Assembly (NCBI RefSeq): GCF_014174355.1
Contig: NZ_JABEQF010000001.1
Location: 124,001-188,000, forward strand
Reading direction: 5' to 3'
Origin: Gluconacetobacter azotocaptans
GTDB lineage: Bacteria; Pseudomonadota; Alphaproteobacteria; Acetobacterales; Acetobacteraceae
DNA: 64,000 nucleotides
Positions 1-64,000 of the stretch are shown one piece after another (the stretch's first letter is position 1; each line of letters starts with the position of its first letter). The position numbers and the translations under genes are program-made. The notes beneath the pieces were generated by a model. It was not told the DNA's origin. It made no database searches and saw only the letters and a list, made by a program, of their open reading frames with translations.

Positions 1-1061
1 CGGCGCGCGATCGCCGTATCCTGGTCCTGAAGGAGCCGGTGGGGGTCAGCGCCGCGATCACGCCGTGGAACTTCCCGCTGGCCATGATTACCCGCAAATG
101 TGCACCGGCCCTCGCGGCCGGGTGCAGCATGGTGGTCAAGCCGTCGGAACTGACGCCGTTCTCGGCCCTGGCGGTCGCTGTGCTGGGCGAACGCGCCGGC
201 GTCCCCGCCGGATTGTTCAGCGTCGTTACCGGGATGCCGGAGGCCGTCGGCGCCGAACTGACCGGCAACCCGGCCGTGCGCAAACTCTCCTTCACCGGTT
301 CGACGCGGGTGGGGGCGATCCTGATGCAGCAATCGGCCGACACCATAAAGCGACTGAGCCTCGAACTGGGCGGCAACGCGCCGTTCATCGTCTTCGATGA
401 CGCGGCGTGCGATCTTGCCGTCCAGGGGGCGATGGCCAGCAAGTTCCGCAATGCCGGGCAGACGTGTATCTGCGCCAACCGGGTCCTGGTCCAGTCCGGC
501 ATTCATGACCGGTTCGTCGCGGGACTGCTGGACGAGGTCGCGGGCCTTCGTGTCGGGCCGGCCCTCGACCCGGCCTCGACCCTGGGGCCGCTGATCAATG
601 ACGCTGCGGTCGCCAAGATGCGCGCGCATGTCGAGGACGCGCTGGAACGCGGCGCGCGCTATGCCTCGGCGCCGCTGTGTGTCGAGGGCCGTTTCGTCAG
701 TCCGGTGGTGCTGACCGGCGTGACCACGGACATGCGGATCGCGCGGGAGGAAACATTCGGCCCCGTCCTGCCGGTCTTTCGCTTTGAAACCGAGGTCGAG
801 GCCGTACGCATCGCCAACGCGACGCCGTTCGGGCTGGCCAGCTATTTCTTCACCGCCAGCCTGGACCGTGCCTGGCGGGTGGGCGAGGCCCTGGAATTCG
901 GCATGGTGGGGCTGAATACCGGCGCGATCTCGATGGAATCGGCCCCGTTCGGCGGAGTGAAGCAGTCGGGCCTGGGCCGTGAGGGCGGCCACCCCGGTCT
1001 GGACGAATTCCTCGAAATCAAGAGTTTCCATATCGGTGGCCTCGGGGGGGATGTTTCATGA
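1..1061 (+). CDS. NAD(P)-dependent succinate-semialdehyde dehydrogenase family protein (5' truncated by window edge)
   Basis: Aldehyde dehydrogenase superfamily, closest in style to GabD-type semialdehyde dehydrogenases that oxidise an aldehyde to an acid in the cytoplasm. The frame is open from base 3, so the N-terminal quarter or so of the gene is outside the window; the GTG at 39 is internal. Visible landmarks are the cofactor segment [10 protein letters not shown], the FTGSTRVG loop, the general-base glutamate in LELGGNAPF and the nucleophilic cysteine in GQTCICANR, followed by [10 protein letters not shown] and a normal C-terminus. The stop overlaps the next gene by 4 bp (ATGA), so it is the upstream member of an operon with a GNAT protein and a GhrA-type reductase. 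Exact substrate is not decidable from the sequence. Confidence 0.9.
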
Positions 1062-1963
1062 CCTCTCCTGGCACTTTCTCGAACCCCCGGAATGCCGACA
1101 TGACCGACGCCGACCGCCTTTCCGCAATCGAAATCCGCCCCATGCGTGACGGCGATATCGACGTCGCCAGCGGGTTGTCGAAGGCGCTGGGCTGGCCCCA
1201 TCGGCTTGAGGACTGGCAGTTCATGTTCGGGGCGGGTCACGGCCTGGTCGCCGTGACGCCGACCGGCGAACTGGTGGGCACGATCATGTGGTGGCCCTAC
1301 GGCGCGCGCGACGCGTCAGTGGGCATGGTGATCGTGTCGGGCGCGTGGCAGGGCCACGGCATCGGCCGGCGGCTGATGACCGGCGCGCGCAATGCGCTGC
1401 CCGGCCGCACGCTGCACCTGAATGCGACGCCGGGCGGATTTCCGTTGTATGAAAAACTCGGGTTCCGTCCGTGCGGCCTGATCGAGCAACGCCAGGCCAT
1501 CGCCACGACCCAGCCGCTGATCCTGTTGCCCGAGGGCATGCGCCTGCGGCCGGCGGGGCAGAACGATCTCGCGGCCCTCGCGGCGCTGGACCAGGCGGCA
1601 AACGGCATGGAACGGCGGGACCTGCTGTGCGACCTGCTGGCTGCCGGCAAGGGTATTGTGGTGGACGATGGCGGCGCGATCGTCGGCTATTCGGTCTGCC
1701 GGCCGTTCGGCTGGGGCAAGGTGGTCGGCCCGGTGATTGCCACGTGCGATCAGTTCGCCTCGGCCATGATCGCCCATTGGGTCGGCAGTTGCGCCGGACA
1801 GTTCATGCGCCTGGACGTGCCGGCGGAGTGCGGCCTGTCCGCATGGCTGGACGAAATCGGGCTGCCGCGCGTCGACACGGTGACCACCATGAACACTGCG
1901 ACCGGTCATGAGGCCACACGGGGGGCAACGGTCTTTGCCCTGTGCAGCCAGGCATTGGGATAG
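1058..1963 (+). CDS. GNAT family N-acetyltransferase, two-domain
   Basis: A 301-residue protein with an N-terminal GNAT fold (acetyl-CoA loop visible in [22 protein letters not shown], residues about 90-110, shortened here to the [10 protein letters not shown] core) and a second C-terminal half with the look of the Acetyltransf_18 type. It would transfer an acyl group from acyl-CoA to an unknown amine. It starts at an ATG overlapping the dehydrogenase stop; an in-frame ATG at 1100 is a possible alternative start that would lose 14 residues. Its 3' end is 14 bp before the reductase start, supporting co-transcription. Substrate unknown. Confidence 0.8.
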
Positions 1964-1977
1964 GAAGCAGCGTCACC

Positions 1978-2904
1978 ATGTCCTTCGTCATCAAGTCCAC
2001 AGCGGAACGGGCCGAGGCCTGGTCCGCGCTGTTCGCCGCCGACCTGCCGGACCAGACGGTTGAAATCTGGCCCGACATCGCCGACCCGTCCGCGGTCGAA
2101 TTCCTGGCCGCCTGGGTTCCGCCGCCGGATCTTGCGAAGACATTTCCCAATCTCAAGGTACTCTTCTCGGTCGGTGCCGGCGTGGACCAGCTCGACCTGT
2201 CGGCCGTGCCGGACCACGTACAGGTCGTGCGCATGATCGAACCCGGTCTGACCGACGGGATGGTGGATTATGTGCGCTTCGCGGTCCTCGCCATCCATCG
2301 CGGCATGCTGCGCTATGTCGCGCAGCAGCGCGAACAGGTCTGGAAAGCGCATTCCTACCGGCCGGCAGCGGACCTGACCGTGGGGATTATGGGCCTGGGC
2401 CAACTCGGCCTGCCGGTCATCGAGGCGGTCCGCGCCCTTGGCTATCGCTGCCAGGGCTGGGCCCGAAGCCGTCGCGACATTGAAGGGGTCCGCACCTTCG
2501 CCAGGCAGCAGGACCTTGATGCGTTCCTGGAGGGAACGGACATCCTGGTCTGCCTGCTGCCGCTGACGGCCGAGACGACGCGGCTTCTCGCGCGACCGCT
2601 CTTTTCCCGTCTGCCGCGCGGCGCGGCGCTGATCCATTGCGGGCGAGGAAAGCAACTGGTGATGGACGACCTGATGGACGCGCTGGACGACGGGACACTG
2701 GGGGCCGCCATCGTGGATGTCACCGATCCCGAACCGCTGCCGACGGGCCACCCGTTGTGGAGCCGCCCGGACGTCCTGATTACGCCCCATACGGCCAGCA
2801 TAACCCAGGCCGACACGGGCGGCCGGTCCATCGTAGAAAACCTGAAACGATATCGCAGGGGTGAAGCGCTCGAGGGGCTGGTCAACAGAACGGCTGGCTA
2901 CTGA
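1978..2904 (+). CDS. ghrA: Glyoxylate/hydroxypyruvate reductase A-type 2-hydroxyacid dehydrogenase
   Basis: NAD(P)H-dependent reduction of 2-oxoacids such as glyoxylate or hydroxypyruvate is the known role of this family. The protein (308 residues) shows the nucleotide-binding GIMGLGQLGLPV motif near residue 135, an arginine in HCGRGKQLVMDDL, and the active-site histidine in ITPHTASITQ. I start at 1978 because GGAAG lies about 10 nt upstream and MSFVIKSTAERAEAW resembles family N-termini; an in-frame ATG at 1942 would overlap the GNAT gene. It ends the first operon. The symbol is assigned on family resemblance only. Confidence 0.85.
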   Translation: MSFVIKSTAERAEAWSALFAADLPDQTVEIWPDIADPSAVEFLAAWVPPPDLAKTFPNLKVLFSVGAGVDQLDLSAVPDHVQVVRMIEPGLTDGMVDYVRFAVLAIHRGMLRYVAQQREQVWKAHSYRPAADLTVGIMGLGQLGLPVIEAVRALGYRCQGWARSRRDIEGVRTFARQQDLDAFLEGTDILVCLLPLTAETTRLLARPLFSRLPRGAALIHCGRGKQLVMDDLMDALDDGTLGAAIVDVTDPEPLPTGHPLWSRPDVLITPHTASITQADTGGRSIVENLKRYRRGEALEGLVNRTAGY

Positions 2905-3017
2905 CCGCAGCGGAAGGCCGTAGACGCGGATTGGGGACGCCGAAAATACGCGGGCCCGGCGCGAAAAACCGACCGGGGCGCGCTGAATGGCATCGGGATT
3001 CCCTGAGACCGAATGGT

Positions 3018-3185
3018 TTAAGTCTCCAGGGAACTACGGGCCTGGTCTCGAAGGCTACGTCGTTGCCGGTAATGGGGTTTGGTCAACCGGTGTTCGATGT
3101 CGTTTTCGATGCAGACCCGGTCGAAGATGTAAGCCCCAGGACGCGCCGGCTGGGGCCAGCGCGGTTGTCGGGCAAATCGGCGAAG
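3018..3185 (-). mobile_element. Decayed transposase fragment (IS481/integrase-core type)
   Basis: Read on the minus strand, an ATG-less open frame gives AYIFDRVCIENDIEHRLTKP. This strongly resembles the segment just before the conserved NHPWTNGQVERMNRT motif of IS481-like integrase-core transposases. The similarity stops abruptly after HRLTKPHY and a TAA follows at about 3018, so this is a short, truncated, non-functional remnant. No inverted repeats or target duplications could be recognised. It occupies the otherwise empty 296-bp stretch between the ghrA-like gene and the TonB receptor gene. Confidence 0.5.
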
Positions 3186-3200
3186 GCTGAGGCTGAACGG

Positions 3201-5561
3201 TTAGAACCGCCCCGTCAACGTCACGAAGAACTGGCGCGGCGCCACCGGATAGGCCGTGAACTGCTTCGATGCGTTCGTCGCCAGGATCGTCGACCAGTTC
3301 CGCGTGTTGGTCAGGTTGGTGACGTTGAACTGGATGCTCCCCTCGCGCAGCACGGGCAGATGATGGAAGGTATAGCCCCCGTTGAACCCGAACAGCACCA
3401 TCGGCGACACCGACAGATCGTTCAGATAGGTGGCATAGCGGCGGCCGATATAATCGCCGGTGATCTGCGCGAACAGATTGTGGTCGGTATAGGCGAAGAT
3501 GAACTTGTTCATCCAGTCCGGCACCGCCACCACGTTCTTCCCCGCCGTCGCAACCACGGCGGAGCCCGACAGGTAATTGTTGTCGTACGTCGATTTGTTG
3601 TACGACACCGCGTCATATAGCGACAGGTGATGCGTGAAATGCAGCGTGAATTCCGCATCGGCGCCATTCGTCGTCACACCGCCCACGTTTTCCAGCAGCG
3701 ACGCCGCGCCCGTCAGGCTGGTGATCTGCGGCGACGAACTCACCGTCAGCAGCCGGTTGGAAAAATCCACGTGGTAATAGGACAACTGCCCGTCGATGCT
3801 GACCAGAGGCCCGGCCGACAGCGGGTGGTTGAACCGCCACCCGGCCTCGTAGGTCCATGAGGTCTCCGGCTTGCCGGTCTGGCGGAAATTCTCGAACCCC
3901 GCCTGGCTGGGAATGCCCCACGGCGTCGCGTAGCCGTAGCCCAGGCTCTGGTAGCCGCGCATGTTCTTCTGGATATTGGCGAAGAACTGGTCATGCGCCG
4001 ACAGGCGCCACGTCGCGCCGAAGCCGGGCAGGAACGCATCCACGGCGTCGATCTGCCCGCCCGCCGCGGTGGTCGAGCCCGCCGGCGACAGCGACGCCGG
4101 CAGCCCGGGCACCGTCAGGCGGCCGTTGGTATATTGCAGGCTGGATTTGAACCCCGCCTGCAGGGTCAGGTCCCGGGTCACATGCCACCGGTCCTGGATA
4201 TGGGTCTGGAACGTGTTCGTATAGAAATCGTTGGCGAACTGGTTAATCAGCGGGTCCGTCGGCCGGTCGTACGGCGACAGCGGCGAGGTGGCCGAAAACG
4301 GATACCACCGCCGTTCGAAGGTGTTGACGTTGCGCTCGTACCACCCGCCAAGCTCGATCTCGTGCTTCCCCAGCCGGTAATTCAGGTTCGAGATCACCCC
4401 CTCGCGGCTGATCGAATATTCCGTGGTCCGGTTGGTGAAACCCGAACTGCCGAACAGGCTGCGGATGTCGCTGTCCGGATAATAGGCTGTGAGGATCTTA
4501 GAAATTCCAGATGCGCCGATCGGTGTGGTTACCACCCCGGCCGATGCGTCGCGATGGCCATAGGCCGTCGTCGTCCATGTCAGCGCGTCCGAAAAACGAT
4601 GCTCGTCGCGGACATAACCGATGAAATCCTGACGCAGCGCCGTGCTGGCATAATCGCGGAAATTCAGGCCAGCCGCCGCAGGGGGCGCCCCCGCCTTGTT
4701 CAGGTAGGCCATCGCTTGCCCCAGGTCGGGGTAGAAGGACGGGCGCGTATAGACATTCGACGGCAGCACCACCGCATCCTCGTTGCCCTCCGCCTTGTCC
4801 ATCCAGCTGAAATAGAACGTGATCCGATCTTTCGCGCCCTCATGCAGGAATTTCAGGTTTACCTGCTGGCCGCCCTGGTGCTCGTGATAATCCCAGGCGC
4901 GGGCGTCCTGCCGCAAATAGCTGATATAGGCCCGGTTGTTGCCGCCGAACGTGCCGGTATCGAACCGCCCGAAGGTACGGAACGCCGCGTAGCTTCCGAA
5001 ACTCTGCGACACGCGGCCGCCGCGCGTCGTGCTGGGGTCGCTCGATACGGTCTGGATCGTCCCGCCCAGGTTGCTGGTGGATGCCGTTCCCAGGTCGCCC
5101 GCGCCGGCCGACAGCGACACATGCGCGACGTTCTCGCTCGAAATCATCCGCTGCGGCGACAGGCCATTGTAATTGTTATAGGTCTGGTCGCCCAGCGGTA
5201 TGCCGTCCATCGTGAATCCCAGCTGGCTCTGGGCAAATCCATGGATATACAGCGCGGCGTTCTGTTCGGTCGAACCCCACGGGTCGGCGGTGGTGTAAAT
5301 GACGCCCGGCAGCACCTCCAGCGCCTGGATCGGCGATGTCCCGGGCAGGATCTTCTGGATCAGCGCACTGCCGACGCTCAGCTCCGACCGGGTTCGCCGC
5401 TCGGTCACGACCACGTCCTCGCCGGCGTGCGGGGCGGGGACCGCCGCCTTCTTCGTCACGGCCGCGTCCGTGGGCGCAACCGTGGGCGTCGCCGCGCGGG
5501 CCATTCCGGAGAATCCGGAAAGGACAGAACAGAAAAGAAGAAAACGGGAATAATGTCGCAT
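3201..5561 (-). CDS. TonB-dependent outer membrane receptor
   Basis: About 786 residues, typical for the family. A signal peptide follows MRHYSRFLLFCSVLSGF and ends near ARA. A plug domain is visible (GEDVVVTERR as a TonB-box-like start, then VLPGVIYTTADPW, YIHGFAQSQLGF and MDGIPLGDQ), then a long beta-barrel ending in an aromatic residue (VTLTGRF), as outer-membrane proteins do. I start at 5561 because the signal peptide begins there; a longer in-frame start at 5603 would add 14 residues that are not part of a signal peptide. It lies downstream of two secreted phosphatases on the same strand with about 105 bp of AT-rich DNA between. Uptake of a phosphorylated or phosphate-containing ligand is therefore plausible, but it is inference. 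Confidence 0.9.
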   Translation of the reverse strand: MRHYSRFLLFCSVLSGFSGMARAATPTVAPTDAAVTKKAAVPAPHAGEDVVVTERRTRSELSVGSALIQKILPGTSPIQALEVLPGVIYTTADPWGSTEQNAALYIHGFAQSQLGFTMDGIPLGDQTYNNYNGLSPQRMISSENVAHVSLSAGAGDLGTASTSNLGGTIQTVSSDPSTTRGGRVSQSFGSYAAFRTFGRFDTGTFGGNNRAYISYLRQDARAWDYHEHQGGQQVNLKFLHEGAKDRITFYFSWMDKAEGNEDAVVLPSNVYTRPSFYPDLGQAMAYLNKAGAPPAAAGLNFRDYASTALRQDFIGYVRDEHRFSDALTWTTTAYGHRDASAGVVTTPIGASGISKILTAYYPDSDIRSLFGSSGFTNRTTEYSISREGVISNLNYRLGKHEIELGGWYERNVNTFERRWYPFSATSPLSPYDRPTDPLINQFANDFYTNTFQTHIQDRWHVTRDLTLQAGFKSSLQYTNGRLTVPGLPASLSPAGSTTAAGGQIDAVDAFLPGFGATWRLSAHDQFFANIQKNMRGYQSLGYGYATPWGIPSQAGFENFRQTGKPETSWTYEAGWRFNHPLSAGPLVSIDGQLSYYHVDFSNRLLTVSSSPQITSLTGAASLLENVGGVTTNGADAEFTLHFTHHLSLYDAVSYNKSTYDNNYLSGSAVVATAGKNVVAVPDWMNKFIFAYTDHNLFAQITGDYIGRRYATYLNDLSVSPMVLFGFNGGYTFHHLPVLREGSIQFNVTNLTNTRNWSTILATNASKQFTAYPVAPRQFFVTLTGRF

Positions 5562-5665
5562 GATGGTAATGGCCCAATGAAAAATTCCATTGCCATCTAG
5601 CAACTTTGAGATCGCGAATATGTTACAGTTTGAAGAAGATTCAAACGATTTTCGTATGAGATATA

Positions 5666-6592
5666 TTATGAAAAACTATTGATATCTTTCGACAGCAGGG
5701 ACCGCCCGTCGAGGCCGATGAAGCGGAACTGGAACACGTCGCGCGACAGCGCCACCGTCATGAATCCATGTTCGCCCGGAAAGACGATGCCGCCGTCCTG
5801 CGCCGGCGCCACCGGGTCGATCCGCGAACCGGCGCCGTTGTTGATGTAATGGATGCCGTCCCGCTCGATATATTGCAGGTTGTGGATGTGCCCGTTGATG
5901 TAGACATGCACGCCATGCCGCTTCATCACGGGCACCAGCGCGGCAATCAGTTCCGGCTCGTCGAAGCGCCGTTCGGCCGTATAGACCGGATGGTGCCCGA
6001 TCACGATCTTCCACCGCGCGTCCGACGCACCCAGCGCCGCGTCCAGCCATGCGACCTGCGCCGCCGTGTCCTGCCCGCTGATATCGACGTTCGTGCCCCG
6101 GTACCGGCTGATGAACGGCGAGGTATCCAGGAAGAAGGTTTCCGCTGTGCTCCCGTCCGGCAGGATATCGCGCATGCTGTAATAGCGGGCCGGCAGGTAC
6201 CACCGGCTGTCCACCTGCTGGCCGTAGCGTAACTGGGGTTCCACCTTGCCGCGATAATCATGATTGCCCAGGATCACCCGCCACGGCGTCTTCAGGCTTT
6301 CGGCGCTGTAGATCGATTCGAACGACGTGATCCATTGCCGGTCGGTTATCGACTGCACCCCGTCGTCATAGAAATTGTCGCCTACCGAAACGGTATAAAG
6401 GCTGCGATGCTCGGCTGCGACCCGGCCCATACGGGCGGCCAGCCGCCCCTGTTCGTACTGCCCCTGCCGTCCCCAGTCGCCGATCATGACGCAATTATGC
6501 GTGGGTGTGCGTGCCCGCGCCGGCACCGAGGCCAGCAGGGCGCTGGCGGTGGCGCCGGTCAGGAAATCGCGGCGGGGCAGAATCATGGTCAT
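5666..6592 (-). CDS. Tat-exported metallophosphoesterase (purple acid phosphatase-like)
   Basis: About 308 residues with a Tat-type signal (PRRDFLTGATASALLAS) and a calcineurin-like metallophosphoesterase fold. Metal-site motifs are visible in order: GDWG, VGDNFYDDG, LGNHDYRG, IGHHPVYTAE and NGHIHNLQYIE. It should hydrolyse phosphate esters in the periplasm. The start at 6592 is chosen because the Tat signal begins there; the frame stays open upstream but that segment is coding DNA of the acid phosphatase read in another frame. Only 11 bp separate it from the acid phosphatase stop, so the two are very likely co-transcribed. Confidence 0.88.
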   Translation of the reverse strand: MTMILPRRDFLTGATASALLASVPARARTPTHNCVMIGDWGRQGQYEQGRLAARMGRVAAEHRSLYTVSVGDNFYDDGVQSITDRQWITSFESIYSAESLKTPWRVILGNHDYRGKVEPQLRYGQQVDSRWYLPARYYSMRDILPDGSTAETFFLDTSPFISRYRGTNVDISGQDTAAQVAWLDAALGASDARWKIVIGHHPVYTAERRFDEPELIAALVPVMKRHGVHVYINGHIHNLQYIERDGIHYINNGAGSRIDPVAPAQDGGIVFPGEHGFMTVALSRDVFQFRFIGLDGRSLLSKDINSFS

Positions 6593-6603
6593 GGGTGTCC
6601 TCT

Positions 6604-7326
6604 TTACTCGATCGGCTGCGCCGCCACCCGCGCCTCGACCGCGCAGCGCTCCGGGTCGGGCGTGGCGGGGTGGGCGCGCAGGGCGGCAATTTCGTGCCCG
6701 GCGGCGGCCATGTCGGCCTGGAAGCCGGGGTCGGCCTGCAGGGCGGCGAACATCGCCGCGCCGTTCAGCCATCCGGCCTGCACGTCGCTCTTCCAGTGCA
6801 CGCCACAGACGATGCGGCTTTCGCCGAATGCCCGGCCCCGGTGCAGGATGTCCGTCGCCCGGTCTGGCATCAGTTCCGCCAGAATGCCGGCCACGATCCA
6901 GCCATGGGTCGTATGGCCGGACGGATAGGCCGGGCTGTCGCGCAGATGCGCGCTATCGTCGGTGCAGATCGGCCGGTCGGTGTCCACGAACGGACGCTGC
7001 CGTTTCCAGAACTGCTTTTCCTCGGTGATCCGGGCCTCGAGTTGCGGCTGCAGGCGCGCGGGCTCCAAGGTCATGCCGGCGGCACAGCTGAAATCGGCCA
7101 GCAGGCGCGCTGGGGCCAGTTCGGCATCCTCGCGGGCCATGGCCCAGCGGGCCGAGCCGACCAGGCGCCGCGTCCGGTCGAAAACCTCCTGGTCCTCGGC
7201 CTGCGCGGCGGAATGCGGCGCGGGCGGCGGGGGCAGCACCGTCCGTCCGTCCGGCAGCAGCGGGTCGGCGCGGGCCGGGCCGGCCGCAAGGATCATCATG
7301 GAAAGGGCAAGGCGCTTCAGCATCAT
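6604..7326 (-). CDS. Class A non-specific acid phosphatase (PhoN/PAP2 superfamily)
   Basis: A 240-residue periplasmic enzyme with a signal peptide ending at GPARA. The three parts of the class A/PAP2 signature are present: KQFWKRQRPF (KX6RP), YPSGHTTHGW (PSGH) and SRIVCGVHWKSDVQAG (SRX5HX3D). It should release phosphate from many organic monoesters at low pH. It is the first gene of a pair with the Tat-exported metallophosphoesterase. The 150 bp upstream of its start carries no other gene and should hold the promoter; I could not identify a convincing Pho box. Confidence 0.92.
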   Translation of the reverse strand: MMLKRLALSMMILAAGPARADPLLPDGRTVLPPPPAPHSAAQAEDQEVFDRTRRLVGSARWAMAREDAELAPARLLADFSCAAGMTLEPARLQPQLEARITEEKQFWKRQRPFVDTDRPICTDDSAHLRDSPAYPSGHTTHGWIVAGILAELMPDRATDILHRGRAFGESRIVCGVHWKSDVQAGWLNGAAMFAALQADPGFQADMAAAGHEIAALRAHPATPDPERCAVEARVAAQPIE

Positions 7327-7477
7327 GTCTCGACCGGCCCGCGGGCGTTTCGTTGACCATACGCAATGGGCATCGCTTGTGACACGCGCGCCTGCCCTGC
7401 GTCATCCGAGACGGCCGACATTTCATGAAAACGTCACGAACGGTGGCCGGATGCCGCCCTGGCGGTCGTCCCGGCCC

Positions 7478-10400
7478 TCAGTCACTCGAACACACCCTGT
7501 CCCGCCCTGTGTTCTTGGCCTGGTAGAGCGCGGCATCCGTCCGTTGCAGCAGCACCGCGGCACTCGTCTCGCCGGGGCGGGGGATGACGAGCCCGGCGCT
7601 GAACGTCACCGGCAGGGCGAGCGCCCCGCCCCAGTCCTGTTTCGCATGGAATGCGACGCGCAGACGCCGGCAGGCCTCTTGGGCTTCCGGCAGCGAGGTC
7701 GTGGGCATCAGGATGGCAAATTCCTCGCCCCCGATGCGCGCCACGACATCGGATGCACGCACGCACGCGCGCAGAACCACGCCGACCTCGCGCAGCACCA
7801 GGTCGCCCGCGGCGTGGGAATGACGATCGTTGATCGACTTGAAGTGGTCGACATCGATCAGCGCAAGACAGAAACCCGGCCCGCCGGCCGCGATCCCGTC
7901 CATCGCAAGGGCGAGCCTTTCATCGAAGGCCCGGCGATTGAGCAGGCTGGTCAGGGAATCCTCCCTGGCCTGCCGTGTCGCGACATCCGCCTGCTGGCGC
8001 AGGCGTTCCAGCAGAAGGTTTTTCTCATGATCGGCGGCCTGCAGTCGTTCGGCCGTCTGCCTGAGTTCCCGCGTCCGCTCCCCGATGATGCGCGACAGAC
8101 GCCGCGACTGGCGGCGATAATAATGGGCGATGCCGAGGTAGATCGCGACCAGCATCAGGCCGGCCGCCGCTGCAGCGCCGACCCAGACCTCCCGGCGCTG
8201 CCACCAGAGGGGATCCACGACCAGCGGCAGGGCCATGTCGTGCGTGGACCACGCGCCCCCGGGATGCGCCGCCGATACGCGCAATGTGTATTGGCCGGGG
8301 GGCAGGCCCACCAGATGGATGTTGCGCGTATTTCCCTGGAGGCTCCATGAGTCGCTCAGCCCTTCGAGTTTCGTGCGGTAGACGATCCGGTCGGGAAACA
8401 GGTAGCTCAGGGCGACATAGCGGACCGACAGGCCATGACCCGCCCGAAGATGGAGGGCCGAGCCGTCGAGCGGCTGATGGACCTCGGATCCGTCGCGTTC
8501 GATCGAACTGATCGCGACGGGCGGCGGCGGCGGCCGCATGACGAATGCATCGAACTGCGCGGGATCGACATGCGCGATGCCGATCGCGGTGGCGATCCAG
8601 ATCGTGCCGTCACGGCGCATGATCGCGGAAGGGGACGCGCTCCCGTTGGCCTGGCTGCTGAGCAGGCCGTCCGTCTCGTCGAAATGCAGCACGGACACGC
8701 GCGGCGACCGCCCGTTCGCCACAGCTTCGAGTTCGGACAGCGGCAATCGCAGAACGCCGCGATTGCTCGTCAGCCAGACATGCCCCTGCCGGTCGGGGAT
8801 CGTGGCGAAGATCGAATCGACGGGCAGGCCCTGTTCGCGCGCGACCTGCGTGATCTGCCCGTCGCGCGCCCGATAGACGCCCCGGTCGCTGGCAATCCAG
8901 AGGTCCCCGCCGATGGTCGTGAACCCGAAGATGGTGTGCGCCCCCTGCGCGCCACCGAAACGGATGGCCTGGATGTGTGATCCATGCACGTGGCGCACGC
9001 CGTCGAGCGTGCCGATCCACAGATCGTCGCCGCGCGCCGCCAGCGCGGTGATAAGGCCGTGCGGGGCGTCCGGGCCGTCGAGCGGATGCGGCAGGCCGCC
9101 CTCGACGTGAAAGACCCCGTGTTGCGTGCCGATCCAGACCTGACCGTCCGCGCCGACGCTCAGCGCCCGGACATTGCCTGCCGGCAACCCGTTCGCCGTG
9201 CCGAAGTGACGGGAAGACCCGTCGGGCAGGCGTTCATACACCCCGTCCGAATAGGTGCCGACCCACAGGGTGCCGCCTGCATCCTCCGCAAGGCTGAGAA
9301 CCGCGGGTTGGCGATCGTGCTCGGCGGAGAGGGGAACGGCAACGACGGTGCCATCGGGTTCCACCCGCGCCAGGCCGGCGTCCGTTCCCACCCACAGCCG
9401 GCCGCCCCGATCTTCAAGGACGACCCGCGCGAAATCGTCGGGGAGGCCGTCCCGGCGGCTCACTGTGCCGAACAAAGCCTCGCGCAGGCGGTACAGCCCT
9501 CCGTTCGAGCCGATCCAGATGCTGCCCTCGGTGTCCTCCCTCAGGCAGAGAATGCGGCCGGAGGCGGGGGCCATGTAGTCGGGCAGGCGCTCGATGCCCG
9601 ACGCGGTGAGCCGGATCAGCCCGTGATCCTCGGTGCCGGCCCACAGCGCGCCATGCCGGTCCTGCAGCAGCGCGGTAATCCGGCCGATGCCGTGCAGGTC
9701 GTACTGCAGGGACGCCCCTGCCTCCCCTACACGGAAGATACGGCTGCCCGCCACGATCCAGAACGTGCCGTCCGGCCCCCGGTAGGGCCACGCCAGCCCG
9801 TGCGGCAGATTCCAGGCGGCCGGGGCGGTATGGACCTGGCCCTGGGCGCCCTGGACGACGACACCGTCATATGTCCCGAGCCAGAGCGTGCCGGTACTGT
9901 CCAGCACCATCCGGCGATACAGGTTCAGAAGCGGCGATTTCGGGGGCGGCGCCACGTAATGGAAGGTGCCGTCCGCGGTCATGGTGCCCAGGCCGTTGCC
10001 CTCGTAGAGCAGCCACAATCGGCCGGTCGGGTCGATCTGCAGCGACTGGACGATGATGGAGGGGGCGTTCGCGGGGTGCGGCCACAGGCGCCAGCTTCCA
10101 TCGGCGGCGTGTCGGCCGATGTTGCCGCGCGAGTCGCTGAACCACAGGGTGCCCGCCTGGTCCGCGACGATCGTACCGATGCCGTTATCGAGCAGGGCCG
10201 GGCGGCTGCCCCGGTCATAGACGGTGAATTCCATTCCGTCGTACGAAACCAGCCCTTCCCAGGTGGCGAACCACAGGCGGCCATCCGGTGTCTGGGCAAT
10301 GTCGCGGATCGAATTCTGCGGCAGGCCGTCACGGGTGGACCAGTGGTCGATGACGTAGTTGGCCAGCGGGGGCGCCGGGGCGCGTGCTTCGGCGCGCGGC

Positions 10401-10516
10401 ATGAAGCCGACAAGGCCGCAGAGGGTGACGACCGCCAGACGCAGGAGCACGACCGGGCGGCAGCCTCGGACCTGCCTTGCATGCCCATTTCCAGTGACAG
10501 CGCTGAACAAACTCAC
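7478..10516 (-). CDS. Periplasmic propeller sensor with C-terminal GGDEF (diguanylate cyclase)
   Basis: About 1012 residues. After a hydrophobic signal (VVLLRLAVVTLCGLVGF) come many repeats of the two-component-regulator propeller type (recurring DGRLWFAT, GTLWFSD, GGLWVGTD and similar W-containing blades), then a Y_Y_Y-like domain (LPPGQYTLRVSAAHPGG), one transmembrane helix (VGAAAAAGLMLVAIYLGIA), a short coiled region and a GGDEF domain with the intact active site RIGGEEF near residue 925. It should make cyclic di-GMP in response to a periplasmic signal. I prefer the GTG start at 10516 because the signal peptide then sits at the N-terminus; an ATG at 10612 is an alternative. It is separated from the acid phosphatase gene by 151 bp. 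Confidence 0.88.
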   Translation of the reverse strand: MSLFSAVTGNGHARQVRGCRPVVLLRLAVVTLCGLVGFMPRAEARAPAPPLANYVIDHWSTRDGLPQNSIRDIAQTPDGRLWFATWEGLVSYDGMEFTVYDRGSRPALLDNGIGTIVADQAGTLWFSDSRGNIGRHAADGSWRLWPHPANAPSIIVQSLQIDPTGRLWLLYEGNGLGTMTADGTFHYVAPPPKSPLLNLYRRMVLDSTGTLWLGTYDGVVVQGAQGQVHTAPAAWNLPHGLAWPYRGPDGTFWIVAGSRIFRVGEAGASLQYDLHGIGRITALLQDRHGALWAGTEDHGLIRLTASGIERLPDYMAPASGRILCLREDTEGSIWIGSNGGLYRLREALFGTVSRRDGLPDDFARVVLEDRGGRLWVGTDAGLARVEPDGTVVAVPLSAEHDRQPAVLSLAEDAGGTLWVGTYSDGVYERLPDGSSRHFGTANGLPAGNVRALSVGADGQVWIGTQHGVFHVEGGLPHPLDGPDAPHGLITALAARGDDLWIGTLDGVRHVHGSHIQAIRFGGAQGAHTIFGFTTIGGDLWIASDRGVYRARDGQITQVAREQGLPVDSIFATIPDRQGHVWLTSNRGVLRLPLSELEAVANGRSPRVSVLHFDETDGLLSSQANGSASPSAIMRRDGTIWIATAIGIAHVDPAQFDAFVMRPPPPPVAISSIERDGSEVHQPLDGSALHLRAGHGLSVRYVALSYLFPDRIVYRTKLEGLSDSWSLQGNTRNIHLVGLPPGQYTLRVSAAHPGGAWSTHDMALPLVVDPLWWQRREVWVGAAAAAGLMLVAIYLGIAHYYRRQSRRLSRIIGERTRELRQTAERLQAADHEKNLLLERLRQQADVATRQAREDSLTSLLNRRAFDERLALAMDGIAAGGPGFCLALIDVDHFKSINDRHSHAAGDLVLREVGVVLRACVRASDVVARIGGEEFAILMPTTSLPEAQEACRRLRVAFHAKQDWGGALALPVTFSAGLVIPRPGETSAAVLLQRTDAALYQAKNTGRDRVCSSD

Positions 10517-10670
10517 CTCACCGGAAGAAGACGCTGGCACAGCCAACCGCACGACGGGCGTGCCGGACGTTTCCCGGCCGATCGCTCGACCATCCCGAAC
10601 ATTCCGCGCCACCCGCTGCTCGAACGGCGCCGGGCGGCAGGCCGCTTTGCCAGACCGTAGAGGACCTCAT

Positions 10671-10694
10671 GGGTAGATATCGCGATATCTACCC
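10671..10694. promoter_or_regulatory. Perfect 24-bp palindrome between divergent genes
   Basis: The half-site GGGTAGATATCG is followed immediately by its exact reverse complement CGATATCTACCC. It lies in the 313-bp region between the divergently transcribed GGDEF protein gene and the VOC protein gene, where an operator for a dimeric repressor would be expected. The rest of that intergenic stretch shows nothing else I recognise. The cognate regulator is unknown. Confidence 0.55.
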
Positions 10695-10829
10695 GATGTT
10701 CGCGTGTTTGCAAGGATCGCCGGCGGTCACGGCCAAGTGCGGTGCGGCGGGTGAACGAACGCCCCGCGCCGGCGTAGGAGGCCCTGCATACGGGTTCACT
10801 GCCTGCCGCCGAAGGCAGGGGAGGGGACG

Positions 10830-11315
10830 ATGGCCAAAATCATCCAGCACCTCTGGTTCCAGCGCGACATGGAAGCGGCCATCCGTTTCTACACCTCGCT
10901 CGTTCCGGGCTCACGGGTCGAATGGGTGACAAGCATCCCTGTCGATACGCCCAGCGGGCCGGCCGGCAGCGTGGCGATCGCGGCCTTCACGCTGGGGGAC
11001 CAGCGCTACATGGCCCTGCAGGGCGGCCCGCTCGATTCGTTCAACCACAGCTTTTCGGTCATGGTCGAATGCGACGACCAGGCGGAAATCGACCGGCTGT
11101 GGGACGCATTGCGCGATGGCGGAACGATCGAGCGATGCGGCTGGCTGCGGGATCGCTGGGGCCTGTCGTGGCAGATCGTGCCACGGCGGCTGGGCGAGTT
11201 GATGGGCGATCCGGACCGTGAAAAGGCCCGCCGTGTCGGCGAGGCGATGCTTGGCATGGTCAAGCTCGACATCGCCGGGCTGGAGACCGCCGCACTGCGC
11301 GCGCAGGCACCGTAG
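10830..11315 (+). CDS. VOC superfamily protein (PhnB-like glyoxalase/3-demethylubiquinone methyltransferase-like fold)
   Basis: A 161-residue protein of the PhnB/YdhR-like VOC group: it opens with the family phrase QHLWFQRDMEAAIRFYTSLV and contains FMVL-type core strands with FNHSFSVMVECDDQAEIDRLWDAL and WLRDRWGLSWQIVPRRLGEL. Members bind small molecules, but most have no assigned reaction. A strong ribosome binding site (GGGGAGGGGACG) precedes the ATG. It is transcribed away from the GGDEF gene and towards the copper operon, with 85 bp before the latter. Confidence 0.88.
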   Translation: MAKIIQHLWFQRDMEAAIRFYTSLVPGSRVEWVTSIPVDTPSGPAGSVAIAAFTLGDQRYMALQGGPLDSFNHSFSVMVECDDQAEIDRLWDALRDGGTIERCGWLRDRWGLSWQIVPRRLGELMGDPDREKARRVGEAMLGMVKLDIAGLETAALRAQAP

Positions 11316-11400
11316 AGGGCCCCGGCATCCAGAAAATGGTGGACGATGATCGCCGTTGCGTGGATGTTCGGCCCGGCTTCGGACCGTCGGGGCAGGCAGG

Positions 11401-11781
11401 ATGACGGGGTTAGGCGTGCAAAGGATCGGCGCGACGCGGTTGGGACGATTTCTGGCCTGCCTGCTGGTGCAGGTGGGGCTGATGCTGCCGTTCGCCGTGT
11501 CCGGTCATGCCGAAACCATGCGGCAGCCGATGTCGGGCATGGCCATGGCCCACATGCACATGGGCGCGCCGCACTGCGATCTTGGGCATCGCCATTCCTG
11601 TCATCAGGCGGGCGGGTGCTGCCTTCAGGGTGCCTGCATGGCCGACTGGATCGTGCCGCCGTTCGCGACCCGGATGCGAAATCCGGCGCGGGCGACGGTG
11701 GTGTTCGGCCGGCATCCTGCCATCCGTGTCGCCGGCGTGGCCTTCGCGCCTGCCCTGCCTCCACCCAGACAGACGGCCTGA
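11401..11781 (+). CDS. Small exported Met/His/Cys-rich protein, probable copper-related
   Basis: A 126-residue protein with a signal peptide (FLACLLVQVGLMLPFAVSGHA) followed by a compact run of potential soft-metal ligands: MRQPMSGMAMAHMHMGAPHC, then HRHSCHQAGGCC. I do not recognise a named family. Its position directly in front of copA and copB, the ligand set and the export signal suggest periplasmic copper binding or delivery, which is inference. The ATG at 11401 is preferred over an upstream in-frame start because the signal peptide follows it at normal spacing. Confidence 0.6.
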   Translation: MTGLGVQRIGATRLGRFLACLLVQVGLMLPFAVSGHAETMRQPMSGMAMAHMHMGAPHCDLGHRHSCHQAGGCCLQGACMADWIVPPFATRMRNPARATVVFGRHPAIRVAGVAFAPALPPPRQTA

Positions 11782-11857
11782 TTCTGGTCTGACAGTCTCA
11801 GGACCGGTCGTCCGCATGGGGCCGGTTCCGTCGTTTCTGCTTGGTGGTTCAAAATCA

Positions 11858-13645
11858 ATGTCAACACGATCCCTTGCGGGACGGGGCGCGGTCACGCGCC
11901 GTCGTTTCGTTGCCGGGACGGGCCTGTGGGGCGCGGCGCTGGCGGCGTCGGGGCGGCGGGCGTTTGCCTGTACGCCGGCCTCGGGTCGGCCCGACCCCAT
12001 GCCCGGCACCCGTTTCGACCTGTCCATCGGCCCCGTGCCGGTCAACGTCACCGGCGCGCGCAGGCGCGCGGTGGGGGTGAACGGCTCCACGCCTGCGCCG
12101 ATCCTGCGCTGGCGTGAGGGCGATACGGTCGAACTGAACGTCACCAACCGGCTGCGCGAACCCAGTTCGATCCACTGGCACGGCATTCGCACGCCGGCCG
12201 ACATGGACGGCGTGCCCGGCCTGAGTTTCGGCGGCATCGCGCCCGGCGAAACCTTCACCTACCGCTTTCGCCTGCGTCAGAGCGGCACCTACTGGTACCA
12301 CAGCCATTCCGGTTTCCAGGAACAGACGGGACTGTACGGGGGCCTGATCATCGACCCGAAGGCGGGCTACGCGCAGCGTTTCGACCGCGAATACGTCATG
12401 CTGCTGTCCGACTGGACCGATGTGGATCCGCGGGACATCGTGTCCAACCTCAAATTCCAGAGCGACTATTATAATTTCCGCCAGCGCACGGTGGGCACGT
12501 TCTTTCGCGATGCACACCGCCAGGGGTTGGGCGAGACCATTCGCGATCGTCTGCGCTGGGGTGCGATGAACATGGCGCCGACCGATATCCTGGATGTGTC
12601 GGGCATCATCTACACCTACCTGATCAACGGCCAGTCCCCCGCCGCCAACTGGACCGGCCTGTTCCGCCCGGGCGAGCGCATCCGCCTGCGCTTTATCAAC
12701 GGGTCGTCGATGACGCTGTTCGACGTGCGCATTCCCGGCCTGACGATGACCGTGGTGCAGGCGGACGGCAACGATGTGGAGCCCGTCCCCGTCGATGAAT
12801 TCCGTATCGGGCCGGCGGAAACCTACGATGTGATTGTCCAGCCCGCCGCCGACGGGCCGTACACGGTCTTTGCCCAGGCGGAGGACCGCACCGGCTATGC
12901 GCGCGGGACGCTGGCGACGCGGCCTGGCCTTGCCGGGCCTGTTCCGCCGATGGACCCGCGCCCGCTGCGCACCATGACGGACATGGGCATGGGCGCCATG
13001 ACGCACGGCGGCATGCCGAAGAGGGACAGCCCGGCCGCGCCGGGCGGAGGCGCGGCGGGCATGGAGGGCATGGCGATGGACGGCATGGACATGCCGGGCA
13101 TGGCCGCCGCCCCGCCATCTCCCCTGTCGTCGTCCGGGACGGCGCCGAAGCCGGGAGTCGAGGTGCAGAGCGTCGCCATGATGCCGATCGACCGGCTGGC
13201 CGAACCGGGCGCCGGGCTGGAGCATAACGGCCGCCGTGTCCTGACCTACGCCGACCTGCGGGCCACCATTCCGGGTGTGGACCCGCGCCCGCCGTCGCGC
13301 GAGATCACCCTGCACCTGACCGGCAACATGGAACGTTTCATCTGGGGGTTCGACGGTAAAAAATTCTCGGAGGCCGAGCCGATCCGCCTGAACCTGGGCG
13401 AGCGGGTACGCTTCGTCCTGATCAACGACACGATGATGGAACATCCGATCCATCTGCATGGATTGTGGAGCGAACTGGAAAATGGGCAGGGCGCGTACCG
13501 GCCCTACAAGCACACGATCATCGTCAAGCCGGGCGAACGGCTGAGCTATCTGGTGACGGCGGACGAACCGGGCCTGTGGGCGTACCATTGCCATCTGCTT
13601 TATCATATGGAAGTAGGCATGTTCCGCACGGTGGTGGTGTCATGA
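11858..13645 (+). CDS. copA: Copper resistance multicopper oxidase CopA
   Basis: About 595 residues with a Tat signal (RRRFVAGTGLWGAALAAS) exported folded to the periplasm, where CopA-type enzymes oxidise Cu(I). The copper-site motifs are complete: SIHWHGIR, YWYHSHSGF, the EHPIHLHGLW segment and AYHCHLLYHMEVGMF near the C-terminus. A methionine-rich loop (AGMEGMAMDGMDMPGMAA, about residues 400-430) is typical of copper-binding CopA. The start at 11858 is chosen from the Tat motif; the frame is open further upstream but there overlaps the preceding gene. The stop overlaps copB by 4 bp. Confidence 0.93.
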   Translation: MSTRSLAGRGAVTRRRFVAGTGLWGAALAASGRRAFACTPASGRPDPMPGTRFDLSIGPVPVNVTGARRRAVGVNGSTPAPILRWREGDTVELNVTNRLREPSSIHWHGIRTPADMDGVPGLSFGGIAPGETFTYRFRLRQSGTYWYHSHSGFQEQTGLYGGLIIDPKAGYAQRFDREYVMLLSDWTDVDPRDIVSNLKFQSDYYNFRQRTVGTFFRDAHRQGLGETIRDRLRWGAMNMAPTDILDVSGIIYTYLINGQSPAANWTGLFRPGERIRLRFINGSSMTLFDVRIPGLTMTVVQADGNDVEPVPVDEFRIGPAETYDVIVQPAADGPYTVFAQAEDRTGYARGTLATRPGLAGPVPPMDPRPLRTMTDMGMGAMTHGGMPKRDSPAAPGGGAAGMEGMAMDGMDMPGMAAAPPSPLSSSGTAPKPGVEVQSVAMMPIDRLAEPGAGLEHNGRRVLTYADLRATIPGVDPRPPSREITLHLTGNMERFIWGFDGKKFSEAEPIRLNLGERVRFVLINDTMMEHPIHLHGLWSELENGQGAYRPYKHTIIVKPGERLSYLVTADEPGLWAYHCHLLYHMEVGMFRTVVVS

Positions 13646-14427
13646 TCGGGCCGCGCACCGGCCGGGCGATCGCGGCCGCCATGCTGGCCGCCACGACGGC
13701 CGTTGCCGGACAGGCGCACTCCAGCGGCATGAACCAGGGCGCGGCCTTGCAGGCGGGGCCGGTCGCCTATGTCAACGGCATGCCGCCGGTCATGGACCAT
13801 AATGCCTATCTGCATGCGCTGCTTGATGAGTTCGAGGCGCGCTACGGCGCCGATGGCGGCCAGTTCCGCTATGACGGGCAGGCGTGGTACGGTACCGATT
13901 ACGACAAGCTGTGGCTGAAATCCGAAGGGACGGTCGGCACCGACGGCAGGTTCGGCGACGGGGATCACGAGGTGCTCTATGACCGCGCGATCTCGCGCTA
14001 TTTCGATGTCCAGACGGGCGTGCGCGTCGATATCGACAATGGCCCGACGCGCGCCTGGGGTGCGGTCGGGGTCGAAGGGCTGGCGCTTTACTTCTTCAAT
14101 CTGGAAGCGACGGCCTATTTCAGCGATCGCGGCGTCGCCGGCCGCGTGCAGGGGTCTTACGACCTGCTGCTGACCAATCGCCTGATCCTGCAGCCACAGG
14201 TCGAGCTGAATGTCTATTCGGCGTCCGACAGGGCGCGGGGGACCGGCAGCGGCCTGTCGGACATCGATACCGGCCTGCGGCTGCGCTATGAATGGCGCCG
14301 GAAATTCGCCCCCTATATCGGCGTGGCCTACCATGGCACGTTCGACCAGGCCGCCAGCATGGCCCGCGGCCAGGGCGCGCGTGTCCACGACCTGAATTTC
14401 ACGTTCGGGATCAGGACGTGGTTCTGA
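13642..14427 (+). CDS. copB: Copper resistance protein B, outer membrane
   Basis: A 261-residue protein of the CopB/PcoB family, an outer-membrane barrel that works with CopA in copper tolerance. A signal peptide (IAAAMLAATTAVAGQAHS) precedes the family hallmarks WYGTDYDKLWLKSEG, the YDRAISRYFDVQTGVR segment and a C-terminal strand ending in FGIRTWF. The short His/Met-rich N-terminal copper-binding stretch found in many CopB proteins is reduced here. Start ATG overlaps the copA stop (ATGA), so translation is coupled. Confidence 0.92.
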   Translation: MIGPRTGRAIAAAMLAATTAVAGQAHSSGMNQGAALQAGPVAYVNGMPPVMDHNAYLHALLDEFEARYGADGGQFRYDGQAWYGTDYDKLWLKSEGTVGTDGRFGDGDHEVLYDRAISRYFDVQTGVRVDIDNGPTRAWGAVGVEGLALYFFNLEATAYFSDRGVAGRVQGSYDLLLTNRLILQPQVELNVYSASDRARGTGSGLSDIDTGLRLRYEWRRKFAPYIGVAYHGTFDQAASMARGQGARVHDLNFTFGIRTWF

Positions 14428-14486
14428 TGGTCTGCGGTGCCCTGAGCAACTCCTACGTCGAGACGACCGTGCGGGGAGAAAATGGA

Positions 14487-14954
14487 ATGCGTCTGTTTCC
14501 GATACTGCGGGCCGCATTGTCCGGCTGCCTGCTCGGTGGGATTCTCGCGATCGTTCCGGCCCATGCGGACGCCTCGGGCGACGCGACGCCGTCGCCGATG
14601 GAACAGCGGATCATCGCACGTCACCTCATGTCCATCCGGAATCCGGACGAACGCGCGGCCATCAGGGCGCAGGGCACGGCGTGGCTGATGACGACCTATC
14701 TGTGCCAGGACGCGGCACGGCCGGTCGTGGTGCGGCTGGGGGGCTCCGCGCATCGTTTCTTTCTTCAGGACGCGCGGCCGGACAGCCAGATTGTCGTCAG
14801 CGCGGCCCTTGTCCAAGGGCGCGGCCAGTTCCTGCATGCCGCGTTGCCGATGCGCTGGACGGCATTCACCTGGGCCTGCCACCTCGATCCGGGAACAGGG
14901 CGGGTGTTGCGGTTCGAGGTCCGGCAGGGTGCCGATGTTCCGCCCGGTCCATAG
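14487..14954 (+). CDS. Exported hypothetical protein downstream of copB
   Basis: About 155 residues with a clear signal peptide (LRAALSGCLLGGILAIVPAHA). The mature part contains single cysteines in TYLCQDAARP and WACHLDPGTG that could form a disulfide. I recognise no family. A purine-rich GGGGAGAA lies 7 nt before the ATG at 14487; an earlier ATG at 14427 overlaps the copB stop but would put 20 residues ahead of the signal peptide. Position in the copper operon suggests a periplasmic accessory role, by inference only. Confidence 0.6.
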   Translation: MRLFPILRAALSGCLLGGILAIVPAHADASGDATPSPMEQRIIARHLMSIRNPDERAAIRAQGTAWLMTTYLCQDAARPVVVRLGGSAHRFFLQDARPDSQIVVSAALVQGRGQFLHAALPMRWTAFTWACHLDPGTGRVLRFEVRQGADVPPGP

Positions 14955-15570
14955 GGGCCGGCGGCGCTCCGCGACCCTGTGGGCGCTGGTGGTCCTGGGG
15001 GCAGGCGTGTGCGGTGCGCAAAGGGCATCCGCCGCCGGCCCTGTGCCCGATACGTTTCCCGACTGCACCGCCGCGCAATTGTCCCTGGGTCTTGATGATG
15101 AGAACGGCCAGTTCGACGGGATGTCGCAGAGCGGAACGTTGCTGGTGATCCGCAATCTCGGCCCGGGGGCCTGCGCGGTGGCGGCGCTGCCTGTGCTGCG
15201 GTTCGAAGGCAGGGACCATGAACGTCTGGCGATGGCGCGTCGTCCGCCGGCCGGCATGCATCCCGATCCTGTCCTTCCACCCGTCGCGGTGGCGGCGGAT
15301 GCCGAACTGACCGCGCGGCTGCATTGGGTGTCCGGCGACGTCTTCGATGACGGCCATAACTGCGTGACGCCGGACACGATCGTGCTGGATGTGCCCGGCG
15401 GCCCGTTGCGGTGGCATTTCGGGCGCCAGATGTGCGCCCCGGCGCATGCGACGCATTATTTCGACCAAACACCCTTGCGACCCGACCTTATGGAGGCAGG
15501 ACGAAGGCGGACACCGCTGAGGGGGCGGCGCCGCACTGTTCGCGCCGGCGTGACGTGCTATGTCGGGGTC
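14935..15570 (+). CDS. Exported DUF4232 domain protein, in frame with the downstream tag gene
   Basis: Starts inside the last 20 bp of the preceding gene. A signal peptide (SATLWALVVLGAGVCGAQ) is followed by a DUF4232-like region (FPDCTAAQLSLGLDDENG, GTLLVIRNLGPGACAV, ending around WHFGRQMCAPAHATHYF near residue 180). There is no stop codon between this domain and the DNA glycosylase domain, so the frame continues to 16149. I split the entry at the glycosylase ATG (15571). Either a genuine gene fusion, a lost stop, or a frameshift around 15480-15560 explains this; the 30-odd residues between the domains are arginine-rich and low-complexity, as expected for DNA that used to be non-coding. Confidence 0.6.
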
Positions 15571-16149
15571 ATGCCTTGCCCCGATTCCGTTACGTCCCTG
15601 ACCCGCTGCCGGTGGGCCGAGACCGATCCGCTGCTGCGTGCGTACCATGACACGGAATGGGGCGTGCCGGTGCGTGACAGCCGGGCGTTGTGGGAAATGC
15701 TGATGCTGGAGGGCTTTCAGGCGGGGCTGTCCTGGCTGATCGTGCTGCGGCGGCGCGAGGGATTCCGTCGCGCCTTCCAAGGGTTCGACCCCGAGATCGT
15801 CGCGCGGTTCGATGCTGCCGATGTGGAACGGCTGATGGCCGATCCCGGCATCATCCGGGCGCGCGCCAAGATCGAGGCGACGATCGGCAATGCGCGCGCC
15901 TATCTGGCCATGCGTGACAAGGGCGAAGTGTTTTCCGATTTTGTCTGGAACATGGTGCCGGATGCCCCGGTGAGGAACACCACGGGGCAAGTGCTGGCGC
16001 AATCACCGCTGTCGCAGGCCATGTCGAAGGTGCTGAAGGCGCGGGGGTTCAAGTTTGTCGGGCCGGTGATCGTCTATGCCTGGATGCAGGCCGTGGGCAT
16101 GGTCGACGATCATGACCCGGCCTGTTTCCGGCATCCTGCGACGCGGTAG
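15571..16149 (+). CDS. tag: DNA-3-methyladenine glycosylase I
   Basis: About 192 residues matching Tag, which excises 3-methyladenine from alkylated DNA in the cytoplasm. Zinc and active-site motifs are present: LTRCRWAETDPLLRAYHDTE with the zinc cysteine and histidine, LEGFQAGLSWLIVLRRREGF, NTTGQVLAQSPLSQAMSK, and the C-terminal DDHDPACFRH contributing the other zinc histidine and cysteine. The ATG at 15571 lies directly before the conserved N-terminus, but has only a weak ribosome binding site (CGGGGT), and the frame is continuous with the upstream DUF4232 domain. A signal-peptide-bearing fusion would be odd for a DNA repair enzyme, so internal initiation is the more sensible reading. Confidence 0.88.
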   Translation: MPCPDSVTSLTRCRWAETDPLLRAYHDTEWGVPVRDSRALWEMLMLEGFQAGLSWLIVLRRREGFRRAFQGFDPEIVARFDAADVERLMADPGIIRARAKIEATIGNARAYLAMRDKGEVFSDFVWNMVPDAPVRNTTGQVLAQSPLSQAMSKVLKARGFKFVGPVIVYAWMQAVGMVDDHDPACFRHPATR

Positions 16150-16280
16150 GCGGGGGGCAAAGGCAACGGCTTTCCCCTTGACCCACCAAAGGGCGTAGCC
16201 CTTTGGAAGATCAGGATTTTAGAATCGAAGGGGATGCAAGGGCCGAGGCCCTTGCCGCGTTCGGGCGGAGCCCGACCTTA
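16150..16280. repeat. Intergenic triple-hairpin element
   Basis: Three perfect stem-loops follow one another: CCAAAGGGC-GTA-GCCCTTTGG at 16186-16206, GCAAGGGCC-GA-GGCCCTTGC at 16236-16255, and TCGGGC-GGA-GCCCGA at 16261-16275. The middle stem occurs again at 49391-49410. It sits between convergent tag and the class I aldolase gene and may act as a bidirectional transcription end or a mobile intergenic repeat; none of the stems is followed by a long T-run. Confidence 0.55.
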
Positions 16281-17196
16281 CCTTGTGACGGCGATGCGTC
16301 AGTTCTTGATGGTGGAGGCGCGATAGATCTTGTCGATCGCCTGCGCCAGCGTCGCGTCGAATTTCGGCGTCGTTCATGGAATGCTTCAGGTCGCCCAGCA
16401 GGGCGCGCGAGAAGCTGGCGATCATGCCGTGATTGGCCGCCAGGCGCGTGCAGGCCTCGTCCAGCGGATAGCCGCCGGACAGGGCGACGATGCGTTGCAC
16501 GCGCGGGTGGGTCATCAGGTCGCGATACAGGTCGGGCACGTCCGGAATGGTCAGCTTGAGCATGACCTGCTCGCCCTCGGGCAGGGCGTCGAGGCCCTTG
16601 GTCAGTTCCTCCAGCAGGATGGCCTCGGCGCCGGCCTTGTCCGGGCTCTTGATCAGCACTTCCGGCTCCAGGATCGGCACCAGCCCGTGCGCGGAAATCT
16701 GCCGGGCCAGGTCGAACTGCTGCTGGGCGATGGCGGCGATGCCCTCGCGGTCGGGCAGGTTGATGACCGAGCGTTCCTTGGTGCCGTAGATGCCCAGCTT
16801 CACGGCACGGGCCAGCAGGTCGTCCAGGCCCGGGATCGGCTTCATCAGGCTGACGCCGCCCTTTTCGGGCTCCAGCCCCTTGTCGACCTTGAGGAACGGC
16901 ACCACGCCCCGGTCTTCCCACAGGAAGCTGGGGACGGGCTTTTCCTCGACCAGCCCATCCATGGTGCGCTCGAACAGGATGGCGGCGATGATTTTATCCC
17001 CGCTGAATGACGGGGCCGTGATGATGCGCACGCGCATTTCATGCATCAGCCTGAACATCTCGGCCTCGCCCTCATAGGCGCTTTCCGGAATGCCGTAATG
17101 GCGCAACGCGCCGGGCGTCGATCCCCCGCTTTGGTCCAGGGCGGCGATAAACCCGGCCTTTTCAGTCATTTGCGCTTTCATACGGTCAATGGACAT
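16219..17196 (-). CDS. Class I fructose-bisphosphate aldolase, C-terminus frameshifted
   Basis: Reversible cleavage of fructose 1,6-bisphosphate to triose phosphates through a Schiff base. The first 270 or so residues look intact: AALDQSGGSTPGAL, APSFSGDKIIAAILFERTMD, VPFLKVDKGLE, GLVPILEPEV and LSGGYPLDEACTRLA. After SMNDAE the frame as written gives 51 residues unlike the family. Removing one base from the TTT run at 16362-16364 restores FDATLAQAIDKIYRASTIKN and a stop at 16299, giving the usual length of about 298 residues. So either a sequencing error or a real single-base insertion. A purine-rich GGATGA lies before the ATG. Confidence 0.85.
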   Translation of the reverse strand: MSIDRMKAQMTEKAGFIAALDQSGGSTPGALRHYGIPESAYEGEAEMFRLMHEMRVRIITAPSFSGDKIIAAILFERTMDGLVEEKPVPSFLWEDRGVVPFLKVDKGLEPEKGGVSLMKPIPGLDDLLARAVKLGIYGTKERSVINLPDREGIAAIAQQQFDLARQISAHGLVPILEPEVLIKSPDKAGAEAILLEELTKGLDALPEGEQVMLKLTIPDVPDLYRDLMTHPRVQRIVALSGGYPLDEACTRLAANHGMIASFSRALLGDLKHSMNDAEIRRDAGAGDRQDLSRLHHQELTHRRHKVRSGSARTRQGPRPLHPLRF

Positions 17197-17252
17197 GATT
17201 TTTCATCCTTTTATGGGCCCGTGACGCATGTTCGAGGGTCGAATGCAGAAAT

Positions 17253-17810
17253 TCAATCCTGAAACTGTTTCCACAGTACCATCCGCTCCTGAAGGTTGAT
17301 CACCCTGCCGTCAACCGTGAATGTCCCGTTCCCGTTGTGATGCAGCATCCGCCGCTCCTTGCGATCGGGATCGGTCCAGGCCTGGACCGCCTCCAGGATC
17401 CACAGCCCATAGGCGTCCACCAGTGCCGTGTCGGCGACCCGGCATTCGATATTGGCCAGGCATTCCGCGATCAGCGGCGCCCGGACCGCCCTGGCGGGGG
17501 CTTCGGTCAGCCGGAAGCGGGCGAATTTGTCGACGTCCCGGCCCGAGCAATTGCCGATATCCACCATCGTCGCGGCCAGGTCGACGGTGGGGATGGCGAT
17601 GACGCATTCGCCGGTTTCGTGCAACGCGGCAAAGCTGAAGTCCCACGGGCCGATGCAGGCCCCGATCAATGGGGGGCTGTCGTGCTGCACCATCATGTGA
17701 AAGCCCATCGTCATGATGTTGGCGCGGCCGGTCGCGGCACGCGTGGTGACCAGGACCACCGGTCCGGGTTCCAGCAGGCGATAGGCTTTTGCGGCGGGAT
17801 AGGGCTTCAT
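17253..17810 (-). CDS. Flavin reductase-like domain protein
   Basis: A 185-residue flavin-binding split-barrel protein: PGPVVLVTTRAATGRANIMTMG is the family N-terminal FMN-binding phrase (17 residues core VLVTTRAATGRANIMTM), then GPWDFSFAAL and ECVIAIPTVDLAATMVDIGNC. Members reduce FMN or act as FMN-binding oxidoreductases of unknown substrate. The start at 17810 is set by the conserved N-terminus; the frame is open further upstream but there overlaps the dehydrogenase gene. Gap to the upstream 2-hydroxyacid dehydrogenase stop is 22 bp, so the pair is probably an operon. Confidence 0.82.
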   Translation of the reverse strand: MKPYPAAKAYRLLEPGPVVLVTTRAATGRANIMTMGFHMMVQHDSPPLIGACIGPWDFSFAALHETGECVIAIPTVDLAATMVDIGNCSGRDVDKFARFRLTEAPARAVRAPLIAECLANIECRVADTALVDAYGLWILEAVQAWTDPDRKERRMLHHNGNGTFTVDGRVINLQERMVLWKQFQD

Positions 17811-17832
17811 GGCTGCGGTCCTGCCGGCGCGA

Positions 17833-18789
17833 TCAGGCCAGGACGCGCACCGGCGTGCCGGCCAGCCATGCCGCAATGTCCTCCACAGCTTCGGTGAAAT
17901 AGGTACGGTAATTGCCGTCGGTGACATATCCCAGATGCGGCGTCGCCAGCACGTTGGGCAGGCGGCGGAAGGGATGGTCGGCCGGCAGCGGTTCGCAGTC
18001 GAACACGTCCAGCCCCGCGCCGGCGATCCGGTTGCCCTCGAGGGCCGCGATCAGCGCGGGCTGGTCGACAATGGCCGCGCGCGCCGTATTGATCAGGCAG
18101 GCATGCGCCGGCATTCGCGCAAGTTCGGGGGCGCCCAGCAGGCCGCGCGTGGTGCCGCCCAGCACCAGATGGATCGAGACGAAATCGCTGGTTTCGAGCA
18201 GTTCCTCCTTCGAGGCCGCCAGCGCCACGCCCGCGGCGTCGGTGCGTTCCGGGGTCAGGTTGGGGCTCCAGGCCGCGATCTTCATGCCGAAGGCCCGGCC
18301 GATCATCCCGACACGGGTCCCGATCCTGCCCAGGCCCAGCAGGCCGAGCCGCCGGCCGTACAGATCGGTGCCGATGGTGCTTTGCCACGGGCCGCCTTGC
18401 CGCAGGGCGGCGTTCTCGGTGGCCAGATGCCGCGCCAGGCCCAGGATCAGGGCCCAGGTCAATTCGACCGGCGCCTCGGCCCCGCTGCCCGTCCCGCAGA
18501 CCGTAACACCGTGGGCGGTCGCGGCTGCCAGGTCGATCGCGGCATTGCGCATGCCGCTGGTGACCAGCAGCCGCAACGCCGGCAGGCGCGCGAACAGCCG
18601 CGCCGGGAACGGCGTGCGCTCGCGCATGACGACGACGATCTCGGCGTCGGCCAGGGCGGCGACCAGCGCCTGCTCGTCCGCGATATGATGATGCAAAGGC
18701 ACGATCTTCACGCGGTCGGCCAGGGGACTCCAGTCGGCCATGTGCATGGCCGCGTCCTGATAGTCGTCCAGGATGACGCATGTCTTCAT
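17833..18789 (-). CDS. D-2-hydroxyacid dehydrogenase (NAD-dependent)
   Basis: A 318-residue member of the D-isomer-specific 2-hydroxyacid dehydrogenase family. Visible are the Rossmann motif GLLGLGRIGTRVGMIG, the substrate arginine and glutamate region (NTARAAIVDQPALIAAL) and the catalytic histidine in ATPHLGYVTDG. It interconverts 2-oxoacids and D-2-hydroxyacids; phosphoglycerate or lactate specificity cannot be assigned. First gene of a two-gene minus-strand unit with a flavin-reductase-like protein. Confidence 0.87.
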   Translation of the reverse strand: MKTCVILDDYQDAAMHMADWSPLADRVKIVPLHHHIADEQALVAALADAEIVVVMRERTPFPARLFARLPALRLLVTSGMRNAAIDLAAATAHGVTVCGTGSGAEAPVELTWALILGLARHLATENAALRQGGPWQSTIGTDLYGRRLGLLGLGRIGTRVGMIGRAFGMKIAAWSPNLTPERTDAAGVALAASKEELLETSDFVSIHLVLGGTTRGLLGAPELARMPAHACLINTARAAIVDQPALIAALEGNRIAGAGLDVFDCEPLPADHPFRRLPNVLATPHLGYVTDGNYRTYFTEAVEDIAAWLAGTPVRVLA

Positions 18790-18824
18790 CGAAGGGCTCC
18801 GACGTCATGGCCCGGCGGGCGACG

Positions 18825-18989
18825 TCACGGCGTCATATGGTGCAGCAGATCATCGGCCGAGGCCACCAGGGCGACCAGAAGGGCCGTCATGGAGATGATC
18901 GGCCATAGCCAGTGATCGCGGGTGCGGAACGGGACATTCGCCCCCTCCACGTCCGGATTGGCGAGAGGACAGAGATTCAACGCGACCAT
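18825..18989 (-). CDS. Possible 54-residue single-helix membrane protein
   Basis: A short frame whose C-terminal half is a convincing transmembrane helix (WLWPIISMTALLVALVAS) after a polar N-terminus (MVALNLCPLANPDVEGANVP). The frame extends upstream to 19187 with other ATGs. No strong ribosome binding site precedes the chosen ATG and no family is recognised, so this may not be a real gene. It is 35 bp upstream of the 2-hydroxyacid dehydrogenase start, on the same strand. Confidence 0.3.
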   Translation of the reverse strand: MVALNLCPLANPDVEGANVPFRTRDHWLWPIISMTALLVALVASADDLLHHMTP

Positions 18990-19449
18990 TCGCGCGCATT
19001 CTTGGGGAAATTCACAGTCTGACTGGCATGTTTTTGCGGAACGGCCAGCATGAGGCATCGCTTCGGCTCCCATTCCCGTAGGCGCAGTCAGACCGTCCTC
19101 AAACGATGCCACGCGGTGTTTTCTGGTTCTCTGGAATGAACAAGACAATAACAGTCCGATCCGTTTCAGTCCATTACAAATCATCATGGTGGTCTGCCGG
19201 TCCGGTCACGGATTGTTTACAAATATCCGCGTCATAATGCGAAACCGCAACGGTTTCCGCCATCCGCATCCTCATTTGCATGATGGGGTGAACGGAAAAC
19301 TTATTGATTTTATATGGAATCAAGAAAAATCTTGGTGCGCGGACGCGCATGCCGTGTCTTTCACGTGATGTTGCCGGAGGGGGTCTTCAACGGCGTGGGA
19401 ATCCGACCACATACAGTATGTCAAATCATGGCCTGCGAAAGGAAGGATC
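18990..19449. other. 460-bp stretch without a clear gene
   Basis: More AT-rich than its surroundings. It holds the LacI-type palindrome at 19241-19257 and AT-rich promoter-like DNA (for example TTATTGATTTTATATGG near 19300). Upstream extensions of the weak minus-strand frame enter its left end. I see no RNA gene. Confidence 0.4.
19241..19257. promoter_or_regulatory. LacI-type operator-like palindrome
   Basis: GAAACCG, three bases CAA, then CGGTTTC: perfect 7-bp arms. LacI-family repressors commonly bind GAAACCG-type inverted repeats. It is about 200 bp upstream of a 45-residue membrane protein gene and the GH15 enzyme, a plausible target for sugar control. No second copy was found in the window. 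Confidence 0.4.
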
Positions 19450-19587
19450 ATGTTGGGATTTGTAAAACCATCCGGGCCGCCGGGATGGAAAAATCGTGGA
19501 AACTTATCTTACTGGGACGAAATTGGTCTTGTAGTTCTGATTGTACTAGTGGTGGCCTGGGCCATTCTTGTGGCGATCACCGCCTGA
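19450..19587 (+). CDS. 45-residue membrane miniprotein
   Basis: Begins MLGFVKPSGPPGWKNRGN and then has a strong hydrophobic helix (IGLVVLIVLVVAWAILVAIT). A strong ribosome binding site (GAAAGGAAGG) lies just upstream of the ATG, which is why I call it real despite its size. It ends 40 bp before the GH15 start and is probably co-transcribed. No family recognised. An N-out proline/glycine-rich head with one helix suggests an inner-membrane accessory peptide. Confidence 0.6.
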   Translation: MLGFVKPSGPPGWKNRGNLSYWDEIGLVVLIVLVVAWAILVAITA

Positions 19588-19627
19588 CCGCAAGTTCCGG
19601 ACCACAGGCCGGCAGGAGCACGACGGC

Positions 19628-22018
19628 ATGAAGGACGCGCCCGGGCATCCTGGCATTCAACCCCGATGGACTTCCAGCGCGAAGGACGGTGTCGGGACGG
19701 CACTGGATGCGCGCAGCGAGGTCTGGTTCACGCTCAGTCACGGGATCTTGAATGAACTCTATTATCCCCGGGTCGATCAGGCCTGCACGCGCGACTGCGG
19801 ACTGATCGTGACCGATGGTGTCGCGGGCGGGCTGTTCGCCGAGGAAAAGCGCGATACGCAAAACGAGGTGCACCGGGCGGCGGATGGCGTGCCGCTGCAT
19901 ACGCTGGTCAACCGGTGCCGGGCCGGGCGGTTTGCGATTCATAAGCAGATCGTGTCCGACCCCCTCCATTCGACGGTGTTGCAGCGGATTTCGCTAAGGC
20001 TCGGAAGCGGGGTGTCCGGATTGCGGCTGTTCGTCCTGCTCGCGCCGCATCTGGTCAATGGCGGGGCGGACAACAGCGCGTGGCTGGGGACGTACAAGGG
20101 CGCCGACATGCTGTTTGCGTCGGGGGACGGCACAACGCTGGCGTTGGCATGCGACGGCGGGTTCAAGGTGCGCAGCGTCGGGTTCGTGGGCGTATCGGAC
20201 GGATGGCAGATCCTGCGGCGGCACGGCCATCTGGCCGAAGTCTACGATCGCGCCGCCGATGGAAATGTCGCCCTGGTCGCGGAAATCGACGCCGACCGCC
20301 CCACTCTTCTGGCGATCGGCTTCGGCCGGAAGCCCGAGGAGGCCGCATTCCAGGCCGCATCCAGCCTGGCCAGGGGCTACGACCGGGCGGAGGCGGAGTA
20401 CGCCGCCGCCTGGCGCCGCTGGCAGTCCGGCCTGGAACCGCTGGACCCGCTGCACGGCGCGACCCCGCATAATTTCTACCGGATCAGCACGGCGGTGCTG
20501 CGAAGCCATGAAAGCCCGCGCTTCCCCGGCGGCACGATCGCCAGCCTGTCGATCCCGTGGGGGACCAGCAAGGGCGACGACGACATGGGCGGGTACCATC
20601 TGGTCTGGGCGCGTGACCTGGTCGAGACGGCGGGGGCCCTGCTGGCCTGCGGGGCGGTGGCTGACGCGCGCCGGACTCTGGAGTACCTGCGCGCCGTCCA
20701 GGAACCGGATGGCCACTGGCTGCAGAATTGCTGGCTCGACGGCACCGCCTATTGGCATGGCCTGCAGATGGACGAGACGGCGTACCCGATCCTGCTGCTC
20801 GATCTCGCCTTTCGCTCGGGCGCGGTGCCCGAACATGACCTCGCCGGCTACTGGCCGATGGTGCGGGCGGCGGCCGGGTTCATCGTCCGCAACGGCCCGG
20901 CGACCGAACAGGACCGGTGGGAGGAAAACGCGGGTTATACGCCGGCCACCCTGGCGGTGGAGATCGCCGGCCTGCTGGTCGCCGCCGAACTGGCCCAGCG
21001 GCTGGGCGAGACGCGCATCGCCGGTTTCCTGCGCGACACCGCCGACGCCTGGAATGCCGATATCGACGCCTGGATCCATGTGTGCGGCACCGACCTGGCG
21101 GATGAGTTGGGCGTGTCGGGCTATTACCTGCGGATCGCGCCTGAGGGCGACAGGGACCTGTCGCGCGTGCCGCGGCATGCCCGGGTTACGGTGCGGAACC
21201 GGCCGGGGAACGAGACCTCGATCGCGGCCGAGGCGCTGGTCGGCATCGACGCGCTTGCGCTGGTGCGGTTCGGGCTGCGGGCCGCGAACGACCCGCGCAT
21301 CCTCGACACCCTCAAGGTGGTCGATCACCTGACCCGCGTGGACCTGCCGCAAGGGCCGGTCTGGCATCGCTATAATGGTGACGGCTATGGCGAGCATGAC
21401 GACGGACGGCCCTTCGACGGGGTCGGCCAGGGGCGCGCATGGCCCCTGCTGACCGGCGAGCGCGCGCATTACGCGATCCTGGCCGGCGACCTGGCGGGGG
21501 CTGCCCGGTTGCGGGGCACGATGGAGGGCTGCGCCAGCCATGGCGGCCTGTTGCCCGAACAGGTATGGGACGCGGACGATATCCCCCGGCGGGGGCTGTT
21601 CCGTGGCCGGCCCAATGGTTCGGCGATGCCGCTGGTTTGGGCGCATGCCGAATATATCAAGCTGTTGCGCAGCCTGAGGGACGAGGCGGTGTTCGACCTG
21701 CCGCCCCAGACGGTGCTGCGCTACCTGGTCGAGAAACAGGCGCCGCGCCTGCGCGACTGGCGCGAAGCCTGGCGGCGCACCCGCATGCCGGTGGGCCAGA
21801 ACGTCCGGATCGAACTGTGCGAGGCCGCCACGATTCACTGGAGCACGGACGACTGGCGGCACGTGACCGACACCCCGGCCGAGGATACGGGCCTGGGGAT
21901 GTTCGCGGCGGAACTGACGACGGCGCGCGCCTCGGCGGGGTCGCGCGTCGTCTTTACCTGGCGGCGTCCGGACGGAACATGGCGCGGGCAGGATTTCGCG
22001 ATCGAGGTTCAGGGATAA
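19628..22018 (+). CDS. Glycoside hydrolase family 15 (glucoamylase-like)
   Basis: About 796 residues. The bacterial glucoamylase layout is visible: an N-terminal beta-sandwich (residues about 10-270, starting PGIQPRWTSSAKDGVGTAL, the typical opening of this group, with LSHGILNELYYPRVDQACTR) and an alpha/alpha-barrel catalytic part with GDDDMGGYHLVWARDLVE, LDGTAYWHGLQMDETAYPIL, RWEENAGYTP (catalytic glutamate region) and GQGRAWPLLTGERAHY. It should release glucose from alpha-glucans or act on a related glycan. No signal peptide is seen, so it is probably cytoplasmic. The start follows AGGAG by about 11 nt. Confidence 0.9.
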   Translation: MKDAPGHPGIQPRWTSSAKDGVGTALDARSEVWFTLSHGILNELYYPRVDQACTRDCGLIVTDGVAGGLFAEEKRDTQNEVHRAADGVPLHTLVNRCRAGRFAIHKQIVSDPLHSTVLQRISLRLGSGVSGLRLFVLLAPHLVNGGADNSAWLGTYKGADMLFASGDGTTLALACDGGFKVRSVGFVGVSDGWQILRRHGHLAEVYDRAADGNVALVAEIDADRPTLLAIGFGRKPEEAAFQAASSLARGYDRAEAEYAAAWRRWQSGLEPLDPLHGATPHNFYRISTAVLRSHESPRFPGGTIASLSIPWGTSKGDDDMGGYHLVWARDLVETAGALLACGAVADARRTLEYLRAVQEPDGHWLQNCWLDGTAYWHGLQMDETAYPILLLDLAFRSGAVPEHDLAGYWPMVRAAAGFIVRNGPATEQDRWEENAGYTPATLAVEIAGLLVAAELAQRLGETRIAGFLRDTADAWNADIDAWIHVCGTDLADELGVSGYYLRIAPEGDRDLSRVPRHARVTVRNRPGNETSIAAEALVGIDALALVRFGLRAANDPRILDTLKVVDHLTRVDLPQGPVWHRYNGDGYGEHDDGRPFDGVGQGRAWPLLTGERAHYAILAGDLAGAARLRGTMEGCASHGGLLPEQVWDADDIPRRGLFRGRPNGSAMPLVWAHAEYIKLLRSLRDEAVFDLPPQTVLRYLVEKQAPRLRDWREAWRRTRMPVGQNVRIELCEAATIHWSTDDWRHVTDTPAEDTGLGMFAAELTTARASAGSRVVFTWRRPDGTWRGQDFAIEVQG

Positions 22019-22034
22019 GGCCGGACGCTGCCCC

Positions 22035-23345
22035 CTAGTTGTTCCAGTGGATACCCGGCGCCGCCGCCTCTTCATGCCCGACGGGGGTCAGCGTGCGGCA
22101 ACTGCTTCCCGCCACCTTCCCCTTTAAAAGGGCCTCGACGAAGGGCAGGGAGTCGTTCGCCGACGGGTTGACCGCGCCGTTGTGCGTCAGGCCGTGATAG
22201 CGGTACCACGTGACATGCGTTCCGGCGTCGCACATGGCGGCGACGGCGTTGTACTGCTGGCTGACGCCGGCTTCGCCGTCGGCCAGGCCGGTGCCGACGA
22301 AGACCGGCATGGCCAGATGGGCATCGGGAATGGTGAAGGCCTGTTCGTATTCGGCTTCGACGTCGGCGGACCGGCCGGTGAAGCTGTTTTCGACCGTCAC
22401 GTCATGGCTGTCGGTATAGCGAAACAGGTCGCCCAGGCATGCCTGGCGGGCCTGGCGGGAGAGGTCGTGGCCTTTTTCGGTCATGAAGCGGTCCACGTCC
22501 TGATCGGGACGCAGGCTCTTCCTTGATCCTTCGGTCGTCAGAATCTCGAAAGCCGCCGCCATATGCGGAGATTCCGTGTTGCTGCGCGGCAGGGGCGCAT
22601 GGCGCGGATGGGCGGGAAGGCCGAACTGGGTGACGACGCCGGTGGCGACAACGCCGATGACGCGCAGGTCCGGCGCGTAGCGCGGGGCCAGCCAGGCCGA
22701 CCCCAGCGCCGCCCCGCCGCCTTGCGACTGACCGACAAGAACGATCTGGTTGCGCAGCCTGTCGGGATAGTGTGCCAGCGTGGCCCGCAGCGCGTTCAGC
22801 ACGCTGTAGCCTTCCGGACGATACATCAGGTACGGATGCGGCCCCGGCGTGCCCAGCCCCTGATAGTCGCTGGCGACCACCGCGAAACCGGCGGACAGCC
22901 AGCGGTCGAGATAGGCGCGGTCCCGCGAGAAATAGCCCCGCCATGAGGGCGCGCAGACGTCCGCGATGCCCGTCGTGCCATGCTCCCACGAGACGATCGG
23001 CCAGCCCCCCTTCGGCGGTGTCCCCTGTGGAAACAGAATCTGGCCGGAGACGACGACCGGCTCGGCTTTCCCCACGCCGCTGACGGACGTGTAGAGGAAG
23101 CGTTCGGCATGGTCGGCGTGGTCGGGCAGGTGCAGCCCGTCAATCGCTTCCGTGCGGATCATCTTCCCGGCCGAGGACGGCACGTTCGTGGGCGGCTGGT
23201 AGAACGGGCTGACGCCGCCATCGCCCAGCGGCCGGTCGGGCACGGCCGCCGGTGCCGGGACCGCGCTGGGGGCCGGCGCTTCCGCGCAGGCGGCAAGCGC
23301 GGTGAGAAACGTGGCGCACAGCAGGGTGCGAAACGGAAGGCTCAT
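22035..23345 (-). CDS. Secretory-lipase-family lipoprotein hydrolase
   Basis: A 436-residue alpha/beta hydrolase with a lipoprotein signal (FLTALAACAEAP, lipobox cysteine). The nucleophile elbow is GQSQGGGAALG; the oxyanion/early strand segment is WEHGTTGIADVCAPSW and the likely catalytic histidine lies in RYHGLTHNGAVNP near the C-terminus. This pattern fits the secretory lipase (LIP) family, which hydrolyses esters outside the cytoplasm. Its stop is 16 bp from the convergent GH15 stop. Upstream is a gamma-glutamyltransferase homologue on the same strand, 77 bp away. Confidence 0.8.
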   Translation of the reverse strand: MSLPFRTLLCATFLTALAACAEAPAPSAVPAPAAVPDRPLGDGGVSPFYQPPTNVPSSAGKMIRTEAIDGLHLPDHADHAERFLYTSVSGVGKAEPVVVSGQILFPQGTPPKGGWPIVSWEHGTTGIADVCAPSWRGYFSRDRAYLDRWLSAGFAVVASDYQGLGTPGPHPYLMYRPEGYSVLNALRATLAHYPDRLRNQIVLVGQSQGGGAALGSAWLAPRYAPDLRVIGVVATGVVTQFGLPAHPRHAPLPRSNTESPHMAAAFEILTTEGSRKSLRPDQDVDRFMTEKGHDLSRQARQACLGDLFRYTDSHDVTVENSFTGRSADVEAEYEQAFTIPDAHLAMPVFVGTGLADGEAGVSQQYNAVAAMCDAGTHVTWYRYHGLTHNGAVNPSANDSLPFVEALLKGKVAGSSCRTLTPVGHEEAAAPGIHWNN

Positions 23346-23422
23346 GACGGTCTCCGGAAGCGGGACAACGACCTGCCATGCGGGCTGGCCGGGGGAGGGA
23401 CGGGGCGGTCTCGGGGGGATGT

Positions 23423-25168
23423 TCAGCGGCCGACAGCCATACCATCGCGATGCGGATCGCCCCAGCCCTGCAGGCCGGCCGGCCCAAGCGTGATGCCCTG
23501 CACGGCGGCGTTCATGACGGCGATCTTCGGATGGTGGCCCATGGCGCGCAGGGCCGGGGCCAGTGCGGCCGCCGATGTGCCGTGCTCCAGTTCCTCCGCG
23601 CGGTTCTGGGCGCCGATGCGGGGCTGCTCGATGGCCGTGCGGATGTTCTGCCCCCAGGCGAGATAGCCCACCAGGGACTGTACGACGGAATCGATGATGC
23701 GCGCCCCGCCGCCGGCGCCGATGATGACTTCCGGCGTATCGTCCGCCCCGAAGACGATGGTCGGCGCCATGGTGGTGATGGGGCGCTTGCCCGGCGCGAT
23801 GGCGTTGGCCACACGCACGCCATCCACGACGGGGCGGGTGGCGAAGTTGGTGATGGCGTCGTTCAGCACCATGCCGTCCACGACGATATCCGAACCGAAA
23901 TTCAGGTTGATCGTGGTGGTGAAGGACAGGGCGTTGCCGAAGCCGTCGCGGATCGAAAGATGCGTCGTGGCCGGCACGGTCATCGCATCGGAAGCGGGCA
24001 GGGCGGCCAGTTTCGCCGGAAGGGCGCCGGGCGAGACCTGGTCGGCGGCTGCGTGCGTGTCGATCTGCCGGGCGCGGCTGTCGAGGTAGCCGGGGCTGAG
24101 CAGGTAGGACGTGGCAACGGGCACGAAATCCGGATCGGCGGCGTATTTGCGGCGGTCGGCCTCGGCCAGGCGCGAGGCTTCCAGCAGCAGATGGGCGGCC
24201 TGCGCGCTGCCGGGTGCGTAACGGCCGATCTGCATCCGGTCGAGGAAGGCAAGCTGCTGCAGCACGGCCAGGCCGCCCGCCACCGGCGGCGCGGCCGAGC
24301 AGATGCGCCGGCCGAAGGCATGGATGCAGAGCGGCTCACGCTCGCGCACCTTGTAGGCGGCGAGGTCGGCCGCCGTGATCTGCCCCGGATAGGGCGCCTG
24401 TGCCACGGCCTGCGCGATGCGTCCGGCGGAATCCGGCGCATAAAAATACTCCGCGCCGCCCTGTGCGATGCGCGAAAGCGTTTCCGCCAGTGCCGGGTTG
24501 TGCAGGCGCGTGCCCTTGGGCAACGGATGGCCATCGGCGTCGAAATAGCCGGCGAAGGCCGGCAGGTGCGCCAGATCGGGGCGTTCGGTCAGGACCAGAT
24601 GCAGATAGCCCGGCATGGGAAATCCGTCCCGGGCCGTCGCGATGGCCTGCGTGAACAGCTCGGCCCAGGGCAGTTTGCCATGGCGCTGGTGAAGAAGGGC
24701 CAGGGTGCGCAGCGTGCCGGGCACGGCGACCACACGACCGCTGCGTTCCAGCGCGGCCGCGGGAATGCGTGCGCCCGAGGCATCGCGCGTATAGTCGGAC
24801 GGGACCGAGGCCGGCGCGCTGGCCAGGCCGTCGTAGAAACTCAGTCCGCCAGTGTTGCGATCCCAGAACATGACGGCCGAACCGCCGCCGAGGCCGGATG
24901 CCTGCGGTTCCACGACGGCCAGCATCATCTGCCCGGCGATGGCGGCATCAACGGCGCTGCCGCCCTTCGCGAGGATCTGGGCCGCGACGCCGGAGGCCAT
25001 CGGGTTGGCCGTGGCGGCCATGTAGGTCTGTGCCGTGGTGGGCAAGGTCTGCGGCTTTTCGAGGGTGCAGGCGGAGAGAAGGAGCGCGGAGGCCGCGAGG
25101 ACGGCACTGAAGCCTGCCCGTTTGCCGGAGGACGGCGGGCGGTGCTGAAGAGCTGTTTTGACACGCAT
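23423..25168 (-). CDS. Gamma-glutamyltransferase family lipoprotein, divergent substrate site
   Basis: A 581-residue Ntn-hydrolase precursor with a lipoprotein signal (ALLLSACTLEK). The maturation and catalytic threonine is T401 in PATTHLSIRDGFGNALSF, and the C-terminal small subunit carries GAGGGARIIDSVVQSL. In typical GGTs a DGRETAP motif holds the arginine that binds the gamma-glutamyl carboxylate; here the same place reads YDGLASAP, so arginine and glutamate are both missing. Processing should work, but glutathione may not be the substrate. It is divergent from a lysR gene that leads into a transporter and a TonB receptor, suggesting a shared pathway. Confidence 0.85.
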   Translation of the reverse strand: MRVKTALQHRPPSSGKRAGFSAVLAASALLLSACTLEKPQTLPTTAQTYMAATANPMASGVAAQILAKGGSAVDAAIAGQMMLAVVEPQASGLGGGSAVMFWDRNTGGLSFYDGLASAPASVPSDYTRDASGARIPAAALERSGRVVAVPGTLRTLALLHQRHGKLPWAELFTQAIATARDGFPMPGYLHLVLTERPDLAHLPAFAGYFDADGHPLPKGTRLHNPALAETLSRIAQGGAEYFYAPDSAGRIAQAVAQAPYPGQITAADLAAYKVREREPLCIHAFGRRICSAAPPVAGGLAVLQQLAFLDRMQIGRYAPGSAQAAHLLLEASRLAEADRRKYAADPDFVPVATSYLLSPGYLDSRARQIDTHAAADQVSPGALPAKLAALPASDAMTVPATTHLSIRDGFGNALSFTTTINLNFGSDIVVDGMVLNDAITNFATRPVVDGVRVANAIAPGKRPITTMAPTIVFGADDTPEVIIGAGGGARIIDSVVQSLVGYLAWGQNIRTAIEQPRIGAQNRAEELEHGTSAAALAPALRAMGHHPKIAVMNAAVQGITLGPAGLQGWGDPHRDGMAVGR

Positions 25169-25257
25169 CGGGCGGAAAAGACCTTGGCGGCAGGGCAGAA
25201 AAATATCGTCTCAACATCATTATGAACTTTGATCATCAGGATAAACGTGCTTATTAT

Positions 25258-25287
25258 GGGAACATTGCCAACTTAGAGTGTTTAATG
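25258..25287 (+). promoter_or_regulatory. Candidate LysR-regulator binding element overlapping its own start
   Basis: GGGAACATTGCCAAC followed by TTAGAGTGTTTAATG. It aligns at 22 or so of 30 positions with the reverse strand of the inverted repeat at 27523-27551, including GGGAACATT, CAAC and the terminal AATG. Its 3' end is the lysR start codon. It lies in the divergent region between the GGT homologue and lysR. Autoregulation is inferred. Confidence 0.4.
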
Positions 25288-26205
25288 AACGTTTTTCAGG
25301 CGATGGCCACCTTCGTTGCGGTGGTCGAAACCGGCAGCATGACGGCTGCGGCGGAGCGGTGCGGCATCTCCTCGACCATGGTTGGCAACTATATCCGCCT
25401 GCTGGAGGAACGTTTGGGCAGCAGCCTGCTGCGCCGCACGACCCGCCGCCAGAACCTGACGGCCTTCGGGGCGGTCTATTTCGAAAAATGCCGTGAAATA
25501 CTCAGCCTTCTGGATGAAGCGGACCGGATGGCAGAGGCCGCGCAGACCCTTCCCGGCGGCACCCTGCGGGTGACGGCCCCCGTCACCTACGGCACGGAAA
25601 GCCTGACGCCCTGCCTTGCGGATTATCTGCTGCAGCACCCGAGCGTGGATGTCGATCTGGTGCTGACGGAACGAAGCGTCGATCTGACAGAGGAAAAGTT
25701 CGACGCGGCCATCCGCTTGGGCACGCCCGAGCCCTCCACGCTGGTCTGCCGGCGGCTGGGGGAATACAGGATGACGCTGTGCGCCTCGCCGGATTATCTG
25801 GCGCGACGCGGCGAGCCGTTTACGCCCGACCAGCTTCCGGCCCACGACGCACTGGCGTTTCCCTATCCCGCGAGCTCACCCATGCACTGGGGCCGGCGAG
25901 AATGGCGCCTGGAGGGACCGAAGGGAAAGGTGGCGATCGAGATGCGGAGCCGTGCCGTCATGAACAATACGCAGGCGCTGCGCAAAGCCACGGTCGCCGG
26001 CATGGGCATCGCCATGCTGCCCGCCGACCTCGTGCGGGACGACGTGCGAACCGGCCGGCTGAGATCGCTGCTGCCCGAATACGTCCTGCCATCGCGGCCG
26101 GTCTATATCTTGTACCACAAGGATCGTTACAGCTCCCCGACGCTGCGGTCGTTCGTGAATTTCGTGGTCGCGTCCCTGGGAGGCGTGTCCACGCAGATGC
26201 GATGA
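25285..26205 (+). CDS. LysR family transcriptional regulator
   Basis: A 306-residue LTTR: N-terminal winged helix-turn-helix (MNVFQAMATFVAVVETGSMT, AAERCGISSTMVGNYIRLLE) and a C-terminal effector domain (LRVTAPVTYGTESLTPCLAD, then CASPDYLARRGEPFTPDQLP). The start at 25285 matches family N-termini; an in-frame ATG at 25222 would add 21 residues. The stop overlaps the MFS transporter start (ATGA), so regulator and transporter are translated together. Likely controls the divergent GGT-like gene, itself with the transporter, and the TonB receptor beyond, given the shared DNA elements. Confidence 0.88.
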   Translation: MNVFQAMATFVAVVETGSMTAAAERCGISSTMVGNYIRLLEERLGSSLLRRTTRRQNLTAFGAVYFEKCREILSLLDEADRMAEAAQTLPGGTLRVTAPVTYGTESLTPCLADYLLQHPSVDVDLVLTERSVDLTEEKFDAAIRLGTPEPSTLVCRRLGEYRMTLCASPDYLARRGEPFTPDQLPAHDALAFPYPASSPMHWGRREWRLEGPKGKVAIEMRSRAVMNNTQALRKATVAGMGIAMLPADLVRDDVRTGRLRSLLPEYVLPSRPVYILYHKDRYSSPTLRSFVNFVVASLGGVSTQMR

Positions 26206-27485
26206 CATCCGGTTCGCATGGTGCACAAGGCAGGCGGTATGTCCTGACGGCCGTGATCGGCAATGTGGTGGAATATTACGATCTCGTCATTTATTCCTAT
26301 TTTTCCGCTTCCATCGCCCGGATTTTCTTTCCATCCCATCTTTCGTTTTCGCAGATCGGCCTGGCGCTGGCGACATTCGGCTTCACCCTGCTGGCGCGCC
26401 CGGTCGGGGCCTACGTGCTGGGCGGCTACGCCGACCGGAAGGGGCGCCTGCCGGGCCTGACCGCCTGCATGGCCCTGATGGCGGCGGGGGGCGTTCTGAT
26501 CGCCCTGTGTCCGGATTACGAGTCGATCGGATATGCGGCGCCCTGCCTCATCGTCTTCGCCCGTCTGCTGCAGGGGTTTTCGCTTGGGGGCGAGTTCGGG
26601 GTCGCAACCTCCTTCCTGATCGAACACGCGCCGCATCATGAAGCGAAGCGCGCGAGCTGGCAGGCGGTCGGACAGATTTCCGCCTCGCTGTGCGCGTGCT
26701 GCGTCGTATTGACGCTGAGCGGTCTCATGACTTCGGACGCTTATGCGGCGTATGGCTTCCGCATTGCGGCGATGCTCGGGTCTCTCGGAGGGCTCGTGGG
26801 GCTGGCGCTTCGCTATTCGCTCGGCCGGCGCGACCATCTGCCCGTGGCCCGGCCTTCCCCGGCGGAAGAACGCACATGGCTGCGCATTCTGCTGGTCATG
26901 GGGATGGTGAGCCTTGGAAGCGGTATCACCTACCTGGGGTTCTACATGCCCCATTATGCCCAGAGCGTCTTCCATGTCTCGGTGCGTGCAACGTACTGGG
27001 CCGCGTTCGCCACCTATGCCGGGCAACTGGTTCTGACGCCGCTGCGCTGGCGCCTGGCCGCGTATTTCGACCGGACGAAGCGGATATACCCGATGCTGCT
27101 GTCCTGTCTGGGGCTGATGATTCTGCCGGTTCTGCTGGTGGAATGGGTGCCGTGGACCCCGGCTCTGGTACTCTGTGCGCCCCTGGTGCTGAATGTTCTG
27201 GGGCTTTTCTATTTCGCCTCGCTCGACGGCTACATGGGCCTCCTGTTCGGCTCGGCGCACCGGGGGCGAGGTCTGTCGGTCGGCTATTCCCTTGGCGTGG
27301 CGCTGTTCGGGGGGATGGCCCCCATGCTGAACGGCGCCGTCATCAACCTTACGGGTCTTCAGGGGGTGCCGGGATATTATGTCCTGGCGACGGCACTCCT
27401 TGCCGCCATATCCGTGGGCATGGGAAGGCGTTTCCTGAAAAAAGACGTGGCGTCTTCGGTGGATGCCGATCGGTCGGCTATCTGA
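26202..27485 (+). CDS. MFS transporter, metabolite:H+ symporter type
   Basis: A 427-residue inner-membrane carrier with about 12 helices. Family hallmarks are IGNVVEYYDLVIYSYFSASI in helix 1, the loop 2-3 motif GGYADRKGRLPGL, and ARLLQGFSLGGEFGVATSFL. This is the proline/betaine or alpha-ketoglutarate permease-like group that brings in organic acids or amino-acid-like compounds. Start overlaps the lysR stop by 4 bp. Together with the TonB receptor downstream it forms an outer- plus inner-membrane uptake route. Confidence 0.87.
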   Translation: MTSGSHGAQGRRYVLTAVIGNVVEYYDLVIYSYFSASIARIFFPSHLSFSQIGLALATFGFTLLARPVGAYVLGGYADRKGRLPGLTACMALMAAGGVLIALCPDYESIGYAAPCLIVFARLLQGFSLGGEFGVATSFLIEHAPHHEAKRASWQAVGQISASLCACCVVLTLSGLMTSDAYAAYGFRIAAMLGSLGGLVGLALRYSLGRRDHLPVARPSPAEERTWLRILLVMGMVSLGSGITYLGFYMPHYAQSVFHVSVRATYWAAFATYAGQLVLTPLRWRLAAYFDRTKRIYPMLLSCLGLMILPVLLVEWVPWTPALVLCAPLVLNVLGLFYFASLDGYMGLLFGSAHRGRGLSVGYSLGVALFGGMAPMLNGAVINLTGLQGVPGYYVLATALLAAISVGMGRRFLKKDVASSVDADRSAI

Positions 27486-27522
27486 TCCATAGCCAGTTCA
27501 GGTGCTTTTTTTGACAAAGCAT

Positions 27523-27551
27523 AACATTATCAATTCCAGGTTGATAATGTT
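27523..27551. promoter_or_regulatory. 29-bp inverted repeat upstream of TonB receptor gene
   Basis: AACATTATCAA, a 7-base spacer TTCCAGG, then TTGATAATGTT: perfect 11-bp arms. The layout fits a LysR-type operator. On the minus strand it resembles the element overlapping the lysR start. A TTGACA hexamer begins at 27511, just to its left. It could instead serve as a hairpin after the MFS gene, but no T-run follows. Confidence 0.55.
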
Positions 27552-27637
27552 CCCATGATTGAGCCATTTATCTCCTGCAAAAATATTCATAATGGTCCCG
27601 AAGCGTTTTTTTGGATCTTGCAGGAATGTGGGTGGCG

Positions 27638-30124
27638 ATGTCTCTCCAGAGGGCTTTCTTTTTTCCGGGCGGCAGCTGTGAAAGCGGCGTGGTGCGTTCG
27701 GTCTTGCGTAAGAGACATCTCGTAGCGGCAACGATGCTGGGCACTCTCGTGATGGGCGATCTGGCGTATGCCCAGCCTCAGTCGCCCGTGCCGGTGAAGG
27801 CAAAGAGCCAGTCGTCGGACCGCCAGGGACGGAAGGCGCCAGTGGCCGGTCACGTCGCTGAAAATGACGAATCCATCAGCGTTTATGCGGATCGGACCAA
27901 GGCGCCGGGCGGTGGCATGATGCGTGTCGAGACGGCCGCGCGTTCCATCCAGTCGGTGACCGAGAGCTATATCTCGATGCAAAGCCCGACCAGCGCGCCG
28001 CTGGACCTGGTCAGCAACCTGCCCAGCGTCAACGTGTCGTCGTCCGACCCCAGTGGAATCGATGGGGGCGCGATCAGCAGCCGTGGCCTGAACGACAATG
28101 ATATCGGCTTCCTGATGAATGGCATGCCGATCGCCAATGGTTCCACCGCCTCCGCCTCCAGCTTTATCCAGAACTATATCGACAGCCAGAACATCTCGGT
28201 GGAATCCATGTCGCCGGGTTCCATTTCGGTGGAAGATCCGCTGACCTCTGCCGCGGCCGGCGCGCTGTCGATCACGACGCGTACGCCGTCCAACAAATTC
28301 GGCGGCACGATCTCGGGCAGCTACGGTTCGTTCAACACGTCCCGCGAATTCGTTCGGGTGGATACCGGCCTGCTGGGCAATTCCGGGGTCAAGAGCTATA
28401 TCTCGCTGTCGCATACGCGCGCCGACGCATGGCGCGGTTCAGGTGTGAGCGACCGCAAGCATCTGGATTTCCGGGCACAAAAAACCATCGGCGCGCGGAG
28501 CTCGATCGATTTTTTCCTGGGCTACAACCACTATACCTCGTACCTGAACCGGTACCCGACGCTGGTCAGTTTCGAGAACGACAAGCACGGCCGTCCGGTC
28601 GCGACGCCGCTCAGCTACCCGGCGGAGTTCAATCCGCTGTCGCCCAGCAGCTATTATGCGCTGCGCGGCACGGACAAGGATCAGTTCTACGCATCCCTGC
28701 CGATCAAGATGGCGCTGAACCACATCTTCAGCCTTGACGTGGTGCCTTATTACCAGCGTGCCATGATCACGCTCAACAGTGCCTCTCGCCTGACGGAAGG
28801 ATCGACCTACTCCGGCACGCAGGCGCAGGTGATCGACCTGAACGGCGATGGCCGCATTCGGACGTCCACGCGCTTCGACGTCGGGACGGCCGCGATGTCC
28901 GTGAACCAGCAGGGCGGCGTCGTCGCCAGCCTGCACTGGCACCTGAAGGATAACGCGGGTCAGGTCGGCTACTGGCACGAGGAGAACACATATTCTCTGC
29001 GCACGCCCATGGTGCCCCTGGACCAGACCACCGGCGCGGTGCCGTCTACGGACAAGTCGGCCTATTATCGCGATCCGTCGGGAAGCATCTATTATTCGAC
29101 CAATTATGTCGGCAGCTACAGCCTGAATGCCGGTTTCCTGGAAGACACGGCATATTTCCTGAACCACAGGATGAGCCTGACGGGCGGCATCAAGGTCACG
29201 TCCATGACGCTGACAGGGACCGACTATCTGCCGGGCGGTCTTGGCCGTTCGTCCCAGACGCTGGTGTCGCCCACGCCGCGTCTGTCCTGGTCGTATAACA
29301 TCGACAGCCGCAATCAGGTCTACATCAATGCCGAGGGCGATTTCCGGGCGCCGTCTCCGGTCGGTCTCATCACGCGCTACAGCACCTCTACAGGCAAGAT
29401 GACGACCTCGGGCGCGAATGTGAAGCCGCAGTATTCCATCAAGGAAGAACTGGGCTATCGCTATTCCGGCGATTTCCTGGTGGCGGATATCAGCGCCTTC
29501 AACTTCAACGTGACCAACCGTCTGCTGACGCTCAACACCTACAGCAACGATGTGCAGGTCAGCCAGACGATGAATGCCGGTGGAGAGACGATCCGTGGCG
29601 TGGACGTCATGCTCTCGACGCGCCCGCTGCTGAAGCGTTTCCGCCCGTATGTCTCGTTCGAATATCTGCATGCCACCATGGACAACAACCTGCCGACGAC
29701 CACGGTCGACGGCGGCATGGATTACCTGCGGACCCAGGGCAAGCGCCCGATCATGACGCCGAAATACATGGCGAGCGTCGGCCTGACCTATAACGAAGGG
29801 CCGTTCTTCCTGAACGCCACCCTGCATTACACGGGCCAGCAATATTCGACATTCATGAACGACCAGGCAATGCCCTCTTACTTCACGAATTCCATCGCGC
29901 TGGGCTATCACTTCCCAACCATGTGGATCGCGAAATCTCCGACGTTCCGCCTCAACTTCTCCAACGTGACGGGGCAGAACAAGCTGGGGGGTGTCTATGC
30001 CTTCTCCAACAATGCAAAATCGACAGTGGGCGTGAACGGCCATGCCATCGCCGCGGATTCCGCGCCGACATACTCCCCGATGCCGCCCTTCTCGATGATG
30101 GGAACGCTTTCGACGTCCTTCTGA
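27638..30124 (+). CDS. TonB-dependent outer membrane receptor
   Basis: About 828 residues. The signal peptide is long (RKRHLVAATMLGTLVMGDLAYA), then a plug domain (SAPLDLVSNLPSVNVSSSDP, GAISSRGLNDNDIGFLMNGM) and a beta-barrel ending YSPMPPFSMMGTLSTSF with a terminal phenylalanine. Several ATGs and a TTG (27611, 27626, 27638) are possible starts; I chose 27638 because AGGA lies about 11 nt upstream. It follows the lysR-MFS pair by 150 bp and carries its own operator-like inverted repeat and a strong terminator behind it. The ligand may be the compound processed by the GGT-like enzyme; inference. Confidence 0.88.
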   Translation: MSLQRAFFFPGGSCESGVVRSVLRKRHLVAATMLGTLVMGDLAYAQPQSPVPVKAKSQSSDRQGRKAPVAGHVAENDESISVYADRTKAPGGGMMRVETAARSIQSVTESYISMQSPTSAPLDLVSNLPSVNVSSSDPSGIDGGAISSRGLNDNDIGFLMNGMPIANGSTASASSFIQNYIDSQNISVESMSPGSISVEDPLTSAAAGALSITTRTPSNKFGGTISGSYGSFNTSREFVRVDTGLLGNSGVKSYISLSHTRADAWRGSGVSDRKHLDFRAQKTIGARSSIDFFLGYNHYTSYLNRYPTLVSFENDKHGRPVATPLSYPAEFNPLSPSSYYALRGTDKDQFYASLPIKMALNHIFSLDVVPYYQRAMITLNSASRLTEGSTYSGTQAQVIDLNGDGRIRTSTRFDVGTAAMSVNQQGGVVASLHWHLKDNAGQVGYWHEENTYSLRTPMVPLDQTTGAVPSTDKSAYYRDPSGSIYYSTNYVGSYSLNAGFLEDTAYFLNHRMSLTGGIKVTSMTLTGTDYLPGGLGRSSQTLVSPTPRLSWSYNIDSRNQVYINAEGDFRAPSPVGLITRYSTSTGKMTTSGANVKPQYSIKEELGYRYSGDFLVADISAFNFNVTNRLLTLNTYSNDVQVSQTMNAGGETIRGVDVMLSTRPLLKRFRPYVSFEYLHATMDNNLPTTTVDGGMDYLRTQGKRPIMTPKYMASVGLTYNEGPFFLNATLHYTGQQYSTFMNDQAMPSYFTNSIALGYHFPTMWIAKSPTFRLNFSNVTGQNKLGGVYAFSNNAKSTVGVNGHAIAADSAPTYSPMPPFSMMGTLSTSF

Positions 30125-30146
30125 CGCTGAAAGCTGACGGTGGAAC

Positions 30147-30177
30147 CGGCCGGCTCGCGAGAGCCGGCCGTTTTTTT
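30147..30177 (+). terminator. Rho-independent terminator of the TonB receptor gene
   Basis: A perfect 10-bp stem, CGGCCGGCTC with GAGCCGGCCG, closed by a GCGA tetraloop and followed by seven T. It starts 23 bp after the receptor stop codon and separates that unit from the convergent SPFH gene. Confidence 0.92.
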
Positions 30178-30185
30178 GTCTGACC

Positions 30186-31076
30186 TTATGGTGGGGGCGG
30201 CATGTCGCCCGCGGCTTCGGTTCGTGACGCCACGCCCGCCAGGTTGATCGCCGAGGCCGGGTTCATGCTGTCGATCATCGCGGTCGGGATCAGGATGGTG
30301 GAGCCGCGTTCCTTGGTGGTTTCGTAGATGATGTTCATCGCGCGAAGCTGGAGCGCCGCCGGATGGTCCGCATAGCTGTCCGCCGCCGCCACGAACAGGT
30401 TGGCGACCTCGGCTTCGGCCGAGCCGAGGATGATGCGGGCCTGCTTTTCGCGTTCCGCCTGGGCCTGGCGCGACATGGCGTCCTGAAGGGCGACGGGTAT
30501 GGCGACGTCGCGCACTTCGACCGATATCACCGCCACGCCCCAGGTGGCCGTCTTGGCGCCGATTTCCGCCCTGAGCCGTTCGTTCGATGCCGTACGGTCC
30601 GACAGCAGGGTCGCCAGCAGGGAGGATCCGATGGTCTCGCGCAGCGAGGTCTGCGCCACCCGGTCGATCGCTTCGCGATAATTGGTGATCTTCAGCGCGG
30701 CGGACTGCGCGTCGTCCACATGCCAGAAGATCACGGCGTCCACATTGACCGGCACCGTATCCCGCGTCAGCGCCTGTTCGGCATTGAACCCCGTCGTCTG
30801 GATGCGCTCGTCGATGATGGCTACGATGCGGTCGATGACGGGAATGATGAAGAACAGGCCGGGGCCGCGAACGCCCTGCAGCTTTCCCGCGCGCAGCACC
30901 ACGAATTTCTGCCATGTGTTGGCCATCTTCAGGGACAGGGCGACCAGGACGGCCGCGCCCAGGAATGGCAATGCATAAATCGGGGTGAATCTGCCGCCTT
31001 CGGGCGCCATCACGCCGCCGGCCCAAAGGCCGGCAAGAATCAGGGCCGCCACGATTACCAGTGTGATCGGGTTCAT
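30186..31076 (-). CDS. SPFH/Band 7 domain protein (slipin/stomatin-like)
   Basis: A 296-residue membrane-anchored protein: two N-terminal hydrophobic segments (TLVIVAALILAGLWAGGVM and IYALPFLGAAVLVALSL) and a stomatin-type Band 7 domain (VVLRAGKLQGVRGPGLFFII, DRIVAIIDERIQTTGFNAEQ, DTVPVNVDAVIFWHVDDA, then QAQAEREKQARIILGSAEAE). Such proteins form oligomers that organise membrane regions. The usual NfeD partner is not next to it. The start at 31076 is set by the first hydrophobic segment; the frame runs further upstream but with no membrane-protein character. Confidence 0.87.
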   Translation of the reverse strand: MNPITLVIVAALILAGLWAGGVMAPEGGRFTPIYALPFLGAAVLVALSLKMANTWQKFVVLRAGKLQGVRGPGLFFIIPVIDRIVAIIDERIQTTGFNAEQALTRDTVPVNVDAVIFWHVDDAQSAALKITNYREAIDRVAQTSLRETIGSSLLATLLSDRTASNERLRAEIGAKTATWGVAVISVEVRDVAIPVALQDAMSRQAQAEREKQARIILGSAEAEVANLFVAAADSYADHPAALQLRAMNIIYETTKERGSTILIPTAMIDSMNPASAINLAGVASRTEAAGDMPPPP

Positions 31077-31185
31077 TGCCGTTGCTTCCGGCCATGGAGC
31101 CGCATGAAGGCGTCGCCAGAGGATCGGATGGTCGTCATCGCGATTACGGACGGGAGGGTAACGTCGGCGTCCGGCGCAGGTTCCG

Positions 31186-31578
31186 TCAGGCCGGGTCGTC
31201 CGATGGGGCAGGCGCAAGCGCCCCGCCTTCGTCCGGGAAGGGGCGCGTGGTCCGGCCGGTCTCGGGGAGAAGGCTGCCGAACAGCGGCACGCCGACCTCC
31301 AGGGGAACGCGTCGCAGGTCGTCGCTTTCGAGGACAAGGCAGCCCCCCTGCCGCACCGGGGCTCGGGCGAGCTTCAATTTGGCAGCGGCGTTGATCAACG
31401 TCCGAAAGCGGTCGAAGGACCGCTGGCGCGACAGCGACGTCGAAGGAAGGGTCAGCCCGGCCGCGGCCTCCAGCGCCTCGCCCGAGACCATGCAGCCGAC
31501 GCGGCGGCTGCCATCCTGGACCTCGAAACGTATGAAGTGGTCGTCAGGCGCCTGGTTCGCGTTCCGTGAATTGGTCAT
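31186..31578 (-). CDS. Hypothetical protein, DUF1488-like
   Basis: A 130-residue cytoplasmic protein. The N-terminal part DHFIRFEVQDGSRRVGCMVS followed by GEALEAAAGL resembles the DUF1488 pattern of a short beta structure followed by a modified-residue recognition-like strand. The C-terminal 25 residues are Pro/Gly/Asp-rich and probably disordered. AGGGGAA lies just before the ATG. It is 109 bp upstream of the SPFH gene on the same strand. No function known. Confidence 0.6.
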   Translation of the reverse strand: MTNSRNANQAPDDHFIRFEVQDGSRRVGCMVSGEALEAAAGLTLPSTSLSRQRSFDRFRTLINAAAKLKLARAPVRQGGCLVLESDDLRRVPLEVGVPLFGSLLPETGRTTRPFPDEGGALAPAPSDDPA

Positions 31579-31968
31579 CGCCGTTCCCCTGATGAAAATA
31601 AGTGTGCCCGTCGTGTCGTTTTTGAAACCGACAATGTGAAAAGGCGTCTTATTCGTCGGGAGTCGCGGGGCGTTCCTGGGTCATGAAGCGTTCCTGTGTC
31701 AGTGACGGATGAACGCCGATCCATACAGGGCAGGTCTGGGCATGTTGTGGCCGATGGCAATCAGCAGACACAGTCAGTGTTATCACGGACAGGGCGGAGA
31801 TGGGAATTTTTATAAAAACGACAATCGAAAAATTGAAGCCGTGTCCCTGGTTGGGACGGATTCAGGAAAAATGACCGCGGAAGAGCCTGCCCGATCCGCG
31901 TCGGGCCTGGGATCGTGTCACCGACCCCCGAGGGGTGGGCGGAACGGAACGCCCGCCATGGCCCCTCC
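31579..31968. other. 390-bp stretch upstream of the Nramp-like gene, no gene called
   Basis: Divergent promoter region between the DUF1488-like gene and the Nramp-like transporter. The middle is AT-rich (around 31800-31850). Short frames here have no family resemblance. I could not identify a Fur, MntR or magnesium riboswitch sequence by eye. Confidence 0.4.
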
Positions 31969-33276
31969 ATGACGCAACCTCCCTCTCAGGACGACGATCC
32001 GGAACAGCCCAGCCCGGTCGTCGGGACTAGTCGCCCCAACCTGCTCAAGGTGCTGGGGCCCGGCCTGATCACCGGCGCGTCGGACGACGACCCCAGCGGC
32101 ATCGCCACCTATTCGCAGGTCGGGGCGCGGTACGGCTATGCCATGGGCTGGACGATGGTGATATCCTATCCGCTGATGGTGGCGATCCAGATCATCAGCG
32201 CGCGCATCGGCCGTACGACCGGGCACGGCATCGCCGGCATCCTGCGGCTGCATTACCCGACCTGGCTGCTGGCAGCGGTGGTGATGATGCTGCTGGCGGC
32301 CAACATCATCAATCTGGGGGCCGACCTGGGGGCGATGGCCGATGCGCTGACGCTGCTGCTGCCGGCGCCGCACGTGCTGTATGTGGTGTTGATGGCGGTG
32401 ATCTGCATCTCGATGCAGCTTTTCCTTGAATATACGCGCTATGTCGCGGTGCTGAAGTGGCTGACGCTGGCCCTGTTCGCCTATTTCGGCACGCTGGCGA
32501 TCGTGCATGTGGACTGGGCCGCGTGCGCATGGGGCCTGGTCTGGCCCGGCTGGCCGTGGGACCGCGACATGATCGTGGCGGTGGTGGCGGTGCTGGGCAC
32601 CACCATCAGCCCCTACCTGTTCTTCTGGCAGGCGTCCGAGGAGGTGGAGGACATGCATGTCTACCCTCAGCGCACCGACCTGTACGACGCGCCGTCGCAG
32701 GGGCGGCGCGCGCTGCATCGCATCGAGATCGACACGCTGGTGGGTATGGGGTTCTCGAACCTGGTGGCGCTGGCGATCATCATAACCACGGCGGCCACCC
32801 TGCACCCCAGCGGGATTTTGAAGATCGAAACCTCGGCGCAGGCCGCCGAGGCGCTGCGCCCGCTGGCGGGCCGCCTGGCGTCCGGGATCTTCACGCTGGG
32901 TATCGTCGGCACCGGCCTGCTGGCGGTTCCGGTACTGGCCGGATCGGCCGCCTACGCGGTGGGCGAGATGCGGCGCTGGCCCATGGGCCTCGCCCGCCGG
33001 CCCAAGGAGGCGCAGGCCTTCTACGCCGTGCTGGTCATCGCGACCCTGATCGGCATGATCCTGAATTTCACCCCGATCAATCCGATCCGGGCCTTGTACT
33101 GGAGCGCCGTGATCAACGGCGTGACGTCGGTGCCGGTCATGATGGTGATGATGCTGCTGGCCTCGCGACGCGACATCATGGGGCCGTTCGCGGTCCGGGG
33201 GACGTTGCGGGTGCTGGGCTGGCTGGCGACCGGGGTGATGGCGGCCATCGTCGTCGCGATGTTCGTCACGCTGTGA
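31969..33276 (+). CDS. Nramp-family divalent metal transporter (Nramp-related subfamily)
   Basis: About 435 residues with 11 or so transmembrane helices. The helix-1 metal motif appears as GASDDDPSGIATYSQVGARY instead of the usual DPGN, and the helix-6 segment reads VLGTTISPYLFFWQASEEVE where Mn/Fe Nramps carry a methionine-proline-histidine motif. The sulfur ligand that favours Mn and Fe is therefore absent, so another divalent ion (for example Mg) is possible. I start at 31969 where the Gln/Asp-rich tail before the conserved LLKVLGPGLITGAS begins; 31915 is an in-frame alternative. Convergent with the AbrB-type gene, 9 bp apart. Confidence 0.85.
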   Translation: MTQPPSQDDDPEQPSPVVGTSRPNLLKVLGPGLITGASDDDPSGIATYSQVGARYGYAMGWTMVISYPLMVAIQIISARIGRTTGHGIAGILRLHYPTWLLAAVVMMLLAANIINLGADLGAMADALTLLLPAPHVLYVVLMAVICISMQLFLEYTRYVAVLKWLTLALFAYFGTLAIVHVDWAACAWGLVWPGWPWDRDMIVAVVAVLGTTISPYLFFWQASEEVEDMHVYPQRTDLYDAPSQGRRALHRIEIDTLVGMGFSNLVALAIIITTAATLHPSGILKIETSAQAAEALRPLAGRLASGIFTLGIVGTGLLAVPVLAGSAAYAVGEMRRWPMGLARRPKEAQAFYAVLVIATLIGMILNFTPINPIRALYWSAVINGVTSVPVMMVMMLLASRRDIMGPFAVRGTLRVLGWLATGVMAAIVVAMFVTL

Positions 33277-33285
33277 CCACGCCGG

Positions 33286-34359
33286 TTACGTCATGCGGCG
33301 GGCCAGCAGACGGGTGATGGCGGGCATGGCCAGCAGCACGACCACGAAGCGCACCATCTGCATGCCCATGACGAAGGGCACGTCCACGTGGCTGGAAAAC
33401 GCGATGATGGCCACCGAATCCGCGCCGCCCGGACTGGTGGCCAGATAGGCGGTCAGCGGGTCGACATGGGCCAGACGGACCAGCAGGGCGGCCAGTCCGC
33501 CGCACAGGGCGATCAGCACAGCGATGGCGCCCAGCACGCGCGGGGTGGCGCGGGCAGCGTGCAGCAGGATGGCGCGGGTGAAGCGCAGCCCGATGCTCCA
33601 GCCCACCAGGGTGTAGGATGCGGCCAGCAGCCAGGGCGGCAGGGTCAGTGAGATCGCGCCCGTATCCTGCAAAAGCGTGCCCAGAACCAGCGGGACCAGC
33701 AGCGGCCCGGCCGGGATGGGCAGCCGGCGCGCCAGCACCACGCCGCCGGCGACCAGTGCCAGCGTTTCGCCGAACGGCAGAAGGGGCAGCGGCGGAAACC
33801 AGTCGATGGCGGGCGGGTGGCCGCCGCCGGTCGTCCACAGCCGCGCCACCAGCGACGCGCACAGCGCCACGCACATGACGCGCAGATACTGCATGAATGC
33901 GACCAGCCGGATATCCGCGCCGAACGCCCCGGCCATCAGCACCATGACGCTGGCCGCCCCGGGGGACGAACCCCACAGCGCCGTCGTGCCCGGCAGCACC
34001 TGCCAGCGCGCCAGCAGCCAGCCCAGCACGGTGCTGACCAGCATGACCGAGACCACGCCGCCCAGAAACAGCGGCCAGTCCCGCACCATTTCATGCAGGA
34101 TCGCGGGTTGCAGGCTGCGGGCGATCATGCAGCCGATGACGCCCTGCGCCAGCATGAAGGGCCAAGGCGGCACCCGCACCGTGCCTTCCAGCACCGCCAG
34201 CGCGATGGCGGCCCCCATCGGGCCCAGCAGCAGCGCCGCGGGGATATGCAGCCCCTCCAGCGCCAGGACCAGCACGGCCGACAGTGCCAGCAGCACGGCC
34301 CACTGCGTGGTCATCGGCCATGCGGCAGGTGGCCGGCCGGGGGCGGAAGGCCGGGTCAT
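33286..34359 (-). CDS. AbrB family membrane protein (AidB-regulator-like)
   Basis: A 357-residue integral membrane protein made of two similar halves of about five helices, each with the AbrB-duplication pattern: GPMGAAIALAVLEG and LAQGVIGCMIARSL in the first, VPLVLGTLLQDTGAISLTLP and YTLVGWSIGLRF in the second, with GSSPGAASVMVLMA and ATSPGGADSVAIIAFSS as the paired PGG/PGA loops. Such proteins are often mislabelled ammonia monooxygenase. Transport function unproven. It is 8 bp downstream of the isochorismatase-like gene and probably in its operon. Confidence 0.85.
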   Translation of the reverse strand: MTRPSAPGRPPAAWPMTTQWAVLLALSAVLVLALEGLHIPAALLLGPMGAAIALAVLEGTVRVPPWPFMLAQGVIGCMIARSLQPAILHEMVRDWPLFLGGVVSVMLVSTVLGWLLARWQVLPGTTALWGSSPGAASVMVLMAGAFGADIRLVAFMQYLRVMCVALCASLVARLWTTGGGHPPAIDWFPPLPLLPFGETLALVAGGVVLARRLPIPAGPLLVPLVLGTLLQDTGAISLTLPPWLLAASYTLVGWSIGLRFTRAILLHAARATPRVLGAIAVLIALCGGLAALLVRLAHVDPLTAYLATSPGGADSVAIIAFSSHVDVPFVMGMQMVRFVVVLLAMPAITRLLARRMT

Positions 34360-34367
34360 GGCGCCGG

Positions 34368-34943
34368 TCAGGCGACGGCCAGCGTGACCGACGCCGCGTC
34401 CGTCACCCGGGACAGGCGGGGAAAGATATGGCGGATCGCCATGTCGTGCAGGTCGGACGACCGGCTCGCACAGGCGTCCTCGGCCACCACCACGTCATAG
34501 CCCAGTTCCCAGGCGTGGCGCAGGGTGGATTCCACGCCGAAATTGGTGGCGACGCCGCCCAGCACGATGGTGCGGATTCCCCGCCGGCGCAGTTGCAGGT
34601 CCAGTTCGGTACCGTAAAAGGCGCCCCACTGGCGTTTGGTGACCACGATATCGGTGGGCTGTGCCAGCCCCTCGGCCAGGGTGCTCCAGTCCGGCCGCAG
34701 GCTGTCCAGCGCGGCGCGCGACGTCGGGGCATCGACGTTCTGGGGCGGGGCGTCGCCGAAATCGGCCGAGAACGCGACGCGGACCAGCACCACGGGGGCG
34801 CCGGCCTGGCGGAAGCGCGCGGCAAGCCGGCGGCTGGTCTCCAGCACCTCGTCCCCCGAACGCGGGGCGAGCGGCAGGCCCGTGATGCCGTTCTGCAGGT
34901 CGATCAGGACAAGGGCGGTGGTGCGCGGGTCGAGGGTGGGCAT
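34368..34943 (-). CDS. Isochorismatase-like hydrolase without the catalytic cysteine
   Basis: A 191-residue protein of the isochorismatase-like fold. The aspartate is in ALVLIDLQNG and the lysine in VVTKRQWGAFYGTEL. The position of the nucleophilic cysteine reads GGVATNFGVESTLRHAWELG, that is glycine, as in isochorismatases proper and in a common uncharacterised subgroup, so cysteine amidohydrolase chemistry is unlikely. The start at 34943 precedes the conserved N-terminus. Divergent from a tetR gene across a repeat-rich promoter. Confidence 0.85.
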   Translation of the reverse strand: MPTLDPRTTALVLIDLQNGITGLPLAPRSGDEVLETSRRLAARFRQAGAPVVLVRVAFSADFGDAPPQNVDAPTSRAALDSLRPDWSTLAEGLAQPTDIVVTKRQWGAFYGTELDLQLRRRGIRTIVLGGVATNFGVESTLRHAWELGYDVVVAEDACASRSSDLHDMAIRHIFPRLSRVTDAASVTLAVA

Positions 34944-34980
34944 CGTCACGCCTCCATGACAGGGAATGTGAAACATGATA

Positions 34981-35024
34981 TGCGAGGATTGGCTCGCAAA
35001 TGGATAATTGAGGATGTCCTCGCA
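34981..35024. promoter_or_regulatory. Repeated GCGAG half-sites between isochorismatase-like and tetR genes
   Basis: TGCGAG (34981) with CTCGCA (34993) forms an 18-bp dyad with a 6-bp spacer, and a third copy TCCTCGCA (35017) pairs perfectly with TGCGAGGA at 34981. The last copy overlaps the tetR start codon. The layout is what a TetR repressor controlling both divergent genes would need. Confidence 0.6.
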
Positions 35025-35637
35025 AAAAGCAATATCGCCGGAGGCACCGGCCGAACCGGTCGCCCCGAAGCGCCAGCGCGGGCGGCTGCGTGTGGCCGCC
35101 ATCCTGGCGGCGGCGTCCGACACGTTTCAGGACAAGGGGTTCGACGGCGCGACGATGACCGAGATCGCCGCGCGGTCCGGCACCGCCATCGGCTCGCTCT
35201 ATCGCTTTTTTCCCACCAAGGACGTCCTGGCCGATGCGCTGCTGGGCGCGTATTTCGGGCGTCTGAACGAGCGGCTGGACCACATCGCGGCCCAGGTCCG
35301 GCAGATGGAGCCGGGGGCACTGGCCGATGCGCTGGTCGACATGGCGCTGGACCTGCTGGCGGAGCGTGCGGCGGCCCTGATCCTGGTCGAGGCCCGGCGC
35401 AACGGCCCCTATCGGCGCGGGACCCTGCGGGACTTCATGCGGGGCCGCATCTGCGACATCCTGCGCGAGGTGATGCCCGGCCTGCCACCGGCGCGCGCCG
35501 CGACGGTCGCGACCCTGCTGCTGCACCTGCTGAAGACGGTGCCCGCCCTGGCGGAGGAGGAACGGACCACCGGCGCGCCGGTACTGGCCGAACTGCGCCG
35601 GACGGCGCGGCTGTATATCGGCGACGCCGCGCGCTGA
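35014..35637 (+). CDS. TetR family transcriptional regulator
   Basis: About 207 residues. The N-terminal TetR helix-turn-helix is clear: RVAAILAAASDTFQDKGFDG, ATMTEIAARSGTAIGSLYRF and FPTKDVLADALL (residues about 25-75). The C-terminal ligand domain is Ala/Leu-rich and not assignable. The ATG at 35014 is preferred over a TTG at 35008. It faces the isochorismatase-like and AbrB-type genes and most likely represses them and itself through the GCGAG repeats. Confidence 0.9.
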   Translation: MSSQKAISPEAPAEPVAPKRQRGRLRVAAILAAASDTFQDKGFDGATMTEIAARSGTAIGSLYRFFPTKDVLADALLGAYFGRLNERLDHIAAQVRQMEPGALADALVDMALDLLAERAAALILVEARRNGPYRRGTLRDFMRGRICDILREVMPGLPPARAATVATLLLHLLKTVPALAEEERTTGAPVLAELRRTARLYIGDAAR

Positions 35638-35662
35638 CGCCCGGGTTCAGGAGGTCAGGGGT

Positions 35663-35794
35663 TCAGGGTGTCAGGCCGACGGCCGCCATGACCAGATGCA
35701 TGGCGCCGGCGAAGACCCCCATGGCGGCCACGCCGGCCAGCCAGAGGGCGACCATCCACCCAAGCTGGGTGCGCGGCCGGAAAGGGATGCGCAT
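35663..35794 (-). CDS. DUF2474 small bd-oxidase subunit (CydX-like)
   Basis: A 43-residue protein, MRIPFRPRTQLGWMVALWLA then one transmembrane helix through VAAMGVFAGAMHLVMAAVG. DUF2474 miniproteins are encoded after cydB of short-Q-loop bd oxidases and probably play the CydX role of stabilising the haem site. The ATG overlaps the cydB stop by one base, so translation is coupled. Confidence 0.85.
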   Translation of the reverse strand: MRIPFRPRTQLGWMVALWLAGVAAMGVFAGAMHLVMAAVGLTP

Positions 35795-36807
35795 CAGTGA
35801 TATCCTTCCCCATGACGGACCTTGCCGCGGAACACGTAATAGGCCCAGGCCGTGTAGATCAGGATGAACGGGATCACGAACAATGCCCCCACCAGCGCGA
35901 AGCCCATGCTTTCCGGGGGGGCCGCCGCATCGCGCAGCGACAGGGCGGGCGGGATGATGTTCGGCCACAGGCTGATCCCCAGCCCGACATAGCCCAGCAG
36001 CATAAGGCCCAGCGACATCAGGAACGGCACGGCATGATTGCCCTGGGCGTTGCCGACGCTGCGCAGCAGCACGAAGGCGATCGCGATCACCAGCAGCGGC
36101 ACCGCGGCCAGGATCGCCATGTTGGGCATGGTGAACCAGCGGTCGGCGATGGCCTGGTGCAGCAGGGGCGTCCAGATGCTGACGATGGCGATGCAGGCCA
36201 GCAGGGCCAGCGTCAGCGGTTTCGCCAGGGTGCGCATCCGGTCATGCAGCGCGCCCTCGGTCTTGAATATCAGCCATGTCGCGCCCAGCAGCGCATAGGC
36301 CGCCAGCAGCGCCACGCCGGTGAACAGGCTGAAGGGCGAAACCCAGTCGAATGCGCCCCCGTCGTAGGACGGGCCGGTGACCTGCAGGCCGTTGATCAGC
36401 CCGCCCAGCACCCAGCCCTGGCAGAGGGTGGCCAGGATCGACCCGCCGGCGAACGCCTTGTCCCAGAAAGGACGATGGGCCTCGTCCGCCTTGAAGCGGA
36501 ATTCGAAGGCGACGCCACGGAAGATCAAGCCGCCCAGCATCAGCAGCAGCGGAATGTAGAATGCGCTGAGGACGACGGAATAGACGATCGGAAACGCCGC
36601 CATCAATCCGGCGCCGCCCAGCGCCAGCCAGGTCTCGTTCCCGTCCCACACCGGGGCGATGGTGTTGATCATCGTGTCCCGTTCCGTCCGGTCGGGGATG
36701 AACGGGAACAGCAGGCCGATGCCCAGGTCGAAGCCGTCCATCACGACATACATCAGCACCCCGAAGGCAATGATGATCGCCCAGACCAGCGGAAGATCGA
36801 TACCCAT
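35794..36807 (-). CDS. cydB: Cytochrome bd-type (cyanide-insensitive type) quinol oxidase subunit II
   Basis: A 337-residue inner-membrane subunit with about nine helices, starting MGIDLPLVWAIIIAFGVLMY and containing VMDGFDLGIGLLFPFI, APVWDGNETWLALGGAGLMA and FRGVAFEFRFKADEAHRPFW, all typical of CydB/CioB. With CydA it oxidises quinol and reduces oxygen. The start at 36807 is fixed by the conserved N-terminus; it lies 25 bp after the cydA stop. Confidence 0.95.
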   Translation of the reverse strand: MGIDLPLVWAIIIAFGVLMYVVMDGFDLGIGLLFPFIPDRTERDTMINTIAPVWDGNETWLALGGAGLMAAFPIVYSVVLSAFYIPLLLMLGGLIFRGVAFEFRFKADEAHRPFWDKAFAGGSILATLCQGWVLGGLINGLQVTGPSYDGGAFDWVSPFSLFTGVALLAAYALLGATWLIFKTEGALHDRMRTLAKPLTLALLACIAIVSIWTPLLHQAIADRWFTMPNMAILAAVPLLVIAIAFVLLRSVGNAQGNHAVPFLMSLGLMLLGYVGLGISLWPNIIPPALSLRDAAAPPESMGFALVGALFVIPFILIYTAWAYYVFRGKVRHGEGYH

Positions 36808-36832
36808 GTCTCTGGTTCCTTGGGGCTGAAGG

Positions 36833-38230
36833 TTACAGGTCGCCGAGATTCGGCGCGGCGGACATCGGGCGGGCAGGGCGCTCGTCGGGGCGCAAATCGT
36901 GGTCGTGGCCGGACAGGGCCTCGGGCGGCTTGGTGGCCAGGCGCAGCATGTACAGGACGCCGGTGCCGAAGATGCACACATACAGCACGACGAAGGTCAG
37001 CAGCGACGCCGTCAGCACCGGGACCGAATGGTTCGACACCGCGTCGCGGGTCCGCAGCACGCCATAGACCACCCAGGGCTGGCGGCCGATTTCGGTAGTG
37101 AACCAGCCGGCCAGGATGGCGATCAGCCCCGCCGGCCCCATGACCAGCGCGAAAGTCAGCAGCGGCCGGAAATCGTACAGCCGCCCGCGCCAACGCGCGA
37201 AGGCCGCGACCACGCCCAGCAGCAGCATCGCGACGCCCAGCCCGACCATGACGCGGAACGTCCAGAAGACGATGGTGGAATTGGGTCGGTCCTCGGCCGG
37301 GAAATCCTTCAGGGCCGGGATCTTGCCGTTCCAGGAATGGGTCAGGATCAGGCTGCCCACATGCGGCACGGCGATCTGGTAGCGGGTTTTTTCGGCCGCC
37401 ATGTCGGGCAGGCCGAACAGGATCAGCGGCACCTGGTCCTCGTCATTGTCCCAATGGCCTTCGATGGCCGCGATCTTGGCGGGCTGGTGTTCCAGCGTGT
37501 TCAGCCCGTGCTGGTCGCCGGCCTCGATCTGGATCGGGGCGACGATCAGGATCATCCACATCGCCATGGACATCATGCGCTTGACGGCGGGTGTGCGTTC
37601 GCCGCGCAGCAGGTGCCACGCCGCTGTGGCGCCGACGAACAGCGCCGTCGCCAGGAAGGCGGCCAGCACCATATGCGTGAAGCGGTAGGGAACCGAGGGG
37701 TTGAAGACGATCTGCAGCCAGTCGACCGGGATCACCCGCCCATCGACGATCCTGTATCCTACCGGCGTCTGCATCCAGCTGTTCGACACCAGGATCCAGG
37801 TGGCGGAAATCAGCGTGCCCAGCGCGACCATGGCGGTGGCAAACAGGTGCAGCCCCTTGCCCACCTTGTCCCAGCCGAACAGGGCGACACCCAGGAACCC
37901 GGCCTCGAGAAAGAAGGCCGTCAGGACTTCATAGGTCAGCAGAGGGCCGGTCACGGTGCCCGCCCGGGCTGAAAAATAGCTCCAGTTCGTGCCGAATTCG
38001 TAGGCCATCACCAGGCCGGACACCACGCCCATGGCGAAATTGACCGCGAAGATCTGCGACCAGTAGCGGCAGAGCTGAAGATAGACCGGGTCCTTTTTCC
38101 ACAGCCACAGCGCCTCGAGAAACGTCATGTAGCTGGCCAGGCCGATGGTGATGGCCGGAAAGATGATGTGGAAGGAAACCGTGAAGCCGAACTGGATGCG
38201 CGCCAGTTCCAATGCGCTCAGGCCGAACAT
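36833..38230 (-). CDS. cydA: Cytochrome bd-type (cyanide-insensitive type) quinol oxidase subunit I
   Basis: A 465-residue quinol oxidase subunit. Haem and quinol motifs: H21 in FGFTVSFHIIFP, GDQHGLNTLEHQPAKIAAIE in the Q-loop region, and EIGRQPWVVYGVLRTRDAVS. The short Q-loop and the GRQPW/LRTRDA form place it with the CioA group found in Gluconobacter and Pseudomonas, known for low cyanide sensitivity. The start at 38230 precedes the conserved N-terminus. Transcribed away from the MocR regulator, with motif-bearing DNA between. First gene of cydA-cydB-DUF2474. Confidence 0.95.
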   Translation of the reverse strand: MFGLSALELARIQFGFTVSFHIIFPAITIGLASYMTFLEALWLWKKDPVYLQLCRYWSQIFAVNFAMGVVSGLVMAYEFGTNWSYFSARAGTVTGPLLTYEVLTAFFLEAGFLGVALFGWDKVGKGLHLFATAMVALGTLISATWILVSNSWMQTPVGYRIVDGRVIPVDWLQIVFNPSVPYRFTHMVLAAFLATALFVGATAAWHLLRGERTPAVKRMMSMAMWMILIVAPIQIEAGDQHGLNTLEHQPAKIAAIEGHWDNDEDQVPLILFGLPDMAAEKTRYQIAVPHVGSLILTHSWNGKIPALKDFPAEDRPNSTIVFWTFRVMVGLGVAMLLLGVVAAFARWRGRLYDFRPLLTFALVMGPAGLIAILAGWFTTEIGRQPWVVYGVLRTRDAVSNHSVPVLTASLLTFVVLYVCIFGTGVLYMLRLATKPPEALSGHDHDLRPDERPARPMSAAPNLGDL

Positions 38231-38294
38231 GATGGTGCCTCCTTGCCGCGGGCCGGATGTCGGGATGGCGTGCCAGGCAATGCCGGAACAATAT

Positions 38295-38343
38295 CCATAC
38301 AAAATGAAAACAACGAACCCATATGTCCGCAAAATGTATGGGT
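38295..38343 (-). promoter_or_regulatory. Candidate regulator sites in the cydA promoter
   Basis: CCATACAAAAT at 38295 (TTGTATGG on the minus strand) and AATGTATGGGT ending at 38343. The second forms a dyad with ACCCATA at 38317-38323: perfect 7-bp arms, 13-base spacer. The same TGTATGG core occurs before the MocR gene and the Nit1C operon. About 65-110 bp upstream of cydA. Confidence 0.5.
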
Positions 38344-38536
38344 CAAGAGGAGGCATGCGAACCCCCGTCGCCTTGTGGAACGTGGCGGAACCGCAGGGGA
38401 TGCCTCGCCGGGCGCGGATTTCCCATATCGCCGCCCGGATGAGGGTGACTGCGGCGCAGGGACGCGGCAGCGGGCACCGTCCGACATGGGCGGGTTGTGT
38501 GCAGGGTATGGCTGGATTGGGCGGGAATTAGGGTAA

Positions 38537-38544
38537 TTGTATGG
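38537..38544 (+). promoter_or_regulatory. TTGTATGG site before the MocR gene
   Basis: AATTGTATGGATG at 38535-38547 carries the motif also found before cydA and the Nit1C operon. It covers an in-frame ATG at 38541, which argues that the real start of the regulator is the later ATG at 38598 and that the site serves autoregulation. Confidence 0.45.
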
Positions 38545-38597
38545 ATGTGCTGATGAATTGTCAGTATCACGGCCGTGCAACAGACCCCGAGAACCGA

Positions 38598-39998
38598 ATG
38601 TCCGCCGCTGACCTGATGCCTGGCTGGAAGCAGTATATCGACCGCAATGCCGGCCCCCTCTACCTGTCGATCGTCGAGGCGCTGGCGGAGTCCATCCGCC
38701 GGGACGAAATCCACGAGGGCGACCGGCTGCCGCCGCAGCGGGCGCTGGCCAAGGCGCTGGGCACGGACCTTACGACCGTCACCCGCGCCTTCGCCGAGGC
38801 CCGGCGGCGCGGCCTGATCGAGGCGACGGTCGGGCGGGGGACGTTCGTGCGCGTGGGCGCGACCGAGACGCGCTGGCGCAATGCCGGACGCGCGGTGGTC
38901 GACCTGACCATGAACCTGCCGCCGATCCCCGAGAACCCGTCGCTGCAGCAGCTGATCCAGAACGACATCAGCCGCATCCTGCGCCGGCAGGACCTGCATG
39001 CCCTGCTGTCCTATCGCGTGACCGGCGGTACCAGCGAGGAACGGCAACTGGCCGCCGACTGGATGAAGCCGATGCTGGGCGTGCGGCCGGCGGACGAGAT
39101 CCTGGTGGTGCCCGGGGCGCAGAGCGCGATGAGCGCCGTGGTCTCGACCCTGGCGGCGCCGGGCGACGTGATCGTGACCGACCGCTTCACCTATCCGGGT
39201 ATCCGCACCCTGGCGGCCCAGTTCGGGCTGTTGCTGGCCGGGGTGGACAGCGACCATGAGGGGATGGTGCCCGACCTGCTGGACCGGGCGTGCCGCCAGC
39301 ATCGGCCGCGCCTGATCTATTGCACGCCCACCATCCAGAACCCGACCACCGCCACCATGTCGCTGGCGCGGCGCGAAGCGATCCTGGCGGTCGCGAAGGC
39401 CCATAACGTGCAGATCCTGGAGGACGACCCCTACAGCCTGCTGCTGGACCAGCCGCCGCCGGCGCTGGCGGCGCTGGACCCGTCGCGCGTCTTCTACGTC
39501 TCGACCCTGGCGAAGGTGCTGTCGCCCGGCCTGCGGCTGGCGTTCCTGGTCGCCCCGCAGGACGCGGTCCAGCGCATGAGTTCGGCCGTCCGGGCGATTT
39601 CCCTGACCTGTTCGGGCCTGATGACCAGCCTGGTCGCGCGCTGGATGCAGGACGGCCAGGCGCAGGCGATCGTGCAGGCCATCCGCACGGAACTGCGCCT
39701 GCGCCAGACGGCGGCGCGCGCGATTTTGGGGGAGGGGCATTGCATGCACCCTGACGGCCCGCATGTCTGGCTGAAACTGCCGGACTGGTGGGGCAGCGTC
39801 GATTTCGTGTCCTACGCGCGCCGCCAGGGGCTGGGGCTGGTGCCCAGCACCGTCTTCACCGTCGAGGGCGAGCCCGCGCAGCGTGTGCGGATCGCGCTGG
39901 GCAGCGCCGCCACCCTCGACAGTCTGGAGGTGTCGCTGCATGGCGTCGTCTCGGTGCTGCAGCACAAGCGGTCGCCGGGTTACACCGACATCGTGTGA
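38598..39998 (+). CDS. MocR family PLP-dependent regulator (GntR HTH + aminotransferase-like domain)
   Basis: About 466 residues. N-terminal GntR-type winged helix (GPLYLSIVEALAESIRRDEI, DRLPPQRALAKALGTDLTTV, residues about 20-85) joined to a type I aminotransferase-like fold (VVPGAQSAMSAVVSTLAAPG, YCTPTIQNPTTATMS, LEDDPYSLLLDQ, and the PLP lysine in YVSTLAKVLSPGLRLAFL). MocR proteins sense PLP-linked amines or amino acids and usually control a neighbouring catabolic operon. It lies between cydAB and the Nit1C cluster, with TTGTATGG motifs before all three units. An earlier in-frame ATG at 38541 overlaps one motif. Confidence 0.9.
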   Translation: MSAADLMPGWKQYIDRNAGPLYLSIVEALAESIRRDEIHEGDRLPPQRALAKALGTDLTTVTRAFAEARRRGLIEATVGRGTFVRVGATETRWRNAGRAVVDLTMNLPPIPENPSLQQLIQNDISRILRRQDLHALLSYRVTGGTSEERQLAADWMKPMLGVRPADEILVVPGAQSAMSAVVSTLAAPGDVIVTDRFTYPGIRTLAAQFGLLLAGVDSDHEGMVPDLLDRACRQHRPRLIYCTPTIQNPTTATMSLARREAILAVAKAHNVQILEDDPYSLLLDQPPPALAALDPSRVFYVSTLAKVLSPGLRLAFLVAPQDAVQRMSSAVRAISLTCSGLMTSLVARWMQDGQAQAIVQAIRTELRLRQTAARAILGEGHCMHPDGPHVWLKLPDWWGSVDFVSYARRQGLGLVPSTVFTVEGEPAQRVRIALGSAATLDSLEVSLHGVVSVLQHKRSPGYTDIV

Positions 39999-40173
39999 CC
40001 GGCATGCTTTAGGGCTGTTCGCCCATGCACCGACAATATGGACATTATTCGTTTTTTCGCATCGGCGGAAAAAGTCCGCGTTTTCGGTCGCTTGGGGGTG
40101 TCTGGCCGGCATTGCATGGGGACGGCCGAGGAAATGTCGGGGGATGAATGGCGGCGTTCCGTCCGGCATGGGG

Positions 40174-40239
40174 AAATTGTATGGTTTTGTATGTAATTGC
40201 GTCTGGATGTGACCCTTGAGGATTGTCGTTATTGTATGT
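40174..40239 (+). promoter_or_regulatory. Three TTGTATG repeats in the Nit1C operon promoter
   Basis: TTGTATGG at 40177, TTGTATGT at 40187 and TTGTATGT at 40232, all in the same orientation; the first two are one helical turn apart. MocR-type regulators often bind direct repeats. They lie 65-130 bp before the first gene. The rest of the 305 bp between the regulator and this operon holds no gene. Confidence 0.55.
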
Positions 40240-40303
40240 CACGACTCTGCCTGTCAGTTCACACGGTCACGGCCCCGCGCCGTGCCCTGGCAGGAGAATC
40301 CCG

Positions 40304-40786
40304 ATGCCCAAGGTCGAACATGCCCCGCACAAGGACGGCGACATCTTCGTCGATTATGAAAACAAGGTCTTCGAGGACGTAAAGGCCCAGCCGGGCGAGA
40401 AGGCGCTGGTCACCTTCCATACCGTCGCGTTCGAAGGGTCGATCGGTTTCGTCAATCTGCTGCAGGCGACGCGTCTGATCCGCAAGGGGTTCGACACGTC
40501 GGTGCTGCTGTATGGTCCCGGCGTGACGCTGGGCGTGCAGCGCGGCTTCCCCCGGCTGGGGGACGAGGCCTTTCCCGGCCATATGAACGCCAACCGCCAG
40601 ATCGTGAAGATCCTTGAAGAGGGCGGCAAGGTTTATGCCTGCCGCTTCGCCCTGCAGGCGCTGTACGGCCATGGCGAGCAGTCGCTGATCCCGGGCATCA
40701 CCCCGATCAACCCGCAGGACGTGCTGGACCTGATCCTGCTGGCGCGACGGGACAATGCCTTCATCCTCGATACCTGGACGGTCTGA
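40304..40786 (+). CDS. MSMEG_0572/Sll0783 family nitrogen starvation response protein
   Basis: A 160-residue protein, the first gene of the Nit1C set. It begins [20 protein letters not shown] and contains [20 protein letters not shown] and [19 protein letters not shown], then a single cysteine in [20 protein letters not shown], a DsrE-like alpha/beta outline. The Synechocystis homologue Sll0783 is induced by nitrogen starvation and needed for polyhydroxybutyrate accumulation; its biochemical role is unknown. GGAG lies before the ATG at 40304. 22 bp from nit1. Confidence 0.92.
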
Positions 40787-40808
40787 ACCTGAGGCGCGGG
40801 AGGGGACG

Positions 40809-41786
40809 ATGAACCGCATGATCCGGGCGGCGGCGGCGCAGATCGCCCCCGTCTTCGACGAGACGGGGCTGGGCACCGCCGGGAAAATCTGCCGCACCAT
40901 CGCAGACGCCGCGCAACAGGGCGTGCAAATCATCGTCTTTCCCGAAACCATCGTGCCGTACTATCCCTATTTCTCGTTCATCCGTCCGGCATTCCGGATG
41001 GGGGCGGAGCATCTGGCGCTGTACGACCGCGCGGTCGTCGTGCCCGGCCCGGTGACCGAGATGGTGGGCGCCGCGGCACGGGCGGCCGGGATGGTCGTCG
41101 TGCTGGGCGTCAACGAACGCGATGGCGGCACGCTGTACAACACGCAGCTGGTCTTCGACGCGACGGGCGATCTGATCCTGAAACGGCGCAAGATCACGCC
41201 GACCTATCACGAACGCATGGTCTGGGGGCAGGGCGACGGCGCGGGGCTGAGGGTGGTGGACAGCGCGGCCGGACGGATCGGCGCGCTGGCCTGTTGGGAA
41301 CATTACAACCCGCTGGCCCGTTACGCGCTGATGACCCAGCATGAGGAAATCCATTGCGCGCAATTTCCCGGATCGCTGGTGGGGCAGGTCTTCGCCGACC
41401 AGATGGAGGTAACGATCCGACATCATGCGCTGGAATCGGGATGTTTCGTCATCAACGCGACGGGATGGCTGTCCGACGGGCAGATCGCCGACATCGCCGG
41501 CGACCCGGCATTGGAAGGCCCACTGCGCGGCGGCTGCTTCACCGCCATCGTCTCGCCGGAAGGAAAATTGCTGGCGGAACCACGGCGCGAGGGCGAGGGG
41601 CTGGTGATCGCCGACCTCGATTTCGGCCTGATTGCCAAGCGCAAGCGGATGATGGATTCGGTCGGTCATTACGCGCGTCCCGAACTGCTGAGCCTGCTGC
41701 ACGACCGCCGCCCGGCTCGGACGGTCCATTACCGGGACGATCCACCCGAAGGGGTGGAACCCGACAGTCTTCAGGACAGGACATAA
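40809..41786 (+). CDS. nit1: Nit1 nitrilase of the Nit1C cluster
   Basis: A 325-residue member of the nitrilase branch of the C-N hydrolase superfamily, converting nitriles to acid and ammonia in the cytoplasm. The triad is complete: E46 in [11 protein letters not shown]128 in [20 protein letters not shown] and C162 in [18 protein letters not shown]. The start at 40809 follows GAGGGGACG. Nit1-type enzymes sit in a conserved cluster linked in cyanotrophic pseudomonads to use of cyanide as nitrogen source. Confidence 0.95.
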
Positions 41787-41790
41787 GACG

Positions 41791-42900
41791 ATGCCGATCC
41801 CCGCCGCCGCGCCGACCGACAGCCGCCGGCTGATCACCGACCTTCAGTCGCTGGGCCTGCAAATGGCCGACTGCGGCGACGGCGTCACCCGCAAGGGGGG
41901 CGCGGGTCCGTCGGACCACAAGGCGGTGACGGTCGCCGGCCAGACCATCATGGTGCCGATCTACACGATGGGCGCGCGTCGTTCGCCCTTCCTGGCCGAC
42001 CCGCCCGATGCACGCGGGGGCAGCGTGCTGCGGCACGAAGGCCGGCCGGTCGGCACCATCCGCTTTCCCACGCCGCCGCGCTTCTATGGGCTGCACACGG
42101 CGGACGGTATTCCGTACTGGAAAATTGCTTTGCTGCACGGGCGCGATACGCTGGCGACCACGGTGCACCAGACCTGTATCCGCTATGCCGACCGGCGCAC
42201 GTCGTGCCAGTTCTGCGCCATCGGCCAGTCGCTGGAGGCCGGGCGCACCATCGCCTACAAGACGCCGCAGCAACTGGCCGAGGTCGCGCGCGCGGCCGTC
42301 GAACTGGACGGCGTGCGGGACATGGTGCTGACGACCGGCACCCCCAACATGGTCGATCGCGGTGCGGCGGTGCTGGCGGACAGCACGGCGGCCATCAAGG
42401 CGGCGGTCGATCTGCCCATCCAGGTGCAGTGCGAACCGCCGCGCGACCCTGCCTGGTTCGCCCGCCTGCGCGCCGCAGGCGCCGACAGCCTGGGCATGCA
42501 TCTGGAAGCCGCGACCCAGGACGTGCGGGCGCGGATCATGCCGGGCAAGGCGACCGTCAGCGTCGATCGCTACATGGACGCCTTTGCCGAGGCGGTGCCG
42601 GTGTTCGGCCGGGGGCAGGTGAACACCTACATCCTCGCCGGGCTGGGCGACACGGCAGAGCAGATCCTGGCACTGGCCCAACGGCTGATCGCGCTGGGCG
42701 TCTATCCGTTCGTCGTGCCGTTCGTGCCCATTACCGGCACGCCGCTGGAGCACCATCCGGCGCCGACGCCCGATTTCATGCGCGCGGTGCTGGCCCCGCT
42801 GGGGCGGATGCTGCGCGCGGCGGACATGCGGTCGTCCACCATCAAGGCGGGGTGCGGCCGGTGCGGCGCCTGTTCGGCGCTGTCGGCCTACGAGGACTGA
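41791..42900 (+). CDS. MSMEG_0568 family radical SAM protein
   Basis: A 369-residue radical SAM enzyme of the Nit1C cluster, with biotin-synthase/NifB-like layout. The SAM iron-sulfur cysteines are C129, C139 and C142 in QTCIRYADRRTSCQFCAIGQ, spaced CX9CX2C rather than the classic CX3CX2C. A second cysteine set, C355, C358 and C361 in AGCGRCGACSALSAY at the very C-terminus, could bind an auxiliary cluster. Substrate unknown. Starts 4 bp after the nitrilase stop and is followed 3 bp later by the GNAT gene. Confidence 0.93.
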   Translation: MPIPAAAPTDSRRLITDLQSLGLQMADCGDGVTRKGGAGPSDHKAVTVAGQTIMVPIYTMGARRSPFLADPPDARGGSVLRHEGRPVGTIRFPTPPRFYGLHTADGIPYWKIALLHGRDTLATTVHQTCIRYADRRTSCQFCAIGQSLEAGRTIAYKTPQQLAEVARAAVELDGVRDMVLTTGTPNMVDRGAAVLADSTAAIKAAVDLPIQVQCEPPRDPAWFARLRAAGADSLGMHLEAATQDVRARIMPGKATVSVDRYMDAFAEAVPVFGRGQVNTYILAGLGDTAEQILALAQRLIALGVYPFVVPFVPITGTPLEHHPAPTPDFMRAVLAPLGRMLRAADMRSSTIKAGCGRCGACSALSAYED

Positions 42901-42903
42901 GCG

Positions 42904-43461
42904 ATGGATACCGACCGGTTCGACGCCCCGCCCTTCGCCCCCAGCGAATATATCGTCCGGTTGGCCCGCACGCGCTGGGAAAGGGCGGGGCATTTCGCGC
43001 TGCGCCGCGCGGTCTTCTGTCACGAACAGCGCGTCTTCGCGACGGACGACCGTGATGCGACCGACGATGCCGCGATCCCCATCGTCGCCGCCTGCTGCGT
43101 CGCGGGCCTGCCCGAACAGGTGGTGGGCGCGGTGCGGATCCATGAATCGGAGCCGGGCCTGTGGCATGGGTCGCGGCTGGCAGTGCATGCCGACCATCGG
43201 CGGCTGGGCCGTATCGGCGGTGAACTGATCCGCATGGCCGTCTGCACCGCGCACGGGCTGGGCGCCACGCGCTTCCTGGCGCAGGTGCAGGCGCAGAACG
43301 TGCCGTTCTTCCGCCGGCTGCACTGGCGCAGCCTGAACGAAATTACCCTGCACGGCCTGCCGCACCATGTCATGGAAGCCGACCTGGCGCACTACCTGCC
43401 CCATGGGTGCGAGCAGACCTGGCTGCTGCGGCCGCAGCGCGCGGCGCGGAGGCGGGCGTGA
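42904..43461 (+). CDS. MSMEG_0567 family GNAT acetyltransferase
   Basis: A 185-residue GNAT protein of the Nit1C cluster. The N-terminal part FALRRAVFCHEQRVFATDDR and the acetyl-CoA region VHADHRRLGRIGGELIRMAV are recognisable, followed by FLAQVQAQNVPFFRRLHWRS. It may acylate an intermediate made by the nitrilase/radical SAM pair. Its stop overlaps the next gene (GTGA). In some genomes it is fused to the AIR-synthase-like protein that follows, consistent with physical coupling. Confidence 0.9.
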   Translation: MDTDRFDAPPFAPSEYIVRLARTRWERAGHFALRRAVFCHEQRVFATDDRDATDDAAIPIVAACCVAGLPEQVVGAVRIHESEPGLWHGSRLAVHADHRRLGRIGGELIRMAVCTAHGLGATRFLAQVQAQNVPFFRRLHWRSLNEITLHGLPHHVMEADLAHYLPHGCEQTWLLRPQRAARRRA

Positions 43462-44432
43462 CGGTGCCCGACCTGACGGCATTGGCCCGCCAGATCCGCC
43501 AGGGGCGGGCGCTGGCGGCCAAGCACGACATCGCCGGGGTCGTGGCGCGGCTGGGGCTTCCCGCCGAAGGGTTGCCGCGCCTGGGGGATGATTGCGCCGC
43601 CATTCCGGACGGCGACGGTTTCCTGCTGTTCGCCACCGAAGGGTTTCAGGACGAGTTCGTCCGGTCCATGCCGTGGTTCGCGGGCTATTGCGGCATCATG
43701 GTCAATGCCGGCGACGTGGCGGCCATGGGCGGGCGGCCCATCGCCGTGGTCGATGCGCTGTGGAGTCGCGATGGCGACCAGGCGGCGCCGATCCTGCACG
43801 GGCTGGCGTGCGGCGCACGCACCTACGGTATTCCGGTGCTGGGTGGGCATACCAATCTGCGCGCCGGCCAGCAGGCCTTGTCGGTCGCGATCCTGGGTCG
43901 CGCCCGTCGCCTGCTGACCAGCTTCGACGCCTACCCCGGCGAGGCGCTGGTCGCGGCCATCGACCTGCGCGGCCGCTGGCACGATCCGCACCCGTTCTGG
44001 GATGCCAGTTCCGCGCTGTGCGACACCGAGGCGGCGGGGCGCCTGCGCGGGGACCTGGATATCCTGCCCGGCATTGCCGAGGACGGGCTGAGCCGCGCCG
44101 CCAAGGATATCAGCATGGCCGGCCTGGTCGGCACGGCCCTGATGCTGGCGGAATGTTCGCGCATCGCCATCACCATCGACCTTGGCGCCATTCCCGCACC
44201 GTCGGGCGTGGACATGGGGCGGTGGCTGGCGGCTTTCCCCAGCTACGGCTTCCTGCTGACCGCGCGGCCGGACGACGTGCCCGCCATCCTGGCCCGTTTC
44301 GCCGCGCGTGGCATCGCGGCGTCGGCCATCGGCGCCTGCCAGGACGGGACGCGCGTGGACGTGATCCGCGACGGGGCGCGCGAAACGGTCTGGGACCTGG
44401 CGCGGGCGCCGCTGATGGGATGCGCGCCATGA
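43458..44432 (+). CDS. AIR synthase-related protein, Sll0787 family
   Basis: About 324 residues of the PurM/SelD/ThiL ATP-binding fold. Visible are RLGDDCAAIPDGDGFLLFAT with the metal/ATP aspartates, GIMVNAGDVAAMGGRPIAVV and VLGGHTNLRAGQQALSVAIL. The family is found only in Nit1C clusters and probably phosphorylates or activates the cluster's substrate. I take the GTG at 43458 that overlaps the GNAT stop; an ATG at 43407 lies inside the previous gene. The stop overlaps the glycosyltransferase start. Confidence 0.9.
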   Translation: MTVPDLTALARQIRQGRALAAKHDIAGVVARLGLPAEGLPRLGDDCAAIPDGDGFLLFATEGFQDEFVRSMPWFAGYCGIMVNAGDVAAMGGRPIAVVDALWSRDGDQAAPILHGLACGARTYGIPVLGGHTNLRAGQQALSVAILGRARRLLTSFDAYPGEALVAAIDLRGRWHDPHPFWDASSALCDTEAAGRLRGDLDILPGIAEDGLSRAAKDISMAGLVGTALMLAECSRIAITIDLGAIPAPSGVDMGRWLAAFPSYGFLLTARPDDVPAILARFAARGIAASAIGACQDGTRVDVIRDGARETVWDLARAPLMGCAP

Positions 44433-45574
44433 CGCGGCGGATCGGCATCGTGGCGCATTCCACCAATCCGCGCGGCGGCGTCGTGCATGCCCTGCACCTG
44501 GCCGAGGCCCTGTGCGCGGCGGGCGACGACGCCGTCCTGATCGCGCCGGACGTCGCGGGGCGCGGGTTCTTTCGCCGGCCGGCCTGCCCGGTGATGTGCA
44601 TCCCCGCGCGGCCCGAGGCCGATGTCGCGTCGATGGTCGAACGGCGGATCGTCGAAATCCGCGATGCCGTGCGGGGGATGCGGCTGGATATCGTCCACGC
44701 GCAGGATCCGATCGGCGCGAACGCGCTGGCCGATCTGGTCGCCGAAGGGGCGCTGCCCGGCTTCGTCCGGACGGTGCATCATCTGGACCGGTTCGACGAT
44801 GCGCGCCTGGCGCGGCGGCAGGATCGGGGCGTCCAGGCGGCGACGCAACTGTTGTGTGTCAGCGACATGTGGCGGGCCGTGCTGCGCGACCAGTATGGAC
44901 GTGACGCCCAGTGCGTCGGCAACGGCGTCGATGTGCGGCAGTACTGGCCGCAGGCCGACGCGCGTGACGACAGTATCCGTCAGGCCCTGGGGCTGAAGGA
45001 CGATGCCGTCATCGTCCTGGCCGTGGGCGGGGTGGAGGCACGCAAGAACACCATCGCTCTTTTCGAAGCCTGCCTGGCGTTGCGGGGGGAATGTCCGCGC
45101 CTGCATCTGGTGATCGCCGGCGGGGCGACATTGCTGGATCACGGGGCCTATCGCGCTGCCTTCGACGCCCGGGTACGCGCCGCCGGCGCCGACAACTGGG
45201 TCACGCGGGCCGGGGTGATGGCGGATGAAGCCATGCCGGCGCTGTACCGCGCGGCGCATGTCCTGGCCTACCCGTCGGTGTCCGAAGGGTTCGGGCTGTG
45301 CCCGCTGGAAGCCCTGGCCTGCGGCGTTCCCGTCGTGCTGCCGCGTCAGGCGCCATTCAGCGAACATCTGGGGGCCGACGATGCCGTGTGGTGCGACCCC
45401 GGTGACGCCGCCAGCCTGTACCGGGCGATGGGCTGCGCGCTGCGGGACGAAACGCGGCGATCCTTCCGCGTGCGGGGGCCGAAGGCTGCCGGCCGTTTCA
45501 CCTGGGCGGCGGTCGCCGCCGCCCATCGTCCCGCCTATGACCGCCTGTCCGGAAAGGCCGCCCTCCATGCCTGA
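44429..45574 (+). CDS. MSMEG_0565 family GT4-type glycosyltransferase
   Basis: A 381-residue glycosyltransferase of GT-B fold, retaining GT4 style. The acceptor-side loop is HSTNPRGGVVHALHLAEALC and the nucleotide-sugar site is YPSVSEGFGLCPLEALACGV with the EX7E-like glutamates. Present in all full Nit1C clusters, it suggests that the cluster's product is glycosylated or that a sugar carrier holds the intermediate. ATG overlaps the upstream stop (ATGA). Confidence 0.92.
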   Translation: MTRRIGIVAHSTNPRGGVVHALHLAEALCAAGDDAVLIAPDVAGRGFFRRPACPVMCIPARPEADVASMVERRIVEIRDAVRGMRLDIVHAQDPIGANALADLVAEGALPGFVRTVHHLDRFDDARLARRQDRGVQAATQLLCVSDMWRAVLRDQYGRDAQCVGNGVDVRQYWPQADARDDSIRQALGLKDDAVIVLAVGGVEARKNTIALFEACLALRGECPRLHLVIAGGATLLDHGAYRAAFDARVRAAGADNWVTRAGVMADEAMPALYRAAHVLAYPSVSEGFGLCPLEALACGVPVVLPRQAPFSEHLGADDAVWCDPGDAASLYRAMGCALRDETRRSFRVRGPKAAGRFTWAAVAAAHRPAYDRLSGKAALHA

Positions 45575-45863
45575 AATGCTGTTTCACGTCCGCTGGCCGG
45601 ACGGCACGGAAAGCCGGTGCTATTCGCCGTCGCTGGTCGTCGCCGATCATCTGGCCTGCGGGCAATCCTATCGCGTGCCGGATTTCCTGGCCCGCAGCCG
45701 CGCGGCCCTGACCGAGGCCAGTGCGCGGGTGCAGGCCCGGTACGGTTTCCCCTGCGGCCGCGCACTGGCGCAACGCGACGAGATCGAGCGCCGATGCGCC
45801 GCTTTCGCCGATACGCCCGACGCGCAGGTTCATGTCGTGGGCTTCGATCAACACTCATCCTGA
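45567..45863 (+). CDS. MSMEG_0570 family nitrogen response protein
   Basis: A 98-residue protein typical of Nit1C: MPEMLFHVRWPDGTESRCYS, then SYRVPDFLARSRAALTEASA and VHVVGFDQHSS at the end. Function unknown; small, soluble, possibly a binding or chaperone subunit for the flavoprotein that follows. It overlaps the glycosyltransferase end by 8 bp. Confidence 0.92.
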   Translation: MPEMLFHVRWPDGTESRCYSPSLVVADHLACGQSYRVPDFLARSRAALTEASARVQARYGFPCGRALAQRDEIERRCAAFADTPDAQVHVVGFDQHSS

Positions 45864-45880
45864 TATCAGGAGACGCTATC

Positions 45881-47125
45881 ATGACAGAGACGAAATGCCC
45901 CGTAGTGATCGTGGGCGGGGGACAGGCGGGCCTGTCGCTGAGCTGGTATCTCTGCCGCCTGGATGTGGCCCATGTGGTGCTGGAGGCCCGCACCGCCTGC
46001 CATGCCTGGGAGGACGAACGTTGGGACAGTTTTTCGCTGGTGACGCCCAACTGGCAATGCGACCTGCCGGGCCATCCCTACCGGGGTGACGATCCGCACG
46101 GCTTCATGGTCAAGCAGCAGATCGTGGAGTACGTGCAGGGATTCGTGAAATCCTTCGATCCGCCCCTGCGGTGCGGTGTGCGCGTGACCGGCGTCAGCCG
46201 TGCGGACGGCGGCTATCGGGTCGAGACGACCGACGGCGTCTATGTGGCCGCGCATGTCGTGATCGCGACCGGCGCCTATAGCGAGGCGGTCATTCCCGGA
46301 TATGCCAGCGCCATCGATCCGGCGATCGCGCAGATCCATTCCCAGTCCTATCGCAATCCGCACGCCCTGCCCGAGGGCGCGGTGCTGGTCGTCGGCAGCG
46401 GGCAGTCGGGCGCGCAGATCGTCGAGGATCTGCATCTGGCGGGACGCAAGGTGCATCTGTGCGTCGGTAACGCTCCGCGCGTCTCGCGCTTCTATCGCGG
46501 CCGCGATGTGGTCGACTGGCTTGCCGACATGAAATTCTACGACCTCACTGTCGACCAGCATCCACTGCGCGACGGCGCGCGGGACAAGACGAACCATTAC
46601 GTCACCGGCCGCAATGGCGGCCACGATCTGGATCTGCGCCAGTTCGCTCTGGAAGGCGTCGCCCTGCATGGCAGCCTGAAGAACATTCGCGACGACATCG
46701 CATGTTTTGGAAACGACCTGGCTGCAAACCTGGACGATGCCGATCGGACCAATGCGAACATCAAGGCGTCGATCGACGCCTATATCGCCCGCGAGGACCT
46801 CACGGCGCCGACGGAGGCGCCTTATGTGCCGGTCTGGACACCGGACGGGACGGATGCATCGCTGGACCTGAAGGCGGCGGGCATCACCAGCATCATCTGG
46901 TGCATCGGCTTTCGGCCGGACTATCGCTGGATCGACGTGCCGGTGTTCAACGGGCGGGGACAGCCGGTCTGGTACCGGGGCGAGACCGAGCAGCCGGGCC
47001 TGGCCTTTCTGGGCCTGCCCTGGCAACACACCTGGGGATCGGCGCGGTTTTCCGGCATTTCCCGCGATGCCGCCTATCTGGCGGGCAGGATCGTCGGGCG
47101 TGCGGTGCCGGTCGCCGGCGCGTAA
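45881..47125 (+). CDS. MSMEG_0569 family flavin-dependent oxidoreductase
   Basis: A 414-residue FAD protein of the flavin monooxygenase/trans-2-enoyl style: FAD motif VIVGGGQAGLSLSWYLCRL at the N-terminus, a second dinucleotide motif VLVVGSGQSGAQIVEDLHLA near residue 170, and the C-terminal GLPWQHTWGSARFSGISRDA. It probably oxidises the small molecule made by the cluster. CAGGAGACG precedes the ATG at 45881. It is the last canonical Nit1C gene; an acyl-CoA synthetase follows after 6 bp. Confidence 0.93.
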   Translation: MTETKCPVVIVGGGQAGLSLSWYLCRLDVAHVVLEARTACHAWEDERWDSFSLVTPNWQCDLPGHPYRGDDPHGFMVKQQIVEYVQGFVKSFDPPLRCGVRVTGVSRADGGYRVETTDGVYVAAHVVIATGAYSEAVIPGYASAIDPAIAQIHSQSYRNPHALPEGAVLVVGSGQSGAQIVEDLHLAGRKVHLCVGNAPRVSRFYRGRDVVDWLADMKFYDLTVDQHPLRDGARDKTNHYVTGRNGGHDLDLRQFALEGVALHGSLKNIRDDIACFGNDLAANLDDADRTNANIKASIDAYIAREDLTAPTEAPYVPVWTPDGTDASLDLKAAGITSIIWCIGFRPDYRWIDVPVFNGRGQPVWYRGETEQPGLAFLGLPWQHTWGSARFSGISRDAAYLAGRIVGRAVPVAGA

Positions 47126-47131
47126 CGCCCC

Positions 47132-48898
47132 ATGCTTCCCTGGACGACCCACCGCGATATGATGGCGGCGTATCACGCCGATCCTGACGGGTTCTGGCTG
47201 TCGGCGGCGCGCCGCGTCTCCTGGGTGCGTCCTCCCGAAGGGGCCGCCACGCGGCGTGCCGACGGATGGCATGACTGGTTCGCCGGCGGGTGGCTGAACA
47301 GTTGCTACAACGCTGTCGATCGTCATGTTGATGCCGGCCACGGGGACCGTGACGCCCTGATCTGGCATGGCGAGGCGGCCGGGGCCAGCGAAACCCTGAC
47401 CTATGCGGCGCTGTGCGCGCGGGTCGCGGGGTTTGCCGGGGGCCTGCGTGACCTGGGCGTCAGGACGGGGGACCGTGTCCTGATTTCCATGCCCAGCCTG
47501 CCGGAAACCGTGATCGCCATGCTGGCCTGCGCCCGTCTGGGTGCCATCCATGTCGTCGTCTTCGGGGGCTATGCCGCGCGGGAACTGGCGACGCGAATCG
47601 ACGACACCACGCCGGTGGTCGTGATTTCGGCCACCTGCGGGTTCCAGGGCCGGACGATGGTCCCCCATATGCCGTTGCTGGAACAGGCCCTGGCGCTGGC
47701 CCTCCATCGCCCGTCGGCCTGCGTGGTGGTGCAGCGGCCGGCCTGTCCGGTCAGGCTGCGACCCGGACGCGACTACGATTTCCATGCGCTGGAACGTCAC
47801 GCCCCGGCCGACCCGGTCGCCGTGCGGGCCGAAGACCCGCTTTATATCCTGCATACGTCGGGCACGACCGGCGCGCCCAAGGGGGTGGTGCGCGACAATG
47901 GCGGCCATGCTGTGGCTCTGGCCCTGTCGATGGAGCTGATCTACGGCATGGCGCCGGGGCAGGTCTTCTTCACCACGTCCGACCTGGGATGGGTGGTCGG
48001 GCATTCCTACGCGGTCTATGGGCCGCTGCTTGCCGGCTGCACCAGCCTGTTCGCCGAAGGGCCGCTGGATGCGCGGGCGATCCTGCCGCTGTGCGCCCGG
48101 CATCGGGTCCGGATTTTGTTCACCACGCCGACCAGCCTGCGGCTGATGCGCCGGCAGGCGGGCGATGGCCCGCTGTCCGGCGGCCCGGATCTGGCGGCGG
48201 TGTTCGTGGCGGGGGAACGGTCGGACCCGGAGCTGCTGGCCTGGGCGGAGCGGGGCCTCGGCCGGCCGGTCCTGGATCATTGGTGGCAGACCGAGACGGG
48301 ATGGAGCATCGTGGGGCCCACTCTGGGCCTGCGGGAGGCGGACCTGACCGCGCGGCCGGGGCCGGGTTTCGACCTTCAGGTGCGCGAAGGGGAATTGATG
48401 CTGCGCCTGCCCCTGCCGCCGGGGTGCCTGTCGGGGGTCTGGCGCGGTGTGGATTTTCCGGACCGTTATCTGGACGCGACGGGGCACTATTACCGGACCT
48501 TCGATGTCGGCGCGCTGGGGGCGGACGGCACGGTCCGGCTGACGGCGCGGCTGGACGACGTCATCAAGGTCGCCGGCCGGCGGATCGCCAGCGGCCAGCT
48601 GGAAGACGTGATCGCGGCCCATCCGATGGTGGGCGAATGCGCGGTGGTGGGGGTGCCCAGCGGGCTGCGGGGTGAGATTCCCGTGGCCTATGTCGTGCCC
48701 TCCGCATCGGGCGTTACGCCGGGTCTGGGGGCGGATCTGGTGGATCTGGTAAGGCGGCAGATCGGCCCGTTCACCGGCCTGCGGGACGTCGTCTTTGTGG
48801 GCAGCCTGCCACGTACGCGCTCGGGCAAGATCGTGCGCCGGGCGTTGCGCGACAGGCCATCGCGAGAGGCCGCAGCCGAGTCCATCCCCACCGCATAG
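47132..48898 (+). CDS. Acyl-CoA synthetase (acetyl/propionyl-CoA synthetase-like)
   Basis: A 588-residue AMP-forming ligase. The phosphate loop is [20 protein letters not shown], the adenylation motif is [13 protein letters not shown], and the C-terminal catalytic lysine is in [15 protein letters not shown]. Layout and N-terminus ([12 protein letters not shown]) resemble propionyl-CoA synthetase. It would activate a short carboxylic acid, which a nitrilase would generate. It starts 6 bp after the MSMEG_0569 gene, so it is in the Nit1C transcript even though it is not a canonical member. Confidence 0.9.
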
Positions 48899-48909
48899 GA
48901 GGAAGACGC

Positions 48910-49383
48910 ATGTCCGAAACCCGTCCCCCCGTGCCGCCGTTCACGGCCGAAACCGCCACCCGCAAGGTGCGGGGCGCCGAAGATGGCTGGAACAGCTGCG
49001 ACCCGCATCGCGTCTCGCTGGTCTACACGCCCGACAGTTTCTGGCGGAACCGGTCGGAATTCATCCAGGGCCGGCCGGCGATCATCGCCTTCCTGACCCA
49101 CAAATGGCAGGCCGAGCGGGAGTATCGGCTGATCAAGGAATTGTGGGCCTTTACGGGTGACAGGCTGGCCGTCCGCTTTGCCTACGAATGGCACGATGCG
49201 GCCGGAAACTGGTTCCGGTCCTATGGCAATGAAAATTGGGAATTCGATGCGCACGGGCTGATGCGCCGGCGCTTCGCCAGCATCAACGACCTGCCGATCC
49301 GCGAGGATGAACGCAAATTCTTCTGGGACCGCGCGGGGCCGCGCCCGGCCGATCATCCGGGCCTGTCGGACCTGGGCTTGTAG
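48910..49383 (+). CDS. DUF1348/SnoaL-like nuclear transport factor 2 fold protein
   Basis: A 157-residue protein of the DUF1348 family (NTF2-like): [40 protein letters not shown] and [20 protein letters not shown]. No reaction is known; NTF2-like folds often bind or isomerise small molecules. A strong ribosome site (AGGAGGAAGACGC) lies before the ATG, 11 bp after the synthetase stop. Last gene of the run; a hairpin repeat follows. Confidence 0.9.
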
Positions 49384-49387
49384 GAAG

Positions 49388-49413
49388 CCGGCAAGGGCCG
49401 GGGCCCTTGCCGG
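49388..49413. repeat. Palindromic repeat, second copy, at the end of the extended Nit1C operon
   Basis: Perfect 12-bp arms CCGGCAAGGGCC and GGCCCTTGCCGG around a GG loop. The core GCAAGGGCC/GGCCCTTGC is identical to the hairpin at 16236-16255. It lies between the convergent DUF1348 and dcp genes and may end transcription from both sides. Confidence 0.6.
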
Positions 49414-49420
49414 GAGCGCG

Positions 49421-51553
49421 TCATTCGTCGCCGGGGATCAGCCCGCGATGGCGCAGCATCGGAGTGATGTCGGGGTCTTTTCCATAGAAGGCCCGGAACA
49501 TGGGTCCATAATCCTGCGTATGACCGCGCGACAGGATCATGTCGCGGAATTTCTGCCCGTTTTCGCGGGTCAGGCCACCGTGGGCGCGGAACCAGGCGAA
49601 GGCCGCGTCGTCCAGCATTTCGGTCCACAGATAGGCATAATATCCGGCCGCGTAGCCGTTGGCCCAGATATGCAGGAAATAGCTGGACCGATACCGCGTG
49701 GGCACGTCCTTGGTATCGAGGCCCATCCGGTCCATCGACGCGGCCTCGAACCGGTCGACGTCCTGCTGCGGCGCGGCGGGCTTGATTGTGTGCCAGTCCA
49801 TGTCCAGCTTGGCGGCGGTGATGATTTCGCCCAGCGCATAGCCCTGGTTGAAGCGCGCGGCCTTCTTGATCTTGTCCACCAACGCCTGGGGCATCGGCGC
49901 GCCGGTCTGGTAATGTTTGGCGTAATGCGCGAAGACGATCGGGTCCAGCGCCCAATGTTCGTTGAACTGCGAGGGAAATTCGACGAAGTCGCGCGCGACC
50001 GCGGTGCCGGACAGCGTGGGGTAGGTCTGGTCGGCGAACATGCCGTGCAGCGCGTGGCCGAATTCGTGGAACATCGTGGTGACGTCCTCGAAACTGATCA
50101 GCGCGGGCTGACCGGCCGCCGGCTTGGTGAAATTGGCGACGTTATAGACGACCGGCTTCGTGCCCAGCAGGTGCGACTGCCCGACGAAGTTCGACATCCA
50201 TGCGCCGCCATTCTTGTTGTCGCGCTTGAAATAGTCGAAATAGACCAACGCCAGCGGGGACCCGTCCTTGTCCGAGACCTCGAATACCCGGACGTCGGGA
50301 TTGTAGACCGGGATATCCTTCCGTTCCTTGAACGAAATGCCGTAAAGCTGGTTGGCGGCGAAGAATACGCCATCCCGCAGGACGGTATCCAGCTCGAAAT
50401 ACGGCTTCACCTGATCCTGGTCGAGGTCGTAGCGCGCCTTGCGCACCTGTTCGGCATAAAGCTGCCAGTCCCAGGGTTCGGGCTGGAAATCCTTGCCGTC
50501 CTTTCTGATGGCGGACTGGATGTCCGCGACCTCGCGCTTCTGTTCGGCCAGGGTCGCGGGGACCAACTGGGCGATGAAATGCTGCACGGCGTCGGGTGTC
50601 CTGGCCATCTGGTCGTACAGCACATAGGACGCATAGTCGGGATAGCCCAGCAGCGCCGCCTTCTGCGCGCGCAACTGCGCCAGTTCCGCGATGGTGGCGC
50701 GGGTATCGCCGGCGTCGCCCCGTTCGGCGCGCAGCCAGCTGTTGGTGAACAAGGCCTTGCGGGTGTCGCGGTTTTCCAGGGTCTGCAACGCCGGCTGCTG
50801 CGTCGTATTCTGCAGCGGCAGGACCCATTTGCCGGTCAGCCCGCGACCCTGCGCGGCCGACGCCGCGGCGTCGATGGCGGCCGGGTCCAGCCCCGCCAGC
50901 GCCGCCTTGTCCGACACCACCAGCGCGCCGGCCTTGGTCGCGGTCAGCAGTTTCTGCTGGAAGAGGGTCTCCAGCGTCGACAGGCGCGTGTTCAGGTGCC
51001 GCAGCGTCACCTTGTCCGCATCGGACAACTGCGCGCCGGCATGGACGAACTGCTGGTGATAGACCTCCAGCAACTGGGCCTGTTCCCCGTCCAGCTTCAG
51101 GGTCGCGCGGGCGGCATAGAGGGACTGCACGCGCGCGAACAGTCTGGGGTCGAGGTAGATCGCATCCTGATGCTGCGCCAGCAGGGGGGCGACGGCCGCC
51201 TGCACCTTGTCCAGCGTCGGGTTGGTGTTGGCCTGGTAGACGCCGGCGAAGGTCTCCGACACGCGGTCGAGCACCCGCCCGGACCGTTCCATCGCCGCGA
51301 TCGTGTTGTCGAAGGTCGGCGCGGCGGGATTGCGGGCGATGGCCTGGATTTCGGCGCGCTGCGCCTTCATGCCCAGCAGGAAGGCGGGCTGGTAGTCGCC
51401 GTCATGGATCAGGTCGAACCGGGGCGCTTGAAACGGCAGCGTGCTGGCGGCCTGGAAGGGGTTGGCGGCGGCCCGGGCCGGCGCGGGCGCTGCGGACCAG
51501 CCGGCCAGGCAGGTGACGATGGCGGCAGTACGAAGCCAGGCGGCGCGGTTCAT
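49421..51553 (-). CDS. dcp: M3 family peptidyl-dipeptidase
   Basis: A 710-residue zinc metallopeptidase that removes dipeptides from the C-terminus of peptides. The HEXXH site is MFHEFGHALHGMFA near residue 495, with the further metal-ligand glutamate in the following helix and the family ending GMFRAFYGKDPDITPMLRHR. A signal peptide (LRTAAIVTCLAGWSAAPAPARA) indicates periplasmic location, unlike E. coli Dcp, which lacks a clear one. AAGGATAAG precedes the ATG. The leader upstream is unusually structured. Confidence 0.93.
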   Translation of the reverse strand: MNRAAWLRTAAIVTCLAGWSAAPAPARAAANPFQAASTLPFQAPRFDLIHDGDYQPAFLLGMKAQRAEIQAIARNPAAPTFDNTIAAMERSGRVLDRVSETFAGVYQANTNPTLDKVQAAVAPLLAQHQDAIYLDPRLFARVQSLYAARATLKLDGEQAQLLEVYHQQFVHAGAQLSDADKVTLRHLNTRLSTLETLFQQKLLTATKAGALVVSDKAALAGLDPAAIDAAASAAQGRGLTGKWVLPLQNTTQQPALQTLENRDTRKALFTNSWLRAERGDAGDTRATIAELAQLRAQKAALLGYPDYASYVLYDQMARTPDAVQHFIAQLVPATLAEQKREVADIQSAIRKDGKDFQPEPWDWQLYAEQVRKARYDLDQDQVKPYFELDTVLRDGVFFAANQLYGISFKERKDIPVYNPDVRVFEVSDKDGSPLALVYFDYFKRDNKNGGAWMSNFVGQSHLLGTKPVVYNVANFTKPAAGQPALISFEDVTTMFHEFGHALHGMFADQTYPTLSGTAVARDFVEFPSQFNEHWALDPIVFAHYAKHYQTGAPMPQALVDKIKKAARFNQGYALGEIITAAKLDMDWHTIKPAAPQQDVDRFEAASMDRMGLDTKDVPTRYRSSYFLHIWANGYAAGYYAYLWTEMLDDAAFAWFRAHGGLTRENGQKFRDMILSRGHTQDYGPMFRAFYGKDPDITPMLRHRGLIPGDE

Positions 51554-51575
51554 TCACTTATCCTTCTGCGGTGTC

Positions 51576-51599
51576 CCGTCCGGAGGCGCCTCCGGACGG
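51576..51599. promoter_or_regulatory. 24-bp GC-rich perfect palindrome in the dcp leader
   Basis: CCGTCCGGAGGC followed directly by GCCTCCGGACGG, ending 22 bp before the dcp ATG. As RNA it would make a stable hairpin close to the ribosome site; as DNA it could be an operator. Confidence 0.5.
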
Positions 51600-51621
51600 T
51601 GCAGCATGGCCGAAGGAGGAA

Positions 51622-51664
51622 CAAAAAACCACCCGACCCGGAACGATCGGAAAGCGCCGGGTGG
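51622..51664 (-). terminator. Terminator-like hairpin in front of dcp (possible attenuator)
   Basis: On the minus strand CCACCCG pairs with CGGGTGG across 22 bases and is followed by TTTTTTG, so it would stop transcripts heading into dcp. Within it ACCCGG can instead pair with CCGGGT; the two pairings exclude each other, as in attenuators. It lies about 70 bp before the dcp ATG. Confidence 0.55.
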
Positions 51665-51700
51665 CTGCTGTTTAGCGATTTTTGTCAGGTAATACGCATT

Positions 51701-51719
51701 AACACCATTGAATGGTGTT
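51701..51719. promoter_or_regulatory. 19-bp palindrome upstream of dcp
   Basis: AACACCATT, one base G, then AATGGTGTT: perfect 9-bp arms. It is about 150 bp before dcp, in a plausible promoter region with TATAAA beside it on the minus strand. Regulator unknown. Confidence 0.5.
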
Positions 51720-52171
51720 TTATATTGACCGGCGCCGATCGGGTCGTATGATCCTGTTCATGCTGCGGGTTTTCGGGATATCGAAGGGCGGTTCGATGAC
51801 GCGGCCGGCCATATCTTCGGGATGACGGAGGAATCGGGGTTTTGAGCCATATCCAGCCCTGCCAGGACCATGCCGTTCGGGGAGGCGTCGCCTCGGCCGG
51901 CTGTGCGCGTGTCGTGCCGTCGGGCGATGGACCGGCCGGCATGAGGATGTGGGACAGGGCCTGCGGCGTCGCGGTGCTGGCCGGCGCGGCTTGGCTGGCC
52001 CATGCCGCCTGGGCCGGCGGAATCACGCTCCGCGATTTGTCCGATGCCGCGGGCTGTCTGTTCGCGTTCTAGGGCGGCAGGCGGTCCGGATTTATTCAAT
52101 CGGCGTTATCAGTGGCTGTGCGGCTGGTATAGGGTCTTGATTGACAGGAATCAGGGCAGGACAGGACCGGC
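51720..52171. other. 450-bp stretch between dcp and the MFS gene, no gene called
   Basis: Divergent promoter region. Weak frames exist, for example plus-strand 51842-52072 with a hydrophobic C-terminal part, but none has a good ribosome site or a family resemblance. I saw no RNA gene. Confidence 0.4.
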
Positions 52172-53476
52172 ATGGTTGCGCTATCGAAGCGGAATGCAGC
52201 CCCGCGGAACGTCGCGGCGGCGACCGTCGGCAACGCGCTCGAATTCTACGATTTCACGGTCTATGCGGCCTATGCGACGACGATCGCGCGGGTGTTCTTT
52301 CCGGTCGGCAATTCCTTTGTGGGGCTGCTGCTGTCGGTGGCGACTTTCGGCCTGGGGTTCCTGGCGCGGCCGCTGGGGGCCGTGATCATCGGCATCCATT
52401 CCGATCGGCGGGGCCGCAAGGCGGCGATGAGCATGACCATCTGGATGATGGCGCTGGGCAGCCTAATGATCGCCGTCCTGCCCGGCTATGACCGGATCGG
52501 GGTCCTGGCACCGCTGCTGCTGGTCGTCGCCCGCCTGGTGCAGGGGTTTTCGACGGGCGGCGAGATGGGACCGGCAACGGCCTTTCTGGTGGAAAGCGCC
52601 ACCGCGCGCCGCATCGCCCTGGCCGGCAGCTGGCAGATCGCCAGCCAGCAGGGCGGCACATTCCTGTCGGGGCTGGTGGGGCTGATGCTGGGCCTGTCGA
52701 TGTCGCCGGCGGCGGTCGAATCCTGGGGGTGGCGCGTGCCCTTCCTGCTGGGGGTGCTGATCGCGCCGGTCGGCTACTGGATCCGGCATTCGGTTGACGA
52801 GACACTGGAACATTCGGTTGCCCTCGATAGCGCAGGGGCGGTGGCGCGCCGGCTGCTGCACGACATGCCCGGGCGCGTCGGGGCGGCGATACTGATCGTC
52901 GCCGGGGCGACCGTCGCGCAATATTTCTTCCTCTACGGCACGACCTACGCCATCCGCACCCTGCATTTCCCGGCGGATTTCGCGCGCACGATGAACCTGG
53001 TCCTGGGGGGCGTCGGGCTGGCGTTCGCGCTGGCCGGCGGCTGGCTGGCCGATCGCCACGGTGCGCGCGCCGTCGTGGTCGCGGCGCGGCTGGCGATGGC
53101 GGCGGCGCTCTATCCCGGTTTCATGGTGGTGATGCATGATCCGCGGCCGGGCGTGTTCCTGGCGGTCCTGGCGATGCTGATGGTGGCGCACGGAATCGCC
53201 AGCGGCGCGGCCATCGTCCTTCTGACCGGGCTGTTTCCCATGGAGGTCCGTACGCTCGGGACCGGCCTGTCCTACGCGTTGGGGGTCACGATTTTCGGCG
53301 GCACGGCGCAGCTTGTCTTCACCGCGCTGATCGGCCTGACGGGCAGCCCGATGTCCTGGCTTTTCTATATCGTCGCCGTGTCCGTGGTGTCGGTGGCGCC
53401 GCTGCTGTCGGGACGGATGGCGCGGATTTTCGACAGTCGGGGCGATGACGTCGCGGCCGCGCGGATGACGGGCTGA
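52172..53476 (+). CDS. MFS transporter, metabolite:H+ symporter (MHS) type
   Basis: A 434-residue permease with about 12 helices. Signature segments: VGNALEFYDFTVYAAYATTI in helix 1, HSDRRGRKAAMSMTIWMMAL in loop 2-3, and ARLVQGFSTGGEMGPATAFL. Related to the MFS gene at 26.2 kb. MHS members import citrate, ketoglutarate, shikimate or similar organic acids; substrate here unknown. Alone on its strand; 134 bp before the antiporter gene. Confidence 0.88.
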   Translation: MVALSKRNAAPRNVAAATVGNALEFYDFTVYAAYATTIARVFFPVGNSFVGLLLSVATFGLGFLARPLGAVIIGIHSDRRGRKAAMSMTIWMMALGSLMIAVLPGYDRIGVLAPLLLVVARLVQGFSTGGEMGPATAFLVESATARRIALAGSWQIASQQGGTFLSGLVGLMLGLSMSPAAVESWGWRVPFLLGVLIAPVGYWIRHSVDETLEHSVALDSAGAVARRLLHDMPGRVGAAILIVAGATVAQYFFLYGTTYAIRTLHFPADFARTMNLVLGGVGLAFALAGGWLADRHGARAVVVAARLAMAAALYPGFMVVMHDPRPGVFLAVLAMLMVAHGIASGAAIVLLTGLFPMEVRTLGTGLSYALGVTIFGGTAQLVFTALIGLTGSPMSWLFYIVAVSVVSVAPLLSGRMARIFDSRGDDVAAARMTG

Positions 53477-53610
53477 ACGGTTTCGCGTGTGAACGGCAGG
53501 CCGGCCCGCACGTTCAGCTTCCGCGGGCCGGGGGGCATGTATGCGGGTTTGGCGGATGTCCCTTCGGGCCGTGCGCGCCGGCCCGGCCGCGCTCTGAGGG
53601 AAGCTGACCG

Positions 53611-55434
53611 ATGCCGCATGACACCCCCCTGATTTCGACGATCGTGGCGGGGCTGGTTCTGGCGTTCGTGTTCGGTGCCCTCGCCAACCGGCTGCGCATG
53701 CCGCCGCTTGTCGGCTATCTCGTCGCGGGGATTCTGGTGGGGCCGCACACGCCCGGTTTCGTCGCCGACCAGTCCCTGGCGCCCGAACTGGCCGAACTCG
53801 GCGTAATCCTGCTGATGTTCGGTGTCGGGCTTCATTTCTCGCTCAAGGAACTTCTGGCGGTGCGTTTCATCGCCATTCCGGGGGCGATGGCGCAGATCGG
53901 GGTCGCCACGGTGCTGGGCTGGGCGCTGGGGGTCGCCATGGGGTGGTCGTCGGCCGGGGGGCTGGTCTTCGGCCTGGCCGTTTCGGTCGCGTCCACCGTC
54001 GTGTTGCTCAAAGCGCTGCAGGAGCGCCGTCTGGTGGAGACGGAACGCGGCAGGATCGCCGTCGGCTGGCTGATCGTCGAGGACCTGGTGACGGTCCTGG
54101 CGCTGGTGCTGATCCCCGCCCTTGCGAGCACGACGGGACATGGCGGCGTCGCGCGCGATCCGCTCGTGGGGCTCATGGGGCGCGTTCTGGGCTTCGACCC
54201 CGGGCTGGCCGGTGTTCTGGCTGTGACGGCGCTGAAGCTGGGGGCCTTCCTGGCGGTGATGCTGCTGATCGGCCGCCGGGGCATCCCCTGGGTGCTGCAT
54301 CACATTGCCCATACCGGCTCGCGTGAGCTGTTTCGCCTGGGTGTGCTGGCCATAGCCCTTGGCGTGGCGTACGGGGCGGCGAAGCTGTTCGGGGCCTCGC
54401 TGGCGCTGGGCGCCTTTTTCGCCGGGACCATCCTGTCGGAAAGCGAACTCAGCCAGCGCGCGGCGCAGGAAAGCCTGCCGCTGCGCGATGCGTTCGCCGT
54501 GCTGTTCTTCGTATCGGTGGGCATGCTGTTCGACCCACGGGCGCTGGTCGAAAACCCGCTGCCCCTGCTGGGAACGCTCGCCATCATTCTGGTCGGAAAA
54601 TCGATCACCGCGTTCCTGATCGTCATCCTCTTCCGGCGCGGTGCGGCCATCGCACTCACCATTTCGGCCAGTCTGGCGCAGATCGGCGAGTTTTCCTTCA
54701 TCCTCGCCGATATGGGCGTGACGCTGCATCTACTGCCCGAGCAGGGACGCAGCCTGCTGCTGGCGGGGGCCATCATTTCGATCGTCCTGAATCCGATGAT
54801 CTTCGCCCTGTGCGAACGGGTCATCAGGCCCGCTCTCGAGGCCCGGGTCATCCGGGCCGCGATCGCCTCGGTCGTTCCCCTCGTCCCCGCGCTTCTTCAT
54901 GCCGAGACGCCGGCGCCGCCCGAGCCGGCCGGCGAGGGCGCCTATCCGGAGGGCGAGGCCGCGCCGACCGAACTGACGGATCATGTGGTGGTGGTGGGGT
55001 ACGGACGGGTGGGCGGGATCGTGGTCGCAGCACTTCACGAATCGCGGGTGCCGTTCCTGGTGATCGAGGATGCCGACCAGAGCATCGCGCTGCTCCAGAG
55101 CCGGGGGATCGAGGTCATCGTCGGCAATGCCGCGTCGCCCGATGTGCTGGCCCTGGCCAATCTTCCGGCGGCCCGCAGCATCGTCGTCGCCATTCCGGGG
55201 GCGTTCGAAGCCGGACAGGTGGTCGAACAGGCCCGGGCGCTCAATCCGGCGATCCTTATTATCGGACGCGCCCATTCCGATGCGGAAACCGAACATCTGA
55301 GCCGGCTGGGCGCCGACACCGTCATCATGGGAGAACGTGAGATCGCCCGGGGAATGATCGACCGTCTCCGCCGCTCGGCTCCGGCGATCCTGCCGGCGGA
55401 TGTCGCCTCCCCGCCGTCCCTTGCGGACGGGTGA
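53611..55434 (+). CDS. Monovalent cation:proton antiporter-2 family (YbaL/Kef-type)
   Basis: A 607-residue protein: an N-terminal Na+/H+ exchanger domain of about 12 helices (VGYLVAGILVGPHTPGFVAD, IAVGWLIVEDLVTVLALVLI, VSVGMLFDPRALVENPLPLL) and a C-terminal TrkA-N nucleotide-binding domain (DHVVVVGYGRVGGIVVAALH, residues about 450-570). The layout matches E. coli YbaL. It should exchange K+ or Na+ for protons under nucleotide or glutathione control. GGGAAGC precedes the ATG. Convergent with nagB, 6 bp apart. Confidence 0.9.
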   Translation: MPHDTPLISTIVAGLVLAFVFGALANRLRMPPLVGYLVAGILVGPHTPGFVADQSLAPELAELGVILLMFGVGLHFSLKELLAVRFIAIPGAMAQIGVATVLGWALGVAMGWSSAGGLVFGLAVSVASTVVLLKALQERRLVETERGRIAVGWLIVEDLVTVLALVLIPALASTTGHGGVARDPLVGLMGRVLGFDPGLAGVLAVTALKLGAFLAVMLLIGRRGIPWVLHHIAHTGSRELFRLGVLAIALGVAYGAAKLFGASLALGAFFAGTILSESELSQRAAQESLPLRDAFAVLFFVSVGMLFDPRALVENPLPLLGTLAIILVGKSITAFLIVILFRRGAAIALTISASLAQIGEFSFILADMGVTLHLLPEQGRSLLLAGAIISIVLNPMIFALCERVIRPALEARVIRAAIASVVPLVPALLHAETPAPPEPAGEGAYPEGEAAPTELTDHVVVVGYGRVGGIVVAALHESRVPFLVIEDADQSIALLQSRGIEVIVGNAASPDVLALANLPAARSIVVAIPGAFEAGQVVEQARALNPAILIIGRAHSDAETEHLSRLGADTVIMGEREIARGMIDRLRRSAPAILPADVASPPSLADG

Positions 55435-55440
55435 GGGGCC

Positions 55441-56232
55441 TCAGGCGTTAAAGGACGCAAATTCGGGGTCGGTCGCGAAGACGCTGTCGTAATACTCGCG
55501 ATGTTTCAGGTGCGGGGCGGCGTCCTCGTCGACGATGGCCAGGCTGTCCGGATGGAAGTGCAGGGCGGTCGCGCTGATCATCGGGGTGACCGGGCCTTCG
55601 ACCGCCTGCGCCAGGATGCCGGCCTTGGCCGCCCCCGTGGCCACCAGCACGACCCGCCGGGCTTCCAGGATGGTGCCGACGCCCATGGTCAGCGCCCGCC
55701 GGGGAACGGCGTCGATGTCGCGGTCGAACAGCACGGCGTTCTGCCGCCGTGTGCCGGGGGCGAGCGTGATGTCGCGGGTGCGCGAGGTGAAGGACGACAG
55801 CGGTTCGTTGAAGCCGATATGCCCGGTCTCGCCGATGCCGACCAGTTGCAGGTCGATACCGCCCGCCCGGCGGATGGCGTCCTCGTACCGCGCGGCCTCG
55901 GCCGCCAGATCGGCGGCCGATCCGTCCGGCAGCATCGTGTTTTCGAGGGGGATAGCGATGCGCGAAAACAGATGGTCGTTCATGTAGGCGCGGTACGAAT
56001 GGGCGCTGCCGGGCGGCAGGCCGATATATTCGTCGAGATTGAACGTGCGGCAACGCGAGAAATCGAGGGCTTCCGCGTGGCCGATTTCGACCAGCGCGTC
56101 GTAGACCCGCTCCATCGTGCGGCCGGTGGCCAGCCCCAGCACGCAGTCCGGCCGGGCCTTGAGCAGATCGGCGACCAGGCGGGCCGTCAGGGCCGCGACG
56201 GCCCGATCGTCGTTCCGTACCACCAGTTTCAT
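55441..56232 (-). CDS. nagB: Glucosamine-6-phosphate deaminase
   Basis: A 263-residue NagB: conversion of glucosamine 6-phosphate to fructose 6-phosphate and ammonia. Motifs are FNLDEYIGLPPGSAHSYRAY, QLVGIGETGHIGFNEPLSSF and VVLVATGAAKAGILAQAVEG. The start at 56232 is the conserved N-terminus MKLVVRNDDRAVAAL. Divergent from nagA across 116 bp; the two complete the pathway from GlcNAc-6-phosphate to glycolysis. Confidence 0.94.
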   Translation of the reverse strand: MKLVVRNDDRAVAALTARLVADLLKARPDCVLGLATGRTMERVYDALVEIGHAEALDFSRCRTFNLDEYIGLPPGSAHSYRAYMNDHLFSRIAIPLENTMLPDGSAADLAAEAARYEDAIRRAGGIDLQLVGIGETGHIGFNEPLSSFTSRTRDITLAPGTRRQNAVLFDRDIDAVPRRALTMGVGTILEARRVVLVATGAAKAGILAQAVEGPVTPMISATALHFHPDSLAIVDEDAAPHLKHREYYDSVFATDPEFASFNA

Positions 56233-56348
56233 GCGCGTCTGCCCCCGACCATTTCGCTGTGCCGAACAGATATAGGTCTTTCCATGGACTGGACGCACCA
56301 CCTGCGGCAGATGAACCTGACCGCAACCGCGACGGAGGAGAACCGACC

Positions 56349-57461
56349 ATGACCGATCTTCAGGGGCGGCTTGTCCTGCCGGACCGGGTGATGGCCGGCA
56401 CCCTGTCGTTCGACGGGGTGATCCGCTCGATCGACGAAGGGGACGGGGCGTCCGGGCGTTACATCCTGCCCGGCTTTATCGACGTCCATGTGCATGGTGG
56501 CGACGGCGCCGATACGATGGATGGCGTGGCGGCGATCCGCCGCCTGTCGCGCTTTCATATGGCGCACGGCACCACCACGATCCTGCCCACTACCATCACG
56601 CGCCCCTGGCCGGACGTCATGGACGCGCTGCGGGCGGTGGCGGAGGTGCGGCGGGAAGGGTTCGCCGACGGGGACGGCCCGGCCATTCACGGCGCCCACC
56701 TGGAAGGGCCGTTCGTCAGCCCGCATCGCCTGGGCGCGCAGCCGCCCTTCGCCATCGCGCCGGACCCCGCGCATGTGCGCGCGGCGCTGGAGGTCGGGAT
56801 CGTGCGGGTGGTGACCCTGGCGCCCGAACTGGACCATGCCGACACGGCCATCGAATCGTTCGCCGCGGCGGGTGTGCGCGTCAGCATCGGCCACACCACC
56901 GCCGGCTTCGAGCAGACCGAACAGGCGATCTGCCGGATTTGCGCGGCCGGCGGGACGGCTGGCGCGACCCATCTGTTCAACGCCATGGGCGGGATCGAGG
57001 GGCGCCGGCCTGGCCCGGCGGCGGCGCTGTTCTGCAGCGACGCAGGCTATGCCGAACTGATCTTCGACACGCATCACGTCCATCCCGGCAGTTTCCGTCT
57101 GGCGCACCGGGTGATGGGGGAACGCCTGCTGTTCGTCACCGACGCGATGCGCGGCGCCGGGCTGGGCGACGGGCCCAGCCAGTTGGGCGGGCAGGACGTG
57201 ATGATCCGCGACGGGGTCGCGCGCCTGCCCGACGGCGTGCTGGCCGGCAGCGTGCTGACCCTGGACGTCGCCCTGCGCAACGCCGTGCGGGCCGGTACGC
57301 CTGTCACCGACGCGGCGGCGCTGGTCAGCGGAAATGCCGCCCGCTATCTGGGCCTGGACGATCGCGGGGCCCTGCGGCCCGGCCTGCGGGCCGATTTCGT
57401 GGTGATGAACGAGGCGTTCGAAATCGAGGAAGTCTGGGTGGAGGGCGTGCGCCGGCGGTAG
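56349..57461 (+). CDS. nagA: N-acetylglucosamine-6-phosphate deacetylase
   Basis: A 370-residue amidohydrolase. Metal and substrate motifs in order: LPGFIDVHVHGGDGADTMDG, GAHLEGPFVSPHRLGAQPPF, VSIGHTTAGFEQTEQAI, GATHLFNAMGGIEGRRPGPA and the aspartate in LLFVTDAMRGAG. The strong ribosome site GGAGGAGAACC lies before the ATG at 56349. Divergent from nagB. Confidence 0.94.
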   Translation: MTDLQGRLVLPDRVMAGTLSFDGVIRSIDEGDGASGRYILPGFIDVHVHGGDGADTMDGVAAIRRLSRFHMAHGTTTILPTTITRPWPDVMDALRAVAEVRREGFADGDGPAIHGAHLEGPFVSPHRLGAQPPFAIAPDPAHVRAALEVGIVRVVTLAPELDHADTAIESFAAAGVRVSIGHTTAGFEQTEQAICRICAAGGTAGATHLFNAMGGIEGRRPGPAAALFCSDAGYAELIFDTHHVHPGSFRLAHRVMGERLLFVTDAMRGAGLGDGPSQLGGQDVMIRDGVARLPDGVLAGSVLTLDVALRNAVRAGTPVTDAAALVSGNAARYLGLDDRGALRPGLRADFVVMNEAFEIEEVWVEGVRRR

Positions 57462-57491
57462 TGCGTCGGCGGTAATGCGTTGGGGGGCGCG

Positions 57492-58781
57492 TTATTGCGG
57501 CACCAGCGGGGCCGTGGCCTGCCGCGTGGCGCGGTCCTTCAGGACATGCAGCCCGAACAGCAGGATATAGAGATAGGCCGGGATCATGATCCCGGCGAAG
57601 ACGGCCTGGAAATCGTGGGCCTGCTTCAGGGCCACGAAGATCTGCGGCAGGACGGCCCCGCCCGAGAACGCCATGACCAGATAGGCCGACGCCCGCCCCG
57701 TGGCGTTGCCCATGTCCCGGATGGAAATCGGAAACAGGGTGGGCATGATCATGGCGTTGGCCAGCCCCAGCAACGCCACGCAGGCTACGGACGCATAGCC
57801 GGCGCTGAGGAACGCGCAGACCGTCAGCAGGATGCCGGTCGCCGCCGACACGACCAGGCAGCGTTCCTGCGACAGCAGGCGGGGCACGCACAGCAGACCA
57901 CCGACATAGCCCAGCATCATGGCCGCCAGCGTCAGCGAGGTGAAGAATTTGGTGGTATCCAGCGGCAGGCCGAATCCCCGGCCATAGGTGCCGATGGCGT
58001 CGCCCGCCATGACCTCGACCCCCACATACAGGAACATGCCCAGCACGCCCAACAGCAGGCGCCCGCGCGGCGCGGCAGGGGTGGGGGCGGCGCGGGCAGG
58101 CGCTTCCAGCGCGATGTCCGGCAGGGACGAGCGCCGCACCCAGGCCGCCGCCAGCAGCAGGATCAGCGCCATGCCCAGATAGGGCAGGTAGACGGCATGG
58201 GTGAAGCCGTCCAGGATCCGGTCGCGCGCGACGGGGTCGGTCGTGGCGCGGATCCGGTTCGCGACGCCGCCGATATCGCGCATGACCAGCAGGGCCAGGG
58301 CGATGGGCGCAACGATGCCGGCGAACTTGTTGCACACGCCCATGATCGCGATGCGCTGGGCCGCGCTTTCGATCGGGCCGAGGATGCTGACATACGGATT
58401 GACCGTGATCTGCAGCAGCGACAACCCCGCGCCCAGCACCACCAGGCCGCCCAGCGCGCCGGGGTACCAGCGCAGGCTGATGAACTGGCCGAACAGGACT
58501 GCGCCCGCCGACATGACCACCAGGGCCAGCGCCAGTCCCTTCTTCAGCCCCGTCCGCGCGGTGATGAACGAGGCCGGGACCGGGAACAGGAAATAGGACA
58601 GGTAGAACACCAGCGGGATCAGGAAGGCGCTGACGTCGCTGATGTCGAACGCGACCTGCACGAACGAGATCAGCGGCCCGTTCAGCCAGGTGACGAAACC
58701 GATCATGAAGAACAGGCCGCCCAGCATGACGATGGGCAGCCAGCCGTAAGGGCCGGCGGGGCTTTGGAAACGGGCGGGCAT
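57492..58781 (-). CDS. FucP/NagP-like sugar MFS transporter
   Basis: A 429-residue permease of the fucose/glucose/GlcNAc:H+ symporter branch: LPIVMLGGLFFMIGFVTWLN at the N-terminus, SYFLFPVPASFITARTGLKK, and LLQITVNPYVSILGPIESAA, the characteristic NPY segment. Given neighbours nagA, nagB and a hexosaminidase it most likely imports N-acetylglucosamine. The start at 58781 fits the family; the frame is open further upstream. Divergent from the hexosaminidase gene. Confidence 0.88.
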   Translation of the reverse strand: MPARFQSPAGPYGWLPIVMLGGLFFMIGFVTWLNGPLISFVQVAFDISDVSAFLIPLVFYLSYFLFPVPASFITARTGLKKGLALALVVMSAGAVLFGQFISLRWYPGALGGLVVLGAGLSLLQITVNPYVSILGPIESAAQRIAIMGVCNKFAGIVAPIALALLVMRDIGGVANRIRATTDPVARDRILDGFTHAVYLPYLGMALILLLAAAWVRRSSLPDIALEAPARAAPTPAAPRGRLLLGVLGMFLYVGVEVMAGDAIGTYGRGFGLPLDTTKFFTSLTLAAMMLGYVGGLLCVPRLLSQERCLVVSAATGILLTVCAFLSAGYASVACVALLGLANAMIMPTLFPISIRDMGNATGRASAYLVMAFSGGAVLPQIFVALKQAHDFQAVFAGIMIPAYLYILLFGLHVLKDRATRQATAPLVPQ

Positions 58782-58939
58782 CGGGGGTCGGTCTTTCGGT
58801 TCTGCGTGCGCTGCCAGGGAGTGTGCCTCTCCTGCGGGGAAAAGTCTCTCCACTTCTGGAACAGGCCCGGCTGCGCGGGGCCGGACCGTTTGTGCTTCCG
58901 AACAATCCCTATAAAGACAGGGGAGGTAAGGAGAGCCCG

Positions 58940-61144
58940 ATGACAGGAAACGACGTTCGCACGCACTGCCCGAAGCAGGCGACGATGCGGGGCCGCAACC
59001 ATGCGCGGCCGGGCCGTGCCCTGTGGGGCGCGGGCGTCGCATTGGTGGCCCTGCTCTCGGTCGCCGGGGTGGCCCGGGCGGCGTCGGCCCTGATGCCGTA
59101 CCCCGCATCCGCCCGGTTCGACGTCGGCAGCCTGTCCATTCCGGGGGGCGTGTCGGTGGTCTGGGAGGGCACGCGGACGCCGATGCTGGAACGGGCGGTC
59201 GGGCGGTTCAGGGCGCGCCTGGCAGCACTTGGCGGCATTCCGGCGCCGGCCGCCGACGCGCCGGGGGCGGCGACGACGCCACTGCATATCCATGTCGGTG
59301 CCGACCCGGCCTACCTGAGCGTCACGGCGCGCGAGGGATACCGGCTGACGGTCGACGCGCACGGCATCGACCTTGCGGCCGACGGGCCGGCCGGCGTGCT
59401 GCACGGGCTTGCCACCCTGCTGCAACTGGCGCAGGCCGGCCCGCAGTCCCCCGCGATCGCCTATGTGCGGATCGACGATGCGCCGCGCTTCGCCTGGCGG
59501 GGCGTCATGATCGACGTCGCGCGTCATTTCATGACGATCGAGACCCTGAAACGCCAGATCGACGCCATGGAAATGGTGAAGCTGGATGTGCTGCACCTGC
59601 ATCTGAGCGACGGGCAGGGATTCCGTGTCGAAAGCCGCGTCTTTCCCCGGCTGGCGACGGTGGCCTCCCACGGCCAGTTCTACACGCAGGGGCAGATCCG
59701 CGACCTGGTCGCCTATGCGGCGGACCGGGGGATCCGCATCGTGCCGGAATTCGATACGCCGGGCCATGCGTTCGCGCTGCTGCTGGCCTATCCCGACCTG
59801 GCGTCGCAGACGCCGGTTCCCGGCGATCGCCATCAGATCAATGTGGCGGCGATCAACCCGACGCTGGAGGACAGCTATCGTTTCCTGCGACGGCTGTATG
59901 GCGAAATGGGGCATCTGTTCCCCGATCGCTATTTCCACGCCGGCGGCGACGAGGTCTCGCCCACGCAATGGACGAAGAACGCCGAGATCGCCGCATTCAT
60001 GCGGCAGCACGGCTTCGCCACGCCGCAGCAATTGCAGGCGGCATTTACCGCGCGGATCCAGAAGATCCTTCAAGATCAAGGAAAGATCATGATGGGATGG
60101 GACGAAATCACCGAGGCGTCGATCCCCGACAATGTCGTCATCGAGGCCTGGCGCGGGTCGAAATTCATCGCGTCCGCCACGCGGGCGGGGCATCCGGTGG
60201 TGGTGTCGGCGGGCTATTACCTCGACCTGCTGCAACCCGCGTCGGAACATTATCTGGTCGATCCGCTGGACCCGCACGCCAACGGGCTGACGCCCGACCT
60301 GGCGGAAAAGCTGCGCCCGAAGCTGGGCGCCATGGTGGACGCCCTGAAGCTGGACCCGTCGGCGACGATGAGCCCGGCCCAGGACAGGCTGGTGATGGGC
60401 GGCGAGGCCCCGCTCTGGGCCGAGGTGGTAACCGACGAGATGCTGGATGCCCGGCTTTGGCCCCGGTCCGCCGCCATTGCCGAGCGGTTCTGGTCGCCGG
60501 CGTCGGTGCGTGACGTGCCCGACATGTATCGCCGGCTGGCGGTGGTGCAGGACGAATTGTGCGTGACGGGGCTGCAGGCCCAGGCCAATCGCTATCGCAT
60601 GGCGGCGCGACTGTCGCCCGGCGATGCGGGGCCGGTGCTGACCCTGGCCGATGCGACCAGCCCGATCCGGCATTACGGCCATAATCATTCGGCCGCGCAC
60701 GGACAGAAGGGGCCGATCGTACAGCAGATGAACACGCTCGGCGACATCGCTGCGCCCGACAGCGCCGGGGCCGAGCGGTTCAGCGACCTGGCGCGCCGTT
60801 ACGTGGCGGGCGACCATTCGGTTCGTCCGGTGCTGGAAGCCATGCTGACCCGCTGGCGCGATAATGACGCGGCGTTCCAGGCGGTGTCGGCGGGGCGTCC
60901 GATCCTGGAAGATGCCCGCCCGGCCTCGCAGGAGCTGAAGGCCCTGGCGCAGGCCGGGCTGGACGCCCTGGCGGGACGGAAAGGGAAGGACTGGCGGGCC
61001 GCGACGGGCGCCCTGCTGGCCCGCCAGGATCAGGCGGTGGCGGCGTCGGCCAACATGGTCGTCAGCCATACGGTGGCCCAGCCGCCGGCGGATCTGTTGC
61101 AGGACATCACGCCGGGCGTGCGGACCCTGGCGGGGCTGGACTGA
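58940..61144 (+). CDS. Beta-N-acetylhexosaminidase (GH20)
   Basis: A 734-residue exported enzyme with a signal (WGAGVALVALLSVAGVARA), an N-terminal GH20b-like domain (LHIHVGADPAYLSVTAREGY), and the catalytic barrel with GVMIDVARHFMTIETLKRQI, VPEFDTPGHAFALLLAYPDL and the Asp-Glu pair in YFHAGGDEVSPTQW near residue 335. It frees N-acetylglucosamine from chitin oligomers or peptidoglycan fragments, feeding the nag genes. A TATAAA near 58910 may be its -10 element, and TAAGGAGAGCCCG gives the ribosome site. Confidence 0.93.
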   Translation: MTGNDVRTHCPKQATMRGRNHARPGRALWGAGVALVALLSVAGVARAASALMPYPASARFDVGSLSIPGGVSVVWEGTRTPMLERAVGRFRARLAALGGIPAPAADAPGAATTPLHIHVGADPAYLSVTAREGYRLTVDAHGIDLAADGPAGVLHGLATLLQLAQAGPQSPAIAYVRIDDAPRFAWRGVMIDVARHFMTIETLKRQIDAMEMVKLDVLHLHLSDGQGFRVESRVFPRLATVASHGQFYTQGQIRDLVAYAADRGIRIVPEFDTPGHAFALLLAYPDLASQTPVPGDRHQINVAAINPTLEDSYRFLRRLYGEMGHLFPDRYFHAGGDEVSPTQWTKNAEIAAFMRQHGFATPQQLQAAFTARIQKILQDQGKIMMGWDEITEASIPDNVVIEAWRGSKFIASATRAGHPVVVSAGYYLDLLQPASEHYLVDPLDPHANGLTPDLAEKLRPKLGAMVDALKLDPSATMSPAQDRLVMGGEAPLWAEVVTDEMLDARLWPRSAAIAERFWSPASVRDVPDMYRRLAVVQDELCVTGLQAQANRYRMAARLSPGDAGPVLTLADATSPIRHYGHNHSAAHGQKGPIVQQMNTLGDIAAPDSAGAERFSDLARRYVAGDHSVRPVLEAMLTRWRDNDAAFQAVSAGRPILEDARPASQELKALAQAGLDALAGRKGKDWRAATGALLARQDQAVAASANMVVSHTVAQPPADLLQDITPGVRTLAGLD

Positions 61145-61688
61145 GGCCACGCGACGGCGGCATCGCGTCGCCGTCGCCCAGCGGGCGTTGCAGCAGGACG
61201 ATATCCAGCCAGCGTCCATGCTTGTAGCCGACGGCGTGCAACGTGCCGGCGTTGCGAAAGCCGTGGCGTTCGTGCAGCCGGACGGACGGCAGGTTGTCGC
61301 TGTCGCCCACCACCGCCACCATCTGGCGGAAGCCGCGCGCCGTGCAGGCCGCCAGCAGGGCAGCCAGCAACGCTCCGCCGATGCCGCGCCCGGTCATGTC
61401 GGGATGCAGGTAGATCGAATCCTCGACCGTGTCGCGATAGGCGGCGCGCACATGGTATGGCCCCGCGTAAGCATATCCGGCGACGATGCCCGCCTGCTCG
61501 GCCACCAGGTAGGGGTAGCCCGCCGACACCAGCGTGTGGTGCCGCCGTGTCATGTCGTCCAGCGCGGGCGCCTCGGTCTCGAACGAGGCGGTGCCGTGCT
61601 GGACGTGCCAGCCATAGATCGCGGTGATGGCGGGCAGGTCCGTGATCGTCGCCGGCCGGATGGCGGGGCGGAAGGTCGTGTCCGTCAT
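61107..61688 (-). CDS. Phosphinothricin-type GNAT acetyltransferase
   Basis: A 193-residue GNAT of the PAT/Bar group: IRPATITDLPAITAIYGWHV, HGTASFETEAPALDDMTRRH, the acetyl-CoA loop DMTGRGIGGALLAALLAACT and LPSVRLHERHGFRNAGTLHA. It acetylates phosphinothricin, methionine sulfone or a related amine. The 3' end overlaps the convergent hexosaminidase end by 38 bp. 11 bp after the aldo/keto reductase stop. Confidence 0.9.
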   Translation of the reverse strand: MTDTTFRPAIRPATITDLPAITAIYGWHVQHGTASFETEAPALDDMTRRHHTLVSAGYPYLVAEQAGIVAGYAYAGPYHVRAAYRDTVEDSIYLHPDMTGRGIGGALLAALLAACTARGFRQMVAVVGDSDNLPSVRLHERHGFRNAGTLHAVGYKHGRWLDIVLLQRPLGDGDAMPPSRGLSPAPPGSARPA

Positions 61689-61699
61689 GGGCTGGTCGC

Positions 61700-62677
61700 T
61701 CAGAATCCGACGACGGGATGCGGGATGTACGGGGCTTCCAGCGCCGCGATCTCGGCATCGTCCAGGGTCAGGGACAAGGCGGCCTGCGCGTCGTCCAGAT
61801 GGCCGGGCTTCGACGCGCCGACGATCGGCGCGGTGACGCCGGGCTGTTGCAGCAGCCAGGCCATGGCGACCTGCGCGCGCGGCACGCCGCGGGCCTGCGC
61901 GATGCGGCCGACCGCGTCGATCGTCGCCCGGTCGGCCTGGACGGTCGCGGTATAGAGGGTGCGCGTGACCTTGTCGGTTTCCTGCCGGACGGTGCTGTCG
62001 CGCCAGTCCCGGGCCAGCAGGCCGCGCGCCAGCGGGCTCCAGGGCAGGACGCCGATCCCCTGGTCGCGGCAGAAGGGCAGCATTTCACGCTCTTCCTCGC
62101 GGTTCAGCAGATTCAGATGGTCCTGCATGGACACGAATTCGGTCCATCCGTTCAGCCGAGCGGTATAGATGGCCTTGGCGAACTGCCAGGCGTACATCGA
62201 CGACGCGCCGATATAGCGCGCCTTGCCGGCCTTCACGACATCGTGCAGCGCCTCCATCGTTTCCTCGATGGGCGTGTGGGGGTCCCAGCGGTGGATCTGG
62301 TACAAATCCACGTAATCGGTGCCCAGGCGGCGCAGGCTGTTGTCGATCTCGCCCAGAATGGCGCGGCGCGACAGGCCGGAGCCGTTCGGGCCGTTCCGCA
62401 CGGGGAAAAACACCTTGGTCGCCAGCACGATCTCGTCGCGGCGGGCGAAATCGCGGATGGCCCGGCCGACGATTTCCTCGGACGTACCGTCGGAATAGCT
62501 GTTGGCGGTGTCCAGGAACGTGATCCCGGCTTCCAGCGCCTGGCGGATCAGGGGGCGGCTGGCCGCCTCGTCCAGGGTCCAGGAATGGTTGCCGCGATCG
62601 GGGAGGCCGTAGGTCATGCAGCCCAGGCAGATACGAGAAACCTGAAGGCCGCTGCGGCCCAGCCTTGTATATTCCAT
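61700..62677 (-). CDS. Aldo/keto reductase
   Basis: A 325-residue NADPH-dependent reductase of the YajO/Tas-like group: LGRSGLQVSRICLGCMTYGL, FLDTANSYSDGTSEEIVGRA with the catalytic aspartate and tyrosine, the lysine in IVLATKVFFPV and the histidine in YQIHRWDPHTPIEETMEALH. Substrate unknown. Upstream 232 bp, before the shikimate-dehydrogenase-like gene stop, holds no gene. Confidence 0.92.
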   Translation of the reverse strand: MEYTRLGRSGLQVSRICLGCMTYGLPDRGNHSWTLDEAASRPLIRQALEAGITFLDTANSYSDGTSEEIVGRAIRDFARRDEIVLATKVFFPVRNGPNGSGLSRRAILGEIDNSLRRLGTDYVDLYQIHRWDPHTPIEETMEALHDVVKAGKARYIGASSMYAWQFAKAIYTARLNGWTEFVSMQDHLNLLNREEEREMLPFCRDQGIGVLPWSPLARGLLARDWRDSTVRQETDKVTRTLYTATVQADRATIDAVGRIAQARGVPRAQVAMAWLLQQPGVTAPIVGASKPGHLDDAQAALSLTLDDAEIAALEAPYIPHPVVGF

Positions 62678-62909
62678 GGCGGCAGGTCCTTGTGGCCGAT
62701 GGAGGGTTGGCGGAAGGCCAGCAGAACGACCCCACCCCTGTCAATCATGCCGCGTCGGTTCCGCCCGGATCCCGGATGCTGCCGCCGAAATCGATCCTAT
62801 CGGATTCGGCGGACGTTTCTCTCCTGCCTGGCTCTTGCGGCGTCGCCGCATCCGGCACTGGCTGCCGTCAGGGGCCGAGACGCAAATTCGTGCCGGACGG
62901 GGGACGGTA

Positions 62910-63770
62910 TTACGTCCTGGCGACGCCGAAGATGTCCTGAAGCTGACGGGCCATGACGGTGGCGTCCACATCCTGCCCGAACCACAGCCTGACGCTGATC
63001 ACGCCCTGGTTCACCAGCATGCCCAGCCCGTCGAGCGTGGTGCAGCCCTGCGCCTCGGCCGCGCGCAGCAGCGCCGTGCGCGGCGGGTTGGGGATGACGT
63101 CGGCGACGACCATCCCGTGGCGCAGGCTGTCGGGGTCGATGTCGGGCATGGCCTCGGCGTCACCGAGGCCGACGGACGTGGCATTGATCAACACGTCGGC
63201 GTCCCGCGGGATCGCGAACCGTTCGGTCCAGGGCTGGAAGGTGGCCTCGGCCGCCGTCTTGTCGTTGATCAGGCCTGCGATGTCCTTGCCGCGCGCGGCG
63301 TCGCGGTTGACGATCGTCAGGTGACGCGCGCCTGCCAGGGCCAGTTCCACGGCAATGGCGCGTGCCGCCCCGCCGGCGCCGAGCAGGCAGAAATTCTTGC
63401 CCTTCGGGTCGGTCACGCCCGAGAGGGATTCCAGGAAGCCCTTGCCGTCGGTGTTTTCGCCGGTCAGCTTGCCGTCGCGGATGACCACGCAATTGACCGC
63501 CCCGATGATGGCGGCGGATTCCGCCAGCCCGTCCAGGTGCGCCAGCACCGCGATCTTGTGCGGGATGGAGCAGTTGAACCCGGCCCACCCCATGGCCACG
63601 GCGCCCCGGACGGCGTCGGCCAGCCCGTCGGCCTTCACGTCGCAATTGATGTAGCGGGCGTTCATATCGTGGTGCCGATACGCGGCCTCGATCATCGCGA
63701 CGGTCGGGTTATCGGCGCAGGGCGTGGAGAAGGACCCGGTCAGCGCGGCGAGGAACGTTTGGGACGACAT
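62910..63770 (-). CDS. Shikimate dehydrogenase-like protein (AroE/YdiB family)
   Basis: A 286-residue NAD(P)-dependent oxidoreductase. The catalytic lysine and aspartate are in FNCSIPHKIAVLAHLDGLAE and GENTDGKGFLESLSGV; the nucleotide motif is FCLLGAGGAARAIAVELALA, and the C-terminus GLGMLVNQGVISVRLWFGQD is typical. It oxidises shikimate or quinate, or a sugar-acid analogue. The start at 63770 fits the family. It follows a LacI-type regulator on the same strand, which suggests a catabolic paralogue rather than the biosynthetic aroE. Confidence 0.85.
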   Translation of the reverse strand: MSSQTFLAALTGSFSTPCADNPTVAMIEAAYRHHDMNARYINCDVKADGLADAVRGAVAMGWAGFNCSIPHKIAVLAHLDGLAESAAIIGAVNCVVIRDGKLTGENTDGKGFLESLSGVTDPKGKNFCLLGAGGAARAIAVELALAGARHLTIVNRDAARGKDIAGLINDKTAAEATFQPWTERFAIPRDADVLINATSVGLGDAEAMPDIDPDSLRHGMVVADVIPNPPRTALLRAAEAQGCTTLDGLGMLVNQGVISVRLWFGQDVDATVMARQLQDIFGVART

Positions 63771-63856
63771 GGCGAAGGCCTCCTGAAAACGCGGGAGACG
63801 GCACGAAAAATCTCGTCTCCGGTCGGCCGGCAGGATTGCATAGCTATGCAGGAATG

Positions 63857-64000
63857 TCACCCGCCATGCCGGGTGCTGCCGCGTTCGACCAGCCGGGTTG
63901 GAATGTTCAGCGTGCGCCCGCCCGCCGGCCCCGGCGGGCCGGCCAGGGCCGTGGCCAGCAGGTCGAGGGCGGCCGCCACCATCCGGTCCACCTGCTGGTC
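63857..64000 (-). CDS. LacI family transcriptional regulator, C-terminal end (truncated by window edge)
   Basis: The last 47 codons of a minus-strand gene: QQVDRMVAAALDLLATALAG and NIPTRLVERGSTRHGG before a TGA at 63857. The phrase RLVERGST is the usual C-terminus of LacI-type repressors. It lies 86 bp upstream of the shikimate-dehydrogenase-like start and probably controls it or the neighbouring sugar genes. Confidence 0.75.
   Translation of the reverse strand, partial: DQQVDRMVAAALDLLATALAGPPGPAGGRTLNIPTRLVERGSTRHGG

Follow-up and report, generated by a model that had tools for sequence, protein, structure and literature searches.

Organisation of the locus

The window, by which the whole 64-kb stretch of DNA is meant, contains the genes of a bd oxidase transcribed leftward and, on the other side of their upstream gap, a MocR-type regulator gene and a Nit1C cluster transcribed rightward (Table 1). 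Profile matches placed every gene named in the first-pass annotation on the strand given there. The Nit1C cluster was complete, as had been claimed, with all eight genes exceeding the NCBIfam curated cut-offs (TIGR04042-04049) and the Nit6803-type nitrilase and its seven companion families contiguous and co-directional. The closest solved structure to the nitrilase was 3wuy (E 9e-144). The description of the rightward run as joined by overlaps or gaps of a few bases held for the Nit1C genes but not for mocR and the first of them, which are about 305 bases apart, so that Nit1C has a promoter region of its own.

Table 1. Features of the locus, in window coordinates
Feature	Position	Strand	Evidence
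DUF2474 small subunit (CydX-like), CIO-type bd oxidase	35663..35794	-	Pfam PF10617, 39.2 bits vs cut-off 26.6
cydA partner cydB / cioB, bd oxidase subunit II	35794..36810	-	PF02322 334 bits; TIGR00203 above cut-off
cydA / cioA, bd oxidase subunit I, short Q-loop	36833..38230	-	PF01654 548 bits; Q-loop alignment; tree
Candidate MocR operator TTGTATG, cydA side	38296..38302	-	5' end 72 bases upstream of cydA; kept in L028, L029, L033
Candidate MocR operator TTGTATG, upstream of mocR	38537..38543	+	motif count
MocR-type regulator, GntR HTH + aminotransferase-like domain	38577..39998	+	PF00392, PF00155; presumed PLP lysine K313
TTGTATG x2, starts 10 bases apart, upstream of Nit1C	40177..40193	+	motif scan
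TTGTATG third copy, 66-72 bases upstream of first Nit1C gene	40232..40238	+	motif scan
MSMEG_0572/Sll0783 family protein (NitB type)	40304..40786	+	TIGR04044 276 bits
Nit6803-family nitrilase (NitC type)	40809..41786	+	TIGR04048 555 bits vs 502.6
Radical SAM protein, MSMEG_0568 family	41791..42900	+	TIGR04043
GNAT acetyltransferase, MSMEG_0567 family	42904..43461	+	TIGR04045
AIR-synthase-like, sll0787 family	43458..44432	+	TIGR04049
Glycosyltransferase, MSMEG_0565 family	44429..45574	+	TIGR04047
MSMEG_0570 family small protein	45567..45863	+	TIGR04042
Flavin-dependent oxidoreductase, MSMEG_0569 family	45881..47125	+	TIGR04046
Acetyl/propionyl-CoA-synthetase-like (ACS-like), accessory in acetic acid bacteria	47132..48898	+	PF00501/PF13193/PF16177
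DUF1348 gene, accessory	48910..49383	+	PF07080 218 bits

The start of the DUF2474 gene was read from the list of open reading frames and the gene proper probably encodes 43 amino acids; the start given for cydA is likewise the probable one. The longest mocR frame opens at 38541, with the homologues beginning further downstream. The ACS-like and DUF1348 genes lie inside the coordinates of the earlier annotation and neither is a canonical Nit1C gene. Nit1C neighbourhoods were compared in the best 80 of 553 relatives, a sample leaning to close kin that comprised 21 loci from acetic acid bacteria and 59 others, of which 12 and 47, respectively, extended a full 10 kb to either side. The ACS-like gene itself fell below the cut-offs of the NCBIfam AcsA and PrpE models; in this sample, counterparts with at least 40% identity were present in 20 of the 21 loci from acetic acid bacteria and in 1 of the 59 others, and DUF1348 occurred in two of the 21 (L028 and L029). 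In another Gluconacetobacter genome, G013, a DUF1348 gene lies 1.7 kb from cydA, separated by a frame that appears acyltransferase-like by eye; nothing resembling this was seen in G003.

The oxidase, the regulator and their genomic company

The bd oxidase was of the short-Q-loop CIO type, as first proposed. Aligned with the E. coli protein, CydA has a Q-loop shorter by some 65 residues, its residues 312 and 315 pairing with E. coli 312 and 380, respectively. CydA clustered with a protein annotated as CioA from a P. aeruginosa record, in trees that were quick builds with SH-aLRT support alone, and CydB was 64.5% identical to the annotated CioB of a P. aeruginosa plasmid record. The short Q-loop and the DUF2474 gene directly 3' of cydB are shared with CIO subtype C as described in PMC5322542, while the genetic partner differs, being MocR-Nit1C here. 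An origin of cydAB by foreign import, raised by identities of 48–51% to the cydB of several congeners, was dropped, as the tree places CydA with its counterparts in G003 and G013, which belong to this genus. No other cydB was found in the genome, making this the sole bd oxidase found, which must then serve ordinary needs too, a point against its control together with Nit1C.

The regulator combines an N-terminal GntR helix-turn-helix with an aminotransferase class I/II domain (Pfam), the arrangement that defines the MocR type. Its best NCBIfam model was EhuR, below the cut-off at 407 of 480 bits. Lys313 aligns with the MppQ lysine and is kept in 114 of 114 relatives. A MocR accompanied Nit1C in 78 of the best 80 of 553 relatives, and the idea of the regulator as a bridge peculiar to this locus was dropped on that count; it is a Nit1C regulator of a wider group that was secondarily joined to cydAB.

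The neighbourhood comparison recovered the pairing of CIO with Nit1C in 4 of 12 Nit1C-positive Gluconacetobacter genomes, namely the window strain, johannae and tumulisoli, which are close kin, and G. aggeris; in the other eight, cydB lay on another contig or more than 1 Mb away. As a general rule the pairing failed, with 0 of 59 loci outside the acetic acid bacteria among the best 80 of 553 relatives, and the chromosomal pairing is lineage-specific. A different bd oxidase follows Nit1C in 7 of 25 Acetobacter and Komagataeibacter plasmids, apparently a second pairing independent of the chromosomal one. Five more of the 25 (H9, H10, H13, H16 and H17) carry cydB on the same plasmid but apart from Nit1C, and IS elements surround these plasmid loci in the records viewed.

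Elsewhere in the Alphaproteobacteria, relatives of the MocR adjoin CIO, DUF983 or hemA genes. Further partnerships with CIO were found in at least Roseomonas, G256, G468 and G471, counts that are lower bounds since 9 or 4 candidates were scored per genome. Genomes G471 and G454 hold separate MocR copies at Nit1C and at DUF983, and the DUF983 copy of G471 is also found with cydAB, indicating that the arms merged at the present locus are run by sister regulators elsewhere. DUF983 is perhaps a terminal-oxidase helper; neither such a gene nor a DUF983 arm was found in the genome of the window strain.

TTGTATG in the gaps flanking mocR

The heptamer TTGTATG occurred six times in the window against 1.5 expected, five of these within the two gaps flanking mocR. 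Co-directional mocR-Nit1C gaps contained it in 29 of 30 cases, 28 of them with at least two copies, at a mean of 2.53 compared with 0.057 expected from a first-order Markov simulation. In 19 de-duplicated mocR-Nit1C gaps of acetic acid bacteria it was the most enriched 7-mer, present in 18 of them with 43 copies where base composition predicts 0.85. Scanning for direct pairs only, two copies within 40 bases were found nowhere else in the genome (two overlapping matches, control 0).

Of 32 co-directional loci, 29 also had the motif no more than 150 bases upstream of mocR, and one copy stood 72–76 bases upstream of cydA in all four linked genomes; expected counts in both comparisons came from first-order Markov simulations. 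G. aggeris retains the cydA-side copy even though only 158 of 317 positions (50%) of its cydA-mocR gap are identical, and given the close kinship of the other three this conservation represents two diverged lineages. Nine of nine distinct loci with a family MocR adjoining cydA carried TTGTATG at the shared or operon promoter. It was present upstream of cydA in 1 of 20 rows, many of them near-identical plasmid copies, that had no family MocR within 900 bases, and the exception, Aminobacter L157, has a family MocR on the opposite side of cydAB. Fisher tests of motif against nearby MocR gave p = 0.013 (300 bases) and 0.0009 (900 bases), values that are indicative only because related loci are treated as independent and L033/L130 and L137/L155 are each counted twice.

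TTGTATG was absent from 52 of 56 divergent-type mocR-Nit1C gaps, among them that of L039, an acetic acid bacterium, and those of four further genomes of the family; the co-directional gap of L145 lacked it as well. Not every Nit1C MocR therefore has it as operator. The plasmid-type gap of L150 held two direct and one inverted copy, the same design as the MocR/PdxR sites described in PMC4944035. Between the ACS-like gene and cydA of the plasmid-type pairing the motif was found in 0 of 6 gaps, leaving it unsupported as an explanation of that pairing. An automatic scan did not call the promoter read by eye upstream of cydA, and called a leftward promoter at 38564–38536, overlapping the mocR-side copy. 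The MpaR motif ATCTGAT was not enriched in the window (3 against 5.0 expected) and did not occur in the two gaps flanking mocR, where the motif is TTGTATG; the regulator was accordingly not classed as an MpaR.

Shared control and its alternatives

With its nit1C cluster, Pseudomonas can grow with cyanide or nitriles as the source of nitrogen. The same eight families are present here; unlike in Pseudomonas, MocR replaces NitA, the ACS-like and DUF1348 genes are added and CIO lies divergent next door. Known parts stand side by side in a new combination. In P. pseudoalcaligenes (oleovorans) CECT 5344, according to PMC8567248, PMC11049912 and PMC6989483, mocR is divergent from cioAB...nit4 and the cio cluster is overproduced with cyanide-containing residue; loss of MocR makes the cio proteins constitutive, cited in PMC8567248 as unpublished data. 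Both loci have CIO divergent from a MocR gene and a nitrilase gene in the cluster. The CECT 5344 nitrilase is however Nit4, acting on 3-cyanoalanine, with Nit1C elsewhere (BN5_1630-1637) beside a sigma-54 type NitA, whereas here MocR sits between CIO and a complete Nit1C; the two MocRs are likened by description, not sequence. In P. aeruginosa, expression of ccoN4 in response to cyanide is driven by MpaR, a MocR-like regulator with a PLP domain whose gene adjoins that of a terminal oxidase employed when cyanide is present (PMC10790758). It too is likened by description rather than sequence, its target being a haem-copper oxidase subunit rather than a bd oxidase. Cytochrome oxidase and redox genes are frequent targets of MocR factors, and one MocR subgroup pairs with membrane proteins (YczE) (PMC5320631, PMC4944035, PMC6677901); nitrilase goes unmentioned in the main texts of all three, as do cyanide and DUF983 in the two searched for each term.

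The first-pass annotation had proposed a single locus for cyanide tolerance and assimilation joined through one MocR. Its gene layout and CIO type were borne out, the pairing proved not to be general, and shared control gains support from the conserved candidate operator and the second pairing. We assign a probability of roughly 0.62 to the reading, based on sequence, that one predicted PLP-binding MocR-type regulator co-controls cyanide-resistant respiration and Nit1C. It builds on the directly observed layout, oxidase type, shared conserved motif and repeated association of this MocR family with CIO and Nit1C. The regulator would bind TTGTATG in the cydA-mocR gap, acting there on its own gene and on the divergently transcribed CIO operon, and also the sites of the mocR-Nit1C gap. 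Cyanide, a nitrile or a PLP-cyanide adduct may switch its state; the MpaR and P. pseudoalcaligenes precedents point to cyanide as the signal, and the latter suggests that MocR acts as a repressor at cydA. With the haem-copper oxidase blocked, CIO would sustain quinol oxidation while Nit1C, starting with the nitrilase, would convert a cyanide-derived nitrile to usable ammonium. Cyanide use requires respiration to survive during cyanide intake, and one MocR tying both arms would offer a small testable model of bacterial cyanide sensing through PLP chemistry.

The foremost competing explanation, to which we give a minor share of belief, is that MocR controls itself and Nit1C alone, cydAB being a general-purpose bd oxidase placed by rearrangement and answering oxygen, acid or redox. 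The conserved pair is indeed MocR-Nit1C (all 21 loci of acetic acid bacteria, and 57 of the 59 others at a MocR identity of 33% or higher, among the best 80 of 553 relatives), cydB is mostly unlinked in Gluconacetobacter, the oxidase is the only one of its kind found in the genome, and the mocR-side motif would be expected regardless. Against this stand the additional TTGTATG at a fixed distance from cydA, surviving in the half-diverged gap of G. aggeris, the MocR relatives adjoining CIO genes in other families, and the renewed joining of a bd oxidase to Nit1C on plasmids.

It seems unlikely that organic nitriles or nitrogen starvation are the signal or substrate in place of cyanide, with CIO recruited as an electron sink or since Nit1C disturbs respiration. 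Three Nit1C proteins do carry nitrogen-starvation names in NCBIfam, and in P. pseudoalcaligenes 3-cyanoalanine induces NitC but, HisC excepted, none of the cio proteins (PMC8567248); a respiratory poison nevertheless fits better with the twofold pairing of bd oxidase and Nit1C, with MocR relatives at CIO, DUF983 and hemA, and with the MpaR precedent. Equally improbable is co-transfer on mobile cyanide or nitrile islands without shared control, which would suit the IS-flanked plasmid loci and the lack of a common motif upstream of plasmid-type cydA, but not the same-genus grouping of the window CydA, which argues against recent import, or the TTGTATG in its promoter region.

Co-control by one MocR may be the compact form of something broader. 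We tentatively suggest, at somewhat less than even odds, that MocRs with a TTGTATG operator form a cyanide-sensing regulon across the Alphaproteobacteria (CIO, DUF983, and Nit1C in acetic acid bacteria), with separate MocRs for each arm in some genomes and one for both in the Gluconacetobacter johannae group, as a cyanide respire-and-eat switch. If one MocR does tie both arms, TTGTATG would be a handle for further target genes in the Alphaproteobacteria, including the role of DUF983, and vinegar and plant-associated acetic acid bacteria would be candidates for cyanide use; Gluconacetobacter diazotrophicus is said to grow on cyanide, in work attributed to Jones et al. in 2018.

Gene layout and type of the bd oxidase

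The window corresponds to bases 124001-188000 of contig 1 in a 4.13 Mb assembly. The layout described in the first-pass annotation, with cydA, cydB and a DUF2474 gene reading leftward and a MocR gene and eight Nit1C genes reading rightward, was borne out, and all eight Nit1C proteins passed curated cut-offs in a profile search. The tight spacing also claimed from MocR onward failed at the mocR-Nit1C junction. The nitrilase was 98% identical to that of G. johannae and 96% to that of G. tumulisoli, in keeping with an origin of the window in a Gluconacetobacter near these two species, and its best solved relative was 3wuy (E 9e-144). G. johannae has no AbrB, isochorismatase-like or TetR genes between the Nramp gene and DUF2474, unlike the window.

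Positions of features in the window and in the loci compared with it
Feature	Sequence	Position	Direction
cydA, cydB, DUF2474 gene	window	from about 38230	leftward
Promoter-like pair, automatic scan	window	38564-38536	leftward
MocR gene	window		rightward
mocR-Nit1C gap, about 305 bases	window		
Eight Nit1C genes	window		rightward
ACS-like gene	window	47132-48898	rightward
DUF1348 gene	window	48910-49383	rightward
Nramp-DUF2474 interval, G. johannae	L028	4826-4859	
mocR to first Nit1C gene, G. aggeris	L033	3347-9494	
IS1380 transposase, A. pasteurianus pAPA01-011	L149	22673-24058	
Two direct and one inverted TTGTATG, K. europaeus	L150	13299, 13321, 13392	
Two TTGTATG copies, Roseomonas gilardii U14-5	L155	13425-13617	
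MocR relative, TTGTATG copies and small frame	L163	8298-8803	

Alignment of the window CydA with E. coli CydA (6rko) matched residue 312 to 312 and residue 315 to 380, so that the Q-loop is shorter by about 65 residues. The protein shared a clade with CioA of a P. aeruginosa plasmid, and CydB, encoded by the only cydB found in the genome, was 64.5% identical to the annotated CioB of that plasmid. The earlier assignment to the short-Q-loop (Cio) type is therefore supported. A DUF2474 gene downstream of cydB, as in the window, is reported as a character of CIO subtype C (PMC5322542). In the CydA tree the window-type protein clustered with congeneric, unlinked CIOs (G003, G013) and is thus no recent import.

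Distribution of the CIO-Nit1C pairing

Neighborhoods extending at most 10 kb to either side were surveyed for the best 80 of 553 nitrilase relatives, comprising 21 acetic acid bacterial loci (12 with full flanks) and 59 others (47 with full flanks). Within this set a cydA/cydB match was present at 4 of the 21 and at 0 of the 59. G. johannae, G. tumulisoli (L029) and G. aggeris had the divergent arrangement of the window, and in A. tropicalis (L031) cydAB lay downstream of Nit1C. In G. aggeris, mocR and the first Nit1C gene are about 6.1 kb apart. Nit1C exceeded its cut-off in 12 of 14 Gluconacetobacter genomes, and cydB was present in all 14; the two lay within about 11 kb in four of the 12 (G000, G001, G006, G011), of which G001, G006 and G011 correspond by position to aggeris, johannae and tumulisoli, and in the other eight cydB was on a different contig or more than 1 Mb distant. 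The co-occurrence predicted for related genomes was thus found in part of the genus, and did not extend to the 59 loci surveyed outside acetic acid bacteria.

Across 180 genomes of the family, 15 carried Nit1C and 145 carried cydB. The two were close in five of the 15 among the matches listed, which exclude the weakest cydB matches (G000, G006, G085, G153 and G146, the last across both termini of a contig of 228,264 bases). All four genomes of the genus of G085 had Nit1C and three had downstream cydAB; G190, the remaining one, has a Nit1C contig that stops short of the ACS-like gene, and a search of its whole genome found no cydB.

Annotation of K. europaeus pKE1446-1 and A. oryzoeni gave a second order for Komagataeibacter/Acetobacter plasmids, with MocR, Nit1C, ACS-like, cydA, cydB and DUF2474 all in one direction. 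The window nitrilase matched 525 plasmid records at E at most 1e-60, 25 of them acetic acid bacterial (17 Acetobacter, 8 Komagataeibacter); Klebsiella accounted for 373. When nitrilase and cydB matches were paired by coordinates, cydB was adjacent on seven of the 25 (H1, H2, H3, H4, H7, H8, H11), about 13.6 kb off on H13, where genes for an IS3 transposase and for a Dyp-type peroxidase intervene, farther away still on four (H9, H10, H16, H17), and partial and far from Nit1C on H12; the other 12 had no cydB among the 18 records with at least 80% identity. The plasmid-type CydA clade (support 100) is distinct from the window clade (99), and the two pairings therefore look independent. The position 3' of the ACS-like gene, taken by cydAB in pKE1446-1, is occupied by an IS1380 transposase in A. 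pasteurianus pAPA01-011.

The ACS-like protein scored below the AcsA/PrpE cut-offs. Among the best 80 of 553 nitrilase relatives its gene occurred at 20 of the 21 acetic acid bacterial loci (L028-L048), the exception being the short contig L035, and at one of the 59 others (L049, 43%). DUF1348 genes of 65-73% identity recurred (L053, L072, L090, L136): three times at Nit1C loci from other bacteria than the acetic acid group, and also close to the unlinked cydA of G013.

A candidate operator on both sides of mocR

The repeat TTGTATG was first seen in an alignment of acetic acid bacterial mocR-Nit1C gaps. The set comprised 86 gaps, from loci where mocR adjoins the first Nit1C gene at a distance of at most 1.5 kb. 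TTGTATG occurred in 29 of 30 co-directional gaps (mean 2.53 vs 0.057 expected; L081 alone from outside acetic acid bacteria) and in only 4 of 56 divergent gaps. In 19 de-duplicated gaps of the 30 it was the most enriched 7-mer (43 copies vs 0.85 expected, in 18 of 19), and it lay within 150 bases upstream of mocR at 29 of 32 loci. The window holds six copies in its 64 kb against 1.5 expected. Five of them fall in the two gaps beside mocR: a single copy each ahead of cydA and of mocR, and three ahead of Nit1C. Direct pairs within 40 bases occurred nowhere else in the genome in a search of direct pairs. The K. europaeus gap contains two direct copies and one inverted copy, the arrangement reported for MocR/PdxR sites (PMC4944035).

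All four linked genomes have one copy pointing at cydA, beginning 72, 72, 73 and 76 bases before the start; the chance of one in 120 bases is 0.9-1.5% per genome. The cydA-mocR gap of G. aggeris matches that of the window at only 158 of 317 positions, yet conserved in this alignment are the heptamer, the blocks TCTTGACC and GACAT-AT, and CCATACAAT on the mocR side. We read TTGACC and an AT-rich block some 17 bases on as the putative cydA promoter, with TTGTATG just 3'. An automatic scan did not call this pair before cydA, and gave a leftward pair with its second hexamer within the mocR-side motif; with either candidate a TTGTATG copy would therefore lie at a cydA promoter.

Of the 20 cydA rows that have no family MocR within a 900-base distance, many of them near-identical plasmid copies, 19 had no TTGTATG in the 900 bases upstream; in the sole exception, Aminobacter L157, a family MocR lies beyond the far end of cydAB. 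With MocR nearby (11 rows, 9 distinct loci), seven rows had TTGTATG in the 900 bases preceding cydA, and in the other four (L137/L155, L179, L180) mocR is the first gene with TTGTATG upstream of it.

The probable signal and the MocR family

We infer that cyanide is the likeliest signal at the window locus, because of two precedents. In P. pseudoalcaligenes CECT 5344 mocR is divergent from a cio cluster that includes nit4, CIO being divergent from mocR as in the window, and the cio proteins of a MocR mutant were constitutive, reported as unpublished data (PMC8567248). In P. aeruginosa the cyanide-dependent expression of one terminal oxidase subunit requires the MocR-like MpaR, and cyanide-modified PLP is the signal proposed by the authors of that work (PMC10790758). 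The motif reported for MpaR, ATCTGAT, was absent from both gaps flanking the window mocR in a motif search. In P. pseudoalcaligenes the reported Nit1C regulator is not a MocR but the sigma-54 type NitA (PMC11049912).

CIO adjoining Nit1C was unnamed in the titles and abstract openings searched, with most subscription journals outside coverage; TTGTATG was not found in the literature searched for the motif. As far as could be seen, the parts are known, and what is new is the joining of CIO and Nit1C under a single probable regulator, with one candidate motif for both. Jones et al. 2018 are said to have grown G. diazotrophicus on cyanide.

MocR at 33% identity or more accompanied Nit1C at all 21 acetic acid bacterial loci, with opposite orientation at L039, and at 57 of 59 others, there mostly divergent from Nit1C (best 80 of 553). 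K313, the presumed PLP lysine, was identical in 114 of 114 relatives. In 35 further family loci (L155-L157, L162-L177, L179-L194; five being Nit1C loci), 26 had TTGTATG no more than 400 bases from mocR, and mocR adjoined a DUF983 gene in 17 and cydA in six, one only a 165-base piece. Eight of ten scanned proteins matched Pfam DUF983; the others were a radical SAM protein (L162) and a small protein with no Pfam family (L163). Among 337 alphaproteobacterial genomes at least 22 had a close MocR relative (E at most 1e-85) and 39 had a cydB that matched closely (E at most 1e-105); at least seven had both, adjoining in at least four (the window, G256, G468 and G471, with G256 and G468 of one genus). 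Separate MocR copies stand at DUF983-cydAB and Nit1C in G471, and at Nit1C and DUF983 in G454, and Nit1C-linked and CIO/DUF983-linked proteins intermix in the MocR tree. This recurrence of partners suggests that a single signal may serve both arms.

At L163, L164 and L165 TTGTATG copies lie beside a MocR relative (54-57%), Nit1C is absent from the fetched stretches, and L163 and L164 have a small membrane-protein-like frame 3' of it. In Roseomonas gilardii U14-5 two copies stand in the interval that separates mocR-cydAB from a divergent hemA (5-aminolevulinate synthase).
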